From: an uncultured Pseudomonadota bacterium
GTDB taxonomy: Bacteria; Pseudomonadota; Gammaproteobacteria; Steroidobacterales; Steroidobacteraceae
DNA length: 40,577 nucleotides
Assembly (NCBI GenBank): GCA_903908265.1
Contig: CAIVRI010000092.1
Span: 1 to 40,577 of the forward strand
Reading direction: 5' to 3'
Below, piece after piece: positions 1 to 40,577 of the stretch; the stretch's first letter is position 1; each line of letters starts with the position of its first letter. A program made the position numbers and the translations under genes. The notes beneath the pieces were generated by a model. That model had not been told where the DNA came from. It saw only the letters and a list, made by a program, of their open reading frames with translations, and did not search any database.

Positions 1-1136
1 ATTTCCGCCTCGGTGTTGTAGGCGTGCACGGAGGCGCGCACGGCGGCCGCGTGCCGCGCCCATTGCGGCGCATGCGGTGCGGCCTGTGGGCCCGTGACCG
101 AGGTGTTCGCGCCGAGTGCGCGCAAGCGCAGCATCGTTTGCTGCGCGGCTTCGCCATCCTTGACGAAGGTCACGATGCCGCCACGCTGTTGCCCGTGATC
201 GAGCACCGAGACGCCGGGCACCGTGGCGAGCGCGTCCCGCAAGCGCTCAGCCAGTGCGGCGATGCGGGACGTGACTGCCGTCACGCCGCAGTCGAGCAGA
301 TAACGCACGGCGGCGCGTGCGCCGAGGCGGCCGGCCACATAACTCTCCCAACACTCAAAGCGCCGCGCGCCGTCGAGGAACTGGTAGCCATCGGCCGTGA
401 CACGACCCGAGTGCAGATCGATGAACGGTGGCTCGAGGGTGGCCAACAACGCGCGCTCGACATATAAAAAGCCTGTACCGCGCGGCCCGCGTAGAAATTT
501 ACGGCCACTGCCGGTATAGATATGGCAACCGATGGCGCGTACATCGATGGACAGTTGCCCTACCGATTGGCAGCCATCGAGCACGTAGTACAGGCCATGG
601 CGGCGCGCGATGGCGCCCACCGCCGCGGCGGGATTGATCAAGCCGTCATGTGTGGGCGAGTGCGTGAGCATCACCGCACGGGTGCGCGTACCGATGGCAC
701 GCTCGAGCGACTCGAGAGCGATCGTGCCGTCACCGGCCGAGGGCACGGTGGTCAACACCAGGCCGCGTTGGCGCGCCAGTTGTAACAGCGCCAGATGGTT
801 CGAGGCATAGTCCGAGGCGTGCACCAGCACCTCATCACCGGCCTTGAGCGGTAGTGCGTGCACCGCCAGATGCCAAGCGCGCGTGGCGTTTTCGATCCAC
901 GCGATCTCGTCCCGGGCACAGCCGAGCAATTGCGCAAAGGCATCGTAAAAGTCCGCCAGCGCCGGTGCGGCGGCCGCTTCGGCCTCGTAACTGCCGATGC
1001 GCCGTTCCAGATCTAGGTGCGCGAGGATCGCATCGGCGACCGGGTTGGGCATGAGGCCCGCGCCGGCATTGTTGAAATGGATCAGCGACTCGCAGGCCGG
1101 TGTGTCGCGGCGCAAGCGGGCAAGGTCGAGGGTCAT
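1..1136 (-). CDS. Class V aminotransferase-fold PLP enzyme, C-terminus cut by window edge
   Basis: This fold-type I PLP enzyme is translated from an ATG at 1134-1136 and runs off the window start after about 378 residues. The PLP site is visible: the Asp/Gln pair of LDGCQSVGQL (D187, Q190) and a Schiff-base lysine in TGSGRKFLRGPRGTG (K213). That lysine context is typical of the cysteine-desulfurase/isopenicillin-epimerase/EgtE branch of class V and differs from my recollection of the 2-aminoethylphosphonate transaminase PhnW. The gene lies 26 bp downstream of the SDR on the same strand, so the two are probably co-transcribed, and both diverge from the phosphonate-type transporter. A C-S or C-N lyase, an epimerase or an aminotransferase are all possible. 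The family call is secure; the substrate is unknown. Confidence 0.85.
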   Translation of the reverse strand, partial: MTLDLARLRRDTPACESLIHFNNAGAGLMPNPVADAILAHLDLERRIGSYEAEAAAAPALADFYDAFAQLLGCARDEIAWIENATRAWHLAVHALPLKAGDEVLVHASDYASNHLALLQLARQRGLVLTTVPSAGDGTIALESLERAIGTRTRAVMLTHSPTHDGLINPAAAVGAIARRHGLYYVLDGCQSVGQLSIDVRAIGCHIYTGSGRKFLRGPRGTGFLYVERALLATLEPPFIDLHSGRVTADGYQFLDGARRFECWESYVAGRLGARAAVRYLLDCGVTAVTSRIAALAERLRDALATVPGVSVLDHGQQRGGIVTFVKDGEAAQQTMLRLRALGANTSVTGPQAAPHAPQWARHAAAVRASVHAYNTEAE

Positions 1137-1162
1137 GGGTCGATGCTTCCGTAGGCCAGGGT

Positions 1163-1942
1163 TCAGGTGCGCAAATAACTCGCGCCGTTGACATCGAGGA
1201 TCGCGCCGGTCATCGCGGCGGGTGCATCCAGCGCACACCACACCGCTGCTTGCGCCAGTTCCTCCGGTTGCGTGATCCGGCCGAGCGGATGCTGCGCGAG
1301 GATTTCCGCGCCGTTCGGTCCGTTGACGTGGCCGACGGCCATGTCGGTGGCAACCCAACCGGGGGCGAGACTGTAGGCATAGATCGCGAGGGGCGCGAGC
1401 GCCTTGGCAAGCGACTGGCTGAGCGCATTGAGGCCCGCTTTGGAGGCGCCATAGGCGGGCGCTTCGGGCTCGCCGCGAAAGGCGCCACGCGAGGAGATCT
1501 GCACCAGGCGACCACGACCGAAGGCGCTGTCGCGCGGTGCGCGCTGGGCCATGGCGCTGGCCGCATGGCGCGCCAGTTGTGCCGGGCCGATCAGATTGGC
1601 GCCGAGAGTCCGTTGCCAGGCGTCCGTCCACGCGGTCGCCTCCGTGGTGAGCGGTGGGTGGTCTTGAAAGAGACCGGCATTGTTGATCAGCACATCGATG
1701 CACGGATGCGCAGCGCTGACCGAGGCCCACAACTGATCCACCGCCACGGGGTCTTCCAGTGCCGCTTGATGCAGGGTGTGGCCGTGGCCGGGCAAGCGCT
1801 CGCGCACCGCGGCGGCGAGGGCGGCGTTGTGGTGATAGTGCAGGGCGATGACCACGCCGCGCGCCGCCAGTTGTAGTGCGATGACGGCGCCGATGCCGCG
1901 CGAGGCGCCGGTTACCAAGGCAGTCAGTGGAGGGTGTGGCAT
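1163..1942 (-). CDS. Short-chain dehydrogenase/reductase (SDR)
   Basis: A 259-residue classical SDR, the usual family length. The nucleotide-binding TGASRGIG motif lies at residues 11-18, the NNAG motif at 87-90, and the catalytic tetrad is N115, S151, Y164 and K168 (YGASK). The ATG at 1940-1942 is preferred because the Rossmann motif then starts close to the N-terminus; a GTG at 1978 would add twelve residues and lie inside the inverted repeat. It resembles 3-oxoacyl-ACP reductase-like SDRs, but the family is too broad to name a substrate. Next to a TmpA/TmpB-like pair, one speculative role is redox interconversion of a hydroxylated phosphonate or betaine intermediate. Confidence 0.9.
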   Translation of the reverse strand: MPHPPLTALVTGASRGIGAVIALQLAARGVVIALHYHHNAALAAAVRERLPGHGHTLHQAALEDPVAVDQLWASVSAAHPCIDVLINNAGLFQDHPPLTTEATAWTDAWQRTLGANLIGPAQLARHAASAMAQRAPRDSAFGRGRLVQISSRGAFRGEPEAPAYGASKAGLNALSQSLAKALAPLAIYAYSLAPGWVATDMAVGHVNGPNGAEILAQHPLGRITQPEELAQAAVWCALDAPAAMTGAILDVNGASYLRT

Positions 1943-1967
1943 GCAAGGCGCTCTGGTGGAAAGGCCA

Positions 1968-1998
1968 GAGCCTAGCACTGTGGTCGCGTGCTAGGCTC
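1968..1998. promoter_or_regulatory. Perfect inverted repeat in the divergent promoter gap (candidate operator)
   Basis: The arms are GAGCCTAGCAC (1968-1978) and GTGCTAGGCTC (1988-1998), perfectly complementary over 11 bp with a 9-bp spacer. The repeat lies in the 88-bp gap between the divergently transcribed SDR and transporter genes. No T-run follows it on either strand, so a regulator-binding site is more likely than a terminator. No regulator gene is visible nearby. Confidence 0.55.
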
Positions 1999-2030
1999 GC
2001 TGTCCCTAGATTGGGCTGCCGGATGCGCGC

Positions 2031-3365
2031 ATGACGACGGGTTCGACCGCGGCGCGTGGGCTACTGCCACGACAAACGCTGGTGCTGCTGCTGCTGTTCG
2101 GCGGCTATGCCGCCTGCTATTTCGGGCGCGCGAATTTCTCGGTCTCGATGCCGTTGTTGGTCGACGAACTGGCGCGGCATGGCGTGGCGCCGGAGCGGGC
2201 GGTGGTGCAACTCGGCACGGTCTACTCGATGGGCGTGCTGGCCTATGCGCTCGGCAAGCTGTGCTTGGGGGGGCTGGGTGATTGGTGGGGCGGACGGCGC
2301 TCGTTTCTGATTGCGCTGGGCGGTTCGGCGCTGTTTACGTTTTTGTTTTCGACCGGCGCCGGCCTGCCGCTGTTTACGCTTGCCTGGGTGGGCAATCGCT
2401 TGACGCAGTCGATCGGCTGGGCGGGCTTGCTCAAAGTGACCGGGCGCTGGTTCGACTTTCGTGGGCATGGCACGGTGGTCGCGCTGCTCTCGGTCAGTTA
2501 CCTCGTCGGCGATGCCTTGGCGCGGGAGTCGATGGGGTTGCTGTTGGCGCACGGCGCGAGTTGGATGGACTTGTCGCGCTTTGCCGCGGCAGTGCTGGGC
2601 GGATTTTTTTTACTGAACCTGGTGTTTTTGCGTGAGTCGCGCGTGGACTGTGGCTACGCGGCCCCGCAGGTCAATCCGATCAATCTCTATGGGCACCACG
2701 TAACCGATGCGCCGCCGCTGACGGTGCGGGGCTTGTTGCTGCCCTTGCTGGCCAGTCGCTCGTTTCGGCTGGTGTGTGTCTTGTCCTTCGGCTGTACGGT
2801 GGTGCGCGAGGCCTTTGGGGTTTGGCTGCCGGTCTTTCTTAAAGAGGCGGCCGGTTATGACGCGGCCCATGCGGCGCGTTTTTCGGGCGTGTTCCCGGCG
2901 GTGGGGGCGGTGTCGGTATTGATGGCGGGTTGGGCGGGCGATCGCCTCGGCGTGAATGGGCGACCAACCTTGTTGTTCGTGGGCCTATGGGCTACGGCCG
3001 TGGCCTTGGGTGCGCTCTTTATTTTTGCGCCGGCGGTCGTTGGGCGCGCCACGACGGTGGCGTTGATTGGGCTGGTGGCGTTTTGTTTGCTGGGACCGTA
3101 CTCCTATCTGGGCGGCGCTTTTGCGCTGGACTTTGGCGGCGGTCGGGGCGGCGCGATCGCCTCGGGTTTGATCGATGGGGTGGGTTACCTCGGTGGGGCA
3201 CTGGCGGGCATCGGGGTGGCGCAGTTGTCGGTCGCATACGGCTGGCGCGGGGTGTTTGCGGGTTTGAGTCTGGTGGCCGTGCTGTCGGCGCTGGCCGCAG
3301 GTTGGCTTTACACTGCACAGCGACAGGCCCATCGCCGGGCGCGTGAGGAGTTGTATGTCGAGTGA
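2031..3365 (+). CDS. MFS transporter of the organophosphate:phosphate antiporter (GlpT/UhpT-like) type
   Basis: A 444-residue, about 12-helix major facilitator. The N-terminal helix has the YAACYFGRANFSVSMP pattern seen in GlpT/UhpC-type OPA antiporters, followed by GKLCLGGLGDWWGGRR, the loop 2-3 MFS signature. OPA carriers exchange organic phosphates for inorganic phosphate, so a phosphonate substrate in this cassette is a reasonable inference. The stop codon overlaps the next gene by 11 bp, which suggests translational coupling. No strong Shine-Dalgarno is visible before the ATG at 2031. The family is fairly secure; the substrate is inferred from context alone. Confidence 0.85.
   Translation: MTTGSTAARGLLPRQTLVLLLLFGGYAACYFGRANFSVSMPLLVDELARHGVAPERAVVQLGTVYSMGVLAYALGKLCLGGLGDWWGGRRSFLIALGGSALFTFLFSTGAGLPLFTLAWVGNRLTQSIGWAGLLKVTGRWFDFRGHGTVVALLSVSYLVGDALARESMGLLLAHGASWMDLSRFAAAVLGGFFLLNLVFLRESRVDCGYAAPQVNPINLYGHHVTDAPPLTVRGLLLPLLASRSFRLVCVLSFGCTVVREAFGVWLPVFLKEAAGYDAAHAARFSGVFPAVGAVSVLMAGWAGDRLGVNGRPTLLFVGLWATAVALGALFIFAPAVVGRATTVALIGLVAFCLLGPYSYLGGAFALDFGGGRGGAIASGLIDGVGYLGGALAGIGVAQLSVAYGWRGVFAGLSLVAVLSALAAGWLYTAQRQAHRRAREELYVE
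3345..3350 (+). promoter_or_regulatory. Shine-Dalgarno that decides the TmpA-like start
   Basis: GAGGAG lies 4 bases before the ATG at 3355, inside the end of the transporter gene. It favours that ATG over an in-frame GTG at 3343 that would begin at the ribosome-binding site itself. Confidence 0.6.
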
Positions 3366-4473
3366 ACCGAGCCCGTGGGTGGAAGCACACCCCGACCATG
3401 TACGGATCGATTGGGGTCAGGGGGTCGCAGGCGCATTTGCGGCGCTCTGGCTTGCCGACAATCGTGCCGAAGATCGGCACGCCAATGGACAACGGTTGAT
3501 TGATGTCCTGGATCTGCCGGAGTCCGTGCGTATCCAGACCGCCACCGTGGTGGACGGCATGCTGCACGTGACCTTCGCAGGGACGGTAGCCCCCTTGGTA
3601 CGGCCGCTCGCATGGTTGCGTGCGACCTTGGGGCCGCTCACGGCCGCGCGGCCGGAACTGGATCGCGCGGCCTGGCTGGACGGCGCGCGGCGCGTGGCGG
3701 CGCGAGATTTTGCCTGGCGTACGTACGCGGCCGTGCGTGCGGATGCGGCGCTGCGCGGCGTGTGGTTGCGGCGCTTGGCGCGCGATGGCATCGCCTTTCT
3801 GTCGGAGGTGCCGTGTGTGGAGGGCATGATCGTCGAGGTCGGCAGCCTGCTGGGCGCCGTGGCGCACACCAATTATGGGGTGTTGTTTGATGTGCGCGCA
3901 GAGCCGGTGCCGGAGAACTTGGCGTATACCGATTGGGGCCTTGGGCTGCATACCGACAATCCGTATCGCGATCCGGTACCGGGCTTTCAGGCGCTGCATG
4001 TCTTGGTCGCGTCCCCAGAGGGCGGTGACAGTCTATTTGCGGATGGCCTCGCGTTGGCCGCGCACTTGCGCACCATCGATGCGGCATCCTTTGCGTGTTT
4101 GACGCGCACCCCGGTGCCCTTTCATTACCGTTCGGCCGCGGCGGATCTGTGCTCAGAGAAGCCGCTCATCGCACTCGACGTCGCCGGGGACGTACGCGCG
4201 GTGCATTACAACAACCGTTCGATCGCGCCACTGCGCTTGCAAGGTGAGGCGGCACAAGACTTCTATCGCGCCTATCGGGCCTTTGCGCGGTTGTTGCGCG
4301 AACCGCGCTTCCAATTGCGGCTGCGCCTGCAGGCGGGCGAGCTGGTGGTGTTTGATAACCGACGCATCTTGCACGGACGCACCGCCTTCGCCAGTCAACA
4401 CCATCCCCGTCATCTACAGGGCTGCTACCTGACCCGCGACAGTGTGCTCAGCAATGCGGCTCTTTTACCCTGA
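3355..4473 (+). CDS. tmpA: Fe(II)/2-oxoglutarate oxygenase of the gamma-butyrobetaine hydroxylase family, TmpA-like
   Basis: A 372-residue protein with the two-domain layout of gamma-butyrobetaine hydroxylase: a DUF971-type N-terminal domain (about 10-95, with LWLADNR at 31-37) and a TauD-type catalytic domain. The iron ligands are visible as H199-T-D201 (GLHTDNPYRD) and H340 (RRILHGR), with RHLQGCYLT near the C-terminus as in this family. The Cys ligands that bind zinc in the N-terminal domain of gamma-butyrobetaine hydroxylase are absent after LWLADN. TmpA hydroxylates C1 of 2-(trimethylammonio)ethylphosphonate. The call rests on the immediately following PhnZ/TmpB-type gene and the OPA transporter upstream. 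The alternative is a true gamma-butyrobetaine hydroxylase making carnitine; the pairing with an HD oxygenase argues against that. Confidence 0.8.
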   Translation: MSSEPSPWVEAHPDHVRIDWGQGVAGAFAALWLADNRAEDRHANGQRLIDVLDLPESVRIQTATVVDGMLHVTFAGTVAPLVRPLAWLRATLGPLTAARPELDRAAWLDGARRVAARDFAWRTYAAVRADAALRGVWLRRLARDGIAFLSEVPCVEGMIVEVGSLLGAVAHTNYGVLFDVRAEPVPENLAYTDWGLGLHTDNPYRDPVPGFQALHVLVASPEGGDSLFADGLALAAHLRTIDAASFACLTRTPVPFHYRSAAADLCSEKPLIALDVAGDVRAVHYNNRSIAPLRLQGEAAQDFYRAYRAFARLLREPRFQLRLRLQAGELVVFDNRRILHGRTAFASQHHPRHLQGCYLTRDSVLSNAALLP

Positions 4474-4481
4474 GGTTTTTG

Positions 4482-5036
4482 ATGCACCCCGTACCGCCGA
4501 TTGTGCAGCAGATCGAAGCGCTGTATGCGTCCCGCGCGCTCGGCAATTATTTTGGTGAGACGATCACGCAACTCGAGCACGGACTGCAGGCCGCTTATTT
4601 TGCGCAAGCGGGCGGTGCGTCGGAGGCGGTCGTGATTGCCGCCTTGCTGCATGACGTGGGGCATCTGGTCGTGGACGTGCCCGCGGACTTGGCGGACTGG
4701 ACGCACGACGCGCAGCATGAGCAGACCGGTGCCGATTGGTTGGCGCACTATTTTGGTCCGCAGGTCACGGAGCCGGTGCGCTTGCATGTGGCAGCCAAGC
4801 GGTACTTGTGTGCGACCGATGCAGGTTACTACGCACGCTTGTCGGCAGCCTCCGTGCATACCCTGCAACTGCAGGGGGGGGCGATGACACCGGCCGAGGT
4901 GGCTGCATTTGAGGCCAATCCCTTCCACCAAGCCGCCGTGCTGCTGCGCTTGTGTGACGAGCAGGGCAAAGTGCTGGGCTTTGCGGCGCCGGCGCTGTCG
5001 ACCTATCGGGCGCGCATCGCGGCGCTGTTGCGCTGA
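4482..5036 (+). CDS. tmpB: HD-domain mixed-valent di-iron oxygenase, PhnZ/TmpB-like C-P bond-cleaving enzyme
   Basis: A 184-residue single HD domain, the length of PhnZ/TmpB. Every expected landmark is present at PhnZ-like spacing: YFGE lid (Y23, E26), H33, HD pair H57-D58, H79, H102, K106 (LHVAAKRY) and D159 (RLCDEQ). Family members oxidise a 1-hydroxy-phosphonate with O2, cleaving the C-P bond to release phosphate and a carboxylate; TmpB yields glycine betaine. The start is the ATG at 4482, with TGAGG at 4471-4475 overlapping the stop of the upstream oxygenase. The gap of 8 bp implies one operon. Whether the substrate carries a trimethylammonium group (TmpB) or a free amine (PhnZ) is inferred from the betaine-hydroxylase-like partner. 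Confidence 0.85.
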   Translation: MHPVPPIVQQIEALYASRALGNYFGETITQLEHGLQAAYFAQAGGASEAVVIAALLHDVGHLVVDVPADLADWTHDAQHEQTGADWLAHYFGPQVTEPVRLHVAAKRYLCATDAGYYARLSAASVHTLQLQGGAMTPAEVAAFEANPFHQAAVLLRLCDEQGKVLGFAAPALSTYRARIAALLR

Positions 5037-6089
5037 TCAACCCTCGGCAGTGGCGCCGCGTCGGCCGGTGCCGCGGCGCAGCGTCGCGCCGGCGGCAGCA
5101 CCCGAGGCGCGGTCCATATGGCCGGCCAGTTGGGCGCGGGCCCCGACCGTGAGGGGCCCTAGAGCGGCTTCGATGCTGGTGGCGGTCGGTTTTGCGCCCG
5201 GCACGTACGCATCCATTGCACGGCGCATCGCGGCGAGATGTTCGGGCGAGGTGCCGCAGCAACCGCCGACGACGCGGGCGCCGGCATCAAGCGCCATTTG
5301 CACGTAGAGACCCATCAATTCCGGGGTGCCGTTATAACGGATGGCGCCGTCCACATACTGCGGGATGCCGCAGTTGGCTTTGGCGACCAGCACGGTGCCC
5401 GGATCGGCGGCCGTTGCGAGATTCAGGATCGAGGCGATCAGTTCCGACGGACCCACCCCGCAATTACTGCCGCAACCGGCCAACTGGTGCGTGCGCGCGA
5501 CGTCGGCAAGTTCGGCCGGCGTGAGTGACATCATGGTGCGGCCATTGGTGTCGAAAGACAGCGTACTGACGACCGGCAGTCCGGTGCTGGCCGCCGCTGC
5601 AATCGCCGCTTCGACCTCTTCGCGCGAGGACATGGTCTCGATCCACAACACATCGACGCCACCGGCCTGCAGGGCGAGCGCTTGTTCCGTGAAGGCCGCC
5701 TTTGCATCGGCAATGGAGAGGGGCCCCAGGGGTTCGAGGATCTCCCCGGTTGGGCCCATGCTGCCGCCGACGAGGACGGTGCGGGGGGACTGATCGGCGA
5801 CTGCACGGGCCAGGTGCGTGGCCGCGACATTCAGTTCGTGCACGCGCGCTTCGGCGCCATGCAGTTTGAGGCGATAGCGGGTACCGCCGAAGGTGTTGGT
5901 CAGAATAATGTCGGCGCCGGCATCGACAAAACGTTGGTGCAGCAGGCGGATGCGATCGGGGTGTGCCAGATTCCAGAGTTCTGGCGCATCGCCGGACAGG
6001 AGGCCCATCTCGAACAGGTTGCTGCCGGTGGCGCCATCCGCCAGCAGGTAGGTGTTGCGTTGCAACAGGTCGGCGAAGGCATTGCGCAT
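5037..6089 (-). CDS. Betaine-homocysteine S-methyltransferase-like (homocysteine methyltransferase domain)
   Basis: A 350-residue homocysteine S-methyltransferase-fold (TIM barrel) protein. The zinc-thiolate ligands are C210 (GCGSNCGVG) and C277/C278 (VVGGCCGTSPEH); the N-terminal ADGATGSNLFEMGL motif is also typical. The last 40 residues are Gly/Ala/Arg-rich and probably disordered. The start at 6089 has a GGAG Shine-Dalgarno. Betaine-homocysteine methyltransferases transfer one methyl of glycine betaine to homocysteine, giving methionine and dimethylglycine. Glycine betaine is the predicted product of the neighbouring TmpA/TmpB pair, which favours this over S-methylmethionine- or cobalamin-linked relatives. 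It is convergent with tmpB and the two stop codons abut as TGATCA. Confidence 0.82.
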   Translation of the reverse strand: MRNAFADLLQRNTYLLADGATGSNLFEMGLLSGDAPELWNLAHPDRIRLLHQRFVDAGADIILTNTFGGTRYRLKLHGAEARVHELNVAATHLARAVADQSPRTVLVGGSMGPTGEILEPLGPLSIADAKAAFTEQALALQAGGVDVLWIETMSSREEVEAAIAAAASTGLPVVSTLSFDTNGRTMMSLTPAELADVARTHQLAGCGSNCGVGPSELIASILNLATAADPGTVLVAKANCGIPQYVDGAIRYNGTPELMGLYVQMALDAGARVVGGCCGTSPEHLAAMRRAMDAYVPGAKPTATSIEAALGPLTVGARAQLAGHMDRASGAAAGATLRRGTGRRGATAEG

Positions 6090-6361
6090 CAGGCGTCTCC
6101 GTGCGGGCGAACGGCCGGATGGGCCGAAGCGTTTAGTTTAACGTATCGCGTTGCGACGCAGGCGTCGGTCACCGTAGTGGGTGCGTGTGCAACCGGTCAA
6201 ATGCGGTGAGGAGCCGACGGACTTCTCTAAAACACCCCTCGATGGGCGGCAAATTAACCACTTAGATGTGCGCGACCTGCGCTCGTGCTGCGTTTGCAAG
6301 ACAAGGGATCAACCCTTTCTTTTGCGGTGGGCAGCCAGTGATTGCTCGGGTTGCGCGGCTT

Positions 6362-8017
6362 TTATTTGCTCGGCGTGGGGCTTTGTGTGCTCCGGATGAA
6401 CGAGGCCACATCGCTATGGAATTGTTTCAAGATCGCTTCGTTCACATAGATCATGTGCCCGGCCTCGTAATAGCGATAGCTGATGTTCGCTTGCAGGGCG
6501 TTGGGAATGGGCAAGTGATGCATCTCAAAGATGCCTTGGTAATACGGCGTCGCCAAATCGTAATAGCCACCGGCCAACAAGATCTTCAGACCCGGATTGG
6601 ATTTCATCGCAAAGGCAAGATCCGGCATCACGTTGGTACCACCCCACTGCTCGGACGCGGGCGCCCCATTGGGCTGGTGGTGACGTAGATCCCAAGAGAA
6701 GCCGTCGGCGTAAATATTAACCTTGTAGGTTTCGTTCTCGCCGTACTGGAGGTCTTTGCGCAGGTATTGATTGATCGCCGTGGTGTAGGCGCTACTGATG
6801 GCATTGCTTTGCGGATCGTATTCGGCCGTTTCACTGAGCGGATTCAGATCCGGGCCTTTGTAGCGAGAATCCAAGCGTCCCAACGTGGTTTCTTCGTCCA
6901 ACGCCAGGGTTTTGGTAAAGGCGCCGCCGGAGACCCGTAAATCGGATTTCAACAGATAGGCCACCGGCAAGCCGGTGTACTCGTGCAGTTGCTGCGCCAC
7001 CGCCTGCTTTTTGGCGGGCGACAATTCGCTGCCTTGCAGCAGGGCACTGGCATAGTCGCCGAGAGCGAACTGGGCGACTTCGGTTAAGAACGGCTCCAGA
7101 GCGGCGGGCTGCTGCGGCAGCTTGTGGTGGTAATAGGCGGTCGCCGCATACGTCGGCAAGGCGATCGCGTAGGCCTGATCCACGCCGGGGTTCGTTTTCG
7201 GGCCATCCACGCTGTTATCAAAGCTGAGAATAGCCGACAGCAGGACGATGCCGTTCAGATCGATCGTGCCGAGGTTCGCCGCGATCACGGCACTGCGCGG
7301 GGTGCCATAGCTTTCACCGAACAGATACTTGGGCGAGTTCCAGCGATTGTATTTGGTCAGAAAACGGCTGATGAAGTGCTTGAAGGCCTGTGCGTCGCCG
7401 TCCATGCCCCAAAACGCCTTCTCTTTTTCTTTACCGAAAATGCGGCTGAAGCCAGCGCCGGGGGCATCGATGAACACCACGTCGCTGACGTCGAGGAGGC
7501 TGTAATCGTTATTGATCAGTCGATAGGGCGCCGCGCTGTCGTGTTGGGTGTCGGTGGTGACCACCCGCTTTGGGCCGAAGGAGCCCATATGCAGCCACAT
7601 GGTCGAGCTGCCGGGGCCGCCGTTGTAGAAGAAGGTGACCGGGCGCTGCTCGCTGGCGGCGCTCTTTTTGAAGTAGGCGGTATAGAACATCCGCGCGGTG
7701 GCCGGTTGCTCGTCGGTTTTGCTGGGCAGGTCGAGCCCTGCGGTGGGCAGCACGGCGCCGTCGAGGGTGAGCATGGCGTTCAGGGCGTCGGTCGAGCCGA
7801 CGGTGAGGGTGCCGGCTACGGCGTCATATTGGATGACTTGGCCGTTGACCGTGACCGCACCACTCGTGCGTGCATCCGGTGCCGCGGGCACGAAGGCCCC
7901 CGTCGTCTTGTGCGTCTCGGGCGCTTCGGTCTTGTCATCGGCGATCGCTGGCATGGGCTGCGCACTGAACGCCGCCAGCAGCAGGGTCAGAGGCCAATGG
8001 AGTGCGGGTCGGTTCAT
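6362..8017 (-). CDS. Secreted S10 family serine carboxypeptidase-like peptidase
   Basis: A 551-residue protein with a Sec signal peptide (hydrophobic stretch about 8-20, cleavage near AIA-D at 26-27). The S10 landmarks are all present: oxyanion loop YNGGPGSSTMW (131-141), nucleophile S236 in GESYG, catalytic D487 (GGYYDLATP) and H521 (EAGHMIY). S10 enzymes remove C-terminal residues from peptides and are active at acidic pH; bacterial members are usually periplasmic or secreted. The gene stands alone with about 270 bp before the methyltransferase gene and a long gap upstream, so it is probably monocistronic. The substrate cannot be inferred. Confidence 0.92.
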   Translation of the reverse strand: MNRPALHWPLTLLLAAFSAQPMPAIADDKTEAPETHKTTGAFVPAAPDARTSGAVTVNGQVIQYDAVAGTLTVGSTDALNAMLTLDGAVLPTAGLDLPSKTDEQPATARMFYTAYFKKSAASEQRPVTFFYNGGPGSSTMWLHMGSFGPKRVVTTDTQHDSAAPYRLINNDYSLLDVSDVVFIDAPGAGFSRIFGKEKEKAFWGMDGDAQAFKHFISRFLTKYNRWNSPKYLFGESYGTPRSAVIAANLGTIDLNGIVLLSAILSFDNSVDGPKTNPGVDQAYAIALPTYAATAYYHHKLPQQPAALEPFLTEVAQFALGDYASALLQGSELSPAKKQAVAQQLHEYTGLPVAYLLKSDLRVSGGAFTKTLALDEETTLGRLDSRYKGPDLNPLSETAEYDPQSNAISSAYTTAINQYLRKDLQYGENETYKVNIYADGFSWDLRHHQPNGAPASEQWGGTNVMPDLAFAMKSNPGLKILLAGGYYDLATPYYQGIFEMHHLPIPNALQANISYRYYEAGHMIYVNEAILKQFHSDVASFIRSTQSPTPSK

Positions 8018-8503
8018 GAGGGAGGCTTCCTACTAGGGCGCAAACGGGGGCAGACGGCACCGCAATCATTGTAGGGGGTGCTTGCGGCAATGGGGCAGTT
8101 GTTAGCGTTTTTTGCACGCGCACGGACGGTTACGCGCGGCCGAGTGCGCGCAGGTCGCGCGCGTGGGTTGCGCCTGGTACGTCCATGCGCCCCTCCTCGG
8201 CACGAACGCAGCCTGCACTGGGGGATGTCGACTGGCACCAAACCAATGCAGGTGGTGGGTGTTTGTCGGCAAGCGCGTACGGCTCGGTACGGCGATGACA
8301 CACGCCCGTGGTGCTATCAGGCGTGCTATCGGAGTGCTTGCGGCTGCCTGTGGCAGCGACCGGAATGGGTCGATGGCTTGTCCGGCCCCTGACGCACGCC
8401 GCGGTGCACTCGCTGTAGAGGCGGGTGGAATCGGCCCTGCGTTGGCATCGGGTCGCGCTCGGATTCGGCGCCGCCGCCGTCGACCGCCCGCACCCTCGCC
8501 GCT
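8018..8503. other. Intergenic stretch, no gene recognised
   Basis: Open frames occur on both strands, but their translations are Arg/Cys-rich and resemble no family. The stretch separates two minus-strand genes, so it should hold the promoter of the S10 peptidase gene; no convincing -35/-10 pair or hairpin terminator was seen. Confidence 0.5.
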
Positions 8504-9118
8504 CTAGATTTGCCGCAAGGATTGCAGCGCTTCTGTGCACAACTGCAAATGGCGTTCGGTCAGGCCGGCCCCACGGGCTGCATCGGTCACGCTTTCCAAC
8601 ATCAGTAGCGCCAGTTCGACCTGACTGCGCATACGCGTGTTCTCGTTTTTGAAAAATCGCACGAGTTGATCGCGCGGATCGTCGACAAGGCCCGCATCTA
8701 GCGCGGTGGGATCGACATGTTCGCGGAACAGTTGGTCAACCACCGCTTGGTGTTGCACCAAGTAGAGGGGATTGATTTCGGCGGCGCGGGTGCCGGCCGC
8801 AGCGCCCGCCGCGGCGAGTGCCTCGTCCGTCAGTCGACGAAATCCCATCGTCCAGTCGGAATATTCGCGCCGTGCAATCTGCCGTCGATGGAGCAGTTGC
8901 ACATCGGTGTTGCGCGGATCCACTTTGATGCGCCGCAGCAGTCGCTCCACGTCCTCTTCTTCGCCCTCCAGGGCCTGCAGGAAGGTCCCGTTTGCGTAAA
9001 AAAGCATACCGGTGACGGCATTGCCTGGATTATTGACGAGGCATTGGCGCAACAACGCCAGCAGGTCCTCTGCGGAGAGCGGGCTAGTGGCGCGGCTGAC
9101 ATAAGAGATGTGAATCAT
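8504..9118 (-). CDS. BLUF-domain blue-light sensor protein
   Basis: A 204-residue protein whose first ~95 residues form a BLUF (FAD-binding blue-light) domain. The key residues fall exactly at AppA-like spacing: Y6 (HISYVS), N30, Q48 (TFLQALEGE), W89 and M91 (DWTMGF). The tyrosine and glutamine carry out the light-driven hydrogen-bond switch. After the domain come about 105 residues with Ala/Glu-rich helical segments and no recognised output domain, so signalling probably occurs by protein-protein interaction. The ATG at 9118 is chosen because BLUF domains begin right at this motif; an upstream ATG would add nine non-conserved residues. No cyclase, EAL or transcription-factor partner lies adjacent. 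Confidence 0.93.
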   Translation of the reverse strand: MIHISYVSRATSPLSAEDLLALLRQCLVNNPGNAVTGMLFYANGTFLQALEGEEEDVERLLRRIKVDPRNTDVQLLHRRQIARREYSDWTMGFRRLTDEALAAAGAAAGTRAAEINPLYLVQHQAVVDQLFREHVDPTALDAGLVDDPRDQLVRFFKNENTRMRSQVELALLMLESVTDAARGAGLTERHLQLCTEALQSLRQI

Positions 9119-9679
9119 CGGGACATCACCACACGAAGAACCCAAACAGGATAGCCCAGTTTTCTGGCGAATCCCACGGGGATGCGGTGGGGATTTTTGG
9201 AGGCTGTATCGGCGGCCTGGCGGCCGGGGTGTTGGACATCGGGCGACCGCAGTGCCCGCTATGCAAGCGCGGCGGACCTGATTTGCGCTGCCTGATCCTG
9301 GCGGCTGTAACGTCGCAGTGTGGAACCGACGGTTGCATCGCTTTGCGCGCTGTCAGGCGGATTTTGCGCGCGGTCTACACCCCTCAAAAATCACGAGGAT
9401 CGCGTTCGGTGCGCGCTGGTGCGACCACGGTAATCCGGTGTTATTGCCACGGCATAGCGGGCCGGGGTCTCGGCGCTCTAGGCTTGCAGCCATTAACGAA
9501 CAGTACATCGCGCAGTGAACGCGCACTCTGTCAGGACCGGTGGCCACACGGGTTGATCAATCGGTGATCGCTCGGTCACCGAACCCCTGCGGTGTAGTCT
9601 CGATTCGTCTGGGCGAACGATTGCATGTGCGATGCGGCGTGGGTTTGTTTACCAGCGGCCTGCTGTCTGCGGTGCCGTC
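9119..9679. other. Intergenic stretch, no gene recognised
   Basis: Nothing with family resemblance was found on either strand. The open frames are short, rich in Cys and Arg and lack plausible ribosome-binding sites. It must contain the promoter of the BLUF gene; no clear motif could be assigned. Confidence 0.45.
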
Positions 9680-10126
9680 CTACGCGGAACGTGCGCCGCC
9701 GGTTCTGGCGGCCAATAGGGATGCCGGTAGGGTGCGCACGTCTGCTGGAGTGCATATCGGGAGGCCTTGGTATGGGATGACGCCAGTAAATCGTTGTCGC
9801 TGGTCGCGCATTTGCGCGTGACCCGCGCGCGCCAGTGCCAGAAACGGGTCGTCCTTTGGTGCACGGCAGAGGCGCCGTGTGGTGGTCCCGTGGACTGATT
9901 CGGCGAGTCGTGCGTACCAGCCAAAGAATGCCTGACGGTCGTGCAGGCGGAGATACCGATTGCATTTTTGACGCACGGTCGTCTGCGCGCGTTCGGTCAA
10001 GGTGTCGTTGGACACCCAGACGCGGGGCCTGATCAGTCGGCTGACGGCGCGGCCTGCGATCGACTGTGGTAGGAGCAATCGGCTGAGTAAAATATTCGTG
10101 TCCACTACGCCGCGCGTACTAGTCAT
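9680..10126 (-). pseudogene. PIN-domain toxin with two compensating frame shifts in its active site
   Basis: The open frame starts at 10126 and overlaps the antitoxin stop by 8 bp. It opens with VVDTNILLSRLLLPQ, typical of the PIN toxins of the TIGR00305 type (first catalytic Asp present), and continues with PKDDPFLALA, the conserved central acidic motif. After GHAQ the frame yields MRDQRQRFTGVIPYQG, unlike the family. The next frame over the same DNA (about 9777-9807) reads KCATSDNDLLAS, matching the expected IVTGDxDLL motif, after which the original frame resumes with the conserved IPYQGLPICTPADV. A pair of opposite one-base shifts has therefore replaced the conserved acidic GDxD motif. RNase activity is probably lost. 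Confidence 0.65.
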
Positions 10127-10397
10127 CCGAGTGCAGCAGCGCCGCCAGTTTGCTGGCCGTCCACCGGACTGCAGCGGCCTTTGCGCCAACGTGGTCACAA
10201 AATGACTGCAAATCATGCGCTGCGAGACCGGGCAGTCGGTCGTATTTTTGGGGTGCAATCAGGACGGCCTGATCTCGGGCGTGGCGGCCAATGACGATCG
10301 GGGCCCGTTGAACGGCGTCCAGTACCTCGGCAACCTGTTGTTTTGCATCGGTGGCAATGATGGAGCGCCGGTCGGTCTCTAGACGTGTGTAGGGCAT
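10119..10397 (-). CDS. Phd/YefM-family antitoxin
   Basis: A 92-residue protein with the Phd/YefM fold pattern: an N-terminal segment TDAKQQVAEVLDAVQRAPIVIGRH followed by AVLIAPQKYDRL, the usual DNA-binding and dimerisation half. The tail (about 60-92) would neutralise the toxin. It starts at the ATG at 10397, the first position that gives the family's usual short N-terminus. Its stop overlaps the toxin start (ATGACTAG), the classic coupled arrangement. Such antitoxins normally repress their own promoter, which would lie in the A/T-rich 10398-10440 segment. The partner toxin looks damaged, so this may be an antitoxin outliving its toxin. Confidence 0.8.
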   Translation of the reverse strand: MPYTRLETDRRSIIATDAKQQVAEVLDAVQRAPIVIGRHARDQAVLIAPQKYDRLPGLAAHDLQSFCDHVGAKAAAVRWTASKLAALLHSDD

Positions 10398-10559
10398 GAG
10401 AGCCACATGGTGCGAAATGGATATAAATGTACAAAATAGACGCTGCGTGGCGCGGACTGGCTCGTCAGGTCTGGTGGTGGGGCGGATCGCGTGCTGTTGG
10501 GTAGGACTAGGCTCGCCGCGTCCGATGGCCCATCCTAGGCGCCAAAGAGGGGTGTACAG

Positions 10560-10835
10560 ATGAGCGCCAGTGCAAGTGTGTGGACGGTGGGGGTCGAAAT
10601 CGCCGGCTGGGTGGGGGCCACCCTGATCTTGGCGTCTTACGGCTTGCTGAGCCTGCACCGGGTGCAAGCGACCTCGCCGCTGTACCAGTGGATGAATGCC
10701 ATCGGCGCGGTGGGCTTTGCGATCAACGGGGGCTGGAATCATGCCTACCCGTCAATGACGCTCAACATCATCTGGCTGGGGTTTGCGCTCTACGGCTTGA
10801 CGCGGGGTCGACGCGCGGCGCGCCGACCCCGTTGA
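10560..10835 (+). CDS. Small membrane protein of the CBU_0592 type
   Basis: A 91-residue protein with three predicted membrane helices (about 10-31, 44-60, 66-82). The pattern GWVGATLILASYGLLSLHRV, then SPLYQWMNAIGAVGFAIN and PSMTLNIIWLGFALYGL, matches the CBU_0592-like domain, which has no known function. An AAAGAGGGG Shine-Dalgarno lies at 10544-10552, well placed for the ATG at 10560. The C-terminus is a basic Arg-rich tail that should be cytoplasmic. It is convergent with the hydrolase gene, with one base between the two stop codons. Confidence 0.82.
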   Translation: MSASASVWTVGVEIAGWVGATLILASYGLLSLHRVQATSPLYQWMNAIGAVGFAINGGWNHAYPSMTLNIIWLGFALYGLTRGRRAARRPR

Positions 10836-10847
10836 CTCAAGGGGTCG
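10824..10847. terminator. Stem-loop carrying both convergent stop codons in its loop
   Basis: CGACCCC (10824-10830) pairs with GGGGTCG (10841-10847) around a 10-base loop. The loop holds the TGA of the CBU_0592 gene (10833-10835) and the complement of the hydrolase TGA (10837-10839). There is no T-run, so intrinsic termination is uncertain; a bidirectional 3'-end structure is the likely role. Confidence 0.35.
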
Positions 10848-12150
10848 CCGGTGCGGTCAGCAACTCCAAGCCGGTGGAGAAGCGGCGCTTGAAGCCTTTC
10901 CACAGGGTCACCGGCGCGGTGCCGGTGCTGGTCATGTCAAAGCGCGGTGCGAGCTCCGCAGGCCAGGTGGTGTCATCGATGCGCGGCACCAACCCATCCA
11001 GGTAAGCCGCGCGCGTCTCGTCGCCCTTCACATAGCGATCGAGGAAGGCGGTGATCATGTGTGTGTTGATCGCGATGATCTTGTCCTTGCGCCACAGCGG
11101 GTCCTCGAACCAACTGAAGTTCCACAGATCGCTCGTCATCTCCGGCGGCGCGGGATCCAAGCCGATGCCGTGGCCGCCGCCGAGGAAGGTCAACAGATAC
11201 CGTGGGGCATGCACCGCGTGTTCGAAGAAATCGTGCGCGCCGGTGCCGTAGTTGACGGTCAGATCATGATCGCCGGCGATCAGCAGTAAGGGCGCCTTGA
11301 TGCCCTCGATGCCGTGATCACCCCAGACGTGGAGCGTGCCGCCGCCGGCGGGGGCCAAGGCCACGACCGCTTTGAGATGCGGCACCACCAGCGAGGCGGC
11401 CAGTGGATGGCCGGCAGCGTACGGCAGCATCACGCCACCGACCACTAAGTTCGCAGGACCGGCCGGATCCAGTGCGGCACCGGCGGCCGTCAGTACGCCG
11501 TAGCCGCCCATCGAGTAACCGACGAGCGCGACGCGGGTCGGGTCGATCAGCCCCTCGGTATCGAGGCTGTGGCTGAGCGTGCGCGCCACGAAGGCGATAT
11601 CGAGGGGACGGCGCAGCAGGGGACCGGCGAAGGTGCTGCGATTGCCGATCATCGGGTCGACATGGCGAATCGCGGCGACCACGTAGCCTTTGGAGGCCAG
11701 ATTTTCGGTCAGCCACGACAAGGCCACGGTGACGTTGGAGTAGCCATGCGAGACGATCACGAGGGGATGACGACCGGCGACGGCAGGGGCGCCGCGGACG
11801 GCCAGGCCCGGCACCGTGAAATGCGCCGGTGGGGCGGGCTCTTCGGACACTAACTCATCCGCATAGTTCTCGGCCTGGGCGCCGGCAGCCGGATGCGCGG
11901 GGTACCAAATATCCACCACGATATGCCGATCGTGTTTGGGTACGACGCCCGCGGCGTCTGCGGCGAGCACGTCGTACTGGTCCGGGTCGACCAGTTCGAT
12001 GGTGCGCACGCCGACGCGATCCGGGCCCAGGGCAGCCAGTTCCGGCGCATCAATCGGCGGAATGCTCGGCGGCGCGGCGGCCCACGCGGTAGCGGCGACA
12101 AACAAGCCGGCCCACAGAGCGAGCAGCGGGCGGTGGTGGCTGTGCAACAT
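10837..12150 (-). CDS. Secreted alpha/beta hydrolase (PAF-acetylhydrolase/dienelactone-hydrolase-like)
   Basis: A 437-residue protein with a signal peptide (hydrophobic about 8-22, cleavage after AWA near 24). The alpha/beta-hydrolase triad is visible: nucleophile S213 in GYSMGGYG, an acid at D294/D296 (IAGDHDL) and H327 (GGGHGIG). HGYSN at 135-139 probably contributes the oxyanion hole. The layout, with a long N-terminal strand-rich part containing DIWYP and SHGY, resembles bacterial platelet-activating-factor acetylhydrolase-like and chlorophyllase-like esterases. The ATG at 12150 is chosen because it leads straight into the signal peptide; a start at 12201 would add an Arg-rich leader. No operon partner is visible. 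The substrate is unknown. Confidence 0.88.
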   Translation of the reverse strand: MLHSHHRPLLALWAGLFVAATAWAAAPPSIPPIDAPELAALGPDRVGVRTIELVDPDQYDVLAADAAGVVPKHDRHIVVDIWYPAHPAAGAQAENYADELVSEEPAPPAHFTVPGLAVRGAPAVAGRHPLVIVSHGYSNVTVALSWLTENLASKGYVVAAIRHVDPMIGNRSTFAGPLLRRPLDIAFVARTLSHSLDTEGLIDPTRVALVGYSMGGYGVLTAAGAALDPAGPANLVVGGVMLPYAAGHPLAASLVVPHLKAVVALAPAGGGTLHVWGDHGIEGIKAPLLLIAGDHDLTVNYGTGAHDFFEHAVHAPRYLLTFLGGGHGIGLDPAPPEMTSDLWNFSWFEDPLWRKDKIIAINTHMITAFLDRYVKGDETRAAYLDGLVPRIDDTTWPAELAPRFDMTSTGTAPVTLWKGFKRRFSTGLELLTAPATP

Positions 12151-12575
12151 AGGCAATAGATGTCCTGGTGGGGTGCGTAGTCGGGGGTCACGCCGCGCCA
12201 TGCGACGGGTTCCTCTCCGAGGAGGCCGATTCTAGCGAGGCCTGCGTTCGGGCGGGGACTGTTTGGGTATTTTCATGGGCCAGCGAGGGGGCTGGAGGCG
12301 CCGGTCTGGTCGCTACCGCTATCGTCTACGCCAATGCAGACCATTTATGGCCGTTCATGAGCGCCCCATGCATGCCATCCACCGGATTAATAAACGTCAA
12401 TTCCCGCGGGAGCGCAGCCCGTCGGTGGCCTGCTAGAGGGCGTATTCCTCTCCATTCTGGATAGGAATATAGACGGCATTGCCCGCAACTGCGATCCTGC
12501 GTATCCGATGTGTTGCGATGCAACGCGAGGCACGTGTCCTAGCCAGGCGCGACCATGCCCATCGCCGAGGACCCC
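12151..12575. other. Intergenic divergent region, no gene recognised
   Basis: Promoters for the minus-strand hydrolase and the plus-strand CoA-transferase operon should lie here. A locally A/T-richer patch occurs at 12385-12475. CGAGGA at 12565-12570 is the Shine-Dalgarno that favours the CoA-transferase ATG at 12576 over the one at 12555. No repeat or operator stood out. Confidence 0.45.
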
Positions 12576-13796
12576 ATGACGCAGATGCCCCGCCCCCGCC
12601 CCCTCGACGGCATCCGCATTGTGGATTTCAGCCGCGTCTTGGCAGGACCGTTGTCGACGGCGTTGTTGGTGGATTTGGGTGCGGAAGTGATCAAGGTCGA
12701 ACCACCCCAGGGGGATGACTACCGGGGGATCGGTCCGTTTCGCAATGGCGAGAGTGCGCTGTTTACGATCGTGAACCGCGGCAAGCAGGGCGTGGTACTC
12801 GATCTCAAGCAGCCGGCGGCACAGGCCTTGGCGCGTGCACTCATTCTGGCGTCCGATGTGGTGGTCGAGAACTTCCGGCCGGGGGTCGCCGAGCGCTTAG
12901 GGATTGGCGCGGCGTCCCTGCTGCAGGCCAAGCCGCGGCTCGTGTACGTGAGTGTCTCGGGCTATGGGCAGAGCGGACCGCTGGCGGATCGACCGGCGTA
13001 CGACATCCTGATGCAGGCGAGCACCGGTTTGATGGAGGTCACCGGTGATCCGGCGGGGGAGGCCACGCTGGTAGGCGAGGTGGTCGCGGATGTCGTGACG
13101 GGCTTGTATGCCTCGTGGGCGATCTTGGCGGCGCTGTTGCAAGTGCAACGCAGCGGGGTGGGCCAGCATGTCGATGTGGCCATGTATGACGCGACGATCT
13201 CGTTTCTGGTGACGTCCTTGGCGCGTTATCTGTTCACGGATGTCGTACCGACCCGGGTGGGCAATCGCCATCCCTTGTCGGCGCCCTTTGGCGTATTCCA
13301 GGCCCAAGACGGCCCGTTTGTGTTGGCGGTGTTGACCCATCGCTTCTTTACGCAACTGGCGGCGGTGGTCGGTCAACCGGACTGGCCTGCGGATCCGCGC
13401 TTTCAGACCGACGCGGGGCGACTCGAACACGAGGGACACTTGCGTGCGGGTATTGAAGCGTGGTCGCGCCGGTATACGGTGGCCGACGTCTGTGCGGCGC
13501 TGGACGCCGCTGGCGTCCCGGCCGCCTCGGTGGCGACCTTGGCGGACGCGCTCGCTGCCCCACAGGCGGCGGCGCGCGGCGTGTTGACGGCGGTGCCCGA
13601 TGCACGCTTGCCGGGCTTGCGCCTGCCGCTGCAACCGGTGAAGTTCACGGGCTCTGCGGACAACGTGATTGGCCGTGCGCCGGGTTTGGGAGAGCATGGC
13701 GCGGCGATCTGGAGTCGCGTGCTCGGACTGGGAGTCGAGCGGATCGCCGAACTGGCGGCCGCGGGGTTATTTGGTGCGCGAGGGTCGACAACATGA
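12576..13796 (+). CDS. Class III (CaiB/BaiF) CoA-transferase
   Basis: A 406-residue family III CoA-transferase of normal length. It begins LDGIRIVDFSRVLAGP and continues with LGAEVIKVEPP and the VVENFRPG block, all family signatures; the catalytic Asp is D143 in DRPAYDILMQ. These enzymes move CoA between carboxylic acids through an aspartyl-CoA thioester. The stop overlaps the start of the acyl-CoA dehydrogenase gene (ATGA), so an acid is probably activated to its CoA ester and then dehydrogenated. CaiB with CaiA is one precedent for such a pair, but nothing here fixes the substrate as carnitine, and no hydratase or thiolase lies nearby. Confidence 0.92.
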   Translation: MTQMPRPRPLDGIRIVDFSRVLAGPLSTALLVDLGAEVIKVEPPQGDDYRGIGPFRNGESALFTIVNRGKQGVVLDLKQPAAQALARALILASDVVVENFRPGVAERLGIGAASLLQAKPRLVYVSVSGYGQSGPLADRPAYDILMQASTGLMEVTGDPAGEATLVGEVVADVVTGLYASWAILAALLQVQRSGVGQHVDVAMYDATISFLVTSLARYLFTDVVPTRVGNRHPLSAPFGVFQAQDGPFVLAVLTHRFFTQLAAVVGQPDWPADPRFQTDAGRLEHEGHLRAGIEAWSRRYTVADVCAALDAAGVPAASVATLADALAAPQAAARGVLTAVPDARLPGLRLPLQPVKFTGSADNVIGRAPGLGEHGAAIWSRVLGLGVERIAELAAAGLFGARGSTT

Positions 13797-14944
13797 CGAG
13801 GCATCGCCAAGGCGTGACGGCGGAGGATCTGGATCTGGTGGAGGCGGTCGGCCGCTTTGCGCTCGGTACCTTGGCGCCGCGTGCGGCCGACTTAGATGAA
13901 CGTGAAGGCTCCTGTCTGGAGCATCGACCCGCGCTCGGTGCCTTGGGCCTGTTGGGATTGAACTTACCCGCCGCGTGGGGTGGCCCGGGCGCGAGTGCTG
14001 CGGGGACGCTGCTGGCCTTGGTGGAAGTGTCCAAACAGTGCGCGGCGACCGCGTCGATGATCGGTGCGCACTATTTGGGCACGGAGGCGGTGTATCTGGG
14101 CGGCGATGACACGCAGCGACGCCGCTACCTGCCGGGTGCCGCGACGGGTGCCGAGCTGTATGGCTTTGCACTGACCGAACCGGGTGGGGGCTCGAATCCA
14201 GCGGATCTGCGTACGCGCGCCACGCGCGAGGGCGATACGTATCGCCTCGATGGCAGCAAGCAATTCATCTCCAATGCCGCCGATGCAGATCGCTTGGTGG
14301 TGTTTGCGAAGACCGATATGGATGCCGGGGCGCGCGGCGTCAGCGCTTTTGTGGTCGATGCCACCGCTGCGGGTATCTCCGTGGGGCCGCCGGAAAAACT
14401 CATGGGCATTCGTGCGTCGCCTGCACATCCGGTGCGCTTGGACGCGGTGCGCGTGCCGGTGGCGGATCGACTCGGTGCAGAGGGCGCGGGCTTTCGGCTC
14501 GCGATGCGGGTGTTGGACAACAGTCGGCTCGATGTGGTGGCGACTGCACTCGGGATTGCGGAGACGGCGCTGGCGTTGACAGCGGCGTGGTTGCAGGAGC
14601 GGCACGTCGGTGGCGATGCGTTGGCGCAGAAGCAAGGCGTGCAATGGATGGTGGCTGATATGAAAGTGCGGCTGGAGGCGGCGTGGGCGCTCGCGATGCA
14701 GGCGGTGGCCAAAAAAGCGGCCGGTGTGCCGTACTCGATGGAGTCGGCAATCGCCAAGTTGTACGCCTCGGAGATGGTGGCCTTCGTGGTCGATACCGCG
14801 CAGCAATTGCACGGCGGCTATGGCTATACCCGCGTCTTGCCCTTGGAGCGGATGGTGCGCGATGCGCGCATTTTGCGTATTTACGAGGGGGCCTCTGAGA
14901 TTCAACGCACGATCATTGCCCGTGCGGTGTTGGCGCCGCGCTGA
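13793..14944 (+). CDS. Acyl-CoA dehydrogenase
   Basis: A 383-residue FAD-dependent acyl-CoA dehydrogenase. Visible landmarks are GFALTEPGGGSNPADLRTRA (the FAD/substrate-binding signature, about 124-143), the GSKQFISNA segment (155-162) and the catalytic base E365 in RIYEGASEIQR. It forms the alpha,beta-double bond of an acyl-CoA and passes electrons to electron-transfer flavoprotein. The start ATG at 13793 overlaps the CoA-transferase stop by four bases; an apparent in-frame extension upstream is a shadow of the transferase. A glutaryl- or short/branched-chain-specific subfamily is possible; the sequence alone does not settle it. Confidence 0.93.
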   Translation: MTRHRQGVTAEDLDLVEAVGRFALGTLAPRAADLDEREGSCLEHRPALGALGLLGLNLPAAWGGPGASAAGTLLALVEVSKQCAATASMIGAHYLGTEAVYLGGDDTQRRRYLPGAATGAELYGFALTEPGGGSNPADLRTRATREGDTYRLDGSKQFISNAADADRLVVFAKTDMDAGARGVSAFVVDATAAGISVGPPEKLMGIRASPAHPVRLDAVRVPVADRLGAEGAGFRLAMRVLDNSRLDVVATALGIAETALALTAAWLQERHVGGDALAQKQGVQWMVADMKVRLEAAWALAMQAVAKKAAGVPYSMESAIAKLYASEMVAFVVDTAQQLHGGYGYTRVLPLERMVRDARILRIYEGASEIQRTIIARAVLAPR

Positions 14945-15402
14945 TAATTTAATCGAGTCGTATTTTGGTCTTTTTTTCTGAGTGATTTCGTCCCTCTCCA
15001 AGGCGTGCCTGGTGTCGGTATGTGGGTGCCTTACCCCGAAATCGCGGTGCGGTTTGGCGGGCCGTTACAGCGGCTGTGCGTGCCGCCCCCTGCGCCGGTG
15101 GCGGCTGGGTCTGATTAGACGATTAGGCACAACATCGGCGAAATTGCTAAAGCTGCAGAGTAGACAACAGCACTCGAACAGTTGGACCATGGCGCTGCGT
15201 AAGGCGCGGAAAAATGACATACCCGATATTGCATCCGATCCATATCGGCTGTTCGACTGTACTTCTCACAAACGCGTTTGATTAAAACGACCTACATTCC
15301 TTAGGAGATTTACAAGTCATTTTCCAACGAGTGCCAGCACCCGGAGCGGACTGCCTGATCCGCTGATGGCGTGGGTGCTTGTTGTGGTTGTGCGCGCTGC
15401 GC
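14945..15402. other. Intergenic stretch before the IS3 relic, no gene recognised
   Basis: The stretch is lower in GC than the neighbouring operon and has no frame resembling a known protein. A T-rich run occurs at about 14964-14979 after the dehydrogenase stop, but no stem precedes it. It could contain decayed mobile DNA adjoining the relic. Confidence 0.4.
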
Positions 15403-15870
15403 TGACCGGAGATTCCAGTTCCAGCGTGCTGTTTCCTAGAATCGCGGAACGGAGGGTTCAGAATCATGCCGAAACAACGGTTTACGACGGAAGAGATTAT
15501 CCACAAGCTGCGTGATGCGGACGTGCTGTCCGGCCAGGGTCGGACGGTGGCGGTTCTGGAACTGTGCCGGGAGCACGGGATCAGCACGGCGACGTTTTAT
15601 AAGTGGCAATCTAAGTTCGGCGGGATGGACGCCTCCCTGATGGCTCAGATGAAAGAGCTGGAAGAGCAAAACCGGCGGCTCAAGAAGCTGTACAGCGAAG
15701 CCCAAATCAAAGCCGACATCGTCGCGGATGCCCTCGCAAAAAACTTTAAGTCCATTCTATTAATGACCCGCCGGCGCGAGGCGCCGGCACAAGTGGCCAA
15801 GCGTTTGCATGCGGCGTGCTTTAAAAACGTGCAAGCCCAGGGCGATGGTCCCTTAGCGCAATTGCGCTAA
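15403..15870 (+). mobile_element. IS3-family relic: left end plus orfA, orfB missing
   Basis: The frame at 15466-15870 starts MPKQRFTTEEIIHKLRDADV and continues with a helix-turn-helix (ISTATFYKWQSKFGGM) and a leucine-zipper-like MKELEEQNRRLKKLYSEAQIKADIV, which is IS3-family OrfA. Homology stops near ADALAK at about 15738, at an A6 run where IS3 elements shift frame into orfB. The remaining 40 residues are unrelated and no orfB follows. The untranslated left end (about 15403-15465) matches, in reverse, 33351-33411, which defines the element's 5' end. The downstream fusion sequence contains a GCCGGCGC-GAG-GCGCCGGC hairpin at 15770-15788. Confidence 0.8.
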
Positions 15871-15893
15871 AAATCCTGTGCGCTCGAAACCCG

Positions 15894-16505
15894 TTAGCCG
15901 CGTAAACCGAGCGCAAACAGCATCAGACCTGCGGCGGCTAACCAGCTGCCGAGCACACGGACACCGATCCGACGCCAGGCCACCACGGCCTCATCGGCGA
16001 TGCCCCGAGCGGTGAGTGCGGCCAACAAGGTCATGGCGACATAACCGGCGCTCATTAAGCCACCGACATAGAGCGGTAGGTCAGCGCCCAACCGCAGCCC
16101 TGCGGCATTGGCCGCACCGCGCAGGACCATCAAGCCCGCGACGACACCCAGTAAGCCTATTGTGCGCAGGCGGTAACCCGAGGCCAGCAACAAGCCCACT
16201 GCAAGCAACGGCAACGCATCGCTGATGAACGCGGGCGGCAAACGCCCCGACAGCAGCACGATCCACAGACCGATGGCCAGGGCCAGCGGTATAGCCACGA
16301 CCAGCCAACGGGCGGCCTCACGGCCGCTGCGTGCCCCGAGCAGCGCCAGACCTAACCAGACGAACCAGTCAATTGGATCCGTCATGGGATGTAGGGCACC
16401 CATGAAAAAGTCGCCCAGTCGAACCGAAACGATATGCGCCTCGGCGTTCAGCGAAAGCAGTAGTCCGACCGTCGCAGCACTCGCGATCCAAGCTTGGCGT
16501 TTCAT
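15894..16505 (-). CDS. HupE/UreJ-like membrane protein lacking the metal-site histidine
   Basis: A 203-residue protein with a signal-like first helix and about six membrane helices. Its early motif, ALHPMTDPIDWFVWLGLALLG (from A38), aligns with the HPLTGLDHLVAMVAVGLW signature of HupE. The histidine after the Asp is replaced by W47, and there is no later HGHAHG block. It thus looks like a diverged paralogue of the gene directly upstream. Its start overlaps that gene's stop by four bases, so it is the last gene of a four-gene operon beginning with the PpiC-type gene. It may act as a non-transporting partner subunit or carry a different metal; function is unassigned. Confidence 0.75.
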   Translation of the reverse strand: MKRQAWIASAATVGLLLSLNAEAHIVSVRLGDFFMGALHPMTDPIDWFVWLGLALLGARSGREAARWLVVAIPLALAIGLWIVLLSGRLPPAFISDALPLLAVGLLLASGYRLRTIGLLGVVAGLMVLRGAANAAGLRLGADLPLYVGGLMSAGYVAMTLLAALTARGIADEAVVAWRRIGVRVLGSWLAAAGLMLFALGLRG

Positions 16506-17098
16506 AAGAGCACCCCTAGCGCACGCATGAGGAAATAAGCACCGATGACCGCTATCAATCCGCCGCTACCGCGATAGACCACCTGCCAACCCGGACGCGA
16601 CGCCAACATGCCGATCCCGATGCCGCATAAGTGCAAGACGCCGGTTGAGCTCACAAAGCCCACGCCGTACCCCAACGGATTGGCAGCGCGCGGCAACTCC
16701 ATGCCGTGCGCGTGACCGTGGAACACGGCGAATATCGCGACCAGTCCTGCCGCGATACGCAACCCCGGATTCCAGCGCAGCGCGACCGCTAGTCCTAAGA
16801 CTAAACCGGAGCCCGCAACGAAGACTTCAGGCACCGGCAATGGAACGCCCATCACGCCAAGAACACCGCCGAAGGCCATGACAAGCGGAAAAATGATCGG
16901 CAGCAACCACAGTGCCGGCACACCTAATTCGGCGCCCCAGAGGCCCACAGCTACCATCGCCACGAGGTGATCCAATCCAGTCAAGGGATGCAGAATCCCG
17001 CTCGCCAAACCGCCGATGAGTCCGGCTTGCTCGTGGGCCGAGGCAGGCAACGCCAGCAACGTCGCTATCAGTGCGCATGCGCCCCAGCGGATGTTCAA
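16502..17098 (-). CDS. hupE: HupE/UreJ family metal permease
   Basis: A 198-residue protein with a signal-peptide-like N-terminus (ALPASA-HE) and about six helices. It keeps the HupE signature HPLTGLDHLVAMVAVGLW (H37, D43, H44) and a His-rich block FHGHAHGME (126-134). HupE/UreJ proteins are regarded as secondary nickel (or cobalt) permeases serving hydrogenase or urease maturation; no urease or hydrogenase gene is in this window. It overlaps both neighbours by four bases. The NikR gene 8 kb away makes nickel a sensible but unproven substrate. Confidence 0.85.
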   Translation of the reverse strand: MNIRWGACALIATLLALPASAHEQAGLIGGLASGILHPLTGLDHLVAMVAVGLWGAELGVPALWLLPIIFPLVMAFGGVLGVMGVPLPVPEVFVAGSGLVLGLAVALRWNPGLRIAAGLVAIFAVFHGHAHGMELPRAANPLGYGVGFVSSTGVLHLCGIGIGMLASRPGWQVVYRGSGGLIAVIGAYFLMRALGVLL

Positions 17099-18078
17099 GG
17101 ACCACCGACGATTTTGACGAGTCGACCGATGAACCAGAACGAAGCAATCACACCGATCACATAGCCCGGTGCCAGCGCGCCGAGGCGCCCGGGCAGTTCC
17201 GCATCAAGACGGCGATGCGCCCACATCAGCGCCAAGACCAACATGACGAAAGCGAATTGGCCGATTTCTACGCCGATATTGAAGAACAGAAGCGCGACCG
17301 GCAACAAACTGTGTTCCAGCCCAAGTCCAGCCAGTGCAGTGGCAAAGCCGATGCCGTGGACGAGCCCAAAGCCACCAGCGACCGCCCATGGATAGCGCGC
17401 GCTGATCCCCGCCTTGCCCTCGCGCTCATGCACGATCTCAACACCAACAAAGATGATGCTGAGCGCAATGCAGGCATTCAATGGCCGCTCGGGAATACCG
17501 ATCCAGCCGAAGGCCGCTGCAGCCAACGACAGGCTATGTCCTATCGTAAATGCAGTGATGGTTTTAAATAGCGTCCAACCGCCGCGCACTAACCACACCA
17601 GTCCCAACACGAACAGCAAGTGATCCACACCGAGAAGGATGTGATCAATGCCGTAATTCACGTAGGTTCGTGCCAACTCAATCCAAGTCGCCCACGTCGG
17701 TGCACCCGCTGCCACAATGGTCGCCTGAGGACTTGCGGTGGTCAGCGTATAGCTCTTTGTCTCGCCGTTCAGCGGCGTCACACGCACCAACACGGCCGAC
17801 ACATCCACGCCGAGGTTTTCGATCCCTAAAGTGCCGACCAGGCCTTTATCACCACAGTACAACTGTGGCATGCGCAGAACGCAGTGCGCGGGCACTGAAA
17901 AGCGGACGCGCTCACCGCCAATGACCGGTTCTTTCTGCCAGCGCCCGAGATAGGCGCCCGCTCGCAGTTCACGGAATTCGACGACACCCATCGCCGCTTC
18001 GTGTGCGAGTGCTGTACCGGCCGCCAAAAGTAGCGTCAACAGCCCCCATCGGCATGACCGTGGTAGAGCGACCATCAT
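17095..18078 (-). CDS. HupE/UreJ_2 family membrane protein with extracytoplasmic N-terminal domain
   Basis: A 327-residue protein. A signal peptide (cleavage near ALA-HE, 25-26) is followed by about 110 exported beta-rich residues containing C66 and C75, then about seven helices. The membrane part has the doubled motif GIDHILLGVDHLLFVLGL (D145, H146, D152, H153) and a later HGIGFATAL block, typical of HupE/UreJ_2 proteins. The ATG at 18078 overlaps the stop of the PpiC-type gene (ATGA). The exported domain might capture metal or a metal chelate before transport; this is inference. The family is certain, the ion is not. Confidence 0.88.
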   Translation of the reverse strand: MMVALPRSCRWGLLTLLLAAGTALAHEAAMGVVEFRELRAGAYLGRWQKEPVIGGERVRFSVPAHCVLRMPQLYCGDKGLVGTLGIENLGVDVSAVLVRVTPLNGETKSYTLTTASPQATIVAAGAPTWATWIELARTYVNYGIDHILLGVDHLLFVLGLVWLVRGGWTLFKTITAFTIGHSLSLAAAAFGWIGIPERPLNACIALSIIFVGVEIVHEREGKAGISARYPWAVAGGFGLVHGIGFATALAGLGLEHSLLPVALLFFNIGVEIGQFAFVMLVLALMWAHRRLDAELPGRLGALAPGYVIGVIASFWFIGRLVKIVGGP

Positions 18079-18917
18079 GGCTCGACTCGCATGGTGTAAC
18101 GCGCCTTCAATCGATCCATCGCCTGCAAGGTCGTCTTTAAGGTCTGTTCCGACTTCCATGTCTTCACCGCATCGTCGCGCACATCATTCAGCAGCGCGAC
18201 CTTGCCCGCCTTACGGGCGTCTAAGCGGACTAAATGCCAGCCGGCAGTCGATTGCAGCACTTGCCATTCGCCCAGCTTTGCTTGATCCAGCGCCATTGCG
18301 AAGGCATCGCCGAAAACCGGATTGATCGCCGCGCGAGGACGCTCAAGGAAGATGCGCGTCTGCGCCTGCAGCTCTTCAGACTCACGCTGCGCTTTGACGT
18401 CCGCATACTCACGTCGCGCGATTTCCTCTGCGACCGGGGCCGTTGCCAGAAACGTTAAGCGATCTGGCTCATCGTAGCGCTTGTGATTTGCCGAGAACCA
18501 CTGCTGAATTTCATTCTCAGTCGGATCGCGCGATTTTGCCTCGTCCGTCAACATCACCTTTAATTTATAAACGATGCGATCGCGAATGGTCGGATCACCC
18601 AGATCCAAACCAAGCGCGCGACCTTCGCGATAGAGGATCTCTTCGCCTACCCAGTTGTCGATCGTGGCCTTTAATTCGGCCGCTGTGGGCTTGCGCGCAT
18701 GATCTTCATCGTAGTTCTCGATGATGGAATTCTGCATCTGTCGCGTCACCACGATCGTTCGGTTCTCTTTGACCGGCGGGTGTAACCACATGTCTATCGC
18801 GAATAGCACAAGGCCGATCAAGAGAAATTGCACGAGCGGCTCGCGCAGCAGAGTTCGCGCCATAGAGCCAGCACGGGCGGCATTCAATTCAGCTGCGATT
18901 TGTTGATCGGATTGCAT
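18075..18917 (-). CDS. Membrane-anchored PpiC/SurA-type peptidyl-prolyl isomerase
   Basis: A 280-residue protein anchored by one N-terminal helix (VQFLLIGLVLFAIDMWL). A SurA-N-like helical region follows (IDNWVGEEILYREGRALGLDLGD), then a parvulin-like domain ending GEWQVLQSTAGWHLVRL. Such proteins assist folding of exported proteins. The ATG at 18917 is preferred, with AGGT upstream; a start at 19013 would add a non-conserved leader. It heads an operon with three HupE-family genes, an association suggesting that it helps assemble exported parts of the transporter. Foldase activity itself cannot be read from sequence. Confidence 0.85.
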   Translation of the reverse strand: MQSDQQIAAELNAARAGSMARTLLREPLVQFLLIGLVLFAIDMWLHPPVKENRTIVVTRQMQNSIIENYDEDHARKPTAAELKATIDNWVGEEILYREGRALGLDLGDPTIRDRIVYKLKVMLTDEAKSRDPTENEIQQWFSANHKRYDEPDRLTFLATAPVAEEIARREYADVKAQRESEELQAQTRIFLERPRAAINPVFGDAFAMALDQAKLGEWQVLQSTAGWHLVRLDARKAGKVALLNDVRDDAVKTWKSEQTLKTTLQAMDRLKARYTMRVEP

Positions 18918-19267
18918 TGGAAACCTGACCTCTACGACTGAGGAGCGGAACTGTAGGGATGTTTGATGACGTTTTTCTGTCGGACTCAGTGTGAATAAAG
19001 AATTTTTCTTCACATTTCCACTTTTAAAAAAACTCTCTTGGAACGGTCACTCACTCTTCATCGCTTCGTCATTTACGTAGCCTCTAATAGGTCCGCGTAA
19101 AAGTAATGCTTATGTTTAGTCGCTCGCCGATGGATTGCGAGCAAAGTTTTTAGTTCCACGATGTTTTTGCGTTTCTACAATTTTCTTAAATTGTGGTTTG
19201 GTTTTCTTACCGCAGTCTTACGAAAATAAAAATTTTCATACCTCACAGCCCTCCAGGGAGATCTCTA
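18918..19267. other. A/T-rich divergent promoter region
   Basis: This is markedly richer in A/T than the flanking genes, especially 19010-19090 and 19150-19240. It should hold the promoters of the minus-strand PpiC-HupE operon and the plus-strand PHP-like gene. A strong AGGGAG Shine-Dalgarno lies at 19255-19260, seven bases before the GTG at 19268. No unambiguous -35/-10 pair or palindrome was identified. Confidence 0.45.
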
Positions 19268-21265
19268 GTGAATTTGATTACGAAAAAGTCCGCGCTCCTT
19301 CTCGGCGCCGCGTTGTCGGCCGGTGGCGCGCTTGCAGCGACACCTGCTCCAACGACCAATCCGTATGTCGCCGGCGACATGCACAACCACAACATCTGCC
19401 AAGACGGCTCGGTCTCTGCCGTCCGTTCGATCGACCGTGCGGTCGGTTCGGGCAGCACCAACGGTGCCACCAACTTCAACTTGGACTGGTTCACGCTCGG
19501 CAACCACGGCGGCAGCGGTAACCGCGACTGCCGTTTTGACGACACCAACGTTGGCGCTGGCGCGTACAACGCGGTGCCCTCGCCGGTCCAGTACTGGAGC
19601 CAGACACTCGGTCAGGCCATCAATCTCGACGGCGTGTACGGCGGCCCTAAGAGCATCGTGATCGCTGCGCTCAAGGGCACTCCGAACGGCACCGGCACCG
19701 CCCAGACCATGTGGCATTGGCAGATGGCGCAGGACATTGAGTATCCCGCCATCGTCGACCGCAGCGCGAAGTACCAAAAGGTGTTGATCGAAGGTCTCGA
19801 GTGGGTCACCCCGGGCCACGAGCACACCGACGTCGCCATTGTGAAGGGCCAGACGCCGCTCAAAGTGAAGACCGGCAACGCCAACGCGATTGCTGAATTC
19901 GAGTACCGCTTCGACCGCGCTGACGGCGACGTAATCGGCCCGGTCGATGGCGCTGGCAACTCGCTCTGGACCGGCAAGGATGCAGTCAACAATAGTGGTA
20001 CTGCCGGGCACGGCAAGACCCTTGCCGCGATGGCTTGGCTACAGGCTAACTACCCGATCCACGCCTATGCCATCCCAACACACTCCGAGCGTCAGGGTGT
20101 GTTCAGCGCGACCGGCTCGAAAGGATTTAACATCAATCATTTCCGTGACATGAACAATGCAGCGCCCACTGTGGCGTTCGGCATCGAATCCCCGGGACAC
20201 GCGCCACAGGGCGGCCTCACCGGCGGTGCGGGCTCCTATGGCTCGGGCGCAGTTGGTGGCGGCACCTATGGGTTCACGGGCGTCTACCACGCTAAGGTCG
20301 GTGGCCTCTGGGACGGCATGTTGGCTGAAGGCCGTAACACGTTCATGTTCATTTCCTCGGACTGGCACAGCCGCGGCTCCTTCGGCGCTGGCGACAGCGC
20401 GACCGACTCGGACTTCATGCCAGGCGAGTACTCGAAGCTCTACGTGGCGAACAAGACCAATTTCAGCGCTAAGGCGATCGTCCGTTCGATGCGCAAGGGC
20501 AACTCGTACTCAGTCATGGGCGATCTGATCGGTAACGACCTGACGTTCCGCGCCAAGACGGCCTCCACCGACTGGGTTGGCATGGGTGAAACGCTGGTAG
20601 CCAGGTCCGGTGAGAAAGTCACGGTCGAAATGACCGTGACCGTGCCGAGGCACAACAATAGCCCCTACAGCTTCGCCAATCCGCTGCTCGCGCAGTTGAG
20701 CATGGCGCAGCCGTTGAACACGCCGGATCTGGATCACGTCGATCTGATCTCCAGTCCGATCACGGGCGTCATCGCTCCGACCGATCCGCTCTACGGCACC
20801 GACGCCAATGGCGTGGCACCGGTCGGCGGCGTGGCTGGCGCGGCTCTGGTCTACAACACGCAGGCGGTTGTAGCGCAGGTCCCAGTGACTTCGATGACGA
20901 AGAAGGCGTTGGCCAATGGCGCCTACCAGATTACCTTCAAGCGCACTTACACGATGGGCAGCCAGCCCTTCTACGTGCGTGCGCGTGGCACCAACATTCC
21001 GAACGGGACCCCGAACGTATCGGATGCCAACGGCGCCCCGCTGCTTGACACCAACAACGCGTTGGTGTCCTGCACGGATGCGGCCTGCCCGGCACACCTC
21101 GCGGTGTCCGGCGGCGCCAAGAAGGTGACCTACGACGTGCAGGCCTGGTCGAATCTCTGGTTCTACACGAACCCGATCTTCGTCCGTCCGGTCGGTTCGG
21201 CGCAGTTGCTGGTCGAGAAGAACCGCGCTCTCGCGGCGACCCTCGGCGGCGATTTGGAAGACTGA
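19268..21265 (+). CDS. Secreted PHP-domain-like metallohydrolase
   Basis: A 665-residue exported protein. The GTG at 19268 is chosen for its AGGGAG ribosome-binding site and because it opens directly into a signal peptide (hydrophobic 9-23, cleavage after ALA). The mature N-terminus carries GDMHNHNICQDGS (H39, H41, D46), the first metal motif of PHP phosphoesterases. Further candidate ligands follow in LGNHGG, the Glu/His-rich EGLEWVTPGHEH, PTHSERQG and SSDWHSRGS, in the order expected for a PHP fold. The last third is beta-rich and ends with no obvious anchor. PHP enzymes use two or three metal ions to cleave phosphoesters; a periplasmic phosphoesterase is likely. A terminator follows, so it is monocistronic. 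Confidence 0.72.
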   Translation: MNLITKKSALLLGAALSAGGALAATPAPTTNPYVAGDMHNHNICQDGSVSAVRSIDRAVGSGSTNGATNFNLDWFTLGNHGGSGNRDCRFDDTNVGAGAYNAVPSPVQYWSQTLGQAINLDGVYGGPKSIVIAALKGTPNGTGTAQTMWHWQMAQDIEYPAIVDRSAKYQKVLIEGLEWVTPGHEHTDVAIVKGQTPLKVKTGNANAIAEFEYRFDRADGDVIGPVDGAGNSLWTGKDAVNNSGTAGHGKTLAAMAWLQANYPIHAYAIPTHSERQGVFSATGSKGFNINHFRDMNNAAPTVAFGIESPGHAPQGGLTGGAGSYGSGAVGGGTYGFTGVYHAKVGGLWDGMLAEGRNTFMFISSDWHSRGSFGAGDSATDSDFMPGEYSKLYVANKTNFSAKAIVRSMRKGNSYSVMGDLIGNDLTFRAKTASTDWVGMGETLVARSGEKVTVEMTVTVPRHNNSPYSFANPLLAQLSMAQPLNTPDLDHVDLISSPITGVIAPTDPLYGTDANGVAPVGGVAGAALVYNTQAVVAQVPVTSMTKKALANGAYQITFKRTYTMGSQPFYVRARGTNIPNGTPNVSDANGAPLLDTNNALVSCTDAACPAHLAVSGGAKKVTYDVQAWSNLWFYTNPIFVRPVGSAQLLVEKNRALAATLGGDLED

Positions 21266-21325
21266 TCGACTTGGGATCGCGATCGGGTGGTGGTTCTCGC
21301 CACCCGGTACTGACCCAAGCCCAAG

Positions 21326-21357
21326 CCCGCCGGCACGCGAGTGTCGGCGGGTTTTTT
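21326..21357 (+). terminator. Intrinsic terminator of the PHP-like gene
   Basis: CCCGCCGGCAC (21326-21336) and GTGTCGGCGGG (21341-21351) form an 11-bp stem with one G-U pair and a GCGA tetraloop, followed by six Ts (21352-21357). It lies 60 bp after the stop codon. Confidence 0.9.
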
Positions 21358-21376
21358 AATGAGGCAGTATGGTCTG

Positions 21377-21664
21377 ATGGACGCCGCCCCCCTTCGTAGC
21401 GCTTGTCTTAGCCTGCTCCTCGGCTGCGCCGCGTTCGCCCACGCTGAGCCCACGGTCGAGGAGTGTTGGCGCCGCGCGGACGCTGTCGAATCGATGGCGC
21501 AACGATTAGCGGTAGATGACCCGGTACGGCTCGAAGTCGAACACCTGTTGCGCGCGGGTCGCGGCGAAGGCGGCAGCGGCGAAATTGAGGAATGCCTCGA
21601 CTACGTGGAGGCGGCGCTCGAAGTGCTCAACCCAAGCGGCAGCGAAAAAATTGTCCATCCGTAA
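21377..21664 (+). CDS. Small secreted protein, unrecognised
   Basis: A 95-residue protein with a signal peptide (hydrophobic about 9-22, probable cleavage AHA-EP). The mature part is acidic and helical, with two cysteines, in EECWRRAD and EECLDYVE, that could form a disulfide. The ATG at 21377 puts the signal peptide at the N-terminus; earlier in-frame starts lie in or at the end of the preceding terminator. The stop is 57 bp before the oxygenase gene, so the two may be co-transcribed. No family was recognised. Confidence 0.6.
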   Translation: MDAAPLRSACLSLLLGCAAFAHAEPTVEECWRRADAVESMAQRLAVDDPVRLEVEHLLRAGRGEGGSGEIEECLDYVEAALEVLNPSGSEKIVHP

Positions 21665-21721
21665 ACGGCATTGTCATCTCGACACCGGACACTGTTCTTC
21701 CCTTGCCGAAGGATTTGCGTG

Positions 21722-22345
21722 ATGGATACCGTCGAGCCGTTATTTCCGATCCCTTTGCTGCGCAGTCGCGGACTAGTCCCCCCTGACTTAGTCAATGAGT
21801 TACGCGCCTCGATTGAGCATGCCTCGGTTGCACAGAACCTGCGCTCAGCAGCGCTCTTTCATACCGATGTGGCAGACCCTCGCGGCGATCAGCTCTTCAG
21901 TCGGCTGACGGCACTTGTGCAACCCAAACTCGTCGACTTCGGCGAGTTGCTCTTCGGTGAGCGCCTGGAGTGGATGGTCAAAGAAATGTGGACGAACCTC
22001 TTGGAGCCGGGCGGCAATCAAGTGATGCACTCGCACGCCAATTCATTTGTCTCGGGCGTGTTATATCTGACCGAGTCTGACCCACGCTGTCGCACGGTCT
22101 TTGTCCGGCCGCCCGGCGGCTACGACTTCAGCTTTCGGCACCACACGCGTACCGCCCAGATGGGACCGTATAACGCCGGCAAATACCTGTTACCGGAGGC
22201 GAATCCGGGCGACGTCGTGCTGTTCCCAAGCTATCTTTATCACGAGGTGCCGGTCAATCCGGGAGCCCGCCGGCTCACCGTGGCCTTTAACGCGATGCCC
22301 GATCAACTCGACTGCTGGGGCTATCGCATTCGTTTCTCGCCCTAA
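21722..22345 (+). CDS. Putative 2-oxoglutarate/Fe(II) oxygenase, TIGR02466-like
   Basis: A 207-residue protein with a double-stranded beta-helix core. The pattern MHSHANSFVSGVLYL, followed by PGDVVLFPSYLYHEVPVNPGARRLTVAFN, resembles the TIGR02466 group of putative 2OG oxygenases. Candidate iron ligands are a His in the first block and the His of YHEVPV, with the Arg of RRLTVAFN for the co-substrate. The ATG at 21722 has a GAAGGA Shine-Dalgarno (21708-21713). Relatives often act on amino-acid or peptide substrates, but no member's role transfers safely. It is convergent with the large membrane protein gene, 19 bp away. Confidence 0.78.
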   Translation: MDTVEPLFPIPLLRSRGLVPPDLVNELRASIEHASVAQNLRSAALFHTDVADPRGDQLFSRLTALVQPKLVDFGELLFGERLEWMVKEMWTNLLEPGGNQVMHSHANSFVSGVLYLTESDPRCRTVFVRPPGGYDFSFRHHTRTAQMGPYNAGKYLLPEANPGDVVLFPSYLYHEVPVNPGARRLTVAFNAMPDQLDCWGYRIRFSP

Positions 22346-22364
22346 ACTCGACGGTGACGGCCAT

Positions 22365-24920
22365 TTATCGCAGGCGCTGGAGACGCTCGCGCGCTTCGCT
22401 GCGGGACGGTGCCGCCGCATCGATGGCCCGCAGCAAGGTCTGTGCTGCCGTCGGATCGGTGGTGGCCAGTGCGTCTGCCATACGCAACAGCGGCTGGTAA
22501 GCGGGTTCGAAGTCGGCGCTCACGGCGACCGTCGCCAAGAGTCCAGGGGCCGCCTCATCAATCAACGCGCGCCCACGGGGCTGGCCTCGCAGCGCTGCAC
22601 CGGCTTCAAGGAAACGGTCTCGCGCCTGCCAGTAGGCTGGCAAGCGGTTGCTCGCGGGTTCTGCACGTCCGATGGCAGACTCGCTCGTGCGCATGGCGTG
22701 GACCAGGTCCAGCAGCAGGGTTTGCACGGGTGCCGCGAGCGCAGCGATATTGGCGCTACCGTTCAACGCCACGATCGGATGATCATCAGTATTCAGTTGA
22801 CCTGGGCCTGCATACCGACGCAGCGCGCCCGCATCACCCAGATAGCTGCCCGCCAACGCCAAAGGCGCTGCGAAGTCGAGCCGTTGCAGCACAGGCTGTA
22901 AGGCCGGCTGTTTGGGCGCAACCGCGTTCTCCAGCAAGGTCTCATCACGTCCATCAGCCGTTCCGCACAACGCCAGCATCGGCATGCGAATACTGAAGTG
23001 CGCAAGCCACGCGCTGCCATGAGCAAACACCGACAGATACGTCCGCATGATGTCCCGTAACGAGCGCTGATCTAACTGGTAGAGCGGCAGCCACTGGCAA
23101 AAGAGCCCCCCCGGCGCGAGCCGCGCGCGCACCGCGCTGAAATGCTCGACGCTATACAACGAGCCGCTGCCCTCGAGCGCCGGATGAAAGTTATCGGCGA
23201 CAATCACATCGTAGGTGGCGCGATCGGCCGCGAGGTAACGTCGTGCATCGGCAACGAGCACCTGCGACTGCGGATCGGGCCGTCCAGGCACCACGAAATA
23301 CGGTAAGAGCGCAGCCACTTCCTCGGAGATTTCAATCCCCGTGACGACGAGTGCGGGATACATCATGGCGCCCGATAAGGTTGCGCCCGTCCCAACCCCC
23401 AGATAGAGCGCGTGCTGCGGATTGGGGTGGAGCAACAGCGGCAGCAATGCCTGCCGGAAGTCAGAACGCTCAGAGCTCGTGCCGCCCATGCGTAAGTGTC
23501 CATTCACTTCCAAATAGCGTGCGCCTTGCGCGTCATCCACCACACTCGCAGCCACCATGGGGCCTTCAATGCTGGCCACTTGACGCCCGTCGGTCGGCAA
23601 GCTGACCGGCAGTACCACGCCGACCGCATAGAGCCCCGCGGCGATCAAAAGGGGCGCTGAGACGATAAAAAGCGAGCGACGTTCGACAGAGACAAGCGCC
23701 AGATAGGCAACGGCGAGCCCAAGTATTGCCGCCATCGCACCGAGCGCTGGAATCAAGATCAGCGCCACGACGCCCGGCGCGAGCGCCGCACCGAGCGCAT
23801 TGACGGCATTGGCACGCCCGACTGTCGCATGCGCACGTCGATAATCCTCGAGCAAGTCGGCGTACAAAGCCCCCATCGTGAGCGCGCTGGGTAAGAATAA
23901 CGCCATCGATACGAGCGTTTCGCCCCATCGATCCGTGAGTGCATTTAACAACACCCAACGCGCCAACATCGGAATGCACGCGACGGTCGCCAGCACCGTC
24001 GTCGCCGTGAGGCCGAGCAGCACCGACCGACTTGCCGAGTCGGCTTTGACGCGCACGGCTTGGCGCCAGGCGCCGCCGACGGCCGAGCCCAGCAAATAGG
24101 CAGCAAGCAAGCCGGCGAAGGTATAGATCGTGTCGGATAGGAACTGCGCCGCCACACGAATCAGCAAAACCTCGATGCCAACACCGAGAAAACCGGTCGA
24201 AAAGAGCGCGATAAATCGACGTCTGTCGCCACTCGCCGTCTGAACGGCCGACGTATCGACGACGGATTGTAGACCGACCGCTGCGCCGCCTAGCGGTGCG
24301 ATGCGCCAAGCGATCGCGGCAGCCAGGAGGTTCAGGCCGGCCAGCACAAGGAGTGTGCCGCGCAGCCCGAGGACGGGAAACAAACACCAGACCGTGCATA
24401 GTGTGCCCAATACGGCGCCCAGTGTATTCGCGGCATACGCGCTCGCAACCACCCGCTGCGAGTGGCGCGCGGCTTCCAACATGCGGGTCAAGGCCGCCAA
24501 GGTGCCGCCCATCGCGACCGTCGCAGGCAGCAACACCAACGCTGGCAACACAAAGTAGAGCACGCCGATCGACAGCACCGATGGCAGCGGCCCCAAGAGC
24601 GGTGGCAAAGCGTGCGCCAAGTCGGGTAGGAGTTGTGTGCACACCAACCCCCACAGCGCGATCACCGCTTCAAGCTGAGCGTATCGGATCCCAGGCCTCA
24701 CCGCTCGGGCGACCCAGCCATCAAGCCACCAGCCCCCGAGCGCGAGCCCGGCGAATAGACCGGCGATCGCACCGAGCACCGCCCACATCTCGGTGCCCAT
24801 CGCGACGCCCAAAAGACGGGTCCACACCATCTCATAGCCAAGACCGGCCGCTCCGGACAGGGCTGCCACGCACCAAAGCAGTGAGCCGCGTGAGTCAGCC
24901 GAGAGGTTCGTCGCCGTCAT
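22365..24920 (-). CDS. Fused MFS-like membrane domain and spermidine synthase-like methyltransferase-fold domain
   Basis: An 851-residue fusion. The N-terminal half holds about 14 predicted helices starting LSGAAGLGYEMVWTRLLG, the conserved opening of fused MFS/spermidine synthase proteins. From about residue 480 a soluble Rossmann domain follows, with the cofactor motif LYLGVGTGATL, the acidic VADARRYLA and YDVIVADNFHPALEG, and FCQWLPLYQLD. The last 150 residues are helical and Ala-rich. Spermidine synthases transfer an aminopropyl group, but the fused membrane form has no established reaction; the domain could bind decarboxylated SAM, SAM or a polyamine. It is divergent from nikR. Confidence 0.85.
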   Translation of the reverse strand: MTATNLSADSRGSLLWCVAALSGAAGLGYEMVWTRLLGVAMGTEMWAVLGAIAGLFAGLALGGWWLDGWVARAVRPGIRYAQLEAVIALWGLVCTQLLPDLAHALPPLLGPLPSVLSIGVLYFVLPALVLLPATVAMGGTLAALTRMLEAARHSQRVVASAYAANTLGAVLGTLCTVWCLFPVLGLRGTLLVLAGLNLLAAAIAWRIAPLGGAAVGLQSVVDTSAVQTASGDRRRFIALFSTGFLGVGIEVLLIRVAAQFLSDTIYTFAGLLAAYLLGSAVGGAWRQAVRVKADSASRSVLLGLTATTVLATVACIPMLARWVLLNALTDRWGETLVSMALFLPSALTMGALYADLLEDYRRAHATVGRANAVNALGAALAPGVVALILIPALGAMAAILGLAVAYLALVSVERRSLFIVSAPLLIAAGLYAVGVVLPVSLPTDGRQVASIEGPMVAASVVDDAQGARYLEVNGHLRMGGTSSERSDFRQALLPLLLHPNPQHALYLGVGTGATLSGAMMYPALVVTGIEISEEVAALLPYFVVPGRPDPQSQVLVADARRYLAADRATYDVIVADNFHPALEGSGSLYSVEHFSAVRARLAPGGLFCQWLPLYQLDQRSLRDIMRTYLSVFAHGSAWLAHFSIRMPMLALCGTADGRDETLLENAVAPKQPALQPVLQRLDFAAPLALAGSYLGDAGALRRYAGPGQLNTDDHPIVALNGSANIAALAAPVQTLLLDLVHAMRTSESAIGRAEPASNRLPAYWQARDRFLEAGAALRGQPRGRALIDEAAPGLLATVAVSADFEPAYQPLLRMADALATTDPTAAQTLLRAIDAAAPSRSEARERLQRLR

Positions 24921-25017
24921 TGGAAGCTATCCACCATTGCCGGGCTACACGCCCGCAGCGTGATTCTCGGCGCCGCACGTGACCGGCTCGTGAATACCGG
25001 CGACGGCCCATGCCGAC

Positions 25018-25036
25018 TGACTAACGGGTGTAGTCA
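25018..25036. promoter_or_regulatory. Inverted repeat upstream of nikR (candidate operator)
   Basis: TGACTA-N7-TAGTCA is a perfect 6-bp inverted repeat 44 bp before the NikR start and 98 bp before the divergent MFS/SpeE start. It contains the end of a TCATAC-like sequence, but it does not match the GTATGA-N16-TCATAC arrangement of the E. coli NikR operator. It could serve NikR autoregulation with a variant site. Confidence 0.35.
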
Positions 25037-25079
25037 TACCGTCAGAAATGCATCACATGCACTCGCTAGCATGCAGGGC

Positions 25080-25514
25080 ATGGAACGCTTCACTATCTCG
25101 CTGCCCGCGCAGCTGGCCGCTGCCTTTGATCAATGGATCGAAAAACGCGGCTACACGACTCGCAGTGAGGCCGTACGGGATCTCGTGCGCGACACCTTAG
25201 AGTCCGACCTCGTGACGAACTTGCCGGATTTGCCGAGCGTCGCATCGCTCGCCTATGTTTATGAGCATCATGACCAAACAGTGAGCGGGCGTTTAACCAA
25301 GGCGAAGCACCGGCATCCTGGCCTAGTGGTCGCAACCGTCCACGCGCATTGGGATCACGAACGCTGTGTGGAAGTATCGATACTGCGAGGGCCGGCCGCC
25401 GAGCTGGGTGAATTGGCCAATGCAATCACGGCCTTAAAAGGTGTCCGAAACGGTCGTATGCACCTGATCGCTGGCGAATCAGAGCCTGCTCACGACGCCC
25501 ACACCCACGACTGA
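25080..25514 (+). CDS. nikR: Nickel-responsive transcriptional regulator NikR
   Basis: A 144-residue ribbon-helix-helix/ACT regulator of standard length. The RHH part is MERFTISLPAQL...YTTRSEAVRDLVRD (1-38). The high-affinity nickel ligands occur at the E. coli positions plus one: H77, H88, H90 and C96 (ATVHAH, then HERCVE). A short His-containing tail (HDAHTHD) may add metal affinity. It starts at 25080, where RHH similarity begins; an ATG three codons upstream is also possible. Nickel-bound NikR represses nickel-uptake genes; the TonB receptor 138 bp downstream is the obvious candidate target or operon partner, and the HupE operon another. Confidence 0.95.
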   Translation: MERFTISLPAQLAAAFDQWIEKRGYTTRSEAVRDLVRDTLESDLVTNLPDLPSVASLAYVYEHHDQTVSGRLTKAKHRHPGLVVATVHAHWDHERCVEVSILRGPAAELGELANAITALKGVRNGRMHLIAGESEPAHDAHTHD

Positions 25515-25652
25515 CGCAAGTGCATGATCAGTCGGCGACACGCTATTCACGTTCGCCTCTCCCGGGTGACATCCGACTGCCACTGCTCCGCAAGAAAGTC
25601 CCCGCTATCCTCTTCTCTGCAACCCTGTGGCCTACCTGGATGATCCCACACG

Positions 25653-27797
25653 ATGAACCTGCGAGGAAATCAAGCCCCCATGATGCTGTCAATCGCGTTC
25701 TTGGCTTTGGCCAGCGCCGCGCATGCCAACCGCGCTGATCTCGTTGATTCGGAACTGGATCCGGTGGTGGTCACAGCGCGTGGTGTCAGCGAGATGACCG
25801 CTGCATCCAGCGGAGACCTGAGTCAGGAAGATTTATCGGCACTTCCGACCTTAAGGCCAGCGGCGATACTCGAAACCGTGCCTGGCCTGATCGTGACTCA
25901 GCACTCGGGTGAAGGCAAAGCCAACCAGTATTTCATGCGGGCCTTTAACTTGGATCACGGTACCGATCTCGCTCCAGTAGTCGACGGCATGCCGGTCAAC
26001 CTTGTCAGTCACGCGCACGGTCAAGGCTATGCCGATCTGAATTTCTTGATTCCTGAAACCGTTGGCGATTTGCACTACCGCAAGGGTCCGTACTACACGG
26101 ACAGTGGTGACTTCAGTGCCGCAGGGAGCATCCACATCGCGCTCGATGATCGTCCCTCTCCCGCGCTTGACGTGGGTCTAGGACCCATGGGCTATCGGCG
26201 CGCGCTGGGCTTAGGGACCGTCGAGCTGCAGTCGTTCCGCGTCATCGGCGCGATCGAGGGCTATCATAACGATGGACCGTTTGACGTGCCCGACAATTAC
26301 CGTCGCAACAATGCGCTCCTGCGTCTGGTCAGGGATAGCGATAGCGGCCGAACCACTGTGACATTGATGCACTACGATGGACTATGGAACTCGACGGATC
26401 AGATCGCTGAACATTTGATCGATACCGGGATCATCGGTCGCTACGGCAGCGTGGCCTCGACGGACGGCGGCGAGTCCCACCGTGACAGTCTCTCTTTCAC
26501 CTATCGCGCTCGGCAGGATAACCACGAATCGGATCTCAGTGGCTACGTGTTCAACTATGGCCTCAATCTCTACTCCACCTACACAGATCACTTGGCCGAT
26601 GCCCGCCTTGGCGACCAAATATATCAGCACGATCAACGCACGGTGTTCGGTCTCAAGGCCTCCACTCGCTTCAGACATTCACTATTGGGGCGCTCATCCT
26701 CGACACTGCTGGGTATCGAGACGCGATATGACGATATTCAGGATGTCGGTATTGATCACACCAACGAACGGCGATTGCTCTTCCATCAGCAAGATGCTCG
26801 CGTGGGCGAAGGCGCGCTTGCGGTCTATGCTGAGAACACCACCACGCTGAATCCAACCACCCAAATCACCGTCGGCCTTCGCTCGGATACGATCGACTTC
26901 CAAGTGACCGACGGTCTAACCCGAGCGGACGGGTTTTGCAATCTCTCAACGGACCCATTGGGCTGTAATACGGGGCATCGCAGAGCGTCGCTGTTGTCGC
27001 CGAAGTTTGGCATCGCGTTCGGACCCTTCGGCCCCGTTCGCGCATTTTTGAATATCGCCGACGGGTTCCACTCCAATGACGCTCGCGGCGTCACCCGCAG
27101 CGGTGAAAATCCGCTAGTCGCGTCCGCCACGCCCTTGGTTCGCGCACACAGCGCGGAAGCCGGAGTCGTGGCTCAGATCGGACACGCCCACACCACCATT
27201 GATGTCTATCAGCTCAAGCTCGCCTCCGAACTGGTGTTCTCCGGTGATGCCGGGGACACCTCGCCATCAGGGTCAACCACGCGACGCGGGGTCGAATTGA
27301 GCGAACGGTACACCCTCAATGACCGCTGGTCAGCCGATCTGAACGGCGCGTATTCGCGGGGTCACTTTGATCACAACACCGAACCGAACGATCTGGGCTG
27401 TGGCAGTGCCGATATGACGCACCCCTGCACAGGGGTTATCACGGTTGCAGGCCGCGAGATTCCCAACTCGCCCACAGCAATTTTCGATGGGGGTTTGACT
27501 TACAAGGCACAGACAACGACCGTGGGCTTGCGCTTTCGCCATTTTGGACGTGCCCCCTTGGTCGAGGATGGCTCGGCTTGGTCCGCGCCCTACACAACGC
27601 TTGATCTCAGGCTCGGTTGGCAAGACCAACATTGGCGATTCGGTCTCGACGTTTTCAATCTCACCAACGCGCGTTGGAATGACATCACGTATTACTACGT
27701 GTCCCGCCACCCCGGCGAAACCCATCCAAGCGCCGATTACGTGATTCACCCCGGCGTCCCGCGCACGTGGCGATTCAGCGGAGGTCTCCGCTTCTAG
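25653..27797 (+). CDS. TonB-dependent outer-membrane receptor, probably nickel- or metal-complex-related
   Basis: A 714-residue outer-membrane receptor. A signal peptide (ending ASAAHA, about 25) is followed by a TonB-box-like DPVVVTARG, a plug domain (about 45-170, with FMRAFNLDHGTD and the His-containing SHAHGQGYADLNFLIPE) and a 22-strand-type barrel ending in an aromatic RFSGGLRF, as outer-membrane proteins do. These receptors import scarce ligands using energy from TonB-ExbBD. Its position directly after nikR suggests a nickel chelate as ligand; this is context-based. Alternative in-frame starts at 25680/25683 would still leave a signal peptide. Confidence 0.88.
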   Translation: MNLRGNQAPMMLSIAFLALASAAHANRADLVDSELDPVVVTARGVSEMTAASSGDLSQEDLSALPTLRPAAILETVPGLIVTQHSGEGKANQYFMRAFNLDHGTDLAPVVDGMPVNLVSHAHGQGYADLNFLIPETVGDLHYRKGPYYTDSGDFSAAGSIHIALDDRPSPALDVGLGPMGYRRALGLGTVELQSFRVIGAIEGYHNDGPFDVPDNYRRNNALLRLVRDSDSGRTTVTLMHYDGLWNSTDQIAEHLIDTGIIGRYGSVASTDGGESHRDSLSFTYRARQDNHESDLSGYVFNYGLNLYSTYTDHLADARLGDQIYQHDQRTVFGLKASTRFRHSLLGRSSSTLLGIETRYDDIQDVGIDHTNERRLLFHQQDARVGEGALAVYAENTTTLNPTTQITVGLRSDTIDFQVTDGLTRADGFCNLSTDPLGCNTGHRRASLLSPKFGIAFGPFGPVRAFLNIADGFHSNDARGVTRSGENPLVASATPLVRAHSAEAGVVAQIGHAHTTIDVYQLKLASELVFSGDAGDTSPSGSTTRRGVELSERYTLNDRWSADLNGAYSRGHFDHNTEPNDLGCGSADMTHPCTGVITVAGREIPNSPTAIFDGGLTYKAQTTTVGLRFRHFGRAPLVEDGSAWSAPYTTLDLRLGWQDQHWRFGLDVFNLTNARWNDITYYYVSRHPGETHPSADYVIHPGVPRTWRFSGGLRF

Positions 27798-28119
27798 CAC
27801 TTGGCGGTAAACCGCGATGGATGGCACGCAAACTCTTGCTAAGCTCCTCGACGAGGTGAAGCGTAGGGATGTTTAAGTCTCCTCTGCTGCGCGGAATTGG
27901 CCTTCCCTGCATTGGTCAGAGCTGGACTAGAGCGCCAATCAAGTGGGGCGCCGCTGCCCTTCATCCGCAGTGACGGCGATTTAGTGGCTTTCGCGAACTT
28001 CCCATCGCTCAAGTATCTAGTTGACTGATAAGGATCGGTTGCCGATATTGGTGCTGAGTTCATCCGGCAGATACACTGAGATCGGTTAGAGAACGCGGTG
28101 GATTGGCTCGAAATTTTTG

Positions 28120-28149
28120 GGGTGCTCCTAGCCGTAGCCGGGAGCACCC
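28120..28149. repeat. Perfect 9-bp stem-loop
   Basis: GGGTGCTCC (28120-28128) pairs with GGAGCACCC (28141-28149) around a 12-base loop. The loop itself repeats TAGCCG twice. It lies between two convergent genes and could act as a 3'-end structure, but it has no U-tract. Confidence 0.55.
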
Positions 28150-28170
28150 ACCACGCGATGGGCGATGGTC

Positions 28171-28208
28171 TATGAGCCCGAGGGTATGAACCCTGGGGTT
28201 ATGAGCCC
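28171..28208. repeat. Three-unit short direct repeat
   Basis: TATGAGCCC, TATGAACCC and TATGAGCCC occur at 28171, 28185 and 28200, spaced 14 and 15 bases, just after the HAF gene's stop codon. The function is unknown; it may be a replication-slippage product. Confidence 0.5.
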
Positions 28209-28217
28209 CTGAACGTT

Positions 28218-29423
28218 TTAGTCTTCGCTTTCCAGTGGCTTCAGGAGGTAAGAGCTCTGCACGCCGGTGTTATTGTTGAAACCGTCCGCCAGAATGTAGC
28301 CGTTGGCGGTAATCATTCGTGCGAAATAAATATCTACGATGCCCTTGAGTGGGCTACGTGCCGAAATCAAATCCTCGAGCTTCCACATACGGCCTTCCGT
28401 ATAGAGGAAATCATAGAAACCGAAAGTGACGGGATCCCTGGCAACCCCGAGGACGTCACCTCTGTCACTGATGCCGCGACCGACGGAAAAGGTTGCCTTG
28501 CCCTTCGGGTCGAGGTCCAGCATTTTGCCGTCCTTGTACAGGAACGCGTGTGTACCGGTTGCCGTATTGGAATAACCGGTGACCGCGCCGGAGGCGTTGA
28601 TGGCAGAACTCCAGCCACCTTTGCCACCTAAGGTGCCGAGATCTTTCATGACCCCGTTTTGGTAGAGGTAGGGGTGCCGCACGCCGGCGCTGTCAAGGGC
28701 AAGACCCCTCACTTGGCCCTTGTCATTCATGTCCCAGGCTTCCGTGTAACTGCTACCGGAGCAGGGCAAATTGTCGAGGCAGTTCATCGTTACTACCGAC
28801 GTGCCGTCCTTCGAGAAAAATCCCTGCGGTTTACCGTTGCTGTTATGGGGCGTCGCTCCCACGATGTTCCCGCGCTTGTTAATTAAACGAGCAATTTGGG
28901 TGGTTTCGCACGTACCGAAAGGCGACATGACGCCATTGCGGTAGACGAAGGCCTGTGAGCAGGCGTCGCCTGCCGTATAGGCCTCGCCTACCACCGTCCC
29001 GTCGTCGCTGATTCTCGTGGTAAAGACATAGTTTCCGCCGACCAAGGTTCCCAGGTCTTGCAGAGAGCCATTCGTATAGACGAAGCCATGAACCGAGTTC
29101 CACTCGCCGGAAAAGAGGGTTACTTCTTCGCCGGCATACCCGACCACCTGCCCCTTGCGGTTAATGCCAGTCACTTCCGTGGCGGTGGCGCCCGGCAGGG
29201 TGCCGAGGTCGGTCACCACACCGCCGCTGTAACGCAGTGCATGGGGCGGCCCCCCTGGCGTCACGGACCCGGTGCCGGCTACTTGGCCGGAGTCGTTGAT
29301 GACCGTCCCGTAGAACGAATCCACGGGCGGCTTGATTTCGGTGATGGAATAAACAGGCGCGGCTGCAGCCACGCTGGTGAGTAGAAGGGCGCCGAGGCCT
29401 CCCAGAATCGCTCGAAACTTCAT
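28218..29423 (-). CDS. Secreted HAF-repeat (extracellular repeat) protein
   Basis: A 401-residue exported protein with a signal peptide (hydrophobic about 6-22, ending VAAAA). The mature part is built of repeated units of the form 'HAFLY.dG.m.DLGTLGG..s.a..iN..G.vvG', for instance ALRYSGGVVTDLGTLPG, GFVYTNGSLQDLGTLVGG, PYLYQNGVMKDLGTLGGKGG and AFLYKDGKMLDLDP, which are HAF repeats of a presumed beta-propeller. Their function is unknown. Six cysteines lie in the middle units. The ATG at 29423 starts the signal peptide; a longer start would add a basic leader. The upstream region is unusually palindromic. Confidence 0.85.
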   Translation of the reverse strand: MKFRAILGGLGALLLTSVAAAAPVYSITEIKPPVDSFYGTVINDSGQVAGTGSVTPGGPPHALRYSGGVVTDLGTLPGATATEVTGINRKGQVVGYAGEEVTLFSGEWNSVHGFVYTNGSLQDLGTLVGGNYVFTTRISDDGTVVGEAYTAGDACSQAFVYRNGVMSPFGTCETTQIARLINKRGNIVGATPHNSNGKPQGFFSKDGTSVVTMNCLDNLPCSGSSYTEAWDMNDKGQVRGLALDSAGVRHPYLYQNGVMKDLGTLGGKGGWSSAINASGAVTGYSNTATGTHAFLYKDGKMLDLDPKGKATFSVGRGISDRGDVLGVARDPVTFGFYDFLYTEGRMWKLEDLISARSPLKGIVDIYFARMITANGYILADGFNNNTGVQSSYLLKPLESED

Positions 29424-29573
29424 AGATCGTTTTTCGTTCTGGCTAAGGTCAGTTCTGCGGGCACGCGAGCATTTCGCATCACGTTTTGGAAATGACCCGG
29501 GGGGGACCAAAGATTAAGTAAAACGTGGGCGCCCAGCGCATTGCGTGCGTATTGCGCGCACCTGGTGATTTAA

Positions 29574-29593
29574 GGAAGTTCTGCAGAACTTCC
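29574..29593. promoter_or_regulatory. Perfect 20-bp palindrome upstream of the HAF gene
   Basis: GGAAGTTCTGCAGAACTTCC is its own reverse complement, with a PstI-type CTGCAG centre. It lies 151 bp before the HAF start. A symmetric site without spacer suits a dimeric regulator; as RNA it would form a hairpin. No T-run follows. Confidence 0.55.
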
Positions 29594-29610
29594 CTAACCT
29601 TCAGAAAGAG

Positions 29611-29630
29611 TTGCCCCTGAACTGGGGCAA
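29611..29630. promoter_or_regulatory. Second inverted repeat beside the palindrome
   Basis: TTGCCCC (29611-29617) and GGGGCAA (29624-29630) are perfect arms around TGAACT, 17 bp from the palindrome. Together they make a compact symmetric region between the HAF gene and the broken collagen-like gene. No other feature was seen in 29424-29830. Confidence 0.5.
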
Positions 29631-29830
29631 AACGCCCTCGGTTCGGGGGATGATTTTCCAATGGAAAGTTTATTTACTCCGATTTAGTGGCGTGAATACT
29701 TTTGGCGCCTGCGGTAGTCGGGCGGCATGTCGGGTAACGCGACAGCAGACAAACCGGATTTTACAATAATCGGCCCGATTAAACTTATTCTTGACGTCTG
29801 AGATGCGTTCACGTAGAAAGTAGGTCTGGC

Positions 29831-30715
29831 TTGCTATGGATAAGAACAAAAAATGCGCAGACCTCACGGGCGATCAAGGTCTCAGTGGCTGCCGCTTGGG
29901 GATTGGTGTCGGTAGGCGCATCAGCGGCACCGGCCATAGCATCCAAATTGACCACCTATCGTACGCAAGGAACGCCTACCGCATTAACCATCGCGAGACG
30001 TAGCTTCTGTTCGAATGCCACAGGCAGTTGTACGACCGCGCCGTCGGTTGCCGTGAACGGATCGAACCTGACCATCTCGGCTGCGGCCGCAGGAAGTCGC
30101 ACAGCGACATTTATCGCGACGCCACCCGATGGCGATTACACACGCTCGCTCGATGCGGACACTTCTGGCGCAACGACATTCTCGCTGCATGTGGAGAGTT
30201 TGGATAAGGGCCCAACGGGTGCTACCGGCGCAACGGGCCGACGGGCGCGACTGGTCGACTGCACCTGGATGCTCTGCTGCAGCTTCGACATGGAGATCCT
30301 CGCGTTGGGCACCGGCGTTGCTCCTGGGCAAAAACGCCCCGCGTACGCCGCCACCGTGCGCTCATCTCCCGCCGCCATCCTCCCGCTGCCACGATCGTGA
30401 ATGTCGTTCCACGCGATTCTGAACCGCATTCCTCCGACACCCGGCCACGTGTTTACGGTCCCGTGGAAACCCCGTTCACCACCACGCGGAATGCGCAACT
30501 GGCGCTACCGGTGCCGCCGATACCAATCAGCCACCGTCACCATTGGAACGAAAACGAATGGAGCAGCCGGATCCGCAGCCTCGCTAACGACTACGGGAAC
30601 GACCACAGCAGCAAAGCTGAACTTCACGACTCCCCAAGGCGTCGCTGGTCCAACTGGAGTAGCCGGATTACAGGGCGCCAAAGGTGTTCAAGTCCCTGAG
30701 GGCCCACCATTTTGA
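29831..30715 (+). pseudogene. Broken secreted protein with collagen-like Gly-X-Y repeats
   Basis: ATG at 29836 reads MDKNKK, then the frame shifts at an A6 run into VSVAAAWGLVSVGASAAPA, a plausible signal peptide, so an early frameshift is likely unless TTG at 29831 is used. A beta-rich domain follows, then DKGPTGATGATG. At about 30228 a one-base change moves the Gly-X-Y frame (next frame: GPTGATG). The middle (30240-30520) is not recognisable. The 3' part (from about 30520) reads ATVTIGTKTNGAAGSAAS...NFTTPQGVAGPTGVAGLQGAKG, the repeat type common next to collagen-like stalks in phage-tail-like and surface proteins. Several disruptions make a full-length product unlikely. Confidence 0.6.
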
Positions 30716-30742
30716 TGAGGGTTATTAAACTAAGGAGACGAT

Positions 30743-31219
30743 ATGAAGAATTTTAACAAGGAGCGAATGGTTGGTTTGTTTGCTGCAAGTGTTCTCGCTA
30801 TGAGCGCTGCTAATGCAGGAACCTCTATCACGCTAACTGCAGGCAATGTGGGCGGTTGTGGTACGACTTGGGTCAATAACGTCGTTGCGACTTCAATCGA
30901 CGACAACGGTACTGTCCATGGTCAGATTGCATATGTTGGCTATCGGAATGTAGGCAGTGGGCGCGGTGGCACCAGCGTTCAGTATTCTCAAATTATCTAC
31001 AATGCTGTGTGGGACGTGACGGGTAATTTAACGTCGACGAGTCCCGTTGATACAAAAGGGTGTGTGGCTGGGAATGGACTGGTTGGCGCGTTTGCCGTAC
31101 CGAACAGTCAGTCTTATATCCATTCTTATACTAACGGCTATTACACCGTAATCAGCCAGTATTACAATTCCGGCAACCCTGCTCGAATGCGTTGGGTTAC
31201 TACACTTAATACGCCATAA
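30743..31219 (+). CDS. Small secreted Gly/Asn/Tyr-rich protein, unrecognised
   Basis: A 158-residue protein with a clear signal peptide (MKNFNKERMVGLFAASVLAM, ending AANA-G). The AAGGAGACG Shine-Dalgarno at 30731-30739 is one of the best in the window. The mature part is rich in Gly, Asn, Ser, Thr and Tyr, with two cysteines (VGGCGTTW and TKGCVAGN) that could pair. Codon use is more A/T-rich than elsewhere, suggesting acquisition by transfer together with the neighbouring collagen-like sequence. No family was recognised. Confidence 0.7.
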   Translation: MKNFNKERMVGLFAASVLAMSAANAGTSITLTAGNVGGCGTTWVNNVVATSIDDNGTVHGQIAYVGYRNVGSGRGGTSVQYSQIIYNAVWDVTGNLTSTSPVDTKGCVAGNGLVGAFAVPNSQSYIHSYTNGYYTVISQYYNSGNPARMRWVTTLNTP

Positions 31220-31313
31220 AAGGGCGATGATAATGCAGGTTTTCTTTGGCTACTAAGTAGGTCACTTTTAGAATTGCTTTTGCCAACGACAGTGAACAGC
31301 CAACCAGTAACAG

Positions 31314-31502
31314 GTGGTATCGGTCGTTAAGACAGATTTCCTCTTCGGTTAGGTGGATCTGACTTCGGTCTGGTTGATGGTCTCTTCGTCCTTGCTCTTC
31401 GTAAATGGACTAGCGAGACGTGTTCTGACGCGAAGCGTCAGACCACGTCGGTTCTCTTCATGCGGCCATCCGCACGGTGGGTCGGCCATAGTAAACGTCA
31501 TT
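31314..31502 (-). mobile_element. IS3-family right-end relic, copy 1
   Basis: It is closely similar to 38954-39142 over about 189 bp. On the minus strand it encodes the last residues of OrfB (YYGRPTVRMAA and a stop at 31458-31460), then the untranslated end. The end carries the hairpin TCTGACGC-GAA-GCGTCAGA at 31424-31442. The remaining orfB is missing. Confidence 0.75.
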
Positions 31503-31560
31503 GGATAAGGAACCCACTGGCGCCACTGGTGCAATGGGCGTGGCCGGTGCATCTGGCACA
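31503..31560 (+). pseudogene. Fragment of a second collagen-like gene copy
   Basis: The DNA reads LDKEPTGATGAMGVAGASGT, with Gly-X-Y from 31519. Its opening TTGGATAAGG matches the LDKGPTGATG segment at 30201-30236 of the upstream pseudogene, so this is a diverged copy. Its 5' part is replaced by the IS relic, and it ends where PduL-like sequence begins. Confidence 0.5.
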
Positions 31561-31561
31561 A

Positions 31562-31790
31562 GGAGTGATTTGTTCCAGGCGACACGTCCATATGACACAG
31601 ACTGACGCCGCAGACCATGGTGTGAACGATGGCGACACAGTACCGGGTTGTATTGGAGCGCATGGGCGCGGGCTAACTTTCATTGACGTGCTCGTACGCG
31701 TCCGCTCAAACTACGTGCTGAAAATGCCTATCGATACGGAGGAAGCCAATGCCGCCGGCCTACAAATCAGCGACGTGGCCGTCCTGGAAG
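31562..31790 (+). pseudogene. C-terminal fragment of a PduL-type phosphotransacylase
   Basis: Translation gives GVICSRRHVHMTQTDAADHG, a NDGDTV block, then GRGLTFIDVLVRVRSNYVLKMPIDTEEANAAGL. This is the second half of PduL, with its RHVHM zinc-binding motif and the DEANAAG-type C-terminus. PduL converts acyl-CoA and phosphate to acyl phosphate. Only about 70 of roughly 210 residues remain, with no start and no first RHVH motif, directly after collagen-like DNA. The frame is in register with the downstream lipoprotein gene but is unlikely to be part of it. Confidence 0.65.
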
Positions 31791-31867
31791 TCAACGCTGG
31801 CGTCGTACTCGACCACAGACACCCCCCGGATTTGAAGTTCCGACAGCAAAACGCGAGACTGGCCTTC

Positions 31868-33202
31868 ATGACCCTGACCCGCTTCCCATACAACCAATGC
31901 CCCCGCCCTGCACCCCTGACCGCTCTACTCGTGCTGTTGACTGCGTGTGGGAGCGGTGGAGGCCCTGGCGCAACCGTACCCGCGGCGCCGCCCAGTTGCG
32001 GGACGGCCCCCGCAGCGCCGAGCACTCTGATGGCGGCGAGCGTGACGGCGTCGGGCCTTGTGCTGGATTGGACGGCAACAAGCCCCGCGAACTGCATCTC
32101 GACTTACACCGTCTTGCAAGATGACCAAGCGATCGCGACCGGACTCGCCACGCCATCGCTATCGGTCAGCGGATTGATTGCCAATCACACGTACCGGTAC
32201 ACCGTCACGGCCACCGATGCGGTGGGCACGTCAGCCACCAGCACAGCGCTCAGCGTCACCACCGCAACAACGGGGACGATCCTGCAGGGAATCACGATTA
32301 CCGGACGATTGATTTGGCACTCCTACGACACGTATGGATTTAGTGGCGTGCGCTCTTGGATGGCAAATTTTGATACGGGCACCGTCACGGACATTACGCC
32401 GTCCCGCTTGGCCGGCGCGATGAACTATCACTTCAGCCCCGACGGACAGGTCGTGGTCGTAATGGCCGATGACAACGATGAGACGACGCAGACGGGTCGA
32501 CAGGCATGGGATCTCTTTGTCGCGTCGGTGACGCCGTCCGGCCTCACTAACCTCACGAAATTGACCCATGGACAAGCCGACGGCAGTCGTAACGAAGACC
32601 CGAAGTTTAGTGCCGACGGCAGCCGCATTATCTTCAAACACAACCTGACTCAAATTGCGTCGATTGACGTCAGCACCGTGGCGGTGAACGGCGTCGACCA
32701 GACGCCTGCTCAGACCGTACTTTTGCAAAGCACGACAGAAGTGGGCATGCCTTACTTTTTGCAAGGCTCTAACCGCGACTTTCTTTACGCCGATAGCGTC
32801 ACCAACGCCATCTGGCTCGATACGGCAGGACAGCCCCGTTCGCTCTATGCGGTCGGTAATCATGCGTACTACCCGATCGCGTTGGATACGACCCGGTTTT
32901 ACTTTGCTGCTGGCCAAGCCAATGACTGGATCTACCGTGGCGACACCGCTGGATCCAGCGCCGTACCCGCGGCCTTCATCACCGCTGCCGTGCAGTCGGC
33001 GGAGTTCGCCGACCCGTTCCCCGTCACAAGCGATTGGTTGGTCTATACATCGACCGCGCCGGGCGGCAGCGGCACCTACGACTTGTGGATAGGCAACTTT
33101 ACGACCGGCATCGCTTACAACCTCAATGGCTGGATCCGCGGAGCCAATCATTCCAATAGCGATTTGGGTCCCACCTTTCACGGGACCTTAAGCGGACCCT
33201 GA
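31868..33202 (+). CDS. Lipoprotein with fibronectin type III domain and WD40/TolB-like beta-propeller
   Basis: A 444-residue protein starting MTLTRFPYNQ. A lipobox LLVLLTAC places the lipidated cysteine at about residue 27. A Gly/Pro-rich linker and a fibronectin type III domain follow (about 48-135, with SGLVLDWTATSP and HTYRYTVTATDAVG). The rest is a beta-propeller built of PD40/TolB-type units such as NYHFSPDGQVVVVMADD and DPKFSADGSRIIFKHN. The protein should sit on the membrane and bind other proteins or glycans. The frame is open upstream into a PduL remnant, but the signal peptide marks the true start. It lies between the right and left ends of an IS3 relic and looks intact. Confidence 0.8.
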   Translation: MTLTRFPYNQCPRPAPLTALLVLLTACGSGGGPGATVPAAPPSCGTAPAAPSTLMAASVTASGLVLDWTATSPANCISTYTVLQDDQAIATGLATPSLSVSGLIANHTYRYTVTATDAVGTSATSTALSVTTATTGTILQGITITGRLIWHSYDTYGFSGVRSWMANFDTGTVTDITPSRLAGAMNYHFSPDGQVVVVMADDNDETTQTGRQAWDLFVASVTPSGLTNLTKLTHGQADGSRNEDPKFSADGSRIIFKHNLTQIASIDVSTVAVNGVDQTPAQTVLLQSTTEVGMPYFLQGSNRDFLYADSVTNAIWLDTAGQPRSLYAVGNHAYYPIALDTTRFYFAAGQANDWIYRGDTAGSSAVPAAFITAAVQSAEFADPFPVTSDWLVYTSTAPGGSGTYDLWIGNFTTGIAYNLNGWIRGANHSNSDLGPTFHGTLSGP

Positions 33203-33280
33203 CCTAGGCCCTTGCCAAAGGCCCGCGACCGGGGTTAGCCGCACGTCATGTGCTTGGGTATGCGCTGAGGTAAAGTGACG

Positions 33281-33411
33281 GCCCGGACCGCACGTCCGCC
33301 TCACGCAGCTTGTGAATAATCTCTTCCGTCGTAAACCGTTGTTTCGGCATGACTCCCAACCCTCCGTTCCACCATTCTAGGGAACATCAGGCTGGACCAG
33401 GAATCGCGGGT
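33281..33411 (-). mobile_element. IS3-family left-end relic with orfA start
   Basis: On the minus strand the ATG at 33350 reads MPKQRFTTEEIIHKLREADV, nearly identical to the OrfA at 15466, and loses similarity after about 23 residues. The leader (33351-33411) matches 15403-15465. It faces the same way as the right-end relic at 31314-31502. Confidence 0.8.
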
Positions 33412-33458
33412 CAGGTTGGCATTCGCTCATTATTCCAACACGGTCGGTCCACATTGCA

Positions 33459-33818
33459 TTGTTTTCGGGATCGAGTGACGACATCGTCGTGTCGAACCAC
33501 AGTGGCCGCCAACTCGATGACGCGCCGTCGACCGTCAGTGCCTTGCCCGCTATTGCTGCGGCGGTTGGCGAGCAACTCACTGTCCTCGTAGACGGCGGCG
33601 TATGCAGCGGCTTGGACTTGATCCGCATGCTGGCCCTCGGCGCGGATGGTGTCTTGATTGGCCGCCCCTGGGGGTACGCACTGGCCGCTGCCGGACAACG
33701 TGGTGTAGCACAGGTCTTGTCACTCCTCGCGGACGAGATGCGTGTGGGGATGGCCTTAACGGGTTGTGCATCGATCGCCGCTATCGACTCAACCGTGCTC
33801 GCGACCGGTCAGGACTGA
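33459..33818 (+). pseudogene. C-terminal stub of an FMN-dependent L-lactate dehydrogenase (LldD-like)
   Basis: About 119 residues match the end of the alpha-hydroxy-acid dehydrogenase barrel: [18 protein letters not shown] (normally SNHGGRQLDGAPS, with the catalytic His and Arg), [32 protein letters not shown], and a C-terminal [10 protein letters not shown]. The Arg of the usual DGGIRxG motif is replaced in DGGVCSG. Some 260 N-terminal residues are missing, and the homology starts within about 50 bp of an IS3 left end, which suggests IS-related truncation. No start codon with a ribosome-binding site is present. Confidence 0.8.
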
Positions 33819-33829
33819 GTAAAGTCTGC

Positions 33830-35044
33830 TTATTCGTGACGCAAGGCGTCGATCGGATTTAAGGACGCAGCGCGCCGCGCGGGGAAGTAACCAAAGACGA
33901 CACCGATCAGCGCCGAAAATCCGAATGCCAAGACATTGATCGGCACATCGAAGAGGAATGGCACTTGCAGCAGCGGAGACAAGAGCCAAGTCGCGATCAG
34001 TGCAAGCAAAAGCCCAATCAATCCGCCGAGGCAGGACAGCGCGACCGCCTCGACGAGGAACTGCGTCAATACTTCACGCGCCACCGCACCGATGGCCAAT
34101 CGGATGCCGATTTCGCGGGTGCGCTCGGTCACGGACACCAGCATGATGTTCATGATGCCGATGCCGCCAACCAGCAGACTCACCGCCGCCACGGCACCCA
34201 GCAACGCGGTCATGATCTGTGTGGTGCCTTGCAGCGCCTGAGAGATTTGCGCGGTGTCAAAAATACTGAAGTCGTCGAGCTTGCCGGCGATGATGTTGCG
34301 CCGTTCCCGCAGCAGCACTTTGATCGACTGCTGTACGGCTTGGGTATCGTATTGCTCGTCGACCTTCGCGACGATGTAGCGCACTTTGCGACTGCCGAGT
34401 AAGCGCCGCTGCACGGCCTTCAGGGGCATGAAAACCACATCGTCCTGGTCGTTACCGAATCCACCTTGGCCGCGGCTCTCCAAGATGCCGATCACTTCGC
34501 AGGGCACATCCTTCATGCGCAACTGTTGACCCATCGGCGGATCGGATTCAAACAACTTCTTCTGGATCGTCGTGCCGATGATGCAGACCGCGCGACCGGA
34601 TAATTCTTCGGCAGCCGTAAAATTGCGTCCTGAGGCGATCTTCCAGGTGTAGGCGGAGAAGTATTCGCCGGTCGTGCCATTGATGGAGGTCGACCAATTG
34701 GCCGCGTTGTGCACGACCGTCGCGCTCGACTGGACGCTCGGGATCACCGCGACTAGCCCCGAGACTTGCGCCCGAATGGCGTCGGCATCGGTCAGTTCGA
34801 AATCCGGTGGAGATGGACCACCACCGCCGCGACCAAAACCTTGGCCCGGGCGGATTTGCAAAATATTCGCGCCGAGCCCTGAGATTTGCTCTTTCACGGC
34901 GGCCGTGGCGCCATGGCCTAAGGTCACCATCGTGACCACGGCCGCGACACCGATCACAATGCCCAGCACCGTCAAAAATGAGCGCAGCAGGTGACGGCGA
35001 ATCTCACGGAACGCCAGCACCACGGTGGGCCATAAGGTACTCAC
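33830..35044 (-). CDS. MacB-type ABC transporter permease
   Basis: A 404-residue permease with one N-terminal helix (about 18-40), a large periplasmic MacB_PCD domain (about 45-270) and three C-terminal helices (FtsX domain, with GGIGIMNIMLVSVTERTREIGIRLAIGA). It lacks the fused ATPase of E. coli MacB; that role is played by the preceding gene. It starts with GTG, overlapping the ATPase stop (GTGA). Such permeases drive a tripartite pump by mechanotransmission rather than forming a channel. It is the last gene of a four-gene operon. The substrate is unknown. Confidence 0.93.
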   Translation of the reverse strand: MSTLWPTVVLAFREIRRHLLRSFLTVLGIVIGVAAVVTMVTLGHGATAAVKEQISGLGANILQIRPGQGFGRGGGGPSPPDFELTDADAIRAQVSGLVAVIPSVQSSATVVHNAANWSTSINGTTGEYFSAYTWKIASGRNFTAAEELSGRAVCIIGTTIQKKLFESDPPMGQQLRMKDVPCEVIGILESRGQGGFGNDQDDVVFMPLKAVQRRLLGSRKVRYIVAKVDEQYDTQAVQQSIKVLLRERRNIIAGKLDDFSIFDTAQISQALQGTTQIMTALLGAVAAVSLLVGGIGIMNIMLVSVTERTREIGIRLAIGAVAREVLTQFLVEAVALSCLGGLIGLLLALIATWLLSPLLQVPFLFDVPINVLAFGFSALIGVVFGYFPARRAASLNPIDALRHE

Positions 35045-35757
35045 ATCGCACCGCCAGCGGCGCGATTGAGGTCATGGTCGATGGACGCCACTAGGCCATC
35101 GCGAAAGCGCACGATCGTATGGGCGAAAGCGGCCATCTCCAATTCGTGAGTGACCATCAAGACCGTAATCCCTGTCTTGTTCAGGTGCGTCAGCAACTGC
35201 ATGATCTCAAGGGAATTAGTGGTATCGAGATTACCCGTGGGTTCGTCCGCCAAGAGCACGGTCGGCTGAGTCACAATCGCGCGAGCGATGGCCACCCGTT
35301 GTTGTTGCCCACCCGATAATTCTGCGGGCGTATGATCCCACCACCGCGCCAGACCGACTTGTTCCAAGGCCGCCATGGCCAATTGACGACGCGCTGCCGG
35401 TTTCTCGCCGCGATACAGCAGGGGCAATTCGACATTCTCAAGCGCGGAGGTGCGCGCCAATAAATTGAAGCCCTGGAATACAAAGCCGAAATATTTACGT
35501 CGCAGCAAGGCGCGCTCATCACGCGACAGGCGCTCGACATTGAAGCCTTCAAATTGGAAAGTGCCAGCGGTTGGCGTATCGAGGCAGCCCAAGATATTCA
35601 TCATCGTGGACTTGCCGGACCCCGATGGCCCCATCACGGCGGCAAAATCGCCGCGCTCGATATCCAAATCCACGCCGCGCAGCGCTTGGAAGGCCGCATC
35701 ACCCTCGCCAAATACCTTGGTGACGCCGCGCAACGCGATGAGTCGATCAGTCGCCAT
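35041..35757 (-). CDS. ABC transporter ATP-binding protein (MacB/LolD type)
   Basis: A 238-residue nucleotide-binding domain. Walker A is GPSGSGKST, the Q-loop is FVFQGFNLL, the signature is LSGGQQQRVAIARA, Walker B with its glutamate is VLLADEPTG, and the switch His is in MVTHE. The length fits a stand-alone LolD/MacB ATPase. It follows the adaptor gene after 5 bp and overlaps the permease gene by four bases. It powers the tripartite exporter encoded by this operon. Confidence 0.96.
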   Translation of the reverse strand: MATDRLIALRGVTKVFGEGDAAFQALRGVDLDIERGDFAAVMGPSGSGKSTMMNILGCLDTPTAGTFQFEGFNVERLSRDERALLRRKYFGFVFQGFNLLARTSALENVELPLLYRGEKPAARRQLAMAALEQVGLARWWDHTPAELSGGQQQRVAIARAIVTQPTVLLADEPTGNLDTTNSLEIMQLLTHLNKTGITVLMVTHELEMAAFAHTIVRFRDGLVASIDHDLNRAAGGAM

Positions 35758-35762
35758 GACGG

Positions 35763-37121
35763 TCAGTGTCGACCCATTGCGCCGGTCGCTAATAGCCCCG
35801 TGACCACAGCGTCACCAGCATGTAGCCCTTCGCCAGACACTTCGGTCACTGCACCATTCGTCTCACCCAGATGCACTTCGACAGAGCGCAGCGCCTGGTT
35901 AGTCTCAAGCACGTAGACCGTGCGGGTACTGCCGCGACCCAACGCCACCTGATGCTCACCCGCATCCATTTTGGGTCTGAACATGATGGCGCCGGTGACC
36001 CCACCCCCCGGCGCTTTTGGATCACCCGCGGAGGGTGGCGTAAAGCGCAGCGCCGGGTTCGGTACCAACAACACGTTCGTGCGTTCCGTCGTCACAATGT
36101 TCGCCGTCGCAGTCATCCCCGGCCGCAAGATCCCATCCGCATTGTCCACACTGAGTACCGCGGTATAGGCCACGACACTGCTTGAGCTGCCGCCGCTGGT
36201 CGTCGTGCTCGAGGAGGACGAACCAATGGCACTCGAACGGGTCGCATTGGCGCCGTAATCGACCCGCAACACCTGCGCTTTAAAGGTCTTCTCCGGATAG
36301 GCATCGACCGTGAAGGTGGCCGCAAGGCCTGCGCGCACTTGGCCCACATCGGCCTCGTCGACCTTCACGTCCAAGCGCATTGTGCGCAGATCCTCCGCAA
36401 TGTAAAACAAGGTCGGCGTACTGAACGAGGCCGCGACCGTTTGGCCGGGATCGATCTGACGGGATAACACCACGCCGTTCACCGGTGAGCGGATTACCGC
36501 TTTTGAGAATTGGGTTTCTGCAGTCGAGAGTTGCGCACGGGCCTGCGCCACGCCGGCTTCAGCGACGGCGACATTCGCCAGGTCGCGGGCACGTTCGGCT
36601 CGCGCCGTATCCAACTCCGTCGCTGACGGCACCTTGCCGCCCGACAGGGTGTGCACCTGTTCAAGGCGCTGCAGATTGGCTTCAGCCAATCCGGCCGTCG
36701 CCCGCGCTTGCACCACATTCGCTTCGGCCGACTGCAGTTGCGCTTTGGCTAAACGGATCGAATCCTCAAGCCGAGAGGTATCAATCCGCGCCAGCACCTG
36801 CCCTTTACGGACCGGTTCATTGTTATCGACGGTCACCTCCGTCACGAGGCCTGACGTCTCGGAGCCCACCTGCACTGCATTGGTGGGCTGTAAATTGCCG
36901 GTGGCGGAGACCGACACACTCAAGTTGCCCCGACGGGCGGCGGTGGTGGCGTAGCTCACCGGCGCCGCTCCGCGCGCCACGAATACGCGGTAGGCGATAA
37001 ACAACACGATTAATCCGCCCAGCACCAGCGCCACTTGCCGGGCTCGACGCATGAATGGCGAGATGTGCGGACGCCCCAAAAAAGTGTCGAGATCGGGCGG
37101 TGTGGGGGATGCGCTATTCAT
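35763..37121 (-). CDS. MacA-like periplasmic adaptor subunit (HlyD/RND family)
   Basis: A 452-residue adaptor with one N-terminal helix (about 31-48). The lipoyl and hairpin domains follow (VSATGNLQPTNAVQVGSETSG, then two long Ala-rich helices), then SPVNGVVLSRQIDPGQTVAASFSTP and the beta-barrel. An unusual Ser/Thr/Gly-rich stretch (SSSSSTTTSGGSSSS, about 307-322) sits in the barrel domain just before VVAYTAVLSVDNADG and is probably a flexible loop. It bridges the MacB permease and the NodT-type outer-membrane protein. It overlaps the NodT-like gene stop by four bases. Confidence 0.93.
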   Translation of the reverse strand: MNSASPTPPDLDTFLGRPHISPFMRRARQVALVLGGLIVLFIAYRVFVARGAAPVSYATTAARRGNLSVSVSATGNLQPTNAVQVGSETSGLVTEVTVDNNEPVRKGQVLARIDTSRLEDSIRLAKAQLQSAEANVVQARATAGLAEANLQRLEQVHTLSGGKVPSATELDTARAERARDLANVAVAEAGVAQARAQLSTAETQFSKAVIRSPVNGVVLSRQIDPGQTVAASFSTPTLFYIAEDLRTMRLDVKVDEADVGQVRAGLAATFTVDAYPEKTFKAQVLRVDYGANATRSSAIGSSSSSTTTSGGSSSSVVAYTAVLSVDNADGILRPGMTATANIVTTERTNVLLVPNPALRFTPPSAGDPKAPGGGVTGAIMFRPKMDAGEHQVALGRGSTRTVYVLETNQALRSVEVHLGETNGAVTEVSGEGLHAGDAVVTGLLATGAMGRH

Positions 37122-38563
37122 CGGTCGGATCTCTCAGATACACGCGGGCCGGAGGGATCGAGTCCCCCCGCACCCAAGGCTTTGTACAAACGAATGGCGG
37201 CCGTGGCGCGATCGGCTTGCGATTGGATCAGCGACTGCGCGCTCGTCAATGCGGTGCGTTCGGTGTCCAGCAGCGACTGGAAGTCGATCAGGCCGGATTG
37301 ATAGCGCAAGCGAGCAAGCTCAAGCGCGCGTTGCGCCGCCTGATCTGCGTCGGCGAGCGCGACCGCTTTCTCGCGACTGGCGCGCACGGTCAGCAGCGCG
37401 TTCTCGAGATCTTCCATGGCGGCATGCACGACGCCTCGGTAGGTGGCCGCCGCCGCCGCCGCCGCCGCTTTCTGCGATTCCAGTGCCGCCCAATCTTGGC
37501 CACCGCGAAATAAGCTGGCGGCGAGCAGGCCAGTCAGTTGCAGCGCGGGCGCCGCGGTTGCGGCCGCCCAATTCACGCCTGCACCGCTATAGCTGCCGCC
37601 TAAGGTTAGCGCGGGTAATAGCGCCGCCTCACGCACGCCCACGCGCGCCAATTCAGCAACGACGGTGCGTTCAGCCACCCGCACATCGGGACGTTGCCGC
37701 AAGGCATCTACCGGAATGCTGACCTCGGGCATGGGTGCTACGGGCACATCGGCCGCCCCAGTCAATTGCTCGGCAATTCGCAGCGGCGTTGCATCAGTCA
37801 ACGTCGATAATCGATTGAACGCCCCATCGATGAGCTGACGCAGATCGGGCAAGGTACTTTGCGTTTGCGCATAGAGTTGCGCGGCTTGCTCGACCTCAAC
37901 GTCACTCGCGAGCCCCGCCATGGCCCGCCAGCGCACCAGTTGCAGCGTATCGGCTTGCGCCGCGAGGCTGTCCGTGGCCAATTCCAAGCGCCGCGTCGCT
38001 GCACGGGCTTGCACGTAATTCAGCGCAATCTCGGCCGAGACGGAGATGGCCGTCGAACGCCGGGTTTCGGCCACCGCATCGCGGTCCGCACGCGCGGCCG
38101 TCACGGCGCGTCGAGTGCCTCCAAAAAGGTCAAGCTCATAGGCAGCCGTGATCGAGGTTTGGGTCAAATTGGTCGCGGGCAAGCCGTGACTGCCTTCGCT
38201 GCGGGATCGACCGACTGAGGCGCCAAGCGATGGCCAGAAAGCGCCCTGCGAGGCCACCAAGTTGGCGCGCGCCTGGCGTAGCCGCAGCGTGGCGACGGCC
38301 ATATCGCTATTGGCCTTGAGACCTTGATCTATCAGCGCCCACAGCACCGGATCGTTAAAACGACGCCACCATTGCTCAGGCGGGGTCGTCGGCCCGAGAT
38401 CCATCGACGCCCGAAAGCTCGGGGCCAGGCCCTGCGTTTCAACCGAGGGCGCCTGAGGTACCGGTCCAACCGCGCAGCTCGCCAGGGCGCTGGCCGCAGC
38501 AGCGACCATCAGCGCCCAAAGAGGAGGCCGCAAAATCCGCCGAATGTGGACCACATTAGTCAT
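37118..38563 (-). CDS. NodT-family outer-membrane efflux lipoprotein (TolC-like)
   Basis: A 481-residue protein with a lipoprotein signal (ASALASC, Cys at about 30), then two repeats of the TolC-type outer-membrane efflux domain with long Ala/Gln/Arg-rich helices (ATLRLRQARANLVASQGAFWPS; LARLRYQSGLIDFQSLLDTER). It should trimerise to form the exit duct of the pump. The ATG at 38563 is preferred over a GTG at 38593. A run of GCC triplets at about 37446-37468 encodes polyalanine (KAAAAAAAA), a potential slippage site. It is the first gene of the efflux operon. Confidence 0.92.
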   Translation of the reverse strand: MTNVVHIRRILRPPLWALMVAAAASALASCAVGPVPQAPSVETQGLAPSFRASMDLGPTTPPEQWWRRFNDPVLWALIDQGLKANSDMAVATLRLRQARANLVASQGAFWPSLGASVGRSRSEGSHGLPATNLTQTSITAAYELDLFGGTRRAVTAARADRDAVAETRRSTAISVSAEIALNYVQARAATRRLELATDSLAAQADTLQLVRWRAMAGLASDVEVEQAAQLYAQTQSTLPDLRQLIDGAFNRLSTLTDATPLRIAEQLTGAADVPVAPMPEVSIPVDALRQRPDVRVAERTVVAELARVGVREAALLPALTLGGSYSGAGVNWAAATAAPALQLTGLLAASLFRGGQDWAALESQKAAAAAAAATYRGVVHAAMEDLENALLTVRASREKAVALADADQAAQRALELARLRYQSGLIDFQSLLDTERTALTSAQSLIQSQADRATAAIRLYKALGAGGLDPSGPRVSERSDR

Positions 38564-38953
38564 CGCGAATGACGGGTTCCCGGAAAGCTTCACGGCCGAG
38601 TATAGGCCGAAGTATTGGAATGGTTGTGTTGATGAGAACCAACCTGTACGGATTTAGTTCCTCCGTTTTGGTTGAAATGGCGGCGCCCGGTATCGAAATT
38701 GCAGTATTCACGCCGCAAATGCAGATCGCGCTTTGGGATGACATAGGCGGGCGGTGGAGTGCGCCCACAACCCTTAGTGGCAGAACTCGGATGAACACAG
38801 AGACCACCCACAGCCTGTCGCAGGTCCAGCGTGATCGCTTGTCGGCGATTCTGGATCAATACTCGGAACAAGACTGGTTGTCTCTGGAGGCCCTGGACTG
38901 ATTTTTCAGCGCCTTGGTCGCAAGCCCCGTAGTCATCTCCCCGTCAGACCCAA
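38564..38953. other. Intergenic stretch upstream of the efflux operon, no gene recognised
   Basis: The promoter of the NodT-MacAB operon should lie in its left part. A plus-strand frame ends at 38901 with a hydrophilic segment (MNTETTHSLSQVQRDRLSAI), but it has no family resemblance and no clear ribosome-binding site. No regulator gene adjoins. Confidence 0.4.
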
Positions 38954-39305
38954 GTGGTACCGGTTGTGAAGACAGATTTTCTCTTCGGTTAGGTGGATCT
39001 GACTTCGGTCTGGTTGATGGTCTCTTCGTCTTTGCTCTGCGTAAATCGACTACCGAGAGGTGGTCTGACGCGAAGCGTCAGCAGATCGTCGGTTCGCTTC
39101 ATGCGGCCATCCGCACGGTGGGGCGGCCATAGTAACCGTCATCAGGCTGCCCGTAGTCTAGTGCCTGATGGGTGCTCTCGGTGTTGTAGAACGCAAAGTA
39201 CGCGCTGAGTCCGCGTCGCAGCGCATCGTCGGTCTCGTAAGCTTTGAGGTAAACGTCTGCGTATTTGACGCTGCGCCCGAGGCGCTCGCTAAAGACGTTG
39301 TCACA
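38954..39305 (-). mobile_element. IS3-family right-end relic, copy 2, with orfB 3' end
   Basis: The minus strand encodes the last 68 residues of an IS3 OrfB integrase ending at TGA 39099-39101: CDNVFSERLGRSVKYADVYL, then SAYFAFYNTESTHQALDYGQ and YYGRPTVRMAA. This is the usual DNxFxERLWRSxKYE...FYNxxRPHQALxY region, including the third catalytic-region Glu of the DDE triad (FSERL). Degeneration is visible: RPHQ has become STHQ. The left part (38954-39142) is the same sequence as 31314-31502. The 5' part of the element is missing. Confidence 0.85.
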
Positions 39306-39380
39306 TTTTTTTCAGGCCTGCGCGCGTTTCTCACCGTTTTCCCGGCAGTGGCGTATTCCTCTGCCGCTCAGTTTGATTCC

Positions 39381-39791
39381 TCAGCGCCCAATCGCGTTCA
39401 GTGCACGGCGCAGATCGGGCCAATAATGGACGGCGACGACTGTCGACACGATGAAGATTGATCCATCGAAGGGGAGCAGCTTTAAGAAGTACGCGGTGCC
39501 ATAAAATGCATAATTCGCCGTCATTGACATGGTCAAAATTATGGCAGACAGCAAGGCTCCGAATACGCGGGCTCGCGGTATCAATACCAAGATACCGATG
39601 ATCGTATTCGCGATATTCATGGCGGTGTGTACTGCGCCGGAAACGGAGTCGGGTCCTGCAGAGCTGCCCGAACCCGATGCGCAAATCAATTGACCTAGCG
39701 CCACTAATAAAACTAAGACGGCGTAAACAAGTCTTTCTCGCTTGCTGTCGGCCAACATCACGGGCGTCGATTTAAATAAGATCGTCATCAT
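39381..39791 (-). CDS. Small four-helix membrane protein, unrecognised
   Basis: About 136 residues with four predicted helices: LVYAVLVLLVALGQLIC, AMNIANTIIGILVLIP, VFGALLSAIILTMSMTANYAF and FIVSTVVAVHYW. The spacing and the RVFGALLSAIILTMS segment recall DoxX-like or YkgB-like membrane proteins, without a clear signature. The ATG at 39791 is chosen for the shorter leader; an ATG at 39833 is possible. It is adjacent to an IS relic and a YHYH-protein gene, without clear linkage to either. Confidence 0.6.
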   Translation of the reverse strand: MMTILFKSTPVMLADSKRERLVYAVLVLLVALGQLICASGSGSSAGPDSVSGAVHTAMNIANTIIGILVLIPRARVFGALLSAIILTMSMTANYAFYGTAYFLKLLPFDGSIFIVSTVVAVHYWPDLRRALNAIGR

Positions 39792-39920
39792 GTTGGCAGC
39801 TCGATTCTTAGGCGAAAGTTGTAAGGGATTCATCGACACGCCGTTCGTAGGCCTCGTGATATTCCAAGAAATTCCACCGAACCCTTAGTCGGTCCGGCCG
39901 GAGCTCCCTGGGATGAACGA

Positions 39921-40577
39921 TTAGTGCAGAACCTTGCCGTCGATGTCGGTGGCCGGGGCGACGTCCAACGATGGCAAGGCATGGCTTGTCGGGAAGCCAT
40001 GGGCATGTTTGCCATGGCTCACGACCGTGCCTGCGACGCCGCGGTAGCAACCAGGGCCGTAGGGATATTCGTTATTCACGTGATAGTGGTACATGGTGGT
40101 CCATTGGCCATCCCACTCGATATAGCCGACATGGCCGTGGCACTCGTCCAGGTCTTCATTCTTCAGCCACTCGCCACCATCACCGCGGGGGCCGTAGACG
40201 CCAAAGCCGTCCATGGCATATCCGAAGAGCGGTGAGTGTTCGCGCGCTTCGCCTTGGCGGGGAAAACACTTCCACGAGTAACCATGGTAGTGATACTGCG
40301 TGTTGTAAGGGTGACCCCAGCATTTATCGACGGGCAATGCGGCAATCGGATCCACCCAAACGCCTGCGTAGGCCACGTTGGCATGCCAGACGGCGCCCGT
40401 TTGCGTGACAACGCCGGTCACAAGGTCGCTGATGCAGGCCGGGGTCTCGGAGTAAACAGGATGCGCCGGAACCGTGACATCCAGGTCGTAGGGTCCGATG
40501 GGAATTTCGGCAGCACTGGAGTAACCCTCGGCGGGGGCGGCGGCATAGTACGGGTAAGCCCCCGTATTCGCCTGCAC
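39921..40577 (-). CDS. YHYH-domain secreted protein, N-terminus beyond window edge
   Basis: The C-terminal 218 residues of a YHYH-domain protein. The name motif occurs twice, as NTQYHYHGYSWKCF and TTMYHYHVNNEYPYGPGCYRG, with a LFGYAMDGFGVYGPRGDGGE block and a DECHGHVGYIE block between them. All are signatures of this family of exported proteins of unknown role, often found near metal- or alkane-associated genes. Clustered His and Cys suggest metal binding. The start lies outside the window, so no signal peptide can be checked. Confidence 0.88.
   Translation of the reverse strand: MQANTGAYPYYAAAPAEGYSSAAEIPIGPYDLDVTVPAHPVYSETPACISDLVTGVVTQTGAVWHANVAYAGVWVDPIAALPVDKCWGHPYNTQYHYHGYSWKCFPRQGEAREHSPLFGYAMDGFGVYGPRGDGGEWLKNEDLDECHGHVGYIEWDGQWTTMYHYHVNNEYPYGPGCYRGVAGTVVSHGKHAHGFPTSHALPSLDVAPATDIDGKVLH

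Follow-up and report, generated by a model that had tools for sequence, protein, structure and literature searches.

TmpA and TmpB of Leisingera caerulea (structures 6npb and 6npa) are the closest described relatives of the enzymes considered here, and a review presents their operon as two genes (PMC10574752). PMC9296572 gives N187, N287 and R288 as the phosphonate contacts of TmpA, and PMC8177086 assigns to HD phosphonate oxygenases a YxxE and H...HD...H...H...D motif. In PMC10590968, which deals with FAD-enzyme/PhnX operons for N-methyl-AEP, the trimethyl compound is no substrate of the FAD enzymes tested. No transporter is named for 2-(trimethylammonio)ethylphosphonate (TMAEP) in the literature surveyed, which consisted partly of incomplete texts and of sources other than the original TmpA/TmpB description.

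We analysed a window of 40,577 nucleotides, that is, the whole stretch of DNA under study, and verified all four open reading frames at the positions placed by the initial annotation: an OPA-family (MFS) transporter (2031..3365, plus strand), a TmpA-clade Fe(II)/2-oxoglutarate dioxygenase (3355..4473, plus strand), a TmpB-side HD-domain di-iron oxygenase (4482..5036, plus strand) and a homocysteine S-methyltransferase (5037..6089, minus strand). The dioxygenase frame spans 3343–4473, its ATG at 3355 being a likelier start than the alternative GTG at 3343, and from that ATG it is overlapped by the 3' end of the OPA gene by 11 bp. The HD gene begins at ATG 4482 (alternative TTG at 4479), 8 bp past the dioxygenase stop, and its own stop abuts that of the methyltransferase gene, which faces the operon, with a gap of 0. 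The coordinates thus bear out the layout first described, with its overlap, 8-bp spacing and convergent methyltransferase. We consider it likely that the first three genes form an operon that moves horizontally and acts on a quaternary-amine phosphonate, importing TMAEP and then cleaving it to phosphate and glycine betaine, and that the methyltransferase gene, mtgE, is a resident neighbour.

Comparison with known families places both oxygenases. By sequence, the nearest solved structure is TmpA (6npb, E 1.9e-67) for the dioxygenase and TmpB (6npa, E 2.6e-38) for the HD protein; because, in addition, the order OPA–TmpA–HD recurs in 15 of 80 surveyed loci, a chance resemblance is excluded. With 332.1 bits against NF049936, the NCBI TmpA equivalog model (cut-off 400), the dioxygenase is, on these scores, a TmpA-clade homologue and no NCBI equivalog. 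It keeps the Fe ligands H199, D201 and H340, the 2-oxoglutarate arginine R352 and the phosphonate contacts N187, N287 and R288 (N/N/R). All 13 aligned metal, 2-oxoglutarate, amine-cage and phosphonate positions are identical to those of L. caerulea TmpA (6npb), the amine-cage positions being those that we take over from BBOX. Arginine occupies the R288 position in 114/114 HD-paired TmpA homologue rows (105 distinct sequences; 113 loci, in every one of which the HD gene lies on the same strand within 300 bp); among the 21 non-reference rows that lack such pairing, one has this arginine together with the first asparagine.

These residues and the pairing with an HD gene also bear on whether the dioxygenase could instead be a gamma-butyrobetaine hydroxylase (GBBH) of carnitine synthesis, next to an unrelated HD hydrolase. 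The dioxygenase shares its fold with GBBH, a fold comparison of TmpA with GBBH gave tied Z scores and no discrimination, and the GBBH model TIGR02409 matches with 277 bits. This score is nevertheless below that of the TmpA model, the reverse of the order in four GBBH-like rows (L006, L009, L010 and L014). In a quick tree of 69 chosen rows, containing no characterised bacterial GBBHs, the HD-paired homologues cluster together with characterised TmpA (SH-aLRT 96), and this group leaves outside the unpaired GBBH-like rows, which were identified by model score alone, the scanned ones all being under cut-off. The dioxygenase falls on the TmpA side, in agreement with its conserved residues and with the TmpA-like identity first assigned to it; clustering among gamma-butyrobetaine hydroxylases, which had been named as a possible refutation, did not occur in this tree. 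On residues and tree we rule out the GBBH reading of the dioxygenase, and as a whole, given also the complete di-iron and YxxE motif of the HD protein, we regard this alternative as highly improbable.

The HD protein carries the YxxE lid together with the H...HD...H...H...D metal motif, so that all the metal and lid residues attributed to it by the initial annotation are present, and Y23, E26, H33, H57, D58, H79, H102 and D159 are invariant in the alignment. Its scores are under the cut-offs of both NF049941 (180.9 bits, cut-off 300) and TIGR03276 (202.4 bits, cut-off 214.6). In a tree built without inositol oxygenase and without Gimesia PhnZ, it falls on the TmpB side, PhnZ occupying a long branch in another part of that tree, and placement in another clade, which would have spoken against it, was not seen.

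From these two enzymes we infer a pathway in which the OPA transporter would bring in TMAEP, the TmpA-like dioxygenase would hydroxylate it at C1 using 2-oxoglutarate and O2, and the TmpB-like oxygenase would break the C–P bond to yield phosphate and glycine betaine. The substrate could conceivably be an aminophosphonate other than TMAEP, quaternary or methylated, such as a longer-chain, N-dimethyl or ester form: the TmpA branch is deep and separate, the scores are below both equivalog cut-offs, an OPA match is absent from the other tmpAB loci of the gene-order survey, and at one of these, in Kitasatospora (L043), a nearby gene weakly resembles 2AEP-binding proteins instead (58.6 bits, cut-off 310). 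Set against this is the agreement with TmpA in the amine cage and phosphonate site at all the positions checked, and we judge a different substrate unlikely.

The proposed TMAEP importer matches Pfam MFS_1 (E 1.1e-21) and SLC37A4 (E 2.7e-18), and its best NCBIfam model is TIGR00881 (128 bits, E 3.9e-37, cut-off 408); it is under every curated cut-off, and the OPA match holds at the family level. Two arginines, R33 and R259, at positions that are phosphate-binding in GlpT, are invariant in 23/23 transporter rows. An OPA gene stands beside TmpA in all 21 rows of one deep clade of the TmpA tree (support 100), so that conserved gene order and tree make the transporter a fixed partner of the oxygenases within this branch, which supports its membership of the proposed cassette. 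The clade includes a bin titled Bryobacterales (Acidobacteriota), in which genes for a TIGR03364 FAD enzyme and PhnX (TIGR01422), both above cut-off, lie upstream.

It is possible, if doubtful, that this OPA protein, acting as a TMAEP/phosphate antiporter, represents the first transporter dedicated to a quaternary-amine phosphonate. Because TmpB yields one phosphate per TMAEP, such antiport would sustain itself without net gain or loss of phosphorus. In that case the operon would buy glycine betaine, with its methyl groups and nitrogen and its use as an osmolyte, with the released phosphate, and the betaine would feed the MttB/MtgBCDE methyl economy of the genus; it would be no phosphate-starvation system.

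No convincing Pho box was found upstream of the OPA gene by a two-repeat score in 26 upstream stretches, partly from the same genomes; three of them (L155, L166 and L035, the last two from one genome) reached a shuffle p of ≤0.03, at no consistent place. Between the SDR and OPA genes, an inverted repeat, AGCCTAGCAC...GTGCTAGGCT (1968..1997), is present in some version, judged by eye, in eight of nine linked genomes, and since the spacing of its half-sites varies in other genomes, it suggests two facing promoter-like (extended -10) elements. The palindrome was rejected as a regulon operator: among ten genomes searched, G000, G375 and G382 have a single copy apiece, in all three at this locus, and a reversed control pattern likewise has one copy in G369 and one in G375, so no shared regulon was seen. 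The sequence TGCTAGNCT occurs twice in the window against 0.47 expected, and as often in 7 of 100 shuffles. As to other phosphonate routes, PhnJ was found in none of 15 genus genomes and PhnX over cut-off in one (G370). The failure to find a convincing Pho box, the 4 to 10 MttB-family matches per genome and the kept mtgE neighbourhood are indirect, but they would fit the antiport reading.

The boundaries of the unit and its insertion site emerge from comparison of genomes. Two otherwise distant species, G372 and G370, have in common a single 3,023-bp match (84%) with only the three cassette genes inside, and their proteins are 87% (TmpA), 88% (HD) and 93% (OPA) identical, against 67% for MtgE. 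The order SDR–OPA–TmpA–HD–MtgE is found in 9/9 linked genomes, with the SDR-family oxidoreductase gene (Pfam adh_short_C2; 1163..1978, minus strand, in the window) ~55–265 bp from the OPA gene; the linked cassettes form one side of a branch (support 100/99). In three empty-site genomes, SDR adjoins MtgE directly. By these sequence comparisons, OPA–TmpA–HD is a conserved, mobile three-gene unit, with SDR and mtgE as its outer chromosomal flanks. The simplest account is that the cassette inserted between resident mtgE/bmt and SDR, opposite in direction to both. The MtgE gene tree is too poorly resolved to order lineages as a species tree, and the linked group requires three changes on it.

The initial annotation had the methyltransferase as a fourth cassette member, a betaine-homocysteine methyltransferase turning TmpB's betaine directly into methionine. 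It is directly adjacent in the window, its order is retained in the nine linked genomes, it exceeds the cut-off of NF005718, named for that activity (447.7 bits, cut-off 338), and Phaeobacter inhibens Bmt takes betaine directly in vitro, as reported in PMC12366255. Membership is nonetheless unsupported in view of the three empty sites, the shared segment without mtgE and the presence of the gene in 15/15 genus genomes, one of them without a TmpA match; on these sites, boundaries and distribution we dismissed a four-gene cassette. The gene is also not near the cassette in 5 of 14 cassette-bearing genus genomes, it faces the operon, the linkage of SDR on the opposite flank is no looser, and PMC12478193 describes a Sinorhizobium meliloti-type homologue as lacking residues needed for betaine binding. 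A local four-gene pathway thus appears improbable. Because of the empty sites, the shared segment and its universal presence in the genus, the methyltransferase gene looks like a flanking core gene, an ordinary chromosomal neighbour outside the cassette.

Its product is most likely the homocysteine subunit (MtgE/Bmt) of a split methionine synthase: it is a stand-alone homocysteine domain, and separate pterin and cobalamin modules are present in the genome. MtgE and MetH are complementary in distribution, MetH being absent from all 20 relatives that have MtgE and present in 17 of the 20 that lack it, in two cases broken into pieces; among the 15 genus genomes, none has MetH over cut-off or a MetE domain. 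MttB-family genes over cut-off are found in 15/15, and mtgB-, mtgD-, metF-, mtgC- and gbdR-like genes lie within ~10 kb on one contig (G000:C80). Since MtgB-, MtgC- and MtgD-like genes are likewise present in the genus, phosphonate-derived betaine could plausibly feed methionine through an MtgBCDE corrinoid relay, and the proposed betaine–methionine link would hold genome-wide, although not as a local pathway. Betaine would join the general cell pool, which MttB/MtgB-type methyltransferases probably demethylate onto an MtgC-like corrinoid protein, and the methyl group could then be handed on either by an MtgD-like protein to folate or by MtgE, from the neighbouring gene, to homocysteine.

Compared with L. 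caerulea, the locus has the same tandem of dioxygenase and HD genes, the same residues at the 13 positions and the same side of the tree, but its dioxygenase is 36–39% identical to 6npb, sits on a separate deep branch and is overlapped by a transporter gene. PhnY*/PhnZ and Gimesia PhnY/PhnZ share the scheme of hydroxylation followed by di-iron C–P cleavage, predicted here from genes; the first enzyme of the window belongs instead to the GBBH/TmpA group, and its HD protein is separated from PhnZ. One surveyed locus (L040) recalls the FAD-enzyme/PhnX operons, with a gene of the TIGR03364 family, to which the annotation of PbfD1 also assigns that enzyme, and PhnX directly before OPA–TmpA–TmpB. 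The OPA antiporters GlpT, UhpT and SLC37A4 share the family match and the two invariant arginines; unlike these, the window transporter is genetically linked to phosphonate oxygenases and scores under curated cut-offs. The conserved three-gene unit offers one candidate TMAEP transporter and a compact test system, and the locus shows that pathway-like adjacency may be insertion beside a core gene. Finally, as in MtgBCDE of Ruegeria pomeroyi and P. inhibens, in a paper whose main text contains no occurrence of 'phosphonate' (PMC12478193), there are separate homocysteine, pterin and cobalamin modules, an MttB-family gene and a GbdR-like regulator, and no MetH or MetE; the genus here is apparently gammaproteobacterial and has mtgE beside a tmpAB cassette, which ties phosphonate breakdown, at the genome level, to this recently described corrinoid betaine/methionine system.

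The four genes that the initial annotation had joined into one cassette leading from 2-(trimethylammonio)ethylphosphonate (TMAEP) to methionine lie on contig C92, which is 40,577 bases long and comes from a draft genome of 3.4 Mb (174 contigs), and their reading frames, coordinates and strands are confirmed. An OPA/MFS transporter gene (2031-3365, +), the first of three, overlaps by 11 bp a TmpA-like dioxygenase gene with an ATG start (3355-4473, +); an HD-protein gene (4482-5036, +) begins 8 bp past the TmpA stop, and the stop of a homocysteine methyltransferase (BHMT-like) gene (5037-6089, -) touches the HD stop. An SDR gene (1163-1978, -) lies on the far side of the OPA gene. Elsewhere in the window, 8504-9145 (-) encodes a BLUF blue-light sensor domain protein without evident link to its neighbours, and two small overlapping frames at 9680-10742 (-) resemble, by eye, an antitoxin and PIN-domain toxin pair.

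The best profile match of the dioxygenase is the TmpA model NF049936 (332 bits, cut-off 400), ahead of the gamma-butyrobetaine hydroxylase (GBBH) model TIGR02409 (277 bits, cut-off 414.75), and the HD protein scores 202 bits with TIGR03276 (cut-off 214.6) and 181 bits with the TmpB model (cut-off 300), the curated cut-offs being missed with all four models. The related dioxygenase of locus L025 is likewise under the TmpA cut-off (345 bits); the TmpA sequences of L012, L043 and L056 exceed it (572, 429 and 555 bits). The TmpA score by itself proves nothing, since the unpaired sequences of L006, L017 and L022 reach 346, 342 and 363 bits. By sequence, the closest solved structures are Leisingera caerulea TmpA (6npb) for the dioxygenase and TmpB (6npa) for the HD protein. 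Foldseek also places 6npb first for the AlphaFold model of the dioxygenase (mean pLDDT 89.5), but the Z scores for TmpA and GBBH tie (36.9 versus 36.7), so the fold is no arbiter between them.

At each of the 13 positions checked in an alignment of 137 sequences, the window dioxygenase has the same residue as L. caerulea TmpA; the amine-cage positions among them were chosen with human BBOX as the guide. PMC9296572 describes N187, N287 and R288 as the phosphonate contacts of TmpA, with the amine bound by shared aromatic residues. All 114 sequences (105 of them distinct) whose locus also contains an HD match keep the arginine (R288), and in all 113 such loci besides the window the HD gene lies within 300 bp of TmpA on the same strand; N287 is substituted in 16 of the 114. 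Because the arginine alone also occurs in 8 of 21 unpaired non-reference sequences, it is the combination with the first asparagine, found in one of these 21 (L063), that discriminates.

A quick maximum-likelihood TmpA tree (69 sequences chosen from 137, some on long branches) unites characterised TmpA and the HD-paired sequences in one group (SH-aLRT 96), which also takes in L063; the 21 OPA-linked sequences among the 69 form a single clade with support of 100, L040 being basal. In an HD tree of 66 sequences chosen from 131, with weak deep branches and PhnZ on a long branch, the window protein falls on the TmpB side among other OPA-linked HD proteins, and two loci without a TmpA match, L170 and L178, fall among the paired sequences. 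The L040 HD protein stands outside the OPA group, unlike its TmpA placement. The TMAEP-pathway reading holds for the OPA, TmpA-like and HD genes, with the substrate inferred, and fails for the fourth gene as a member. The three-gene unit represents a new branch of the TmpA/TmpB pathway, one that brings its own putative transporter.

From a single scan of genome contigs, which is no census, we kept the best 80 loci (of at least 80) among the matches listed; 8 of them duplicate cassette loci from the relatives in the genus comparison. An HD gene adjoins TmpA in 79 of these 80 and an OPA gene in 15 (14 loci, L025-L038, plus L040); the L039 locus breaks off at TmpA. A class survey found a TmpA-like match at 1e-40 in 14 of 369 genomes, our own counted. 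At L040, in a bin titled Bryobacterales (Acidobacteriota), five genes form one overlapping row (6660-11607), in which OPA-TmpA-TmpB follow directly on genes for a TIGR03364 FAD enzyme (415.6 bits against a cut-off of 285.1) and PhnX (330.7 bits against 220). The N-methyl-AEP oxidase PbfD1 carries the TIGR03364 family annotation, according to PMC10590968. The gene order supports a methyl-aminophosphonate theme, and the row is apparently one operon for aminoethylphosphonates differing in methylation. Upstream in L035 are genes for a porin and a PstS-like protein (under cut-off). In the Kitasatospora locus L043, where OPA finds no match, a GntR-type regulator resembles PhnF/HutC weakly and there is another weak match to a 2AEP-binding protein; all of these scores stay below their cut-offs. 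The TmpA homologue of L007 (G190:C4:51834-52907) contains one in-frame TGA, the adjoining HD frame being open, and the HD gene precedes TmpA in L061, L064, L070 and L089 (Microthrix-like, Acidimicrobiales/Acidimicrobiaceae bins).

The OPA family match of the transporter is clear, yet under every curated cut-off; R33 and R259, which we take to correspond to GlpT R45 and R269, are invariant in 23 of 23 sequences. Section 2.2 of PMC10574752 treats phosphonate symporters and antiporters without mention of an OPA protein, listing AepP, a sodium symporter and GltT/GltP; in the literature searched for TmpA, TmpB or TMAEP, the original TmpA/TmpB paper lying outside that scope, we found no paper on such a transporter. 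The SDR-OPA intergenic region contains AGCCTAGCAC-N9-GTGCTAGGCT, and half-sites of the form TGNTAGGCT are opposed, by eye, in 8 of 9 linked genomes. As the spacing of these facing half-sites varies, a divergent promoter pair suits them better than an operator. No convincing Pho box was seen upstream of the OPA gene.

Across the genus (our own genome and 14 others), all 15 genomes have the BHMT-like gene, which in G376 is in two pieces at contig ends; the TmpA-like gene is present in 14 of them and missing from G381 (99% complete). The order SDR, OPA, TmpA, HD, BHMT-like, in identical orientations, recurs in nine genomes; in a concatenated TmpA, HD and OPA tree of 16 genomes, these nine cassettes occupy one side of a branch (100/99), so a single event can explain the linkage. 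The count alone does not separate gain from loss. The SDR match always lies ~55-265 bp from the OPA match in the nine. The BHMT-like gene adjoins HD in four (the window, G375, G382 and G373) and lies 2 to 11 kb away in the other five, among them G374, with a CusA/CzcA-type pump gene in between. At L025 (11645-17393), a CusA/CzcA-type metal efflux gene and two more frames separate the tmpB-like from the mtgE-like gene. In G370, G371, G372, G376 and G379, cassette and BHMT-like gene are on separate contigs or at least ~42 kb apart, and SDR and BHMT-like genes directly adjoin in G381, G372 and G371.

G372 and G370, distant species of the genus, share 3,023 bp at 84% identity covering just the three genes (L035, L037; 8640-11650), the rest of the two loci compared, flanks included, being without match. 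Their proteins are 87% (TmpA), 88% (HD) and 93% (OPA) identical, against 67% for BHMT-like; the G372 BHMT-like protein is 94% identical to that of G381. We read this pattern as a unit moved by horizontal transfer. Universal presence in the genus, SDR neighbours, separate loci and the shared 3,023-bp unit mark the BHMT-like gene as a neighbour of the cassette and not a member.

What the fourth gene may do is suggested by the methionine synthases. Neither MetH over cut-off (controls: match in 11 of 14, over cut-off in 7) nor the MetE catalytic domain (controls: match in 10 of 14) was found in any of the 15 genus genomes, where the MetH model instead picks out its homocysteine, pterin and cobalamin modules as distinct proteins, the homocysteine one being encoded in the window. 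Among 40 relatives, MetH is absent from all 20 with the BHMT-like gene (in G389 the BHMT-like match contains a stop). In the 20 that lack this gene, MetH passes the cut-off in 15, is in pieces in two (G386, split over two frames; G393, interrupted by a contig end), and is missing from G383 (83% complete), G388 (74% complete) and G402.

On another contig of our genome, G000:C80:30561-40472 (L150, L162) holds mtgB-, mtgD-, metF-, DUF1638-, mtgC- and gbdR-like genes within ~10 kb; the genus is apparently gammaproteobacterial, and neither MetH nor MetE was found in it. The MttB-family gene reaches 789 bits in Pfam but stays under the cut-off of the NCBIfam trimethylamine model; the MtgD-like gene is over cut-off (PRK07535), the MtgC-like gene (205 bits against 370) and the GbdR-like regulator (395 bits against 480) are under theirs, and the MetF-like gene sits in the same cluster. 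Every one of the 15 genus genomes has MttB-family matches, 4 to 10 apiece, some of them fragments; our own has 8. From the MttB-, MtgD- and MtgC-like genes of C80 and this spread of the family, we infer that betaine made by TmpB could hand its methyl groups, via MtgB and MtgC, to the neighbouring MtgE. Alternatively, the BHMT-like/MtgE product may use betaine directly, as PMC12366255 reports methionine made directly from betaine in vitro by P. inhibens Bmt. In PMC12478193, on the split methionine synthase MtgC/D/E, MtgE is the homologue of S. meliloti 'Bmt', and marine bacteria show a similar complementarity of MetH and MtgBCD; the complementarity of MetH and the BHMT-like gene among the 40 relatives, together with the separate modules, is the pattern of that split synthase.
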